Part shown: positions 1 through 33,692 of the stretch, piece by piece
Layout of the letters: the number at the start of each line of letters is the position of its first letter
Position numbering within the stretch: position 1 is the stretch's first letter
DNA from: an uncultured Bacilli bacterium
GTDB taxonomy: Bacteria > Bacillota_I > Bacilli_A > RF39 > UBA660
DNA length: 33,692 nt
Direction of reading: 5' to 3'
Assembly: GCA_944350445.1 (NCBI GenBank)
Contig: CALVOW010000018.1
Location: forward strand, 1 to 33,692
Notes under the pieces: model-generated
Told to the model about the DNA's origin: nothing
The model's input: only the letters and a program-made list of their open reading frames with translations
Database searches by the model: none
Made by a program: the position numbers and the translations under genes

Positions 1-278
1 TTATTGGTAATTACTTTTTTATACCCATTAGTAGAAGAAGGCTTACTAGAATTAGAACTATCTTTATCGTTATTATTTTTTAATCTTTCAATTTCAAGTA
101 ATAATTCTTGAACTTTTTTATTTGCCTTTTCTAGTTCTTTTGTAAGTTTCCTGTTATTTTCATTTAATTCAGATATTGTTAATGACATATTAAAGATAGT
201 ACTATTTGCTTTATCTAACTTTTTATTTAATTCTTCAAATTGTTTATAAAAATCATTTACATATCCTTTTGTTGTCAT
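1..278 (-). CDS. IS66-type transposase, N-terminal fragment (cut by window edge)
   Basis: The reading frame runs leftward from an ATG at 278 (AGGTAGG ribosome site just upstream) and leaves the window still open, so only about 92 codons are visible. The visible part is a Leu/Lys/Glu-rich coiled coil followed by SSNSSKPSSTNGYKK. The N-terminal zipper followed by an NSSNSSKPPS-type linker is characteristic of IS66-family TnpC transposases, whose DDE domain would lie outside the window. Whether the element is complete cannot be judged. A coiled-coil protein of another family is possible but less likely given the linker motif. Confidence 0.6.
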   Translation of the reverse strand, partial: MTTKGYVNDFYKQFEELNKKLDKANSTIFNMSLTISELNENNRKLTKELEKANKKVQELLLEIERLKNNNDKDSSNSSKPSSTNGYKKVITN

Positions 279-431
279 ATCAAATACCTACCTTTGTTTT
301 TATTATAAACAAAATATGTTTTAATTAACAGTCTATTATTTTCTTTTATCTTCTGGTAAAATAGTAATAAAAAAGATAGATTTGACTTTTATTTAGTCTT
401 TTCTATCTGAACTGTAACTTTATCTTTACAT

Positions 432-456
432 AAAAGTGTCTATTCACTTTTTTTTT
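432..456 (+). terminator. Rho-independent terminator-like hairpin before the first full gene
   Basis: AAAAGTG pairs with CACTTTT across a 6-nt loop and runs into a T tract. A second hairpin (374-380 AGATAGA with 402-408 TCTATCT, inner GACT/AGTC) lies just upstream. The T tract overlaps the expected -35 position for a TATAAT at 471-476 that probably drives the next gene. Confidence 0.5.
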
Positions 457-498
457 AGTTCATTTTGTTTTATAATGAATTTAGAGTAAGAGGATTAT

Positions 499-1203
499 AT
501 GAAAGAGTTAGATTTAAGTAGTATGATTAGTTTGGGTTGTAAAGTGTTTGATATTATAGAAAAAGAATATAAAGTTTTTTTTAAAAAAGATAAACTTTCC
601 TATCTTTTAAATTTTGATTTAAAAAAATTATTTAAAGTAATAAATAAAGAAGATTTTTTTGGTATATATTTTGAAGGGGATACTTATTATTTAAATCGGA
701 ATTTAGAAAAAGAAATAGAAGCCTTATCAGATTCTTTTGATTTAAGTAGTTATTTAAAAAGTACAAGCTTAGAAGAAATATTTCAAGAACTTATAATTTT
801 TTTAGTTTTAAATTTATTTTGTGGAGAAATTAATCCTTTAAAAATGGGACTAATGGAAGTTGAATGTCAAAAAATCAGTGAAAAATATAATATCAAAAAT
901 TCCCCTTTTTTAAAGGGAAAAGAAATGGAAATTGCTAAGATTATGTTGGAATCAATCTTAAAAGATCTTCCCTTTAATATTATCTTTTTAGATAATGATA
1001 CGGAGATTTTTTATTATTTATCCGAGGAAAAAGGCATAAAAATTGCCAAAATGTATTATGATGTTTCTTGTCTTATGAAAGAAAAATATAAAAAACTTGC
1101 TAGTAATTTTTCGTTAAAAGATTTTTTAAATTTTTATGATGCCCTAGATTACAGTGATGTCTTAGATTTTGTTTATGATTTTATTAATATGAAGATTAGG
1201 TAA
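499..1203 (+). CDS. Hypothetical protein, 234 aa
   Basis: I do not recognise this protein. It begins at an ATG behind AGAGGA and a TATAAT box at 471-476, so it is probably transcribed on its own or together with the following TspO gene 45 bp downstream. It is acidic and rich in Leu, Phe, Lys and Asp, with predicted mixed helices and no signal peptide or clear membrane span. One hydrophobic stretch near residues 97-107 (IIFLVLNLF) is too short to be a confident transmembrane helix. Base use looks like that of its neighbours. Real gene with good confidence because of its length, start signals and fit to the operon; function unknown. Confidence 0.7.
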   Translation: MKELDLSSMISLGCKVFDIIEKEYKVFFKKDKLSYLLNFDLKKLFKVINKEDFFGIYFEGDTYYLNRNLEKEIEALSDSFDLSSYLKSTSLEEIFQELIIFLVLNLFCGEINPLKMGLMEVECQKISEKYNIKNSPFLKGKEMEIAKIMLESILKDLPFNIIFLDNDTEIFYYLSEEKGIKIAKMYYDVSCLMKEKYKKLASNFSLKDFLNFYDALDYSDVLDFVYDFINMKIR

Positions 1204-1248
1204 CTAGTCTTTTTTTTTTAAAATATCATATTATTTAGTGGTGATATT

Positions 1249-1731
1249 TTGAAATTTAATATTAGTGATTCTTTAAAACAAAAAATTTTATTTTTAATCA
1301 TTCCCCTTAGTTTAGGTTTTTTATCTTTTTTATTAACTAAAGAGGGAATCTCTTATTATAGTAATTATTTAATTAAACCTGCCTTTGCTCCACCTAGTTT
1401 TTTATTTTTTATTGTCTGGACAATTCTTTATACTTTAATGGGTATATCTAGTTATATTATTTATGACTCAATGTCATGTCATAAAGCAAATTGCTTAATT
1501 TTATACGGGATTAATTTATTTTTCTTATTTTTATGGCCACTTATTTTTTTCAATTTAAAAGCTTTGTTATTTGCCTTTATTTTCATTTTATTTTTAGATA
1601 TTGTTGTAATTTTAATGATTTATTGTTTTTATGGAATATCCAAAAAAGCGGCTATTCTCCAAATTCCTTATTTTCTCTGGTTGTTGTTTGCTAGTGTTTT
1701 AAATTTTAGTGTTTATTTTTTAAATAGATAG
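1249..1731 (+). CDS. tspO: TspO/MBR family membrane protein
   Basis: 160-residue integral membrane protein with five hydrophobic helices, the usual TspO/MBR length. The family signature is visible around residues 45-70: PAFAPPSFLFF followed by WTILYTLMG. TspO proteins bind porphyrins and cholesterol-like ligands and are linked to tetrapyrrole handling and stress responses; the ligand here cannot be told from sequence. Translation probably starts at TTG 1249, preceded by AGTGGTGAT; there is no in-frame ATG near the N terminus that would keep the first helix. It follows the upstream unknown gene closely and lies 29 bp before the polymerase gene. Confidence 0.85.
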   Translation: MKFNISDSLKQKILFLIIPLSLGFLSFLLTKEGISYYSNYLIKPAFAPPSFLFFIVWTILYTLMGISSYIIYDSMSCHKANCLILYGINLFFLFLWPLIFFNLKALLFAFIFILFLDIVVILMIYCFYGISKKAAILQIPYFLWLLFASVLNFSVYFLNR

Positions 1732-1760
1732 TTTATAATAATATTCATAAGGAGGGACTT

Positions 1761-2951
1761 ATGAATATTATTTTTCATATTGATGTAAATAATGCTTTTC
1801 TATCTTGGAGTGCTATTAATTTACTTCAAGATGGTTATCCAGAGGATATTCGCGAAATTCCTAGTGTAATAGCCGGCGATGAGTCAAAACGGCATGGGAT
1901 AGTATTGGCTAAAAGTAATATAAGTAAAAAATATGGTATTAAAACAGCCGAAACCCTTCATAGTGCACGACAAAAATGTAAAAATTTACAAATATTTCCT
2001 CCTAATTATGCCTTTTATAAAAAAATGTCTGATCGTTTGTATGAGTATTATTTAACTTATACACCAGATGTTGAAAGATATTCAATTGATGAATGTTTCC
2101 TAGATTTAACCAATACCAATTATTTATATGATGATGTCTTAATATTAGCTTATAAGATGAAAGAAGAAATTAAAGAAAAGTTTGGGTTTACAGTTAATAT
2201 TGGAATTGGTAATAATAAATTATGTGCTAAAATGGCAGGAGATTTTTCCAAACCCGATAAAGTTCATACGTTGTTTTCAAATGAAATTAAAGAAAAAATG
2301 TGGCCTTTACCAATAGAAGACTTGCTTTATGTTGGAAAAAGTAGTAGTCGGGAACTTAGAAAATTAAATATTAAAACGATAGGAGATTTAGCTAATTTTT
2401 CTTTGCCAATTTTAAAAAAACATTTTAAAAATAATGCCACTTTTATGATTCAATATGCTAATGGAATTGATTCGGCAAGAGTAATAAGTAAATCAGCTAA
2501 AAATAAATCAATTAGCTTTTCGGAAACTTTAGAATTTGATACTAATGATAAAGATTTTTTAAAAAAGAAAATACTTTTAATGTGTGAAAAAATTGGTTTT
2601 AAACTTCGGGAAGAAAAATTATATGCAAGAACGATTGCTATTTTTGTTAAAACTGATGTTTTTATGTCTTATTCTCATCAGAAAAAATTACTTAATGAAA
2701 CCAATAATACGATGGAATTATATAATAATGCCTTAACGATGTTAGATGATATAATAGCTAATCGCTTAGTTCGCTTAATTGGCGTTAGAGTTAGTGATTT
2801 AGTTAATTTTAAAAGTGATCAAATTTCTTTATTTTCCAAAGTTGATAACCAAAAAGAAGATAAAATTCAAGAAGTTATGGATGATATTAATTTAAAATAT
2901 AAAGATTTAAAGATTATGCCAGCTATTTTTTATAAAGATAAGAAAAAGTAA
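1761..2951 (+). CDS. dinB: Y-family DNA polymerase (DinB/UmuC type, translesion synthesis)
   Basis: 396 aa, typical for DNA polymerase IV. The first catalytic aspartate lies in FHIDVNNAFLSW near the N terminus, and the second metal-binding cluster is YSIDECFLD near residue 110. A helix-hairpin-helix-like thumb region (LLYVGKSSSRELRKLNIKT) and a little-finger domain follow. The protein copies past lesions with low fidelity. The start is firm: ATG 1761 follows AAGGAGGGACTT. The gene ends in a strong terminator. The C terminus SLFSKVDNQKED resembles a beta-clamp binding peptide (QxxLF class: QISLF); that is an inference. Confidence 0.9.
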   Translation: MNIIFHIDVNNAFLSWSAINLLQDGYPEDIREIPSVIAGDESKRHGIVLAKSNISKKYGIKTAETLHSARQKCKNLQIFPPNYAFYKKMSDRLYEYYLTYTPDVERYSIDECFLDLTNTNYLYDDVLILAYKMKEEIKEKFGFTVNIGIGNNKLCAKMAGDFSKPDKVHTLFSNEIKEKMWPLPIEDLLYVGKSSSRELRKLNIKTIGDLANFSLPILKKHFKNNATFMIQYANGIDSARVISKSAKNKSISFSETLEFDTNDKDFLKKKILLMCEKIGFKLREEKLYARTIAIFVKTDVFMSYSHQKKLLNETNNTMELYNNALTMLDDIIANRLVRLIGVRVSDLVNFKSDQISLFSKVDNQKEDKIQEVMDDINLKYKDLKIMPAIFYKDKKK

Positions 2952-2962
2952 AGAAATACTAT

Positions 2963-2992
2963 AAAGAAAGTGTAAATCATCTTTCTTTTTTT
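2963..2992 (+). terminator. Rho-independent terminator after dinB
   Basis: AAAGAAAG pairs with CTTTCTTT over a 10-nt loop, followed by a T run. Confidence 0.75.
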
Positions 2993-3026
2993 GCATATTT
3001 TTTATATGATATTTTTAGGTGATTTT

Positions 3027-5411
3027 ATGAAATATGCTTTAATATTTAGGAAATTAATAGTTAATAATATAGCTTATTACCAAGCAATTAATAAAGTAAG
3101 TGGGATAGAAATAGAAGATAATAGATTACATGTTACCTCAGGTATTTATGAAAATCAAGATATATCATCTATGTTTAGTAATGATTTTTTGGTTTATTTT
3201 GAAATTGCCGAAGATACTTATCAAAATATAAATGTTGATAAAACTTTATTTTTCAAAAAAGTTAAAAATCAAATTTTACCTTTAAATGATTTTCAAGAAG
3301 AAAATAGTGTTTTAATGGCTTTTTATAAAAAATTTCATGATTTTCGCTTAATACCTGACTATGATTTAAATGCTTTGATAGAAAGATCAAAAGTTATGCT
3401 AAATAAAAAAATTATTGGTCAAGATAAAGCAATTTCCAAAATTTTAAAGAAAATTTATAATAATCAAATGTTTTTTCAAAGTGATTTAGATTATAATGAT
3501 ATTCTTCGTGGAAAAAGTAATATTTTAGTATTAGGTCCATTTGGAACTGGTAAATCAACTATTAAAGATATTTTAATGGAAACCCTTGATCCCATTCCTG
3601 TTGTTTCTTATTCCCTAACAGGAAATTATCAAATAGATATTACAGAAATTATTAGAAAATTATATATGGTAAGTGATGGTAATTTATTTTTAGCTGAACA
3701 TGGAATTGTTATCTTTGATGGTATTAGTTCAATGAATTCTAAATATATAGATACAGATACGGAATCATTAAATGTTTATTTAAAAACATTAGAGCAAATA
3801 ACAAAAACTAAAATGATATATATGAGTAGTGAAGATAATAATCATCTATCTTTTGATTATTCAAAGATTACTAATATTTGTATGATTGATAATGATTATG
3901 ATTATGATAGTGTTCACAAAGAAGATTGTTTTTACACAAGAATTAATGAGGAAAGTTTAGAAGAACTTGGTTTAAATTATGATTTTTTAAGAGAACAATT
4001 TGATGGAGAAATTGTTTTTATGGAAGAAATGACTAATGAATTAGCTTTAAAAATTTTAAAAAACAAAGATGTATCACCTTTATATGCAATTAAAAGAGTT
4101 TTAGAATTACAAGGAAAAAAAGTTCGCGTTAGTAAAAATTTTGTTTCCAAATTAATAAATTATGGTTTAAATTCTGAAGATGGTTTCACAGGTATTATAA
4201 GACTCTTAAAATCAATACTTCAAAATAAAAATTTAAATAATAGTGTTATTTACTTTCAAGAAGAAGATTTTCAAAAAGTAAATATTGGAACTATTTTAGC
4301 TCTAGATGAAGATGAGGAATATTTACCATCTAAAAATGTTAATAGTTCTTCAAAATATGATTTAAAAGTTAATGTTAAAAAGGGAACAATTAATAATTTA
4401 ACGGTTTTAGATACGGTTTTAAAAATAAAGGAAAATATAAAAGGGCAAGATGAACAAATATTTTTCTTTGTTAATGCTTTCTATGAACATATTATGGCTC
4501 GTTATAAAGGATTTACTAATCACGAGTTAAATCAATTAAAATCAAATGTTTTGCTAATTGGTCCAACAGGCGTTGGAAAAACGGCAATTGTTTCGAATTT
4601 AGCGAGAATCTTTAATTTGCCATTTCAAAGAGCTATTGCCCCAAGATATTCACAAAGTGGTTATGTTGGAGCCAATGTTGATTCCATCTTAAATGATTTA
4701 GTTGAGGCAGCTGGTGGTGATATAAAAAAAGCGGAACAAGGAATTTTATATATCGATGAAGTTGATAAAATAAGTGCCACTCATGATAAAGTAGATATGG
4801 GACTTGGCGTTCAACATGAACTATTAACTTTAATTGAAGGTGATAAAAGAACGATTAAAATTGCTGATATGTTTAATCCTGAGTTAACTTTTGATACTTC
4901 TAATTTATTTGTGGTGGCAACGGGAGCTTTCGATGGGTTAGATAAAATTATCAAACAAAGAGTAAAAAAAGAATTAGGAGCGGATAAAATAGGTTTTACG
5001 AACGAAAAAAATGTGGTTAGTTCTTCGAAAATTACTAGTGATGACTTGTATCAATATGGTTTTGATAGACAATTTGTAGCGAGATTTCCCAATCGGATTA
5101 GGTTAAATAATTTAAATGAAGATATATTTTATCAAATTGTAAATGACTCTAAGGATGGTTATATTAAATTAGTACTTAAATCTTATCAAAAAAGTGGCGT
5201 TGTTGTTTCTTTAAGCGAAGGATTTAAAAGAATGTTAGCCAAAAAAGCTTTTGAGAAAAAAGAAGGTGCTAGAGCTATCAAAGGTGTTTTTGAAGATATA
5301 AAAGCAGTAATTGATTACACCATTCAAACACAAAATATTTCTGAGGTTATTTTAGATGAAGATAGTTTCGAAGAACCTAAAAATATTACTTTTGTCAAGA
5401 AAAGAAAATAG
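3027..5411 (+). CDS. Tandem AAA+ protein, ClpX-like unfoldase with degenerate first ATPase
   Basis: About 794 aa from ATG 3027 (AGGTGAT site just upstream; a further upstream ATG at 2991 lies in the terminator T tract and is unlikely). Two AAA+ modules are visible. Module 1 has a Walker A GPFGTGKST near residue 170, but its Walker B reads IVIFDG, so the catalytic Glu is replaced by Gly, and no clear sensor-II Arg is seen. Module 2, from about residue 480, has GPTGVGKTA, an intact GILYIDEVDKIS Walker B, a GYVG pore loop, ARFPNRI as the arginine-finger region and a GARAIKG sensor II. This is the ClpX pattern. An IGF tripeptide occurs before the arginine finger, where ClpX carries its ClpP-docking loop. 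The ClpX zinc-binding N-domain is absent; instead there are about 120 novel N-terminal residues. Probably a protein-remodelling ATPase; substrate unknown. Confidence 0.8.
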   Translation: MKYALIFRKLIVNNIAYYQAINKVSGIEIEDNRLHVTSGIYENQDISSMFSNDFLVYFEIAEDTYQNINVDKTLFFKKVKNQILPLNDFQEENSVLMAFYKKFHDFRLIPDYDLNALIERSKVMLNKKIIGQDKAISKILKKIYNNQMFFQSDLDYNDILRGKSNILVLGPFGTGKSTIKDILMETLDPIPVVSYSLTGNYQIDITEIIRKLYMVSDGNLFLAEHGIVIFDGISSMNSKYIDTDTESLNVYLKTLEQITKTKMIYMSSEDNNHLSFDYSKITNICMIDNDYDYDSVHKEDCFYTRINEESLEELGLNYDFLREQFDGEIVFMEEMTNELALKILKNKDVSPLYAIKRVLELQGKKVRVSKNFVSKLINYGLNSEDGFTGIIRLLKSILQNKNLNNSVIYFQEEDFQKVNIGTILALDEDEEYLPSKNVNSSSKYDLKVNVKKGTINNLTVLDTVLKIKENIKGQDEQIFFFVNAFYEHIMARYKGFTNHELNQLKSNVLLIGPTGVGKTAIVSNLARIFNLPFQRAIAPRYSQSGYVGANVDSILNDLVEAAGGDIKKAEQGILYIDEVDKISATHDKVDMGLGVQHELLTLIEGDKRTIKIADMFNPELTFDTSNLFVVATGAFDGLDKIIKQRVKKELGADKIGFTNEKNVVSSSKITSDDLYQYGFDRQFVARFPNRIRLNNLNEDIFYQIVNDSKDGYIKLVLKSYQKSGVVVSLSEGFKRMLAKKAFEKKEGARAIKGVFEDIKAVIDYTIQTQNISEVILDEDSFEEPKNITFVKKRK

Positions 5412-5430
5412 AAAAAAACTATTTTTTTTT
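5405..5430 (+). terminator. Rho-independent terminator after the AAA+ gene
   Basis: AAAATAG / CTATTTT stem with a T tract; it begins within the stop codon of the upstream gene. Confidence 0.65.
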
Positions 5431-5471
5431 AATAATTTATGATACAATATCTTTAAGAATAGGGTGATTTA

Positions 5472-6914
5472 ATGAATAAAAAAACAATTTTATTTTTAAT
5501 TAATGGCTTTGGAGTTGAAAAGAAAGAATCATATCCAATTTATGATGAGAAACTTATGCCAACTTTTGATGAACTTTCTAAAAAATATTTATTTGTTAAT
5601 GATATGGTTATTTCGAAAGTAAGTAATTACTACGATGCTTATCGTAATGCTAGTTTGGATGTCAATGAACTTTATAATTATACTATTATTGATTCTAGTA
5701 TTGCTACTAAAACATTTACAACTAATAAAGTATTAACTGAACTTCAGAAAGTACATAATGAAAAAAAATCTAATTTACATATTTTTTGTTTAGTAGATAC
5801 TAGTTTAAAAATAGTTTCCCATTTAAAAGAAGCTTTAAAAATTTTAAATCCTAATAAAGATAAAAAGATTTTTTTACATTTGATTATTTCTAGTTCTAGT
5901 ATTGAAGATTATAAAGATTTAGTGGAAGTTTTTAGTCATATTAATATCGAGCTTGCTGATTATGCTTCTATTGGTTTTATTATGGGCTTATCGGCAATCG
6001 ACAATAATGCTAAACAAGTTGACTTAAATTTCTTTTTTAAGATGTTTATTACTAAGGTAGGAGAAAAATGGCAATCATTTACGCAACGCTTTGATGTTTT
6101 ATATGCCGTAAAAACACCTCCACGTGATACCAAACCTTTTATTGTTAATTCTAATTTTGAATTTAGTAAAGATGATATTTTCTTCTTTTTTAACTATGAT
6201 ACAATCAATTTAGAAAATTTCATTGATACTTTAAGTAATATTTCTTTTGGTGAAGAAAAAAATAGTTTTTCATATTATTCTTTATTTTCAGTTATATCTA
6301 AGCTATCTATTCCCTTTATGTTTGAGACAAGTGTAGCTAAAAACTGTTTAGTCTCTAATTTAGAAAAAATTAAGGCAACTGGCTTAATTCTTTGTAAAAA
6401 AGAAAAAGTGGGAATAATTAATTATTTTTGTAATGGTCTTGTAAATAGTGCCACTAAGACTTTAACTTTTATTGATATTGATCCTTATATAAATAATCCT
6501 AAAGCTTTGGTAGAACTTATTAATAAAGTTACAAATGAATTTATTATTTTAAATTTTGAACTTGATGAATGTAAGACAACTATAGAACTTAAGGAATTAT
6601 TAAAAATGCTTGATAATAATATTAAAGCTTTAGAAGAAAATCGAAATGGTAGTAAATATACTTTAATTGTTTCATCTTTATATGGTATGAATAAAACTTT
6701 AACTACTGAAAAAGATAATCCTTGTCAAGTTATATTTACGGGAAAAGTTCCTTTCTTATATATTGATGATTTTATTACTAAGAAAAATTATTTAGTAGCT
6801 CCAGGGACTATTAATGATCTTTTTAAAACCGCTTATAAAAGTATTAATAAAGATTATAAAGGAGATTCACTGGTTGAAAAGAAAAATGGTTTATATAAAT
6901 TATTTTTTAAATAA
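5472..6914 (+). CDS. Phosphoglycerate mutase-like protein of the alkaline phosphatase superfamily, probably catalytically dead
   Basis: 480 aa, close to the usual length of cofactor-independent phosphoglycerate mutase (iPGM). The N terminus (ILFLINGFGVEKKE) matches the iPGM opening but has Asn where the metal-binding Asp of DGWG/DGFG sits. The region that should carry the catalytic Ser (GNSEVGH) has no counterpart. The late TADHGN metal motif is replaced by VSSLYGM. The C-terminal pattern of a Val-Pro-Phe strand followed by APGTINDLFKTAY and GDSL is kept, as in iPGM. The fold is therefore probably conserved while metal sites and nucleophile are lost: a pseudoenzyme or a strongly diverged relative. 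ATG 5472 follows AGGGTGATTTA. Function unknown. Confidence 0.65.
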   Translation: MNKKTILFLINGFGVEKKESYPIYDEKLMPTFDELSKKYLFVNDMVISKVSNYYDAYRNASLDVNELYNYTIIDSSIATKTFTTNKVLTELQKVHNEKKSNLHIFCLVDTSLKIVSHLKEALKILNPNKDKKIFLHLIISSSSIEDYKDLVEVFSHINIELADYASIGFIMGLSAIDNNAKQVDLNFFFKMFITKVGEKWQSFTQRFDVLYAVKTPPRDTKPFIVNSNFEFSKDDIFFFFNYDTINLENFIDTLSNISFGEEKNSFSYYSLFSVISKLSIPFMFETSVAKNCLVSNLEKIKATGLILCKKEKVGIINYFCNGLVNSATKTLTFIDIDPYINNPKALVELINKVTNEFIILNFELDECKTTIELKELLKMLDNNIKALEENRNGSKYTLIVSSLYGMNKTLTTEKDNPCQVIFTGKVPFLYIDDFITKKNYLVAPGTINDLFKTAYKSINKDYKGDSLVEKKNGLYKLFFK

Positions 6915-6950
6915 TTATTTCGTTAAAAAAACAAAATAATTATTTTTTTT
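6909..6950 (+). terminator. Rho-independent terminator overlapping the stop codon
   Basis: Two copies of the self-complementary AAATAATTATTT (6909-6920 and 6934-6945) form a 12-bp stem followed by T residues. Confidence 0.7.
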
Positions 6951-7028
6951 ATGTTCTTTTAAGACAAGAAAAAGTAAAGAAAAAATGTCAAGAAATTTGT
7001 CAAATAATGTTTTTTCTTTGTCTAGCAA

Positions 7029-7057
7029 TTGACTTCTTAAAAAATTCTTTGTATATT
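7029..7057 (+). promoter_or_regulatory. Promoter of the structured RNA
   Basis: TTGACT (7029-7034), 17-nt spacer, TATATT (7052-7057); a near-consensus sigma-A promoter in an intergenic region with no long ORF downstream before the terminator at 7257. Confidence 0.65.
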
Positions 7058-7063
7058 TAAAAT

Positions 7064-7292
7064 GAGTCCATTGATAATAATTTTAAAAAAATTTAAATTG
7101 TTGTTTTTGTATTTAACTCACTTTATAAATACAAAAGAATAATGGAGGTGATTGTATCTTTCGTTATTCATTTATTCTTTTAGAATAAATTACTTTATTT
7201 GTAAAAATAAAGTTGGAATAAGAAAGATTATCATTTAGACACATTTTATATGTGTGAAACTGTTAAGTATTTCTATTTAACAGTTTTTTTAG
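7064..7292 (+). ncRNA. Candidate stand-alone structured RNA, about 230 nt
   Basis: A stretch without a long ORF lies between a sigma-A-like promoter and a strong terminator and can fold almost entirely. Helices read directly from the sequence: AATAATTT/AAATTGTT (about 7076-7104, one G-U), an 11-bp stem (7105-7115 with 7126-7136), a three-way junction (outer stem 7156-7169 with 7216-7228 and one bulged G; arm one 7170-7177 with 7183-7190; arm two 7192-7200 with 7205-7213 closed by a GUAA tetraloop), ACACAT/ATGTGT at about 7239-7255, then the terminator. GGAGGTGATTG at 7144 looks like a ribosome site, so a very short leader peptide (a GTG frame of 11 codons) is also conceivable. I could not match it to 6S, SRP, RNase P, tmRNA or a riboswitch class I know. 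A separate promoter for the next gene follows, which argues against a simple leader. Confidence 0.5.
7257..7292 (+). terminator. Terminator of the structured RNA
   Basis: Ten-base-pair stem AAACTGTTAA / TTAACAGTTT with a 10-nt loop, followed by a T run. Confidence 0.85.
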
Positions 7293-7338
7293 TTAACATT
7301 ATTTTTACATATTTATAATTTCTTAATTTTTAAATATA

Positions 7339-7367
7339 TTGAATTATGTTTTATATTTTTGTATAAT
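7339..7367 (+). promoter_or_regulatory. Promoter of the envelope two-gene operon
   Basis: TTGAAT (7339-7344), 17-nt spacer, TATAAT (7362-7367), 27 bp before the start codon at 7395. Confidence 0.6.
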
Positions 7368-7394
7368 TTAGTTATTGAGTATAAGGAGTATTAT

Positions 7395-8675
7395 ATGAAA
7401 AAAAGGGAAAAAGTTAAAAAAAGAAAGAAAAGAAAAATAATTAAAGCTCCTCGCGTTCAAACAATTTTTTGTCTGGTTAGTTTAGCATTTATTTTAGGTT
7501 GTTGTGTTTTTTATGGTATTAGATTGGTAAAATATTATAAAATTTATAATCCTAAACTAGAAACAGGGGAAGTATTAGAAAATTTGGCTTCTAATATTAT
7601 TTCAACTTCGCAAATTGTTTATGAAGGTGATGGACTTTATCTTAACAATGGAAATTATATATATAAAGGAGAAAATGTTAATAACTATATTTTAATAAAT
7701 AATTTATTATTTAGAATTATTCGGATTAATTCTGATCGAACTATTGAAGTAGTATTAGATGAGTATATAAATGAAATGCCTTATGGTGAGTTTGTAACTT
7801 TTTCTGAATCAGAAATTATTGAATACTTAGAAGAGAAATTTTTGCCTATTTTTGATTCCGATATTTTAGCAAATACTAGTATTTGTAATGATGTAATTAC
7901 TAATGTAAGTGAAATTACTTGTCAAGACATTGATAATAATCATTCCGTTAGAATTCTTGGTATTACAGATTTTTTAAATAGTATTGAAAGTGAAAAAAGT
8001 TATTTAGTAAATGATACAGAAAATTTTTGGTTATATAATCAAAGTGAAGATAGTGTTTGGCATACAAGTACTTTAAATATTACAAGTGGTGATCCAAGTG
8101 ATTTTTATGGAATTAGGCCAGTTCTTACTTTGAAAAATTCAACAGCTTTAATAAGTGGTGATGGAAGTAGTAATAATCCTTATCAAATTAAAAAAAGTTC
8201 TTCAGAAATTAAAGTTGGTACTTATCTTGATTTAAATGACGATATTTATATTGTTTATGAAGTTGGAGATGATTATTTAAAGGTTGCTAGTAATAAAGTT
8301 TTAAAAGATAGAAGAATTTTTGATGAAAGTTCTAATGAATATGCAAATTCTTCCTTAAAAGAATATTTAGAAAGTACTTATTTAGATAGTTTATCTTATC
8401 AAGCTTTATTAAAAGAAGTAGATTTTCAAGATGTTTCTTCGAAGGTTGGACTTTTAAGTTTAGATGATTTAAAATTTAATAGTTCATTAGAAAATTACTT
8501 TTTATTAGATAGAAGTGATGATAATATTTATCTTTACAATTCTTCTTTAATTACAAGTTCTATATCTACAAGAAGAAATGTCAGACCTTGTTTAGGGCTT
8601 GTCAAAGATTTAAAAATAATTAGTGGAAATGGTAGTAAATTGGCACCATTTATTGTGGAGGTTCCTAATGCGTAA
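7395..8675 (+). CDS. Membrane-anchored extracellular protein with two tandem repeats
   Basis: 426 aa from ATG 7395, chosen because TAAGGAG precedes it; the longer frame from 7359 would start inside the promoter. The N terminus is very basic (KKREKVKKRKKRK), then one membrane helix spans about residues 21-44, so most of the protein is outside the cell. The outer part holds two related units, each ending in a RPVLTL / RPCLGL strand followed by a Gly-rich SGDGSSNNPYQI / SGNGSKLAPFIV segment. This ending resembles the DUF6273-like repeat seen on surface proteins of gut Firmicutes; no enzymatic motif is visible. It overlaps the next gene by 8 bp, so the two products probably act together at the envelope. 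Confidence 0.65.
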   Translation: MKKREKVKKRKKRKIIKAPRVQTIFCLVSLAFILGCCVFYGIRLVKYYKIYNPKLETGEVLENLASNIISTSQIVYEGDGLYLNNGNYIYKGENVNNYILINNLLFRIIRINSDRTIEVVLDEYINEMPYGEFVTFSESEIIEYLEEKFLPIFDSDILANTSICNDVITNVSEITCQDIDNNHSVRILGITDFLNSIESEKSYLVNDTENFWLYNQSEDSVWHTSTLNITSGDPSDFYGIRPVLTLKNSTALISGDGSSNNPYQIKKSSSEIKVGTYLDLNDDIYIVYEVGDDYLKVASNKVLKDRRIFDESSNEYANSSLKEYLESTYLDSLSYQALLKEVDFQDVSSKVGLLSLDDLKFNSSLENYFLLDRSDDNIYLYNSSLITSSISTRRNVRPCLGLVKDLKIISGNGSKLAPFIVEVPNA

Positions 8676-9681
8676 GACAACAATTTTCTTTATTGTGGTA
8701 GATATTTTCGTAGTTTTTTGCTTTGTTCTTTTTTATGGACCTTATGAAGAATTTCGAAATGTTATTGTTAATACTGCTATGGTTACTAAATCGCATCAAT
8801 ATATTGCTTATACTTTTTATAGTGAAGAAACAGTTCAAAGTATTCTTGATTTAAATAAATTTATTCCGGTAACGGAAGAAATTGATTTAGATGATATCGT
8901 AATTGATACTAGTGAAAAAGATAGTTATGACAATGAATATGATGAGGCTATTTTAACTAGGGAAGATGGAAATGAAGATTATAAATATTTAAAAGTAAAG
9001 GTTGGAAAATACAATGCTCATTTAGTAGCTATATATCATCCTGAAGATGTTCGGTTAATTACTAGTAAATCTTTTAATACTGGTAGTGGTCAAGAAACAG
9101 TTTTAAATATGTGCAAAAGATATGGTGGTTTAGTTTGTATTAATGGTGGTGGATTTCAAGATCCTGATGGTTGGGGTAGTGATATTCCGCTGGGTTATGT
9201 TATTAAAGATGGCGAGGTTATTTGGGCTCCTGATAATACTAAACAAAACATTATCGGTTTAACCTATGATAATAAATTATTACTTGTAAATGCAACTGGT
9301 GAAGAGGCAGTTGAGATGGGAATGCGTGATGGGCTTCAATTTGGACCTTTCTTAATTGTTAATGGAGAAAGCATTAAATACACGTCATCAGCCGGAGGTT
9401 ATGATAGGGCTGCCAGAGTTGCAATTGCCCAAAGAAAAGATGGAGTTATTCTCTTCTTAGCTACCGAAGGAACTCATGGGGCTGGTCCTACTATGAAAGA
9501 GGTAGTTGATACCTTAGAATTATATGGAGCTTATAATGCAGCTAATTTAGATGGAGGAACATCTTCTCAAATGGTAATTAATGGTAAACTTGTTAATAAT
9601 CCAAAAAATGTCTTTGGTCAATCGGTTACTGGTGGCAGAAGAGTTGTAACGGGATTTGGATTAATTAAATCAGATGATTGA
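8668..9681 (+). CDS. Phosphodiester glycosidase (NAGPA domain) with N-terminal membrane anchor
   Basis: 337 aa from ATG 8668, which has GGAGG five bases upstream; the longer frame from 8623 lies inside the previous gene. A hydrophobic helix spans about residues 5-23, then a linker, then a NAGPA (DUF2233) domain from about residue 100 on. Diagnostic pieces are VCINGGGFQDPDGWGSD, AARVAIAQRKDG, NLDGGTSSQMVINGK and GGRRVVTGFGL. Relatives cleave sugar-phosphodiester bonds in exopolysaccharides, teichoic-type polymers or the mammalian mannose-6-phosphate signal; the substrate here is probably a cell-surface polymer (inference). It is translationally coupled to the preceding repeat protein. Confidence 0.85.
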   Translation: MRKTTIFFIVVDIFVVFCFVLFYGPYEEFRNVIVNTAMVTKSHQYIAYTFYSEETVQSILDLNKFIPVTEEIDLDDIVIDTSEKDSYDNEYDEAILTREDGNEDYKYLKVKVGKYNAHLVAIYHPEDVRLITSKSFNTGSGQETVLNMCKRYGGLVCINGGGFQDPDGWGSDIPLGYVIKDGEVIWAPDNTKQNIIGLTYDNKLLLVNATGEEAVEMGMRDGLQFGPFLIVNGESIKYTSSAGGYDRAARVAIAQRKDGVILFLATEGTHGAGPTMKEVVDTLELYGAYNAANLDGGTSSQMVINGKLVNNPKNVFGQSVTGGRRVVTGFGLIKSDD

Positions 9682-9694
9682 TAAAAATAAAGAA

Positions 9695-9726
9695 AAGAGT
9701 TACTCACTTTTTTGGTGGTAACTCTT
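9695..9726 (+). terminator. Strong hairpin, probable terminator
   Basis: AAGAGTTAC pairs with GTAACTCTT, with an inner CAC/GTG extension; the following bases are AT-rich but not a pure T tract. Confidence 0.5.
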
Positions 9727-9764
9727 ATAAAATTTATTAAAGACGAGATTTTGGTGTCATAATT

Positions 9765-9793
9765 TTGACAAAATCTTAAGAATATGCTATAAT
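9765..9793 (+). promoter_or_regulatory. Consensus sigma-A promoter
   Basis: Perfect TTGACA (9765-9770), 17-nt spacer, perfect TATAAT (9788-9793) upstream of the HAD-like gene. Confidence 0.8.
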
Positions 9794-9831
9794 ATAGCCA
9801 CTTTGGTTAACTATGAGGATAGGAGGATTTT

Positions 9832-10686
9832 ATGGTTGATATAATGAAATATAATGAATTAAAATTAACTGAATTAAAAGAAAAGATAAAAGATTGTAAT
9901 GGTGCTTATCGACTTTTTTGTATTGATGTTGATGATGTTTTGTTTGATATAATTCCCGTCATGCAAAAAGTATTAGCATCGATTGATTACCGAGCAACTA
10001 ATAAATATCGTGAGGAAATATCTAAAGAAACATCAGAAGATGCAAAAGCGGAATTTAAAAAATCTTATCTTATTTTAGATGCTATTTTAGAAGAACATAA
10101 ATGTATTATTGAAAATGATGAAGGTAAAAAAGAAAAGTTAGATTTTTCCAAACCTTTAATTGATTATGAAAAATTTTATGTTGATGAGAATCTTTTTCCG
10201 TTAGCAATTGAATTTATTAAGTTTATGATACTAAATAAAAGCAAAAATGATTTTTTTATCTTTGTATCACATCGCAATCCAGTAAGAGAAGCTATTATTA
10301 AAACTCGAAGACTTTATGAATTAGTGCCAGAAATTGATGGTATTATTACTCCACCTTTTCATGAAGAAATTGGGGCTGAGCAAATGAGTAATAAAGGACT
10401 TTTTGTAATGCAAATTTTAGAATTGGATAATTTGGATAATTGTATTTTAATTGACAACAGTAAAAGTAATGGTATAAGATGGCGAAAATTAGGAGGTTAC
10501 GATATTCGTTTTTTACCAGAAGGTTTTCAGGCATATCATACCTTAACTGATCATATGTCAAAAATAACCAAACTAGATCCATTTATGATTCAATTTTGTA
10601 TATCTTATATAAAATATGCAAGACTTCATCCAGAATATCCTGATGAGATTCACCAATTAGAAAAAACAAAAAAACTTGTTAAATAA
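9832..10686 (+). CDS. HAD-like phosphatase / 5'-nucleotidase-type protein
   Basis: 284 aa. The HAD nucleophile motif is IDVDDVLFD near residue 40, followed by a helical cap insertion. A motif II-like FIFVSHRNP lies near residue 147 and a late acidic motif (ILIDNSKSNGIRWRKLG) near residue 207, followed by YDIRFLPEG. This is the layout of small soluble HAD phosphatases such as deoxyribonucleotidases; substrate unknown. ATG 9832 follows AGGAGG; a second ATG at 9844 is possible but has a poorer site. Driven by a perfect-consensus promoter, so probably well expressed. The next gene starts 25 bp downstream and is probably cotranscribed. Confidence 0.7.
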   Translation: MVDIMKYNELKLTELKEKIKDCNGAYRLFCIDVDDVLFDIIPVMQKVLASIDYRATNKYREEISKETSEDAKAEFKKSYLILDAILEEHKCIIENDEGKKEKLDFSKPLIDYEKFYVDENLFPLAIEFIKFMILNKSKNDFFIFVSHRNPVREAIIKTRRLYELVPEIDGIITPPFHEEIGAEQMSNKGLFVMQILELDNLDNCILIDNSKSNGIRWRKLGGYDIRFLPEGFQAYHTLTDHMSKITKLDPFMIQFCISYIKYARLHPEYPDEIHQLEKTKKLVK

Positions 10687-10711
10687 ATATTATTAAAGGG
10701 GTTTTAGTTTA

Positions 10712-11338
10712 ATGTTTAATAGATATTTAAATAAATTGTTTTGGCAATATAAAAATGCTCTTGGAAATAAGGAATTAAGTTTTAATGATGAAAAAACCAA
10801 ACAAGCTTTTTTGAAGTGGATTAAAGAATTGAAATTTAAATTAGAACTATATCGTTTATTTTTAAAAAAATATGCAATTATTAATTCTAAAAAGACCGTT
10901 TTAGAATTAGACAAAGGCCCTTTTGATACAATTTTAAAAGATGAATTTATGATATTATCAACACAATATGCAAGTATTTTTGATGAAAGCGATACAGCCA
11001 TAATTATTAATGGAATCATGAATTTATCTGATAAAATACCAAAAGTTCAAGCTATAAATTCATCACGAGGAATAATTACTTCTAATATTTCTTATTTTCT
11101 AACCCAAAATCCTTACGATCCGAAAAAAACATCTTTAAAATTAGTTGATATTTATAATCATAAATACAATGTTTGTCTAGGTTTTTTTGGAAATATTAAG
11201 GATCAAGATAGAGAAAAGAAAATAGAAGATTTAAAAACTTTTCAAAAACAAGTAAATGGAAACTATGAAGATACAGTTCAAAATGATGTTTATATGGGTT
11301 TAGTTTATACAAATGAGAATTTTAAAAAGACGATTTAA
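10712..11338 (+). CDS. Hypothetical protein, 208 aa
   Basis: I do not recognise this protein. It starts at ATG 10712 behind AAAGGGG and probably forms an operon with the HAD-like gene. It is Lys-rich with an N-terminal helical half (many FLKW/LELYRLFLKK-type segments) and a C-terminal half of alternating strands; no signal peptide, no membrane span, no cysteine cluster. Its stop codon lies in the loop of a terminator shared with the convergent coat-like gene. Confidence 0.65.
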   Translation: MFNRYLNKLFWQYKNALGNKELSFNDEKTKQAFLKWIKELKFKLELYRLFLKKYAIINSKKTVLELDKGPFDTILKDEFMILSTQYASIFDESDTAIIINGIMNLSDKIPKVQAINSSRGIITSNISYFLTQNPYDPKKTSLKLVDIYNHKYNVCLGFFGNIKDQDREKKIEDLKTFQKQVNGNYEDTVQNDVYMGLVYTNENFKKTI

Positions 11339-11352
11339 GCGTCTTTTTTTTA
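11324..11352. terminator. Bidirectional terminator between convergent genes
   Basis: AAAAAGACG / CGTCTTTTT stem with T tracts in both directions; the stop codon of the upstream gene falls in the loop. Confidence 0.8.
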
Positions 11353-11619
11353 ATAATATATATTTGTATTAGATGAATATGGGGGATATGGATAAGGCAT
11401 TGATTGTGGTGGGAAATAAACTGGTATTGGACCTTGTTGATAATTTGGTCTACCAAGTAAATAACCGCCAACTCCACCTAAAAGAAATGGTGCTAAAAAT
11501 CCGCCTCCAAAGAACCTGTCTCCATCTTGATAGTAAGTGGTCGTAGTAGTTGGACTACTTCGATAATAATTTCCTGGTTTATAATAACGATTTTGTGGTA
11601 TATTATAATTAGTATACAT
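11350..11619 (-). CDS. Small Tyr/Pro/Gly-rich protein, probable spore coat or surface component
   Basis: 89 aa. The ends are rich in Tyr, Pro, Asn and Gln (NIPQNRYYKPGNYYRSS near the start, PYPYPPYSS near the end) and flank a central Gly/Leu hydrophobic stretch GGGFLAPFLLGGVGGYLLG. The composition resembles low-complexity coat or exosporium proteins of spore formers, and the window has other sporulation genes; the assignment is by composition and context, not by homology. ATG 11619 has GGAAAGGAG upstream. Transcribed divergently from the aminopeptidase gene. Confidence 0.55.
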   Translation of the reverse strand: MYTNYNIPQNRYYKPGNYYRSSPTTTTTYYQDGDRFFGGGFLAPFLLGGVGGYLLGRPNYQQGPIPVYFPPQSMPYPYPPYSSNTNIYY

Positions 11620-11670
11620 AAAATACTCCTTTCCAAGATATTTTATGTTAGAAAGAAAGGAATGTTAAAA

Positions 11671-12771
11671 ATGGAGAGAATACAAAAATTAAGTGAAATA
11701 ATTGTTAATCATAGTATTAAAGTAAAAGAAAATGAGAAGGTTTTGATTACTTATCAATCAAATAAATCAATGCCACTTGTTCGGGCTTTGGTTGAGGACA
11801 TATTAAAACATAAAGGAATTCCTACGATTAAATATATTGATCCAGAAATTTCTAATATAATAAAGGAAAATTTAAATGAATCCATTATTGAAAATAAAAA
11901 AAATACTTTAAAATTTGAAGTAGAAGAATATGATTCATTTATTCAAATTAAATATACAATTAGTGATTATTATGATCGGTTAGTTGATCAAGAATTAAAT
12001 AATAAATTAAAAAAGGCTTTAAGTAAATATAAAGATATTCAAGTTAATAAGAAAAAATGGGTTCTTTTAAATTATCCTAGTATAGTTGATGCTTATAAAG
12101 CCAAAATGTCATATAATAAATTTTATAATTTTGCTTTTGATACCATGACTGTTGATTATGATAAAATGTATCAAGATATGTTACCACTTAAAAAATTAAT
12201 GGAAAAAACTGATAAAGTTCATATTAAAGGTGAAAAAACTGATCTTACATTTAGTATCAAAGGCCTTCCAGCAATTATTTGTGCTGGTGAATCAAATATT
12301 CCTGATGGTGAAGTATTTACGGCACCTGTTAAAAACAGTGTTAACGGAACAATAACTTTTAATACGAATTCTCCTTACGATGGCTATATTTTTGAAAACG
12401 TTTCTTTAACATTTAAAGATGGAAAAATAATTGATGCGACTTGTAAAAATAATTCGGAAAAATTAAATCAAATTTTAAATACTGATGAAGGAAGTCGTTA
12501 TGTAGGAGAATTTTCCTTGGGTCTAAATCCTAAGATTTTAAATCCAATTGGCGATATTTTGTATGATGAAAAAATCTTTGGTAGTATTCATTTTACGCCC
12601 GGAGCAGCTTACAAGGAGTGTTTTAATGGGAATAGTTCAGATATTCACTGGGATATGGTTTTAATTCAAAGAAAAGACTATGGTGGTGGAGAAATATATT
12701 TTGATGATAAATTAATTCGTAAGGATGGAGAATTTGTTTTAGATGAACTTAAAAATTTAAATTATAAATAA
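11671..12771 (+). CDS. M29 family aminopeptidase (AmpS/PepS type)
   Basis: 366 aa from ATG 11671 (AAAGGAA eight bases upstream); the longer open frame back to 11527 runs over the divergent coat-like gene and is not coding. Family M29 features are visible: the PDGEVFTAPVKNSVNG segment carrying a metal-ligand Glu, a late Glu in VGEFSLGLNP, and the H-F-T-P-G-A region with SSDIHWDMVL near the C terminus. These enzymes are cytosolic dimeric metallo-aminopeptidases that trim N-terminal residues from peptides. The N-terminal domain opens with ERIQKLSEIIVNHS, as is usual for the family. Confidence 0.85.
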   Translation: MERIQKLSEIIVNHSIKVKENEKVLITYQSNKSMPLVRALVEDILKHKGIPTIKYIDPEISNIIKENLNESIIENKKNTLKFEVEEYDSFIQIKYTISDYYDRLVDQELNNKLKKALSKYKDIQVNKKKWVLLNYPSIVDAYKAKMSYNKFYNFAFDTMTVDYDKMYQDMLPLKKLMEKTDKVHIKGEKTDLTFSIKGLPAIICAGESNIPDGEVFTAPVKNSVNGTITFNTNSPYDGYIFENVSLTFKDGKIIDATCKNNSEKLNQILNTDEGSRYVGEFSLGLNPKILNPIGDILYDEKIFGSIHFTPGAAYKECFNGNSSDIHWDMVLIQRKDYGGGEIYFDDKLIRKDGEFVLDELKNLNYK

Positions 12772-12823
12772 TTAATTTAAATTTTTTTTATATTAAAAAT
12801 AGATTTTACTTGTCACATATTAA

Positions 12824-12852
12824 TTGTTATTCTTATTTTTTTGTGTTATATT
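12824..12852 (+). promoter_or_regulatory. Putative sigma-A promoter
   Basis: TTGTTA (12824-12829), 17-nt spacer, TATATT (12847-12852), 17 bp before the deaminase start codon. Confidence 0.5.
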
Positions 12853-12869
12853 AATTTAGAAGGTGAAAT

Positions 12870-13319
12870 ATGCAAGAATATTTTAAAAAAGCCATTGACC
12901 TAGCTAGAGTAGGAGTTAAAAATAAAGAAGGAGGACCATTTGGCGCAGTTGTTGTTAAAGATGGTCAAATTATTGGATTTGGAAACAATAAAGTTTTAAA
13001 AGAAAATGATCCAACATCTCACGCGGAAATTGTAGCTATTCGTGATGCTTGTAAAAGAATTAATAGTTATAATTTAGAAGGAGCAAAAATTTATTCAACT
13101 AGCGAACCTTGTCCCATGTGTTTGTCAGCCATTATTTGGGCTAATATAAAAGAAGTTTATTTTGTAACGACAAGAGAAGAAGTAGGTAGTATTGGTTTTC
13201 GTGATGATTTAATTTATAACTATTTAGAAGGGAAAAAGAAAGACATTCTAAATTTGCAAAAAGTAGAAAACTTTGAATGTGAAAAATTATTGCTTGATTA
13301 TAAAAATACGATTTATTAA
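12870..13319 (+). CDS. guaD: Guanine deaminase (cytidine-deaminase fold)
   Basis: 149 aa. The zinc-binding and catalytic motifs of the CDA fold are complete: SHAEIVAIR (zinc His and proton-shuttle Glu, near residue 52) and SEPCPMCLSAIIWA (two zinc Cys, near residue 80). The opening GGPFGAVVVKDGQIIG and the C-terminal FRDDLIYNYL match the small guanine deaminases such as Bacillus GuaD rather than tRNA-adenosine deaminase TadA. The expected reaction is guanine to xanthine plus ammonia in purine salvage. ATG 12870 follows AGAAGGTGAAAT. Confidence 0.8.
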   Translation: MQEYFKKAIDLARVGVKNKEGGPFGAVVVKDGQIIGFGNNKVLKENDPTSHAEIVAIRDACKRINSYNLEGAKIYSTSEPCPMCLSAIIWANIKEVYFVTTREEVGSIGFRDDLIYNYLEGKKKDILNLQKVENFECEKLLLDYKNTIY

Positions 13320-13346
13320 ATAAATTATTGATATTTAAGGAGGAGT

Positions 13347-14255
13347 ATGGAAAAACTAGTTTTAAAGAAAAATAATGATAATTTATTAAAAGTTAATTAT
13401 GCTAATGCCCTAAAAGATGAAGCTTTTTTTGAATTAGTTAATTCACTTCCAATAGATTCTAGTATTAAAATGAAATATACTTCTCGTTTAGAAGAAGCAG
13501 CTTTAGAGTTTAAAAATTGTAAGAATTGTAAGACATTACTTAGTTGTAAAAATTTCATGAAAGGTTTTTGTTTAACACCCAAAGTTTTAAATGACTCTTT
13601 AACTTTTTCTTATCAAAAATGCGCTTTAAAAGCGGCATGTGATTTAAAAAATGAATATTTAAAAAATGTTTATTTTTACCAAATACCAAATTCTATTCAA
13701 GAAGCGAGTTTTAAAAATATTTATAAAGATGATGCTAGTAGACTTGAAATTATTAAAAAAATAAAGTCTTTTTATGATGATTATAAGAAAGGAATTGAGT
13801 CAAAAGGCATATATTTAAATGGCAATTTTGGATCAGGGAAATCCTATTTAATTGGGGCTTTATTTAATGAACTTGCTAAATTTAATTTTCAAAGTGCTAT
13901 TATTTATTTTCCAGAATTTTTAAGAAGTTTAAAAGCAAGTTTTAAAAATTCTTCGGAATCAGATGAAAAATTTGAAATGATTAAAAAAATGCCACTTTTA
14001 TTAATTGATGATATAGGAGCTGAAAAATTAACCGATTGGGCTCGCGATGAAATACTTGGTAGTATTTTACAATATCGAATGGATTTTAAATTACCAACTT
14101 TTTTTACTTCTAATTTAACTATTCAAGAATTAGAAAATCACTTACAAATAACTAATTCAACAGCTGACAAAATAAAAGCTAGACGAATTATTGAAAGAAT
14201 TAAATTTTTAAGTTTAGAAGTAACATTAATTGGTGTTAATAGAAGGAGCGAATAA
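13347..14255 (+). CDS. dnaI: Primosomal helicase loader DnaI
   Basis: 302 aa. An N-terminal domain carries a cysteine cluster (C58, C61, C67, C75), consistent with the zinc-binding helicase-interaction domain of DnaI. An AAA+ domain follows with Walker A GNFGSGKSY near residue 160, Walker B LLLIDDIGAEK near 217, sensor region PTFFTSNLT and a C-terminal RIIERIKF. DnaI loads the replicative helicase during primosome assembly. ATG 13347 follows AAGGAGG. The RNB gene begins one base after its stop codon, so the two are cotranscribed. Confidence 0.9.
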   Translation: MEKLVLKKNNDNLLKVNYANALKDEAFFELVNSLPIDSSIKMKYTSRLEEAALEFKNCKNCKTLLSCKNFMKGFCLTPKVLNDSLTFSYQKCALKAACDLKNEYLKNVYFYQIPNSIQEASFKNIYKDDASRLEIIKKIKSFYDDYKKGIESKGIYLNGNFGSGKSYLIGALFNELAKFNFQSAIIYFPEFLRSLKASFKNSSESDEKFEMIKKMPLLLIDDIGAEKLTDWARDEILGSILQYRMDFKLPTFFTSNLTIQELENHLQITNSTADKIKARRIIERIKFLSLEVTLIGVNRRSE

Positions 14256-14256
14256 T

Positions 14257-16089
14257 ATGAATAAGAGTAATTTATTAAGAATAAAAGGAATAATAGAAAC
14301 ATCAAAAAATATAGAGCAGTGTATGGAATCTTTAAATCTTGATACTTACTCTTCTTTTATATGTTTTTATTGTTTATTAGATGAAGGTATATTTTCTTAT
14401 GAACCAGAGGAAGATTATGAATTTTTAATTAAAACAGTTTTTTATCTACAAATTTTATATCAAAAATTAAGTCCTAGTAAAAAGAAACTTTATCGTCAAA
14501 AATTACAAAAAATGCGAAAACTCTATAAAGATTATATTAGTTTTGTTGATTCTTATAATAAAGAATATTATAAAAAAGTTTTTCTTTGTTTAGAAAACTT
14601 ACTTAACAATAAGAAAAAAGTAATTGAAGAAATTCAAAGTGAAGATAATTTATATGAACTTTTATATGAGGTTATATTTTCTTTAAAAAGCTTAGAATAT
14701 TTAGATGTTTTAATTGAGAAAATTCCCAATATTGTTAATTCAAAGCAAGATGAAATACCTATTTTTTTAAAAGTTTTAGAAGCTTATTTGAATGATGTTA
14801 AAATGGAAAAAGTAGAAAATAAAAATTCTTATTATAGTCGGGTTTTAAATAAGTTTCTTCATGAAGAAACATTTGATTTAACAAATCAAATGCGAGATAT
14901 TATATTAAATAATTTAAATGATTTTTTAAGTGGTTATAAAAATATTTCTAAAGAAGATTTAGAAATGATTAAAAATATCATTGCTCATATAAAAAAACAA
15001 TGTGCTATAGATAATTATAATATTGACAAATCAGAATATGTTTTATCAAAAAGAGATTTGCATTCTTTGGAAAAATTTAATAAAATGGTCGATAAAAGGG
15101 TATTTTTAAAAGAATATATAATAACAATTGATGATAGTAATTCTCAGGTTTTAGATGATGGTATTTCGATTTTTAAACTTGAAAATGGAAATATATTATT
15201 TAAAGTTCATATAGCTGATCCATTGGCAATATTTCCTTATAAATCAGATGTTATTAAAGATGCTAAAAATAGGACAACAACTATTTATAAACAAGATGAA
15301 CCAATTCAAATGTTACCGAGTATTTTGGGTAGTAATAAATTATCTTTAATGGAAGATAGAAAAAGATTGGCTAAATCTTTTTGTTTTGAGTATAATCAAG
15401 AATCAGGAATTGTTAATTTTTATATTGAAAATACGTTAATTAATGTTAATAAAAGATATACTTATGATGAGGTTAATGAACTTTATAAAAAGGGTGGAAC
15501 AAATAAATTAGAGAGTGAAATGTTCTTACTTTATGATGAAATTGTTACCTATTTAAAAAAAGTATTTCAAAATGCTAAATTATATGAAGAAATAAAACAA
15601 GAAAATATTATTGGTCATCATCAAAAAATGAATAGTTTTTCGGAAAATCTAGTTAGTTATTTTATGATGTTTACTGGGTATATGACAGCTAAGTATTTTT
15701 CTGATAATAAATTACCATTTGTCTATCGTTGTCATCAATTTGATCCTAAATGGCAACAGTTATTAGATGAGTATAAAATGCTTTTGGATAGTAAGGAAAG
15801 TAAAAAGTTATTAACAGAAATAAAAGCTATGTTTCCAAAATCATATTATTCAAGAGAAAATACTGGTCATATGGGTCTTAAAATACCTTATTATTCGCAT
15901 ATAACAAGTCCATTAAGAAGATTTGCCGATATTTTAAATATGCATGCTTTAAATATTTGTTATTTTCAAATTCCAAGAGATAAAGAACTTTATAAATTAG
16001 AACAAGAAATAAATTTAACATGTAGTTATTTGAATATGCAAAGTAATTCCATTGATGAATATTTAGCCAAAATGAAAGTAAAAAAATAA
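14257..16089 (+). CDS. Divergent RNase II/R-type (RNB domain) protein
   Basis: 610 aa from ATG 14257 (AAGGAGCG upstream, directly after dnaI). The first roughly 280 residues are helical and unlike the cold-shock domains of RNase II/R. The RNB region starts around residue 290 with ITIDDSNSQVLDDGIS and ends with HITSPLRRFADILNMHAL, which matches the conserved HFTSPIRRYADL stretch of RNase R. Comparing with the canonical TID-x5-DxDD pattern, three of the four catalytic aspartates are kept and the second is Val. No S1 domain follows. It may be a weakened nuclease or an RNA-binding derivative; true activity is uncertain. Confidence 0.7.
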   Translation: MNKSNLLRIKGIIETSKNIEQCMESLNLDTYSSFICFYCLLDEGIFSYEPEEDYEFLIKTVFYLQILYQKLSPSKKKLYRQKLQKMRKLYKDYISFVDSYNKEYYKKVFLCLENLLNNKKKVIEEIQSEDNLYELLYEVIFSLKSLEYLDVLIEKIPNIVNSKQDEIPIFLKVLEAYLNDVKMEKVENKNSYYSRVLNKFLHEETFDLTNQMRDIILNNLNDFLSGYKNISKEDLEMIKNIIAHIKKQCAIDNYNIDKSEYVLSKRDLHSLEKFNKMVDKRVFLKEYIITIDDSNSQVLDDGISIFKLENGNILFKVHIADPLAIFPYKSDVIKDAKNRTTTIYKQDEPIQMLPSILGSNKLSLMEDRKRLAKSFCFEYNQESGIVNFYIENTLINVNKRYTYDEVNELYKKGGTNKLESEMFLLYDEIVTYLKKVFQNAKLYEEIKQENIIGHHQKMNSFSENLVSYFMMFTGYMTAKYFSDNKLPFVYRCHQFDPKWQQLLDEYKMLLDSKESKKLLTEIKAMFPKSYYSRENTGHMGLKIPYYSHITSPLRRFADILNMHALNICYFQIPRDKELYKLEQEINLTCSYLNMQSNSIDEYLAKMKVKK

Positions 16090-16169
16090 AAATAATTATT
16101 ATTTAATGCTAATTATTTTAATATAGTAATAATAAGTTTTGAAGTTAATAATTAGTTATAATTATGAGA

Positions 16170-16198
16170 AATTAGAGAGAATATCTAATTCTTTTTTT
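16170..16198 (+). terminator. Rho-independent terminator upstream of the SpoVA operon
   Basis: AATTAGA / TCTAATT stem with a 7-nt loop followed by CTTTTTTT; probably ends the dnaI-RNB transcript. Confidence 0.7.
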
Positions 16199-16227
16199 GT
16201 ATATTTTTTCCAAATAAGTTAATAATA
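16199..16227 (+). promoter_or_regulatory. Possible sigma-G/F-type forespore promoter of spoVA
   Basis: GTATA (16199-16203), 17-nt gap, AATAATA (16221-16227), 15 bp ahead of the operon. This loosely fits the forespore sigma consensus (GNATR / CATNNTA) and the known forespore control of spoVA genes; the match is weak. Confidence 0.25.
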
Positions 16228-16241
16228 AGAATGGTGATAAT

Positions 16242-16685
16242 GTGGAAAAAAAATTATATGATAAATTGGTGATGACTCATAAGCCAAAAGAACATAGGGG
16301 ACAAAATGCTTTTATTGCTTTTGTAGTTGGTGGAATAATGGGAGTAATTGGTCAACTTTTAGTAGAATTTTATTCTTATTATTTAGGTTTATCAAGTATT
16401 GATGCTTCGATTTTCATGATTGTAACCCTTATCTTTTTAGCTAGTTTATTTACAGCTCTTGGCTTTTTTGATAAATGGGTAAAATTTGCTAAATGTGGTC
16501 TTATTATTCCCATTACCGGTTTTGCGCATTCAATGACAAGTGCTGCTATTGAGTATAAAAAAGAAGGACTTGTAACTGGACTTGGAGCTAATATGTTTAA
16601 ATTAGCTGGAACCGTTATTTTATATGGAGTAGTCTCAGCTTATATTTTTGGTTTTATTAGACTTATTATTATGGGAGGTGCTTGA
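16242..16685 (+). CDS. spoVAC: Stage V sporulation protein AC
   Basis: 147 aa integral membrane protein, the usual SpoVAC length. Recognisable segments: FIAFVVGGIMGVIGQ at the first helix, the motif IPITGFAHSMTSAAIEYKKE near residue 87, and LGANMFKLAGTVILYGV toward the end. SpoVAC is a channel component in the spore inner membrane, used for dipicolinate movement during sporulation and germination. GTG 16242 is the likely start (AATGGTGATAAT upstream). The stop codon overlaps the SpoVAD start. Confidence 0.92.
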   Translation: MEKKLYDKLVMTHKPKEHRGQNAFIAFVVGGIMGVIGQLLVEFYSYYLGLSSIDASIFMIVTLIFLASLFTALGFFDKWVKFAKCGLIIPITGFAHSMTSAAIEYKKEGLVTGLGANMFKLAGTVILYGVVSAYIFGFIRLIIMGGA

Positions 16686-17680
16686 TGAGTTTTAAGTATA
16701 AAAATGTTTATATAAAAGATGTTTCAACCGTGGTTGGTCCATATGAGAATGAGGGACCACTTGCTAAACGTTTTGATAGGCATTATGATGATATGTATTT
16801 TGAAACGGATAGTGTAGAAAGTGCTGAGATTAAAATAATGGAAGATAGTGTTGATTTGGTTTTAAAAAAAGCTAATCTTGAAAAAAGTGATATTGATTTA
16901 TTTATAGCCGGTGATCTTCAAAATCAAATTGCTGCTAGTTCTTATACAGCTTTAAAAGTTGGACAACCTTTTTTAGGTATTTATAGTGCTTGTGCAACTA
17001 ATACCGAAGGCTTAATTATTGCCTCTAATTTTCTTGAAAGTAAAACTGTTGATAATGTTATTGTTAGTGTTTCAAGTCATAATATGGTTTCAGAAAAACA
17101 ATTTCGTAATCCAACCGAATATGGTTCTCCTAAACCATCAACGGCCACCTTTACAGCAACGGGAGGAGCCAGTTGTCTTTTAACTAATAACAAAAGTAAA
17201 GTCCGAATTGAAAGTTCAACGATTGGAATACCAGTTGACTATGAGCAAAATGATGCTTTACATATGGGAGCTTGTATGGCCCCAGCCGCAGCTAATACAA
17301 TTAATAAACATTTAAGTGATTTAGATCGAACAATTGCTGATTATGATTTGATTTTAACCGGGGATTTAGGAGTTTATGGGAAAGAAATATTAATTGATTT
17401 TATGAAAACCGAATATGGAATTGATATTAAAGAAAAATATAATGACTGTGGAGTTATGTTGTATGATTTAGAGCATCAAAAAGAAGTTCAAGCCGGTGGA
17501 TCGGGACCAGTTTGTAGTGCCTTAGTTGTTTATAGTGATATAATTCGAAAACTGGCTAATAAAGAATTAAAAAGAGTTTTATATGTAGCAACGGGAGCTC
17601 TTTTTAATCCAACTTTGGTTTTTCAAAAGAAAAATATTTTAAGTATAGCTCATGCTGTTAGTTTGGAGAGTGTTGAATGA
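16685..17680 (+). CDS. spoVAD: Stage V sporulation protein AD (thiolase fold)
   Basis: 331 aa from ATG 16685, which overlaps the SpoVAC stop (TGATG) and sits behind GGGAGGTGC. Thiolase-fold protein; SpoVAD binds dipicolinic acid and sits with the SpoVA channel. Signature stretches: LFIAGDLQNQIAASSY, FLGIYSACATNTEGLI, GGASCLLTNN, DLILTGDLGVYG and AGGSGPVCSALVVYSDI. Length and motifs are normal for the family, and the neighbours on both sides are SpoVAC and SpoVAE. Confidence 0.95.
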   Translation: MSFKYKNVYIKDVSTVVGPYENEGPLAKRFDRHYDDMYFETDSVESAEIKIMEDSVDLVLKKANLEKSDIDLFIAGDLQNQIAASSYTALKVGQPFLGIYSACATNTEGLIIASNFLESKTVDNVIVSVSSHNMVSEKQFRNPTEYGSPKPSTATFTATGGASCLLTNNKSKVRIESSTIGIPVDYEQNDALHMGACMAPAAANTINKHLSDLDRTIADYDLILTGDLGVYGKEILIDFMKTEYGIDIKEKYNDCGVMLYDLEHQKEVQAGGSGPVCSALVVYSDIIRKLANKELKRVLYVATGALFNPTLVFQKKNILSIAHAVSLESVE

Positions 17681-18027
17681 TATATATATATTCCTTTTTA
17701 TTTACAGGTTTTGTTTGTTTAATTGGACAATTAATTCTTGATAATACCAAATTAACTCCCGGACACATTACAAGTATCTTTGTAGTTGTTGGATCGGCTC
17801 TTGATATTTTTAATATTTATGATTTAATTGTTGCTCATGTTGGAGGTGGTGCCTTAGTACCTATTACTTCGTTTGGACATTTATTAATCCATGGAGGTAT
17901 GGTAGGAGCTACCGAAAACGGATTTATCGGTCTTGCAATGGGAATGTTTGATCTAACAGCCTCAGGTATTACATCAGCTATTTTCTTTGCCTTTATCTTT
18001 TCTTTGTTTTTTAAACCTAGAGATTAA
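17677..18027 (+). CDS. spoVAE: Stage V sporulation protein AE (SpoVAEb type)
   Basis: 116 aa hydrophobic protein with about four membrane helices. Family segments: LIGQLILDNTKLTPGHITS, the central VGGGALVPITSFGHLLIHG, and a C-terminal DLTASGITSAIFFAFI. It overlaps the end of SpoVAD by an ATGA junction, and the operon ends in a strong terminator directly after its stop. Third member of the dipicolinate channel operon; SpoVAA, AB and AF are not present here. Confidence 0.92.
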   Translation: MIYIYSFLFTGFVCLIGQLILDNTKLTPGHITSIFVVVGSALDIFNIYDLIVAHVGGGALVPITSFGHLLIHGGMVGATENGFIGLAMGMFDLTASGITSAIFFAFIFSLFFKPRD

Positions 18028-18052
18028 TACAAGAGTTTCTTGTATTTTTTTT
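18026..18052 (+). terminator. Terminator of the spoVA operon
   Basis: Nine-base-pair stem AATACAAGA / TCTTGTATT with a 3-nt loop and a T tract. Confidence 0.85.
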
Positions 18053-18088
18053 AAAATTTGTTAAAATAAATACGAAGGAAGTGATAAA

Positions 18089-18556
18089 TTGGGAAAAGTA
18101 ATGCCTAAAAATGAAGATGAAGTATTAACTTCAATTGTATTAATTACCCGTTATATTGAATCTGGTTTAGAAAAATCTTATAATAGAATTGGGGAATTTA
18201 GTTTTAATATTATTGAAGGAAATGTTTTTTTATTTATTGAAGCTTTAAATGGAAATATTGAAAATAAAATTAATTTAAATATCGATAGATTGGATTTACC
18301 TAAGTTATATATGCTTTTATATACGACTATAAAAAATAAATATTTAGAAAGTAAATTTGAAACTATAAATATGCAAGAAATAATTGATTTAACCAATCCT
18401 AGTAATTCCTTTTTATCTTTAAATATTGGTGATATTCATAGAAATAGAATTAAAATAGAGTTAAAAGATTTAGGCTTTGAAAAAGAAGTAATTGAAGCTA
18501 TAAAAGCTGATTGGCTAGAATTAGTTGAGGCAAAAAAATCAAGTAAATCTTTATAG
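18089..18556 (+). CDS. Hypothetical protein, 155 aa
   Basis: I do not recognise this protein. The likely start is TTG 18089 behind GAAGGAAGTG; an ATG at 18101 is an alternative. It is soluble, helical and acidic, with an N-terminal helical segment (DEVLTSIVLITRYIE) and a C-terminal Lys/Glu helix. It lies alone between the spoVA terminator and the convergent carboxypeptidase gene, only two bases from that gene's end. Its place among sporulation genes is suggestive but does not define a role. Confidence 0.6.
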   Translation: MGKVMPKNEDEVLTSIVLITRYIESGLEKSYNRIGEFSFNIIEGNVFLFIEALNGNIENKINLNIDRLDLPKLYMLLYTTIKNKYLESKFETINMQEIIDLTNPSNSFLSLNIGDIHRNRIKIELKDLGFEKEVIEAIKADWLELVEAKKSSKSL

Positions 18557-18558
18557 GT

Positions 18559-19380
18559 TTACTCGATTTTATTTTCTAAAAATTCATAGTAATATTCTTC
18601 ATAGGTAATATTATTTTCTTTTATATAAGTTGCAATTTCTATTCCTACATAGCGATAATGCCATGGTTCATACATGTAACCAGTTATATCAACTTTATCT
18701 TTTGGATATCTTAAAATAAACCCATATTTATAAGCATTTTCCATCATCCAGGTAAATTCTTTAGTATTTTCAAAATTCATATAACTAGTTTCTATATTAT
18801 CAATGTCAACTGCTAGTCCTGTATGATGTTCAGAAAAACCAGGTCTAGCCGAATAAGTATCAGCATTGTTAACTCCATCTTTTTTAACATAATTATTATA
18901 GAGATTTTCTTGATATTCATAAGTACGATAAGTAGAAATTGCTCGAATATTATATCCTTGGCTATTGGCATCTCTTGCCATTTTCGTAAATGCTAACATA
19001 CAATTTTTTTCTAAATACATGTTTTCCTTAGCAAATTCTTCTACTTTTACTAAATTAGCAACTTGAAAATGCTCTCCTACATAGCGATATTTATTTACAA
19101 GCATATATAGATTAAAATCTAAAACTTCTTTAGTATTGGTATAAAAACTATTATCAAGACCAATATTTACTCTTAAAACAACATCTTTAGCTTCTGAGTT
19201 ACTATTATTTTTTTGATAATTTTCATATCTTGTTTGATAATCTTTTTTATAAAAACTAAAAATTTCATAAGGATTTTCTTCTTTGTTGGTAACTTTTTGA
19301 ATTTTTTTATTCTCTTTTAATAGACATAAAATACTTACTATAATAATAAGACTTATTAATATATAAATTCCTTTTTTCAT
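18559..19380 (-). CDS. D-alanyl-D-alanine carboxypeptidase, VanY/M15B type
   Basis: 273 aa. An N-terminal membrane helix (residues about 4-20, YILISLIIIVSILCLL) anchors the protein outside the cell. The M15B zinc site is complete: SARPGFSEHHTGLAVDID supplies His and Asp, and EPWHYRYVG supplies the catalytic Glu/His pair near the C terminus. The enzyme trims terminal D-Ala from peptidoglycan stem peptides. It could contribute to vegetative wall or spore cortex structure; no VanS/VanR or ligase genes are nearby, so vancomycin resistance is not implied. Start ATG 19380 follows AAAGGTGAAAT on the minus strand. Confidence 0.88.
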   Translation of the reverse strand: MKKGIYILISLIIIVSILCLLKENKKIQKVTNKEENPYEIFSFYKKDYQTRYENYQKNNSNSEAKDVVLRVNIGLDNSFYTNTKEVLDFNLYMLVNKYRYVGEHFQVANLVKVEEFAKENMYLEKNCMLAFTKMARDANSQGYNIRAISTYRTYEYQENLYNNYVKKDGVNNADTYSARPGFSEHHTGLAVDIDNIETSYMNFENTKEFTWMMENAYKYGFILRYPKDKVDITGYMYEPWHYRYVGIEIATYIKENNITYEEYYYEFLENKIE

Positions 19381-19502
19381 ATTTCACCTTTTTATTACTA
19401 TATTATATTATAAATTTGTCTAAAAAATAAATAATTTGTTTAAATATACAAATTTTTTAAATATTTTTTTGTGTTATAATAAACTAATAGAAAGGAATAT
19501 TT

Positions 19503-20294
19503 ATGGCAGAGTTTTTATATAAAAAATCATTAGGACAAAATTTTTTACAAGATAAAAATATTTTAAAAAGAATTATTGAAGTCAGTAATATAAGTGGTAA
19601 TTCTTTAACAATTGAAGTAGGACCTGGAAGTGGTAATTTAACCAAAGAAATTGCCAGTGTTTCTAAGAAGGTTTTATGTTATGAAATAGATGATCGCTTA
19701 GAGAGTGTTTTAGATGTTAATTTAATTGATTATCATAATGTTGATATTATCTTTGCTGATTTTTTAAAACGCGATATTTTAAAAGATATTTTAAATTATG
19801 AATTTGATTCTTTGTATTTTGTTGCTAATTTACCTTATTATATCACAACGCCAATTATTGAAAAATTAATTAAGGCAAATTTAAATTTTAAACATATTAC
19901 GGTAATGGTTCAAAAAGAAGTAGGGGAAAGATTTAATGCTAAACCTGGAATGAAAGAATATAATTCTCTAACGGTTTATTTAAATTATTATTTTGACTTA
20001 AAGAAAGAATTTATTGTTTCTAGAAATGCTTTTAAACCTAAACCAAATGTTGATAGTATGGTTATTTCTTTAACTAACAAAGAAAATAAATTATATTTAA
20101 AAAATAAAGACCACTTTGAAACATTGGTTCGTGATTCTTTTAAATTTAAACGGAAAAATTTAAAAAATAATTTAAAAAATTATGATTTAGCTATTGTTTT
20201 AAAAGTTTTAGAAAAATATAATTATGATCTTACGGTAAGAGCTGAAGAGTTACCCCTTGAATTTTTTGTTGAATTATCTAATAGTCTAAATTAA
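19503..20294 (+). CDS. rsmA: 16S rRNA dimethyladenosine transferase (KsgA/RsmA)
   Basis: 263 aa, standard size. Motifs: KSLGQNFLQDKNI at the N terminus, SAM-binding TIEVGPGSGNLTKEI, and the active site VANLPYYITTPII, which is the N-L-P-Y adenine N6-methylation signature. The C-terminal helical domain contains FKFKRKNLKNNL. The enzyme dimethylates the two adjacent adenines in the 16S helix 45 loop. A TATAAT at 19475-19480 and AGAAAGGAATATTT precede the start. It leads the ksgA-yabG-veg group. Confidence 0.95.
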   Translation: MAEFLYKKSLGQNFLQDKNILKRIIEVSNISGNSLTIEVGPGSGNLTKEIASVSKKVLCYEIDDRLESVLDVNLIDYHNVDIIFADFLKRDILKDILNYEFDSLYFVANLPYYITTPIIEKLIKANLNFKHITVMVQKEVGERFNAKPGMKEYNSLTVYLNYYFDLKKEFIVSRNAFKPKPNVDSMVISLTNKENKLYLKNKDHFETLVRDSFKFKRKNLKNNLKNYDLAIVLKVLEKYNYDLTVRAEELPLEFFVELSNSLN

Positions 20295-20328
20295 ATTATT
20301 TGGCATATAATTTTTTGGAGATGATTAT

Positions 20329-21105
20329 ATGCCATTTAATATAGGTGATCTGGTTACAAGAAATTCTTATAATAATGATACAGTTTTTAAAATAATTGAT
20401 ATTGATTCAGGTATTGCTATTTTAAAAGGGGTAAATATTCGTTTATTTGCTGATAGTGATATTTCGGATTTAAAGAAAGTTGAAGTTAACAATGATATTA
20501 ATGATGATAAAGTGTTTTTAGATAGATTTCAAATTGATCTAAATCGGAATGAATTTTTTTATTTACCGGGAAAAGTAGTTCATATAGATGGTGATGAAGA
20601 ATATTTAGAACGTTGTATGGATTTTTATAAAAAAGTTCATGTAAAAGCTATTGGTATTCGTATTAAAGAAGATGAAATTAGTTCTAATATTAAACATTTA
20701 TTAGAAGAATATAATCCCGATATTTTAGTAATTACAGGTCATGATGCTTATTATAAAAAACTTGGTAGTGAAGATGATAATAACAATTATAAAAATACGA
20801 CCAATTTTATTAAGGCTGTAAAAGAGGCGAGAAAATTAGAGTCTCATGATAAATTAATTATTATTGCTGGCGCTTGTCAATCTAATTATGAGGAGTTAAT
20901 TAAAGCAGGAGCGAATTTTGCATCTAGTCCCAAAAGAATTAATATTCATGCCTTAGATCCAGCAATTATTGCTTCAAGTATTGCTTTAAGTGATAAATTT
21001 AAACAAATTGATTTAATTGGCATTTTAGAAAAAACGAAATATGGAGCCAAAGGAATCGGGGGAATTATCACCAATGGTACCATGTATGTGGGGTATCCAA
21101 GATGA
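20329..21105 (+). CDS. yabG: Sporulation-specific protease YabG
   Basis: 258 aa. The opening FNIGDLVTRNSYNNDTVFKI, the phrase AILKGVNIRLFADS and the C-terminal GAKGIGGIITNGTMYVGYPR are typical of YabG. YabG is a mother-cell cysteine-type protease that processes coat proteins late in sporulation. The ksgA-yabG-veg order is as in Bacillus subtilis, which supports the call strongly. TGGCATATAAT about 25 bp upstream resembles a sigma-K -10 box (CATANNNT), in keeping with late mother-cell expression, but the fit is only suggestive. ATG 20329 follows TGGAGATGAT. Confidence 0.93.
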   Translation: MPFNIGDLVTRNSYNNDTVFKIIDIDSGIAILKGVNIRLFADSDISDLKKVEVNNDINDDKVFLDRFQIDLNRNEFFYLPGKVVHIDGDEEYLERCMDFYKKVHVKAIGIRIKEDEISSNIKHLLEEYNPDILVITGHDAYYKKLGSEDDNNNYKNTTNFIKAVKEARKLESHDKLIIIAGACQSNYEELIKAGANFASSPKRINIHALDPAIIASSIALSDKFKQIDLIGILEKTKYGAKGIGGIITNGTMYVGYPR

Positions 21106-21323
21106 TTTCGAAAATTAAAAGTGAATTAGAAAAAAAGAAAGGCGAAAAACTGCATTTTCGTTTTAATGGGGCGAGAAATCAAATTGAAGAGTTTGATGGC
21201 GAGATTCAAAATACTTATAATTTTATTTTTACTATTAAAACATTAGGAGATACTTCAAGAATTAAATCTTTTACTTATAGTGATGTATTAATAGATAATT
21301 TAGAAATAATTGATAATGAATAA
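21102..21323 (+). CDS. veg: Veg family protein
   Basis: 73 aa, overlapping the yabG stop by an ATGA junction. The family pattern is visible: an N-terminal I-K-S-E-L helix, GEKLHFRFNGARNQ, EEFDGEIQNTYNFIFTIK and SRIKSFTYSDVL. Veg is a small DNA/RNA-associated protein that in Bacillus influences biofilm matrix gene expression and spore outgrowth; its molecular role is still poorly defined. A strong bidirectional terminator follows directly. Confidence 0.9.
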   Translation: MISKIKSELEKKKGEKLHFRFNGARNQIEEFDGEIQNTYNFIFTIKTLGDTSRIKSFTYSDVLIDNLEIIDNE

Positions 21324-21503
21324 AAAGCTATTTTAGAGATTTTCCTAAAATAACTTTTTAATTAACTTTTTTTTCAAAAAAATCTATTATGTAATATAAA
21401 ATACTGGAAATAACCATTAATAAAAAGACCGATGTAATTACTAAATTAATATTAAATACTTGTGATCCATACATAATTAAATAACCAATTCCAACTTTTG
21501 AGA
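21318..21503. repeat. Left 186-bp direct repeat flanking the island
   Basis: Aligned without gaps to 27155-27340 (constant offset 5837), with differences only at 21328 (C versus T) and 21494 (A versus G). It contains the terminator and the last about 45 codons of an ABC permease gene. Past 21503 the two copies remain related for about 40 bp but with many mismatches, and then diverge completely. Confidence 0.95.
21322..21359. terminator. Bidirectional terminator after veg (left copy)
   Basis: AAAAAGCTATTTTAG / CTAAAATAACTTTTT, 15-bp stem with one C-A mismatch; the right-hand copy pairs perfectly. Confidence 0.85.
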
Positions 21504-21541
21504 CGAAGAATTTTTCCATAATAATGCCGATGTAACACATA
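21361..21541 (-). pseudogene. Truncated ABC permease C-terminus
   Basis: The minus-strand frame encodes about 60 residues matching the C terminus of the permease at 27195-27983: from SKVGIGYLIMYGSQVF onward the protein is the same as the intact copy. The preceding residues (IGIIMEKFFV) correspond to IGVIMGELLV in the intact gene but at lower identity, and homology ends at about 21541. No N-terminal part remains, so this is a remnant, and its change in similarity at 21494-21504 marks a recombination junction. Confidence 0.85.
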
Positions 21542-21776
21542 TAGGTAAAATTAAAAGCATTTTAGTAAAGAATTTGCTAGAAAAGGATTAAATAATCAAA
21601 GAAATAAATTGACTTTTTTATAATAGTAAAAATATTTTAATATTTCTTATGGACATTTAAAGAGAAAAAAAGTTTAATAAGTCATTTATCTTAAATGTCA
21701 TTAGAAATACTTTAAAAAGATATTGATAATCCATTTGATTTTTTGTAATATTTGTTATATATCTCAAAATTATATA

Positions 21777-21953
21777 CTAAAGAATAATTTTATGACTTTC
21801 TGAGATTTTACAAGTACTTTTAGTGGGTCTAGAAGTGACTTCTAACTTTTCAGTTTCGTGATTTGGTTTAACAGTCATAGTATTACAAATTTCAACAGCA
21901 GATAATGCAGATATTAAACCAACTTTATTAGGATTTTTTTCGAGTTCATTCAT
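21777..21953 (-). CDS. Small ORF, 58 aa, possibly the 3' part of a frameshifted gene
   Basis: The ORF begins with ATG at 21953, overlapping the stop codon of the 117-aa frame (ATGA junction). It opens MNELEKNPNKVGLISALSAV and ends ESHKIIL. Reading a one-base shift just upstream would join the two frames into one protein of about 175 residues, so this may be one broken gene rather than a coupled pair. I do not recognise either part. The region 21542-21776 between it and the permease remnant has no gene I can support. Confidence 0.4.
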   Translation of the reverse strand: MNELEKNPNKVGLISALSAVEICNTMTVKPNHETEKLEVTSRPTKSTCKISESHKIIL

Positions 21954-22303
21954 AACAATTTCATTTTATCTATTTTTCCAAAATTAAGATAAATCGTTTC
22001 TACATTATTACTTTTGATATAGTTATCAATATGGTTACATAATATTTCAGTTTCCTTTTGAGCAAACTTATCAAAATCAACTAATTTAACATCATTTTGG
22101 ATAAGATAATACAGAAAATGACGATAGTTACATAAATTTAGAGAATAACCGTTAATAATCATTCTGTCGAAAGTTTCTAAAACCCCATTGATTTTTTCTT
22201 TATTTTGTTCTATTATATTTATTGCAAACCTCCCTAAGTAGTTATGCATATTTGTAAACATGGAACAAAGAAATAAAACTGAGGTTCCGATATTTGGTAG
22301 CAT
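21950..22303 (-). pseudogene. Unknown 117-aa ORF, possibly the 5' part of a frameshifted gene
   Basis: The frame is open from 22303; the more likely start is one of the internal methionines (MFTNMHNYLG). The translation is soluble and helical (NKEKINGVLETFDRMII; KFAQKETEILCNHIDNYIK). It ends GKIDKMKLL and is followed at once by the overlapping 58-aa frame. No family recognised. Its orientation, opposite to the radical SAM operon and between a permease remnant and that operon, fits debris carried in with the island. If not broken, the two ORFs would be a translationally coupled pair. Confidence 0.35.
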
Positions 22304-22416
22304 AGACTACATTACGGCATAGACCGTTTATTTATTTTAGATTGTGCGTTAGAGCACGTAACAGTTATTATACTGTTTTGGCAAACTATTTCAAGAGGAG
22401 GTTTGCTTTTTATTTT
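22224..22416 (+). promoter_or_regulatory. Cluster of inverted repeats with alternative pairings, ending in a terminator-like hairpin
   Basis: Short dyads in order: ACGG/CCGT (22314-22327), GTGC/GCAC (22344-22357), AACAGT/ACTGTT (22360-22377), and GCAAAC/GTTTGC (22381-22406) followed by TTTTTATTTT. The 3' arm lies in GGAGGTTTGC (22397-22406), which is also perfectly complementary to GCAAACCTCC at 22224-22233, so two mutually exclusive pairings are possible. It precedes the RlmA-type gene, but the best promoter for that gene lies downstream of the hairpin. Confidence 0.35.
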
Positions 22417-22434
22417 AGAAATTTAATTGTTAGG

Positions 22435-22464
22435 TTGCGGACAACGTCTGCCGTATGTTATAAT
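22435..22464 (+). promoter_or_regulatory. Promoter of the methyltransferase / radical SAM operon
   Basis: TTGCGG (22435-22440), 18-nt spacer, TATAAT (22459-22464), 25 bp before the start codon at 22490. The spacer is unusually GC-rich for this genome and contains an imperfect dyad around ACGT (about 22438-22455). Confidence 0.6.
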
Positions 22465-22489
22465 ATTTAACAAATGGAGGAAAAATTGT

Positions 22490-23332
22490 ATGAAAAAAAT
22501 TGATTATGCAAAACAAAATTTAAATGATATTCATACAATAATTTCTTGTCCTTTTTGCTTTGCATCTGTTGTTATTAAAAATAATAGTATAATATGTTCT
22601 AATAATCATACATTTGATATTTCGAAAAAAGGGACGGTAATTTTTTATAGAACTTCTAAACTTAAAAAAAATAAAATATATGACAACAATTTATTTATAA
22701 ATAGAAGAAAATTTATTAATTGTGGTTTTTATGATGAACTTCATTCTGAGATAAGTAAAATAATTGCTCAATACAATGCAAAAACAATTTTAGATATGGG
22801 ATCGGGAGAAGGTACTCACGATATAAAAATTATTAAGCGATTAAATAATAAATCAATTAAGTTAATTGGCCTTGATTTAGCCAAAGATGGTATTGATTTA
22901 GCTAATGATTTTATTAGTAATAACTATATAGGGATAGTTGGGGATTTAAATCAATTGCCATTTAAGGATAATACCATAGATTTAATTTTAAATATTTTGT
23001 CTCCCGCTAATGAAAAAGAAATGTCAAGAGTTTTAAAAAGAGAAGGGATTATAATAAAAATTACTCCAAAAACTGAATATTTATGTGAATTACGTAAAGC
23101 ATTGAAAATTAAAAATTATGAAAATGAATCAATAATTAACAATAATATCAAAGAAAAATATGATGTTTTGATAAAAAAAGAAATTATAAATACCTATTCA
23201 ATTGACAATGAGAATTTAAAATATTTGATTAACATGACACCATTAATGAATAATATTAATGATATTCCTAATATTAAATCAATAACGATTGCTTTAAATA
23301 TTTATGTTTTGAGGATAAAGAATGAAGAATAA
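22490..23332 (+). CDS. RlmA-type zinc-finger SAM methyltransferase (23S rRNA guanine-N1 family)
   Basis: 280 aa from ATG 22490, which follows ATGGAGGAAAAATTGT; the longer frame from 22427 would run through the promoter. The N-terminal zinc finger has C20, C23, C36 and H40, the same spacing as Escherichia coli RlmA, followed by FDISKKGTVIFY as in that family. The SAM-binding domain begins with ILDMGSGEGTHD near residue 100, then a GLDLAKDGI acidic loop, and LILNILSPANEKEMSRVLKR. RlmA enzymes methylate N1 of a guanine in 23S helix 35; the TlrB subgroup gives resistance to some macrolides. In this operon it may protect the ribosome or modify a peptide; neither is shown. It overlaps the next gene by 11 bp. 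Confidence 0.8.
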   Translation: MKKIDYAKQNLNDIHTIISCPFCFASVVIKNNSIICSNNHTFDISKKGTVIFYRTSKLKKNKIYDNNLFINRRKFINCGFYDELHSEISKIIAQYNAKTILDMGSGEGTHDIKIIKRLNNKSIKLIGLDLAKDGIDLANDFISNNYIGIVGDLNQLPFKDNTIDLILNILSPANEKEMSRVLKREGIIIKITPKTEYLCELRKALKIKNYENESIINNNIKEKYDVLIKKEIINTYSIDNENLKYLINMTPLMNNINDIPNIKSITIALNIYVLRIKNEE

Positions 23333-24077
23333 TTATAATTATTATATTAAGCATATGTATAATAATCCAGAATTATATATATATGAGTTTAAAAATTACA
23401 AAGATGATATTTACTTTTGGCTTAAAATAGTCAATAATTATAAACCTAAAACAATACTTGAAATTGGAATTGGTAATGGAAGAATAATTGATTTATTACA
23501 TGGAATGGTAAAAAAATATGATGGAATAGATTTCTCAAAAGCAATTATAAACTATTGTAAGAATAGATTTTCCTATGATAATGTTCATTTATATCATTAT
23601 GATTTAAAAAAATGCAAATTAGATATGATATATGATTTAATTATATTACCATTTAATGTTCTAAATAATTTTTATAGTTGCGAAGATTTAGAGGAAGCTT
23701 TTAATAGTATTAAAAAGTTAAGCAATAAAAATACTATTATTGTAATAGATACAATAATGCCACAAATTGGTGATTTGATGAATACCGAAGAATTTATTCA
23801 CACTAATACTTTCCAATTTCATGAACAACAGGTTGAAGTTTATGAAAATAAGGTGTTTGACTGGATTAATTCAACTTGTATTTACAGAAAAAAATATGTA
23901 ATTAATAATAGAGTTATACATGAAAAAGTATTACCAAATAGGATTTTTTTTCATCAAGAATTATTATTGTTAATTGAGCATTATGGATTTAAAATTATCA
24001 ATCAATATGGTGATTATAATTTTGAATCAATTTCTAAGACATGCAGAAAACAAATTATGATTATAAGGAGGAAATAG
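23322..24077 (+). CDS. Class I SAM-dependent methyltransferase
   Basis: 251 aa. Motif I is TILEIGIGNGRIIDLL near residue 45, the acidic loop is YDGIDFSKAIINYC, and a motif IV-like YDLIILPFNVLNNF follows near residue 103. A C-terminal beta extension (WINSTCIYRKKYVINNR) resembles the substrate-binding lobe of small-molecule N- or O-methyltransferases. The substrate is unknown; the close packing between the RlmA-type gene (11-bp overlap) and the radical SAM gene (1-bp gap) points to a shared pathway, possibly tailoring of the same peptide. Confidence 0.75.
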   Translation: MKNNYNYYIKHMYNNPELYIYEFKNYKDDIYFWLKIVNNYKPKTILEIGIGNGRIIDLLHGMVKKYDGIDFSKAIINYCKNRFSYDNVHLYHYDLKKCKLDMIYDLIILPFNVLNNFYSCEDLEEAFNSIKKLSNKNTIIVIDTIMPQIGDLMNTEEFIHTNTFQFHEQQVEVYENKVFDWINSTCIYRKKYVINNRVIHEKVLPNRIFFHQELLLLIEHYGFKIINQYGDYNFESISKTCRKQIMIIRRK

Positions 24078-24078
24078 T

Positions 24079-25377
24079 ATGAGGCTGTCAAAATATTTTC
24101 ATTATATTCAAGTAAATGAAGAATATATAGCCATTTTTAATTCTATTTTGATGCAAATTATTTTTATCAAAAAAGAAAAATTAGATGATATTAAAAATTT
24201 TAATTTAAATAAAGAAGAAAATAAAATAATGATTGAAAATGGTATTTATGAGACTACATCAGATATGGAAGATATTTATAATATCTTAAAAACTGGTATA
24301 AAAAAGCAGGCAAAAATACCAACGATTATGTATTTAAATGTCTCAACTTTTTGTAATCTTGCTTGTAAATATTGTTTTATTGAAAATAGTCCATTATCTA
24401 AGCAAAAATATGAAAAAATGAATTTAGAAACTGCGAAAATAGCAGTTGATAAATTTTTAGATGAATTAAATAAAAATAAAATTGTAGATTCTCAAATAAT
24501 TTTTTATGGAGGAGAGCCTTTAACAAATTGGAATGTCGTAAAGAATATTATAAAATATATTCAGTATGAAAAAAATTCTAATATTACACTAACTATTATT
24601 ACTAATGGAACTTTATTAAATAAAGAAATTATATCATTTTTGATGGAACGACATGTTGGTATTGGAATTTCAATAGATGGTCCAAAATTTATCAATGATA
24701 AAAATAGAATTTTTAAATCAGGGAATGAAAGTGTTTATGAAAAAGCTATGAATTCTATAAAATTATTAAATAAAATGAATAGTAGTTATTGTGTTTCCGC
24801 TACTGTTACTCCGGAGGTTGTTGAAAACGAAAAAGAAGTTTTAAAATGGTTGATAGATAATAATATTAAAAATGTTTTTTGGAATTTATATCATTATTCT
24901 AATAAAAATAATGATTGGAAAAAACATTATAATAAAATGAGTGATTTTATTTTGAAATCATATAAAATTTTAAAAGAACACAATATTGGAGAGGAAAAAG
25001 TTAAAGAACAAATAGAAATGTTTTTAAATCAGACTTTTAAATTTCATAGTTGTGGGGCTGTAGGATTAAACCAGTTGACTATTAAACCAAATGGAGATGT
25101 TTGTATTTGTCAAGGAGACTCTAGATCATGTAATAATATTGTAGGAAATATAATCAGTGATGAAATTGATGTTATATTTAATAATCCTAAAAATAATGAG
25201 TGGTTAAAAATGTATACAATTGATAATAAAAAGTGTAAATATTGTCCAGCAATTTCTGTTTGTGGTGGCGGCTGTCCTTTGCAAGCAGAAGCTTTATTTG
25301 GTAAAAGGACAGTTTTGGATAAAGCTTCTTGCATATATTATAAAAAATTGCCAGTAAAAAAGAGTAAAAATAATTAA
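24079..25377 (+). CDS. Radical SAM/SPASM peptide maturase
   Basis: 432 aa. The radical SAM cluster motif is C92-x3-C96-x2-C99 (FCNLACKYC), followed by FYGGEPL at residues 142-148 and SIDGPKF near 198. The C-terminal SPASM domain is complete: C325-x13-G-x4-C344, then C386-x2-C389-x5-C395-x3-C399, and C418. An N-terminal segment of about 80 residues precedes the core, as in maturases that first bind a leader peptide. SPASM maturases use two auxiliary iron-sulfur clusters to form thioether or C-C bonds in ribosomal peptides. The Cys-rich peptide gene at 26971 is the obvious candidate substrate. AAGGAGGAAATAGT precedes ATG 24079; a terminator follows the stop. Confidence 0.9.
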   Translation: MRLSKYFHYIQVNEEYIAIFNSILMQIIFIKKEKLDDIKNFNLNKEENKIMIENGIYETTSDMEDIYNILKTGIKKQAKIPTIMYLNVSTFCNLACKYCFIENSPLSKQKYEKMNLETAKIAVDKFLDELNKNKIVDSQIIFYGGEPLTNWNVVKNIIKYIQYEKNSNITLTIITNGTLLNKEIISFLMERHVGIGISIDGPKFINDKNRIFKSGNESVYEKAMNSIKLLNKMNSSYCVSATVTPEVVENEKEVLKWLIDNNIKNVFWNLYHYSNKNNDWKKHYNKMSDFILKSYKILKEHNIGEEKVKEQIEMFLNQTFKFHSCGAVGLNQLTIKPNGDVCICQGDSRSCNNIVGNIISDEIDVIFNNPKNNEWLKMYTIDNKKCKYCPAISVCGGGCPLQAEALFGKRTVLDKASCIYYKKLPVKKSKNN

Positions 25378-25382
25378 TTAAT

Positions 25383-25428
25383 AAAAAATAGATAGAAATT
25401 AATAAGAATTGATTTTATCTATTTTTTT
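25383..25428 (+). terminator. Terminator of the methyltransferase / radical SAM operon
   Basis: Twelve-base-pair stem AAAAAATAGATA / TATCTATTTTTT with a 21-nt loop and T tract. Confidence 0.7.
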
Positions 25429-25531
25429 CTTCTCAAACAATTATATTTTAAAGCACGACAAAAAGACACTATGTAAAGTGTAAAAAAAATATGTAAAAAG
25501 TAGTGATTTCAAAGAACAAATAGTGTATAAT

Positions 25532-26818
25532 TTAATCATCAAATCTTAACTGAAAGTTTGTTTCTATATTGTTAAGATCTGAGATTGTGGAAGTAAGTGT
25601 ATCTAGAAGAAAATGGCTTACTTCTTTTATTTTGAGTTTTAACGATTTAGTGAGTAGATTACCTTGTTCTAATAATTGCCTTATAGTATGGGCAAATTGG
25701 ATAAAGAAATAATGAACTTTCATAGCATTATCATTTCTACTATTTAAATGAGAGATATTAAAAGTTCTATGTTTTTGAGTATAAAATCCTTCATTTTCTA
25801 TTTTCCATCTTTTTCTTCCAAGAGATATTATTTCATTAATATTATTATCATTAACTTCCATATTACTAATATAACGAAAAATAGTTGTTTTTTCCTTTTT
25901 AGTTTGTATATATTTAAATGCAGTGAGTATGTGATTTTTATAATTAATATTAGTAGAAAGATAATAGTTTTTATGTTTAACCTCGTTGTAGCATTGTATA
26001 TTTCCTTCAAAAATACTATTAATTTCTTTTAATCTATCAGGCTTTAAATTAAAAATATAATTCCACTTATTTTTTTCACATATTTCTATAATTGGTTTTA
26101 CAGCATATAAGGCATCTCCAGTAATAATAAATTTATATTTTGGATAATTTTTTTTAATACGTTTAATCATTCTTTTGAAAGCTTTAATTTCACAATCTTG
26201 TTTTTGTTTTTCAGTAATCATTTTTTCATTTTCAATAAACTCTGAATCTAAACTTATAATAATATTACCAACAACTAATTTACATTCTAAAATATACTTA
26301 TAATAAGAAACTTTTCCATCTTTATGTTTTCTAATTAAACAATTATTATTAAGATTATAATCATGATTAGATAGACCAGTACCATCAAATACTAGTTGAA
26401 ATGCACCATTATATCTAAATTTATCAAACATTTTAGAACGGATTAAAGCTTTGACAATATACTTTTGAATGTTTCTTAATTCATTGGTATCTATATTAAT
26501 AAACACATCTTGAATAGTTTCCCAGTATGGAAGTTCTTTTAAATCTTGTCCACATATTTTAGATAAATTTTTAATACAATTGTCAGTATTAAAAGTATCA
26601 GAAGAAATATCTGTCATTGTGGTAAGACCACAAAGAAGGCTAAAAAGACGAGTAACACATATTGTTTTCATTTCATATGTTATGTAACTTTTATTTCTAA
26701 CATCAGTTAAATTACTAAACATATTTAATAAATTAGGAAGATATTTATTAATAATAGAATATAATTCTTTTATCAAATCTTTATTTTTTCTTAATTCTCT
26801 TCTTTGTTTTCTGTTCAT
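25532..26818 (-). mobile_element. DDE transposase of an IS4-like insertion sequence
   Basis: 428 aa, apparently intact. The three acidic residues of a DDE transposase can be placed: LVFDGTGLS near residue 168, FIITGDALYAV near 235, and the RKRWKIENEGF stretch near 345, a variant of the Y-R-E-K signature of IS4-type enzymes. The start ATG 26818 follows a Thr/Tyr-free AAAAAGGTGGTATGTAGTA leader. No clear terminal inverted repeats were found; the best is a 10-of-11 match of AAAGTGTAAAA at 25475-25485 to the inverse of TTTTACTCTTT at 26875-26885, which would make an element of about 1.4 kb. It separates the maturase operon from the Cys-rich peptide gene. Confidence 0.75.
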
Positions 26819-26908
26819 TACTACATACCACCTTTTTATTATGTAATAATTATATCAAATTTATTGCGAAGAAATTTTACTCTTTTTTTCTGAAAATTGC
26901 TTGAATGG

Positions 26909-26937
26909 TTGATAAAACAATATTTTTATGTTACAAT
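26909..26937 (+). promoter_or_regulatory. Promoter of the Cys-rich peptide gene
   Basis: TTGATA (26909-26914), 17-nt spacer, TACAAT (26932-26937), 33 bp before the start codon. It lies outside the transposase frame, so the peptide can be expressed independently of the maturase operon. Confidence 0.7.
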
Positions 26938-26970
26938 GAATTATAATTAAGAAAGGAAGGCTGATTTGAA

Positions 26971-27132
26971 ATGATTATAGCAAACAAATCAAAAGCTTTA
27001 AGAAGATTAAAAAAAGAAAAAGCAGTTGTTGCTAATCAATGTACTTGTAGTAATTGTAATTGCAATTGTAAATTTTCTTTGAATAATAACTTAGGTAATT
27101 TAACAAAAACTTATAGAGAAAAATTAGTCTAG
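26971..27132 (+). CDS. Cys-rich 53-aa peptide, candidate RiPP precursor
   Basis: ATG 26971 follows AAAGGAAGG and a near-consensus promoter. The first 23 residues form a basic, leader-like segment (SKALRRLKKEKAVVANQ). A compact core CTCSNCNCNC follows at residues 24-33, with five cysteines separated by Thr, Ser and Asn, and a hydrophilic tail to residue 53 with no further cysteine. The architecture, together with an adjacent SPASM maturase, matches the precursor/maturase pairs of the ranthipeptide type and the Cys-rich CLI_3235-like bacteriocin precursors, as I recall those families; exact membership needs a search. Alternatives are a small metal-binding peptide or an unrelated ORF. No exporter or protease gene is seen beside it. 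A terminator (27159) follows. Confidence 0.65.
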   Translation: MIIANKSKALRRLKKEKAVVANQCTCSNCNCNCKFSLNNNLGNLTKTYREKLV

Positions 27133-27154
27133 TTATTGAATTTTTAAATTTTAA

Positions 27155-27340
27155 GAATAAAAAGTTATTTTAGAGATTTTCCTAAAATAACTTTTTAATT
27201 AACTTTTTTTTCAAAAAAATCTATTATGTAATATAAAATACTGGAAATAACCATTAATAAAAAGACCGATGTAATTACTAAATTAATATTAAATACTTGT
27301 GATCCATACATAATTAAATAACCAATTCCAGCTTTTGAGA
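27155..27340. repeat. Right 186-bp direct repeat flanking the island
   Basis: Partner of 21318-21503. This copy is continuous with the intact permease gene, and its terminator stem pairs perfectly, so it is probably the ancestral version. Confidence 0.95.
27159..27196. terminator. Bidirectional terminator between the Cys-rich peptide and permease genes
   Basis: Perfect 15-bp stem AAAAAGTTATTTTAG / CTAAAATAACTTTTT with T tracts on both strands; serves both convergent genes. Confidence 0.88.
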
Positions 27341-27983
27341 CTAATAATTCTCCCATAATAACACCAATTAAATTCATACTAACATTGATTTTAATAGTAC
27401 TTATAATGTTTTTTAAATTAGCCCGAATAATTATTTTTTGATAAATTTGCCCCTTTTTAGCTCGCATACTTTTTAATAAAGTAATATAGTTTTTATCGGT
27501 ATTATTAAAAGCGGTATATAAATTAATAATTGTAATAAATAAAGAAATAGTTAAACTCATAAAAATAATTGAATTAGTACTAGCTCCAACCCAAATAATT
27601 ATTAAAGGTCCAAGAGCAACTTTGGGTAATGAATTTAAAATGGTTAGATAAGGATCCATAACCTTAGCTGTAAAGTCATTCCACCACAAAATAGTTGCAA
27701 TTAAAAATCCAAATAATAAAGAAAGAGAGCAACTAATAAAAATTTCATATAAAGTAACTAAAACATGATTTAGAAAGTTATTAGCTGTAATTAAATTAGA
27801 AATAGTTTTGATAATTGAACTAGGAGATGAAAATAAAAAGGTATTAATAATATTAGCTTGGCTTAAAAGTTCCCAAATTAAGAATAAGATAAAAATAATA
27901 AAAGCTTGGGTAAAATAAATAAGAATTTTTCTTCTTTTTCGCCTTTTTAAAAATTCTTTATGTTCTAAACTATATGTGGACAT
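27195..27983 (-). CDS. ABC transporter permease, NitT/TauT/SsuC type
   Basis: 262 aa with about six membrane helices, the usual length for this permease class. The cytoplasmic EAA-type loop reads LTILNSLPKVALGPLIIIWVG near residue 120, where it contacts the ATPase. The C terminus is GIGYLIMYGSQVF followed by a last helix and a Phe/Lys tail. It overlaps the upstream ATPase gene by 14 bp, so the two are cotranslated. Members take up nitrate, taurine or alkanesulfonates, or thiamin-pyrimidine precursors; no binding protein gene is present here to indicate the substrate. Its 3' end is the source of the island-flanking repeats. Confidence 0.85.
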   Translation of the reverse strand: MSTYSLEHKEFLKRRKRRKILIYFTQAFIIFILFLIWELLSQANIINTFLFSSPSSIIKTISNLITANNFLNHVLVTLYEIFISCSLSLLFGFLIATILWWNDFTAKVMDPYLTILNSLPKVALGPLIIIWVGASTNSIIFMSLTISLFITIINLYTAFNNTDKNYITLLKSMRAKKGQIYQKIIIRANLKNIISTIKINVSMNLIGVIMGELLVSKAGIGYLIMYGSQVFNINLVITSVFLLMVISSILYYIIDFFEKKVN

Positions 27984-28719
27984 CTAAATCCCTCCAAATC
28001 ATATCATAATAATAGCTAAACTCAGGAGCTTTACGATTTTCTATTGGGAGTCCTTTATTAGTTAAATTCACATCATATATTTTTTTAATTTTACAAGGCC
28101 TTTTAGTTAAAACAACAATCCGATCAGCCAAAGAGATCGCTTCAGCTATATCATGGGTTATCATTAAAACGGTTTTTCCTTCGGCTTTTATAATTTTATA
28201 CAGGTCATTTGAAAGGGCAAGTCTTGTTTGATAATCAAGAGCACTATAGGGTTCATCTAATAATAATATATCAGGATTAGTTGCTAGGGTTCTAATTAAA
28301 GCAACTCTTTGTTTCATACCCCCAGATAAACTACTTGGATATTTATCTTGAAAATCTTTGAGTCCATATTTATCTAATAATTCTAAAACTTTTTTTCTAC
28401 TTTCTTGGTTTAAGGTTTTACTAATTTCCAGACCAATTAAACTATTTTCTAAAACTGTTCGCCAAGGCATTAGACAATCTGTTTGTAACATAAAACCAAT
28501 TTTTTTTCGACCGTTAAAGAAAATTTTTCCATCACTTTCTTTTTCTAGACCAGCTAAAATCGCTAAAAGAGTAGATTTTCCACACCCACTAGGACCAACA
28601 AAAGCAACAATTTCTTTATCTTTAATATCAATATTTAAATTATCAATGGCAACGGTTTCTCCGGTAGGATCATGATATATTTTTCGTAAATTCAAAATAG
28701 ATAATATATTTTCTTGCAT
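27970..28719 (-). CDS. ABC transporter ATP-binding protein, NitT/TauT/SsuB type
   Basis: 249 aa with all nucleotide-binding motifs: Walker A GPSGCGKST near residue 40, Q-loop MLQTDCLMPWRTV, signature LSGGMKQRVAL near residue 130, Walker B DILLLDEPYSALD, and the H-loop MITHDIAEA. The Q-loop followed by a PWRT segment is characteristic of the SsuB/TauB/ThiZ importer group. The start ATG 28719 follows ATGGAGGAATATT on the minus strand. Forms a complex with the permease directly downstream. No substrate-binding protein lies within the window. Confidence 0.9.
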   Translation of the reverse strand: MQENILSILNLRKIYHDPTGETVAIDNLNIDIKDKEIVAFVGPSGCGKSTLLAILAGLEKESDGKIFFNGRKKIGFMLQTDCLMPWRTVLENSLIGLEISKTLNQESRKKVLELLDKYGLKDFQDKYPSSLSGGMKQRVALIRTLATNPDILLLDEPYSALDYQTRLALSNDLYKIIKAEGKTVLMITHDIAEAISLADRIVVLTKRPCKIKKIYDVNLTNKGLPIENRKAPEFSYYYDMIWRDLDVHI

Positions 28720-29033
28720 AATATTCCTCCATCTAAAAGTAGTTTATGTTACATTTTTATTATTGCCAAGATGTATAACTAGGAATAGTATTATATTGTA
28801 AAAGTAGAAGATATTATAAATTTACATGAATTAAAACAATCAAGAAATTTATTAAACAATGTATTAAAATTAAGGAGATACTATGTAGTAATAAAAAGAC
28901 TAAATTTGTTAAGAAATTTATATTTCAATACAAGAAGATTATTTAGAAAAATTTAAAAATTTTTTATTCTTAAAAAGACTAGGAATTATTCTTTAACTAT
29001 TGTATAATAATTTTAGAATAATTAGGAGTCGAT
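28720..29033. other. 314-bp intergenic region, possible gene remnant
   Basis: No complete gene is visible. On the plus strand a frame stays open from 28789 to 28956 (about 55 codons, e.g. LHELKQSRNLLNNVLKLRR) but has no ATG, GTG or well-placed TTG start, and no ribosome site; it may be decayed coding sequence. A TATAAT near 29003 and TAGGAGTCGAT before 29034 are probably start signals of the VanW gene. Confidence 0.4.
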
Positions 29034-30770
29034 ATGAAGAAGTTTCTTAAATTTAAGTCAACTTTTTTTAGTTTTTCAATTAATGAAAAAGTTAAATATA
29101 TAAATAATTTATTAAAAGAAGATGATTTACAATTAGTAATTAATTCGCTTATTTATAATAATTCTGATGTAATTGAAAATGCTTCGATTTTAAATTTCCT
29201 ATCCAAAAAGAAAAGTTTTATAAACAAATATAAACTTAAAAATGTTGATTTAGTTTCTCTTTTTATTAAGTCTTTAATTGAACAAAATAAAACCAAAGAA
29301 TTATTAGAATATTTAAATAGTTTAGATTTAAAAAAATTAAAAATTATTATTAATCACGAAGTTAAAAATAAAACTATGTTTTCGAATATGAAAATGTGTA
29401 AAAATTTCGTTACGAAATGTAATAATGAAAAACAAAATACGAAAGCATCTAAAAAAGTAATAGAAATTAATGATGAAGCTATAAATTCTAAAAAGTCTTT
29501 AACTAAGAAAAATGTTTCGAAAACTAAATTAAAAGAAAAAAGTAAACAAATTTTAAAAAAAGAAATCAAAAGTCGGAAAGTAAAATGGAGTATTGGTTCT
29601 TTAATTTTTATTTTTGTTTTTGTGATATGTTTTATTTTAGCTGGTTATGTATCATCAATTCTTTTGTTTTATAATGATCATATACTTCCAAATATTTATG
29701 TAAATGATAAGGCTTTTGAGAATGAAAGTTATGATGATTTTTTAAAATATTTAGCTGAAATAGATGCTAACTTAGAAAGTTCTGTGACTTTAAAAAATGA
29801 TAACGATACTTATTCATATAAATACCTAGAAATTGGTTTTGAAAGTAATACTTCTACCTTGAAAAAAGAAATAATTGATTCTTATCAAGAATTAAATGTT
29901 TTAGAAAAAATTTATACTATCTTTTTCGGTAAAGATAAAAAATATGAAGTTACTTATTCTTTACAAGAAGATATTTATGATAGCTTTTTAAATACTTTAA
30001 AAGTAAAAGTTAATTTAGAAAAGAAAAAAGAATCTTTTCAAGTTTTAAATGGGAAAATTTATTATACGAAGGGGATTAATGGTTTTATTTTAGATGATTC
30101 TAATTTAGTTAATTTATTAACGGAATCAATTACTTCTTTAAACAAAGAAATTATCTTAAGTGGTGAGGTTGATAAAGTTGATAATGTTCTAGGTTCTATT
30201 AATAAAAAAGTAGCTTCTTTTAAAACTCTTTATAATGAATCGCAAGGAAGAGCTAAAAATATTCGAAATGCTGTTAGTAAATTAAATGGAACAATTGTTT
30301 ATGCCGGCGATATATTTTCTTTTTATAAAACAGTTGGACCTTATAATGGAAGCCAAGGTTATATTTTTTATGATAAAGATGTGGGAAGTGGCGTTTGTCA
30401 AGTATCAACAACTATTTATAATGTGCAATTACTTTTAAATTTACCAATTGTCTCGCGTTATAATCATGGAGAAATGGTTTATTATGTCGATTATGGCTTG
30501 GATGCAACTGTTTATGGAAGTAGTGTTGATTATAAATTTAAAAACAATACAGCTTATCCAATTTATATTGAAGCAACAGCTAATAATGGAGTATTAGAAA
30601 TTTCTTTTTGGTCGAATGAAAATATTATTAAGGAAGGTTATACTTATAAACCAAGAGTAGTTAAAGTAGGTAATCTTGCTTATAAAACGTATTTAGATAC
30701 TTATTATAACGGTGAGTTTCAAAGTACTGTTTATTTAAATAGTAGTTATTATAGTAAAGGAAAATATTAA
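29034..30770 (+). CDS. VanW-domain, membrane-anchored cell-wall protein
   Basis: 578 aa in three parts. Residues 1 to about 183 are cytoplasmic, Lys-rich and helical. One membrane helix lies at about 184-212 (SIGSLIFIFVFVICFILAGY). The external part has a PG_binding_4-like region and then a VanW domain from about residue 395, with GRAKNIRNAVSKLNGTIVYAG, SGVCQVSTTIYNVQL, YNHGEMVYYVDYGLDATV and YKFKNNTAYPIYIEA. This resembles Bacillus YoaR-type proteins, minus a G5 domain. VanW domains occur near glycopeptide-resistance genes and in many wall-associated proteins; the activity is not well defined. The long cytoplasmic N-terminal half is unusual. ATG 29034 follows AGGAGTCGAT. Confidence 0.8.
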   Translation: MKKFLKFKSTFFSFSINEKVKYINNLLKEDDLQLVINSLIYNNSDVIENASILNFLSKKKSFINKYKLKNVDLVSLFIKSLIEQNKTKELLEYLNSLDLKKLKIIINHEVKNKTMFSNMKMCKNFVTKCNNEKQNTKASKKVIEINDEAINSKKSLTKKNVSKTKLKEKSKQILKKEIKSRKVKWSIGSLIFIFVFVICFILAGYVSSILLFYNDHILPNIYVNDKAFENESYDDFLKYLAEIDANLESSVTLKNDNDTYSYKYLEIGFESNTSTLKKEIIDSYQELNVLEKIYTIFFGKDKKYEVTYSLQEDIYDSFLNTLKVKVNLEKKKESFQVLNGKIYYTKGINGFILDDSNLVNLLTESITSLNKEIILSGEVDKVDNVLGSINKKVASFKTLYNESQGRAKNIRNAVSKLNGTIVYAGDIFSFYKTVGPYNGSQGYIFYDKDVGSGVCQVSTTIYNVQLLLNLPIVSRYNHGEMVYYVDYGLDATVYGSSVDYKFKNNTAYPIYIEATANNGVLEISFWSNENIIKEGYTYKPRVVKVGNLAYKTYLDTYYNGEFQSTVYLNSSYYSKGKY

Positions 30771-30876
30771 AATAATATATTTATAAATAATTAAGAAATT
30801 TCACAAAAAAAACATATTTTTCTCATGATACAAACATATTATTTTACTATAATTAAATCATGAAAGGAGGGATAAT

Positions 30877-31122
30877 ATAGAAATAAAAATCATCGGAAGT
30901 GATTCCCCCAATGGGAAAAAAATTAAAAAAGAATTGCAAACTATTATAAAAAAACAGAAACTTGATATTGATATATTAGAGATAAATGATAAAAATAATA
31001 TAAGAAAGTATAAAGTACTACAAACTCCTACCTTAGTTATAAATGATGAATATAAATATGACGGAGAAAAAATGGATTATAATATTTTAAAACGGTTAGT
31101 CATATTTTGTTCATTAGTATAA
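30877..31122 (+). CDS. Thioredoxin-fold protein lacking the active-site cysteines, apparent ATA start
   Basis: 82 codons. The frame opens IEIKIIGSDSPNGKKIKKEL and later has YKVLQTPTLVINDEYKYDG, the pattern of the small redox-type thioredoxin_3 family (MTH895-like), which normally has G-x-C-P-x-C-K at the first strand. Both cysteines are gone here (Ser and Gly), while the cis-Pro of QTPTLVI remains. AGGAGG lies six bases before ATA 30877; no ATG, GTG or TTG lies between there and an internal TTG at 30934, and starting at that TTG would delete the first strand. The gene may use ATA, or it may be a decaying copy. Confidence 0.5.
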   Translation: MEIKIIGSDSPNGKKIKKELQTIIKKQKLDIDILEINDKNNIRKYKVLQTPTLVINDEYKYDGEKMDYNILKRLVIFCSLV

Positions 31123-31128
31123 AAAAAT

Positions 31129-31155
31129 AAAAAAGCCAAAGCCACTGGCTTTTTT
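31129..31155 (+). terminator. Rho-independent terminator
   Basis: AAAAAAGCCA / TGGCTTTTTT stem with a 7-nt loop; ends the thioredoxin-like gene. Confidence 0.85.
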
Positions 31156-31262
31156 ATTATGAAAATTTAATAAAACTTTTAACTTTGAAAAAAATATGAT
31201 ATAATTTTTTTGATGTTTAGCATAACTAAATTTTTTTTAAATAAAATATTAATGGTGATCGT

Positions 31263-32657
31263 ATGAATAAAAAAGTAAAAGTAATTGTAGGAATAATTTT
31301 AATTTTCTTCATTGTATTAAGTGTTATTATTTTAATAACTGCAAAAAATAAAGGAGCAAATGAAAATAAAGAAGTTTCAAAAACTTCTAATTTAACATCA
31401 ACAATTTTAAAAATATCGGATAATTATGTGACTATGCAAGATGAAAATAATATTATTTATACTTTTTTAATTACAGAAGCTTTTAATTTAGAAGTAGGGG
31501 AAGTTATTCAATTAGAATATAAAGGAGAGTTAAATACTAGTAAAGAAATTCAAGATAATGAAGTTGTTTCTTATAAAGTATTAGAAAAAGTAAGCGGAGA
31601 AATTCCTAGTTCTTGGTTAGATTCAGGTCTTTTTAGTGATTTTTACAAGTTGGCTTATCAAAAATTAGAAACTTTAACTTTGGATGAAAAGATTGGGCAA
31701 ATATTATTAGCTCGGGTTCCTACTACTAAGCAAATCGAAGATTTACAAAAATATAAATTTGGGGGTTATTTATTATTTCAAAGAGATTTTGATTCGAAAA
31801 CGAAAAATGAAGTAATTTCCATGATTAAAAATTATCAAGATAATGCTAATATCCCTTTATTAATTGCTGTTGATGAAGAAGGGGGAACTGTTAGTCGAAT
31901 TAGTAGTAATAAAAATTTAGTCGAAACACCTTTTAAATCCCCAAGAGAATTATATCAAGAAGGAGGATTCTCGCTTATTTCGGAAGATACAATTTTGAAA
32001 AGTCAAATTTTAGAAGAACTAGGTATTAATTTAAATTTAGCTCCGGTTGTTGATATTGCCACGAATCCAACTGATTATATGTATAGTCGATCAGTAGGTT
32101 TAGATGCAACTTTAACCTCGGAATATGCCAAGACAGTTATTGAAGCTAGTCATTTAGGAACTGTAAGTTATACCTTAAAACATTTTCCTGGCTATGGAAA
32201 TAATGCAGATACACATCAAGGAATAAGTATTGATACAAGAAGTTTAGAGACAATTTTAGAAAATGATATTAAACCTTTTGAAGCCGGAATTAAAGCTAAG
32301 GCTGAAGCAGTTTTAGTAAGTCATAATATTGTCGAAGCGTTAGATAAAGAGAAACCAGCATCTTTATCAATTTCTGTTCATAATTTACTGCGGGATGATT
32401 TAGGATTTACAGGCATTGTTATAACCGATGATTTATCAATGAAAGCTATCACTGATAATTATTCAAAAACCTCAGTTGTTGATGCTATTTTAGCTGGTAA
32501 TGATTTATTAATTGTAACGGATTATGAGGAGGCAATTAAAAGCATCAAGCAAGCCTTAGAAGATAAAACGTTAAGTGAAGATTTATTAGATAAAATGGTT
32601 TTTCGAATTCTTGCTTTCAAATATTATAAAGGTTTATTAGTTCCAGTTAGCAAGTAA
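31263..32657 (+). CDS. nagZ: Glycoside hydrolase family 3 beta-N-acetylhexosaminidase (NagZ type), membrane-anchored
   Basis: 464 aa. One N-terminal membrane helix (residues about 5-27) with no lipobox Cys suggests a membrane-anchored enzyme facing outward. After a beta-rich linker of about 100 residues, the GH3 barrel begins near residue 125 with KIGQILLARVP. Diagnostic motifs are AVDEEGGTVSRI, LNLAPVVDIATNP, KHFPGYGNNADTHQG (mobile loop carrying the acid/base His) and ITDDLSMKAI (nucleophile Asp). NagZ-type enzymes remove N-acetylglucosamine from muropeptides during wall recycling. It converges with uvsE; the two 3' ends overlap by 34 bp. ATG 31263 follows ATGGTGATCGT. Confidence 0.88.
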   Translation: MNKKVKVIVGIILIFFIVLSVIILITAKNKGANENKEVSKTSNLTSTILKISDNYVTMQDENNIIYTFLITEAFNLEVGEVIQLEYKGELNTSKEIQDNEVVSYKVLEKVSGEIPSSWLDSGLFSDFYKLAYQKLETLTLDEKIGQILLARVPTTKQIEDLQKYKFGGYLLFQRDFDSKTKNEVISMIKNYQDNANIPLLIAVDEEGGTVSRISSNKNLVETPFKSPRELYQEGGFSLISEDTILKSQILEELGINLNLAPVVDIATNPTDYMYSRSVGLDATLTSEYAKTVIEASHLGTVSYTLKHFPGYGNNADTHQGISIDTRSLETILENDIKPFEAGIKAKAEAVLVSHNIVEALDKEKPASLSISVHNLLRDDLGFTGIVITDDLSMKAITDNYSKTSVVDAILAGNDLLIVTDYEEAIKSIKQALEDKTLSEDLLDKMVFRILAFKYYKGLLVPVSK

Positions 32658-33580
32658 ATAGTATTATTCTTTATTTTTAAAGGTTTATAAAACTTTATTT
32701 GTCTTGTAAGTTTTAATAAAGATTCTTCTTTACCTTTACATTCTAGCATTATATCAATATCAATATTAAATTTTTCTAAAATATTAATAAATTTTAAAAA
32801 CGAATGATAATCTATATAAAAATGATGCGTTCGTTTTTCTTTGTTATTTTTGGGACTTGAAAAATGCATTTTCGCGTTTAAATTAGTAAATCTCCAAGTA
32901 TTTAGTATTCTTGTTAGGAAATCATTAATTTTTTCTTTTGGCTCATGATTACATAAGAAATGATGATAATCAAGGACCATAGGAATTTGTAATTTTTCAC
33001 ATAAAAGAAGAGTTTCGGTTACGGTATAAGTTTTATCATCGTTTTCTAATACGATCATTTCTTGGAGACACTTATTTAATTTTAAAAATACCATTTCAAA
33101 TACTTTTAAGCCTTCTTCTTTACTTTGATATTTACTTCCAATATGTAAAATAACTTTTCCAGCGATTTTTAATAAATCAAAAAATTCTTGATAAGTATTT
33201 AACATTTTAATACTTATATCTTGGACTTCTTTTTTACGACTATTTAAAATTAAAAAATGATCGGCATGAATATCAACTCGCATTCCATATTTTTTAATTT
33301 TTTGACCAATTCTCTCACAAATACTTTGAAATTTATCTAAACTATAATCAATATTTTGAACAGTTTTTAAAGGAAATAGATTAGCAGAAATCCGGTAGAA
33401 AAATATTTTATTTTGATAATTAAATTCAATTATTTTTTCTAAGATTTTTAAATTATTAAAAATGATTTCTTCAAGTTTTTTTAGAGGTTCTTCTATTTTT
33501 TGATATTGTTTTAAAGTCATTGTATGACTACCTTCAAGAAAAGAATTTGGTGTACCTAAATAACCTAATCTAATTTTCAT
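32624..33580 (-). CDS. uvsE: UV damage endonuclease UvsE
   Basis: 318 aa. The opening RLGYLGTPNSF, the strand FFYRISANLFPL, the metal-site segments MRVDIHADHFLILNS, KVILHIGSKYQSKE and PMVLDYHHFLCNH, and the late DIMLECKGKEESLLKL fit the TIM-barrel UVDE/UvsE family. The enzyme nicks DNA 5' to UV photoproducts, which suits a spore former exposed to UV. The C terminus overlaps the nagZ 3' end on the opposite strand. Start ATG 33580 follows AAATGGTGATAAA on the minus strand. The remaining 112 bp to the window end show no gene. Confidence 0.88.
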   Translation of the reverse strand: MKIRLGYLGTPNSFLEGSHTMTLKQYQKIEEPLKKLEEIIFNNLKILEKIIEFNYQNKIFFYRISANLFPLKTVQNIDYSLDKFQSICERIGQKIKKYGMRVDIHADHFLILNSRKKEVQDISIKMLNTYQEFFDLLKIAGKVILHIGSKYQSKEEGLKVFEMVFLKLNKCLQEMIVLENDDKTYTVTETLLLCEKLQIPMVLDYHHFLCNHEPKEKINDFLTRILNTWRFTNLNAKMHFSSPKNNKEKRTHHFYIDYHSFLKFINILEKFNIDIDIMLECKGKEESLLKLTRQIKFYKPLKIKNNTIYLLTGTNKPL

Positions 33581-33692
33581 TTTATCACCATTTATATTAT
33601 TACCAAAAAATTAGAGATAGTGTAACAAATTGTCGGGAAAAAAATTAATGAGCCAAAGAAGATAAAAATGTAAAGAGAGAAGAATTGATACC

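Follow-up and report, generated by a model that had tools for sequence, protein, structure and literature searches.

A double-AAA protein of the ClpX type with a degenerate first module in an uncultured RF39 lineage of Bacilli

The window analysed here, a stretch of 33,692 nucleotides from the genome of an uncultured RF39 bacterium (contig CALVOW010000018.1), contains a gene (3027..5411, forward strand; ATG at 3027, stop codon ending at 5411) for a 794-amino acid protein, P0001, which carries two AAA modules of the ClpX type behind an N-domain unlike that of ClpX. Module 1 is degenerate, apparently able to bind nucleotide but not to hydrolyse it, while module 2 retains the residues expected of a working motor. 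The architecture of P0001, the pattern of residues lost and kept, and the absence of both canonical ClpX and the RKH loop can be read from the sequences themselves. We propose that P0001 may be a substrate-specialised, double-ring unfoldase, in which a static, nucleotide-binding upper ring would stand above an active lower ring, a reading that we consider fairly probable.

Domain architecture and motor residues

The N-domain (residues 1-113; 3027..3365) is beta-rich, is predicted with high confidence (AF2 pLDDT 92), and stands in place of the zinc-binding domain of ClpX; no match to it was found in PDB (Foldseek best E 0.42), Pfam or NCBIfam. Module 1 (residues 114-415; 3366..4271), supported by hhalign to module 2 and by its profile against PDB, is followed by a disordered linker (residues 418-443; 4278..4355; pLDDT below 50) and by module 2 (residues 452-794; 4380..5408), supported by its PDB match to ClpX and by Foldseek; all of these features lie on the forward strand. 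The two modules are homologous in profile–profile comparison (hhalign probability 99.6 over 280 columns, 19% identity) and both find ClpX as their best PDB match, which places the two-module observation beyond chance and bears out the initial annotation, where two AAA modules and an N-domain other than the zinc domain had been described. For module 2, the best PDB match by sequence is ClpX at 6e-45, and its fold resembles ClpX with a TM(target) of 0.70-0.88 (Foldseek). P0001 as a whole scores 244.4 bits against the NCBIfam ClpX model, below the cut-off of 359, and far less (94.6 bits, cut-off 362) against HslU.

Residue conservation was scored over 15 sequences of one genus (P0001 and 14 orthologues). 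Module 1 has a Walker A motif (GPFGTGKS, residues 170-177; 3534..3557) that conforms to GxGK[ST] in 15/15, and G173, G175, K176, S/T177 and the Walker B residue D231 are invariant. The Walker B motif of P0001 reads IVIFDG (Asp231 and Gly232 at 3717..3722), with Gly232 at the position of the catalytic Glu; across the set this position is occupied by G, T, L, S, N or D, never by E. The arginine-finger column is variable and lacks Arg in all 15 sequences, F or M stands where the sensor-2 Arg would be (15/15), and neither a GYVG pore loop nor an IGF docking loop occurs in module 1 of any orthologue. These losses, shared by all 15 sequences, mark module 1 as a predicted non-hydrolysing ring of the ClpX type, not of another AAA clade. 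The initial annotation had reported a retained Walker A with Gly in place of the Walker B Glu, which is correct, although the losses extend further than it claimed (arginine finger, sensor-2 Arg, GYVG and IGF loop); its suggestion that module 1 only binds nucleotide or serves as a scaffold agrees with the residue pattern throughout the set. In a sixteenth, full-length orthologue (G131), which comes from a different genus, decay of module 1 has gone further and reaches Walker A (GTYGCNKE), so nucleotide binding by this module is not needed in every lineage.

Module 2 is predicted to be active. It contains Walker A (GPTGVGKT; 4560..4583), in which K518 and T519 are invariant (15/15), a GYVG pore-1 loop (residues 545-548; 4659..4670) with an aromatic Y or F in 14/15, Walker B (ILYIDE, residues 573-578; 4743..4760) with D577 and E578 in every sequence, an arginine finger (R686; 5082..5084; 15/15), and the sensor-2 residue R749 (5271..5273), which a single member lacks (14/15). 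Missing is the RKH loop, which has been described as exclusive to ClpX-family enzymes and required for substrate recognition (PMC7112951): it is found in none of the 15 orthologues, versus 10/10 canonical ClpX proteins of the class. The earlier statement that module 2 keeps all ClpX motifs therefore holds for GYVG, Walker A and B, the arginine finger, the sensor-2 Arg and IGF, but fails for this ClpX-specific loop.

The IGF loop and ClpP

The tripeptide Ile655-Gly656-Phe657 (4989..4997, forward strand) lies between sensor 1 and the arginine finger, as in ClpX, within an exposed, disordered loop (residues 654-661, pLDDT below 50) and not in a buried helix, so that the initial annotation placed it correctly where ClpX binds ClpP. 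G656 and F657 are invariant (15/15), and the residue preceding them is I, V, L or M in 13 sequences and A in two. The exposed loop, the invariant GF and the presence of ClpP in 17/17 genus members make docking to ClpP plausible. Ile at the first position is absent from most genus members, and in E. coli ClpX the substitution I268L severely weakens ClpP binding (PMC7112951). Besides Lon and a single ClpP, the P0001 genome encodes a ClpC-like protein that carries an IGF motif and a ClpB-like protein that does not. On this sequence evidence we regard delivery of substrates to ClpP by the double-AAA protein, or its docking there, as possible, with the balance close to even.

Across the taxonomic family, ClpP was found in 126/145 genomes; it is missing from 8 of the 53 genomes that have a ClpX-like gene and from 11 of the 92 that have none (Fisher p = 0.62), indicating that the presence of a ClpX-like gene does not track that of ClpP. 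In the eight ClpP-less genomes with ClpX-like genes, 11/11 ClpX-like proteins nevertheless keep an hGF (IGF-like) motif in the docking loop; the motif is thus not diagnostic and does not prove docking to ClpP. No ClpC-type unfoldase was found in these eight genomes, whereas five of them retain a ClpB that lacks the hGF motif; the loss of ClpP therefore looks real and not a mere consequence of draft gaps, although the drafts are only 85-97% complete. Either the IGF-like motif is conserved for more than ClpP alone, or the loss of ClpP is too recent for the motif to have decayed.

The same observations favour an alternative in which P0001 would be a ClpP-independent remodelling chaperone, its IGF-like loop retained to make some other contact, either inside the ring or to a partner other than ClpP, as in the ClpX-like relatives from ClpP-less genomes. 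ClpP in the P0001 genome already has a ClpC-type partner with an IGF motif available to it, which also fits this alternative. Against it, ClpP is present and highly conserved throughout the genus (mean identity 91%), and the IGF motif is missing from yeast Mcx1, a ClpX whose host has no ClpP (PMC10886707); moreover, the ClpP losses in the family may be recent, or may partly reflect genes missed in drafts. We take the alternative seriously but consider it rather improbable, and retain the double-ring unfoldase as the preferred reading.

Distribution, divergence and genomic context

Orthologues of P0001 with 39-51% identity are present in 14/16 other genomes of the genus, and the reading frame is open in all 15 sequences; the contigs that carry them are labelled as uncultured Bacilli or Clostridia, most of them of gut or rumen origin. 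In a scan of 395 genomes of the class, with a limited number of candidates scored in each, matches over the full length came from this genus only. The P0001 genome is a draft metagenome assembly (94% complete, 46 contigs), and the absences reported here rest on drafts. Whether it also encodes a normal ClpX had been raised in the initial annotation: no zinc-finger ClpX (PF06689) was found there, and none of the 145 sampled family genomes has a ClpX above the NCBIfam cut-off, from which we conclude that the double-AAA protein is probably the derived ClpX of its lineage. Divergent ClpX-like proteins occur in about 50 of the 145 family genomes, and most have a single module.

Several further observations were made among these genomes. 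A tmRNA tag predicted by ARAGORN in the P0001 genome (GNNNKLAFA; contig C2, L179 1501-1846) is very short and ends in AFA, versus LAA in E. coli, and such a tag may suit a genome that lacks canonical ClpX. Elsewhere, one protein joins a partial IrrE/ImmA-type (Peptidase_M78) domain to a ClpX-like module that follows it (L034 1498-2865, reverse strand), and a contig labelled Opitutales encodes a 561-amino acid ClpX-like protein (L080 4692-6374) that falls beside canonical ClpX in the tree. In one subgroup, a conserved gene of ∼117 codons follows the ClpX-like gene (L085, L086, L091, L092, L104, L110, L111); its complete copies encode 116-117 amino acids, with 105 remaining at the edge of L092, and the one product tested had no Pfam match.

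Within the genus, mean pairwise identity reaches 91% in ClpP but is far lower in P0001 and its orthologues: 50% in module 2, 43% in module 1 and 37% in the N-domain. Between families of the class, canonical ClpX averages 58%. Such divergence, together with the broken module, could be read as relaxed constraint on a decaying ClpX on its way out. We think this very unlikely, as the frame is open in every sequence, the motor residues of module 2 and the Walker A of module 1 are invariant, and the gene has been kept in most genomes of the genus.

In phylogenetic analysis, all first modules form one clade and all second modules another. The long-branched tree is compatible with (p-AU 0.57), but does not single out, one clade uniting every module of the double proteins, as would be expected under tandem duplication. 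Descent of module 1 from an AAA clade other than ClpX, its catalytic Glu having shifted position, would accord with its very long branch and unsettled position in the tree; we give this next to no credence, since its profile matches ClpX first in PDB (2e-20), then HslU (1e-9) and other AAA proteins no better than 2e-6 – which answers the question, posed at the outset, of whether it aligns better elsewhere – and no acidic residue adjoining Asp231 is conserved among the 15 sequences.

Directly after the unfoldase gene lies a gene for an iPGM-like protein (5472..6914, forward strand), which is probably not an ordinary phosphoglycerate mutase (TIGR01307 E 4e-15, 55 bits vs a cut-off of 331). The two genes adjoin in most genus members; the iPGM-like gene is on another contig in G002 and is not adjacent in G014, so the link is not universal. 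Past the iPGM-like gene come DUF1538 and P-II-like genes in several genus members (e.g. L067 9954-12101), though not in the window.

Several other readings were considered and set aside. The tig gene adjoins clpX at 9/10 canonical loci and is near the double gene only in G001; because relatives show rearrangements in the stretch that follows tig, this synteny carries little weight as evidence of descent from clpX. A common N-domain with the single-module ClpX-like relatives was rejected (hhalign probability of only 18%). An origin in phage or mobile elements found no support: viral contigs yielded no relative, none of the phage or plasmid records matched P0001 over 80% of its length, and the neighbouring genes look ordinarily chromosomal. 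As for a defence system, PADLOC returned just weak P-loop matches.

Proposed mechanism and comparison with known systems

In the mechanism that we propose, a single-ring, ClpX-derived unfolding motor would have become a two-ring machine. Module 2 would form the working ring, hydrolysing ATP and pulling polypeptide through by means of its aromatic pore loops, while module 1 would form a stacked ring that holds nucleotide without hydrolysing it or gripping substrate, helps the hexamer to assemble, and builds a substrate vestibule where ClpX has its RKH loops. The novel N-domain would select clients. The ring would probably still dock the genome's single ClpP through its IGF loops, and the protein may act, at least in part, as a ClpP-free chaperone or remodeller. 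We infer the hexamer, the stacking of the rings, nucleotide binding by module 1, client selection and ClpP docking, the last held in roughly equal belief and doubt. In a bolder and doubtful version, the second ring would have arisen when a ClpX lineage duplicated its module internally and the upper copy died; this lineage would belong to a larger radiation of ClpX-like proteins that lost the zinc domain and RKH loop and whose IGF-like loops dock a partner other than ClpP.

Canonical, single-ring ClpX shares with module 2 its fold, Walker A and B, GYVG, arginine finger, sensor 2 and the position of the IGF loop; P0001 differs from it in having two AAA modules, in lacking the zinc domain and RKH loop, in its fast evolution, and in its sub-threshold score against the ClpX model. 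The single-module ClpX-like proteins of the family also lack the zinc domain and RKH loop, and most have an IGF-like motif, but they have one AAA module and N-terminal regions whose relationship to that of P0001 is doubtful. ClpA, ClpC, ClpE and ClpB are similar in outline, with two stacked AAA modules (the stacking being presumed for P0001) and a client-binding N-domain; in P0001, however, both modules are of the ClpX type, and module 1 is dead and unrelated to Clp D1. A precedent for the proposed arrangement is Pex1/Pex6, in which a catalytically dead, ATP-bound D1 lies above an active D2 (PMC10518020), as would be the case in P0001; this likeness is an analogy only, as Pex1/Pex6 is a eukaryotic heterohexamer of a different AAA clade. 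In the open-access literature searched, where coverage is incomplete, no double-AAA ClpX whose first module is dead turned up, nor did anything on ClpX in RF39.

In P0001 and its relatives, the derivation of a predicted double-ring AAA+ machine from a single-ring one would be recent enough to trace, with an intact and a degenerate module in the same chain and 16 orthologues available for comparison. In addition, a family whose ClpX-like proteins carry IGF-like motifs with or without ClpP makes the purpose of IGF loop conservation testable.
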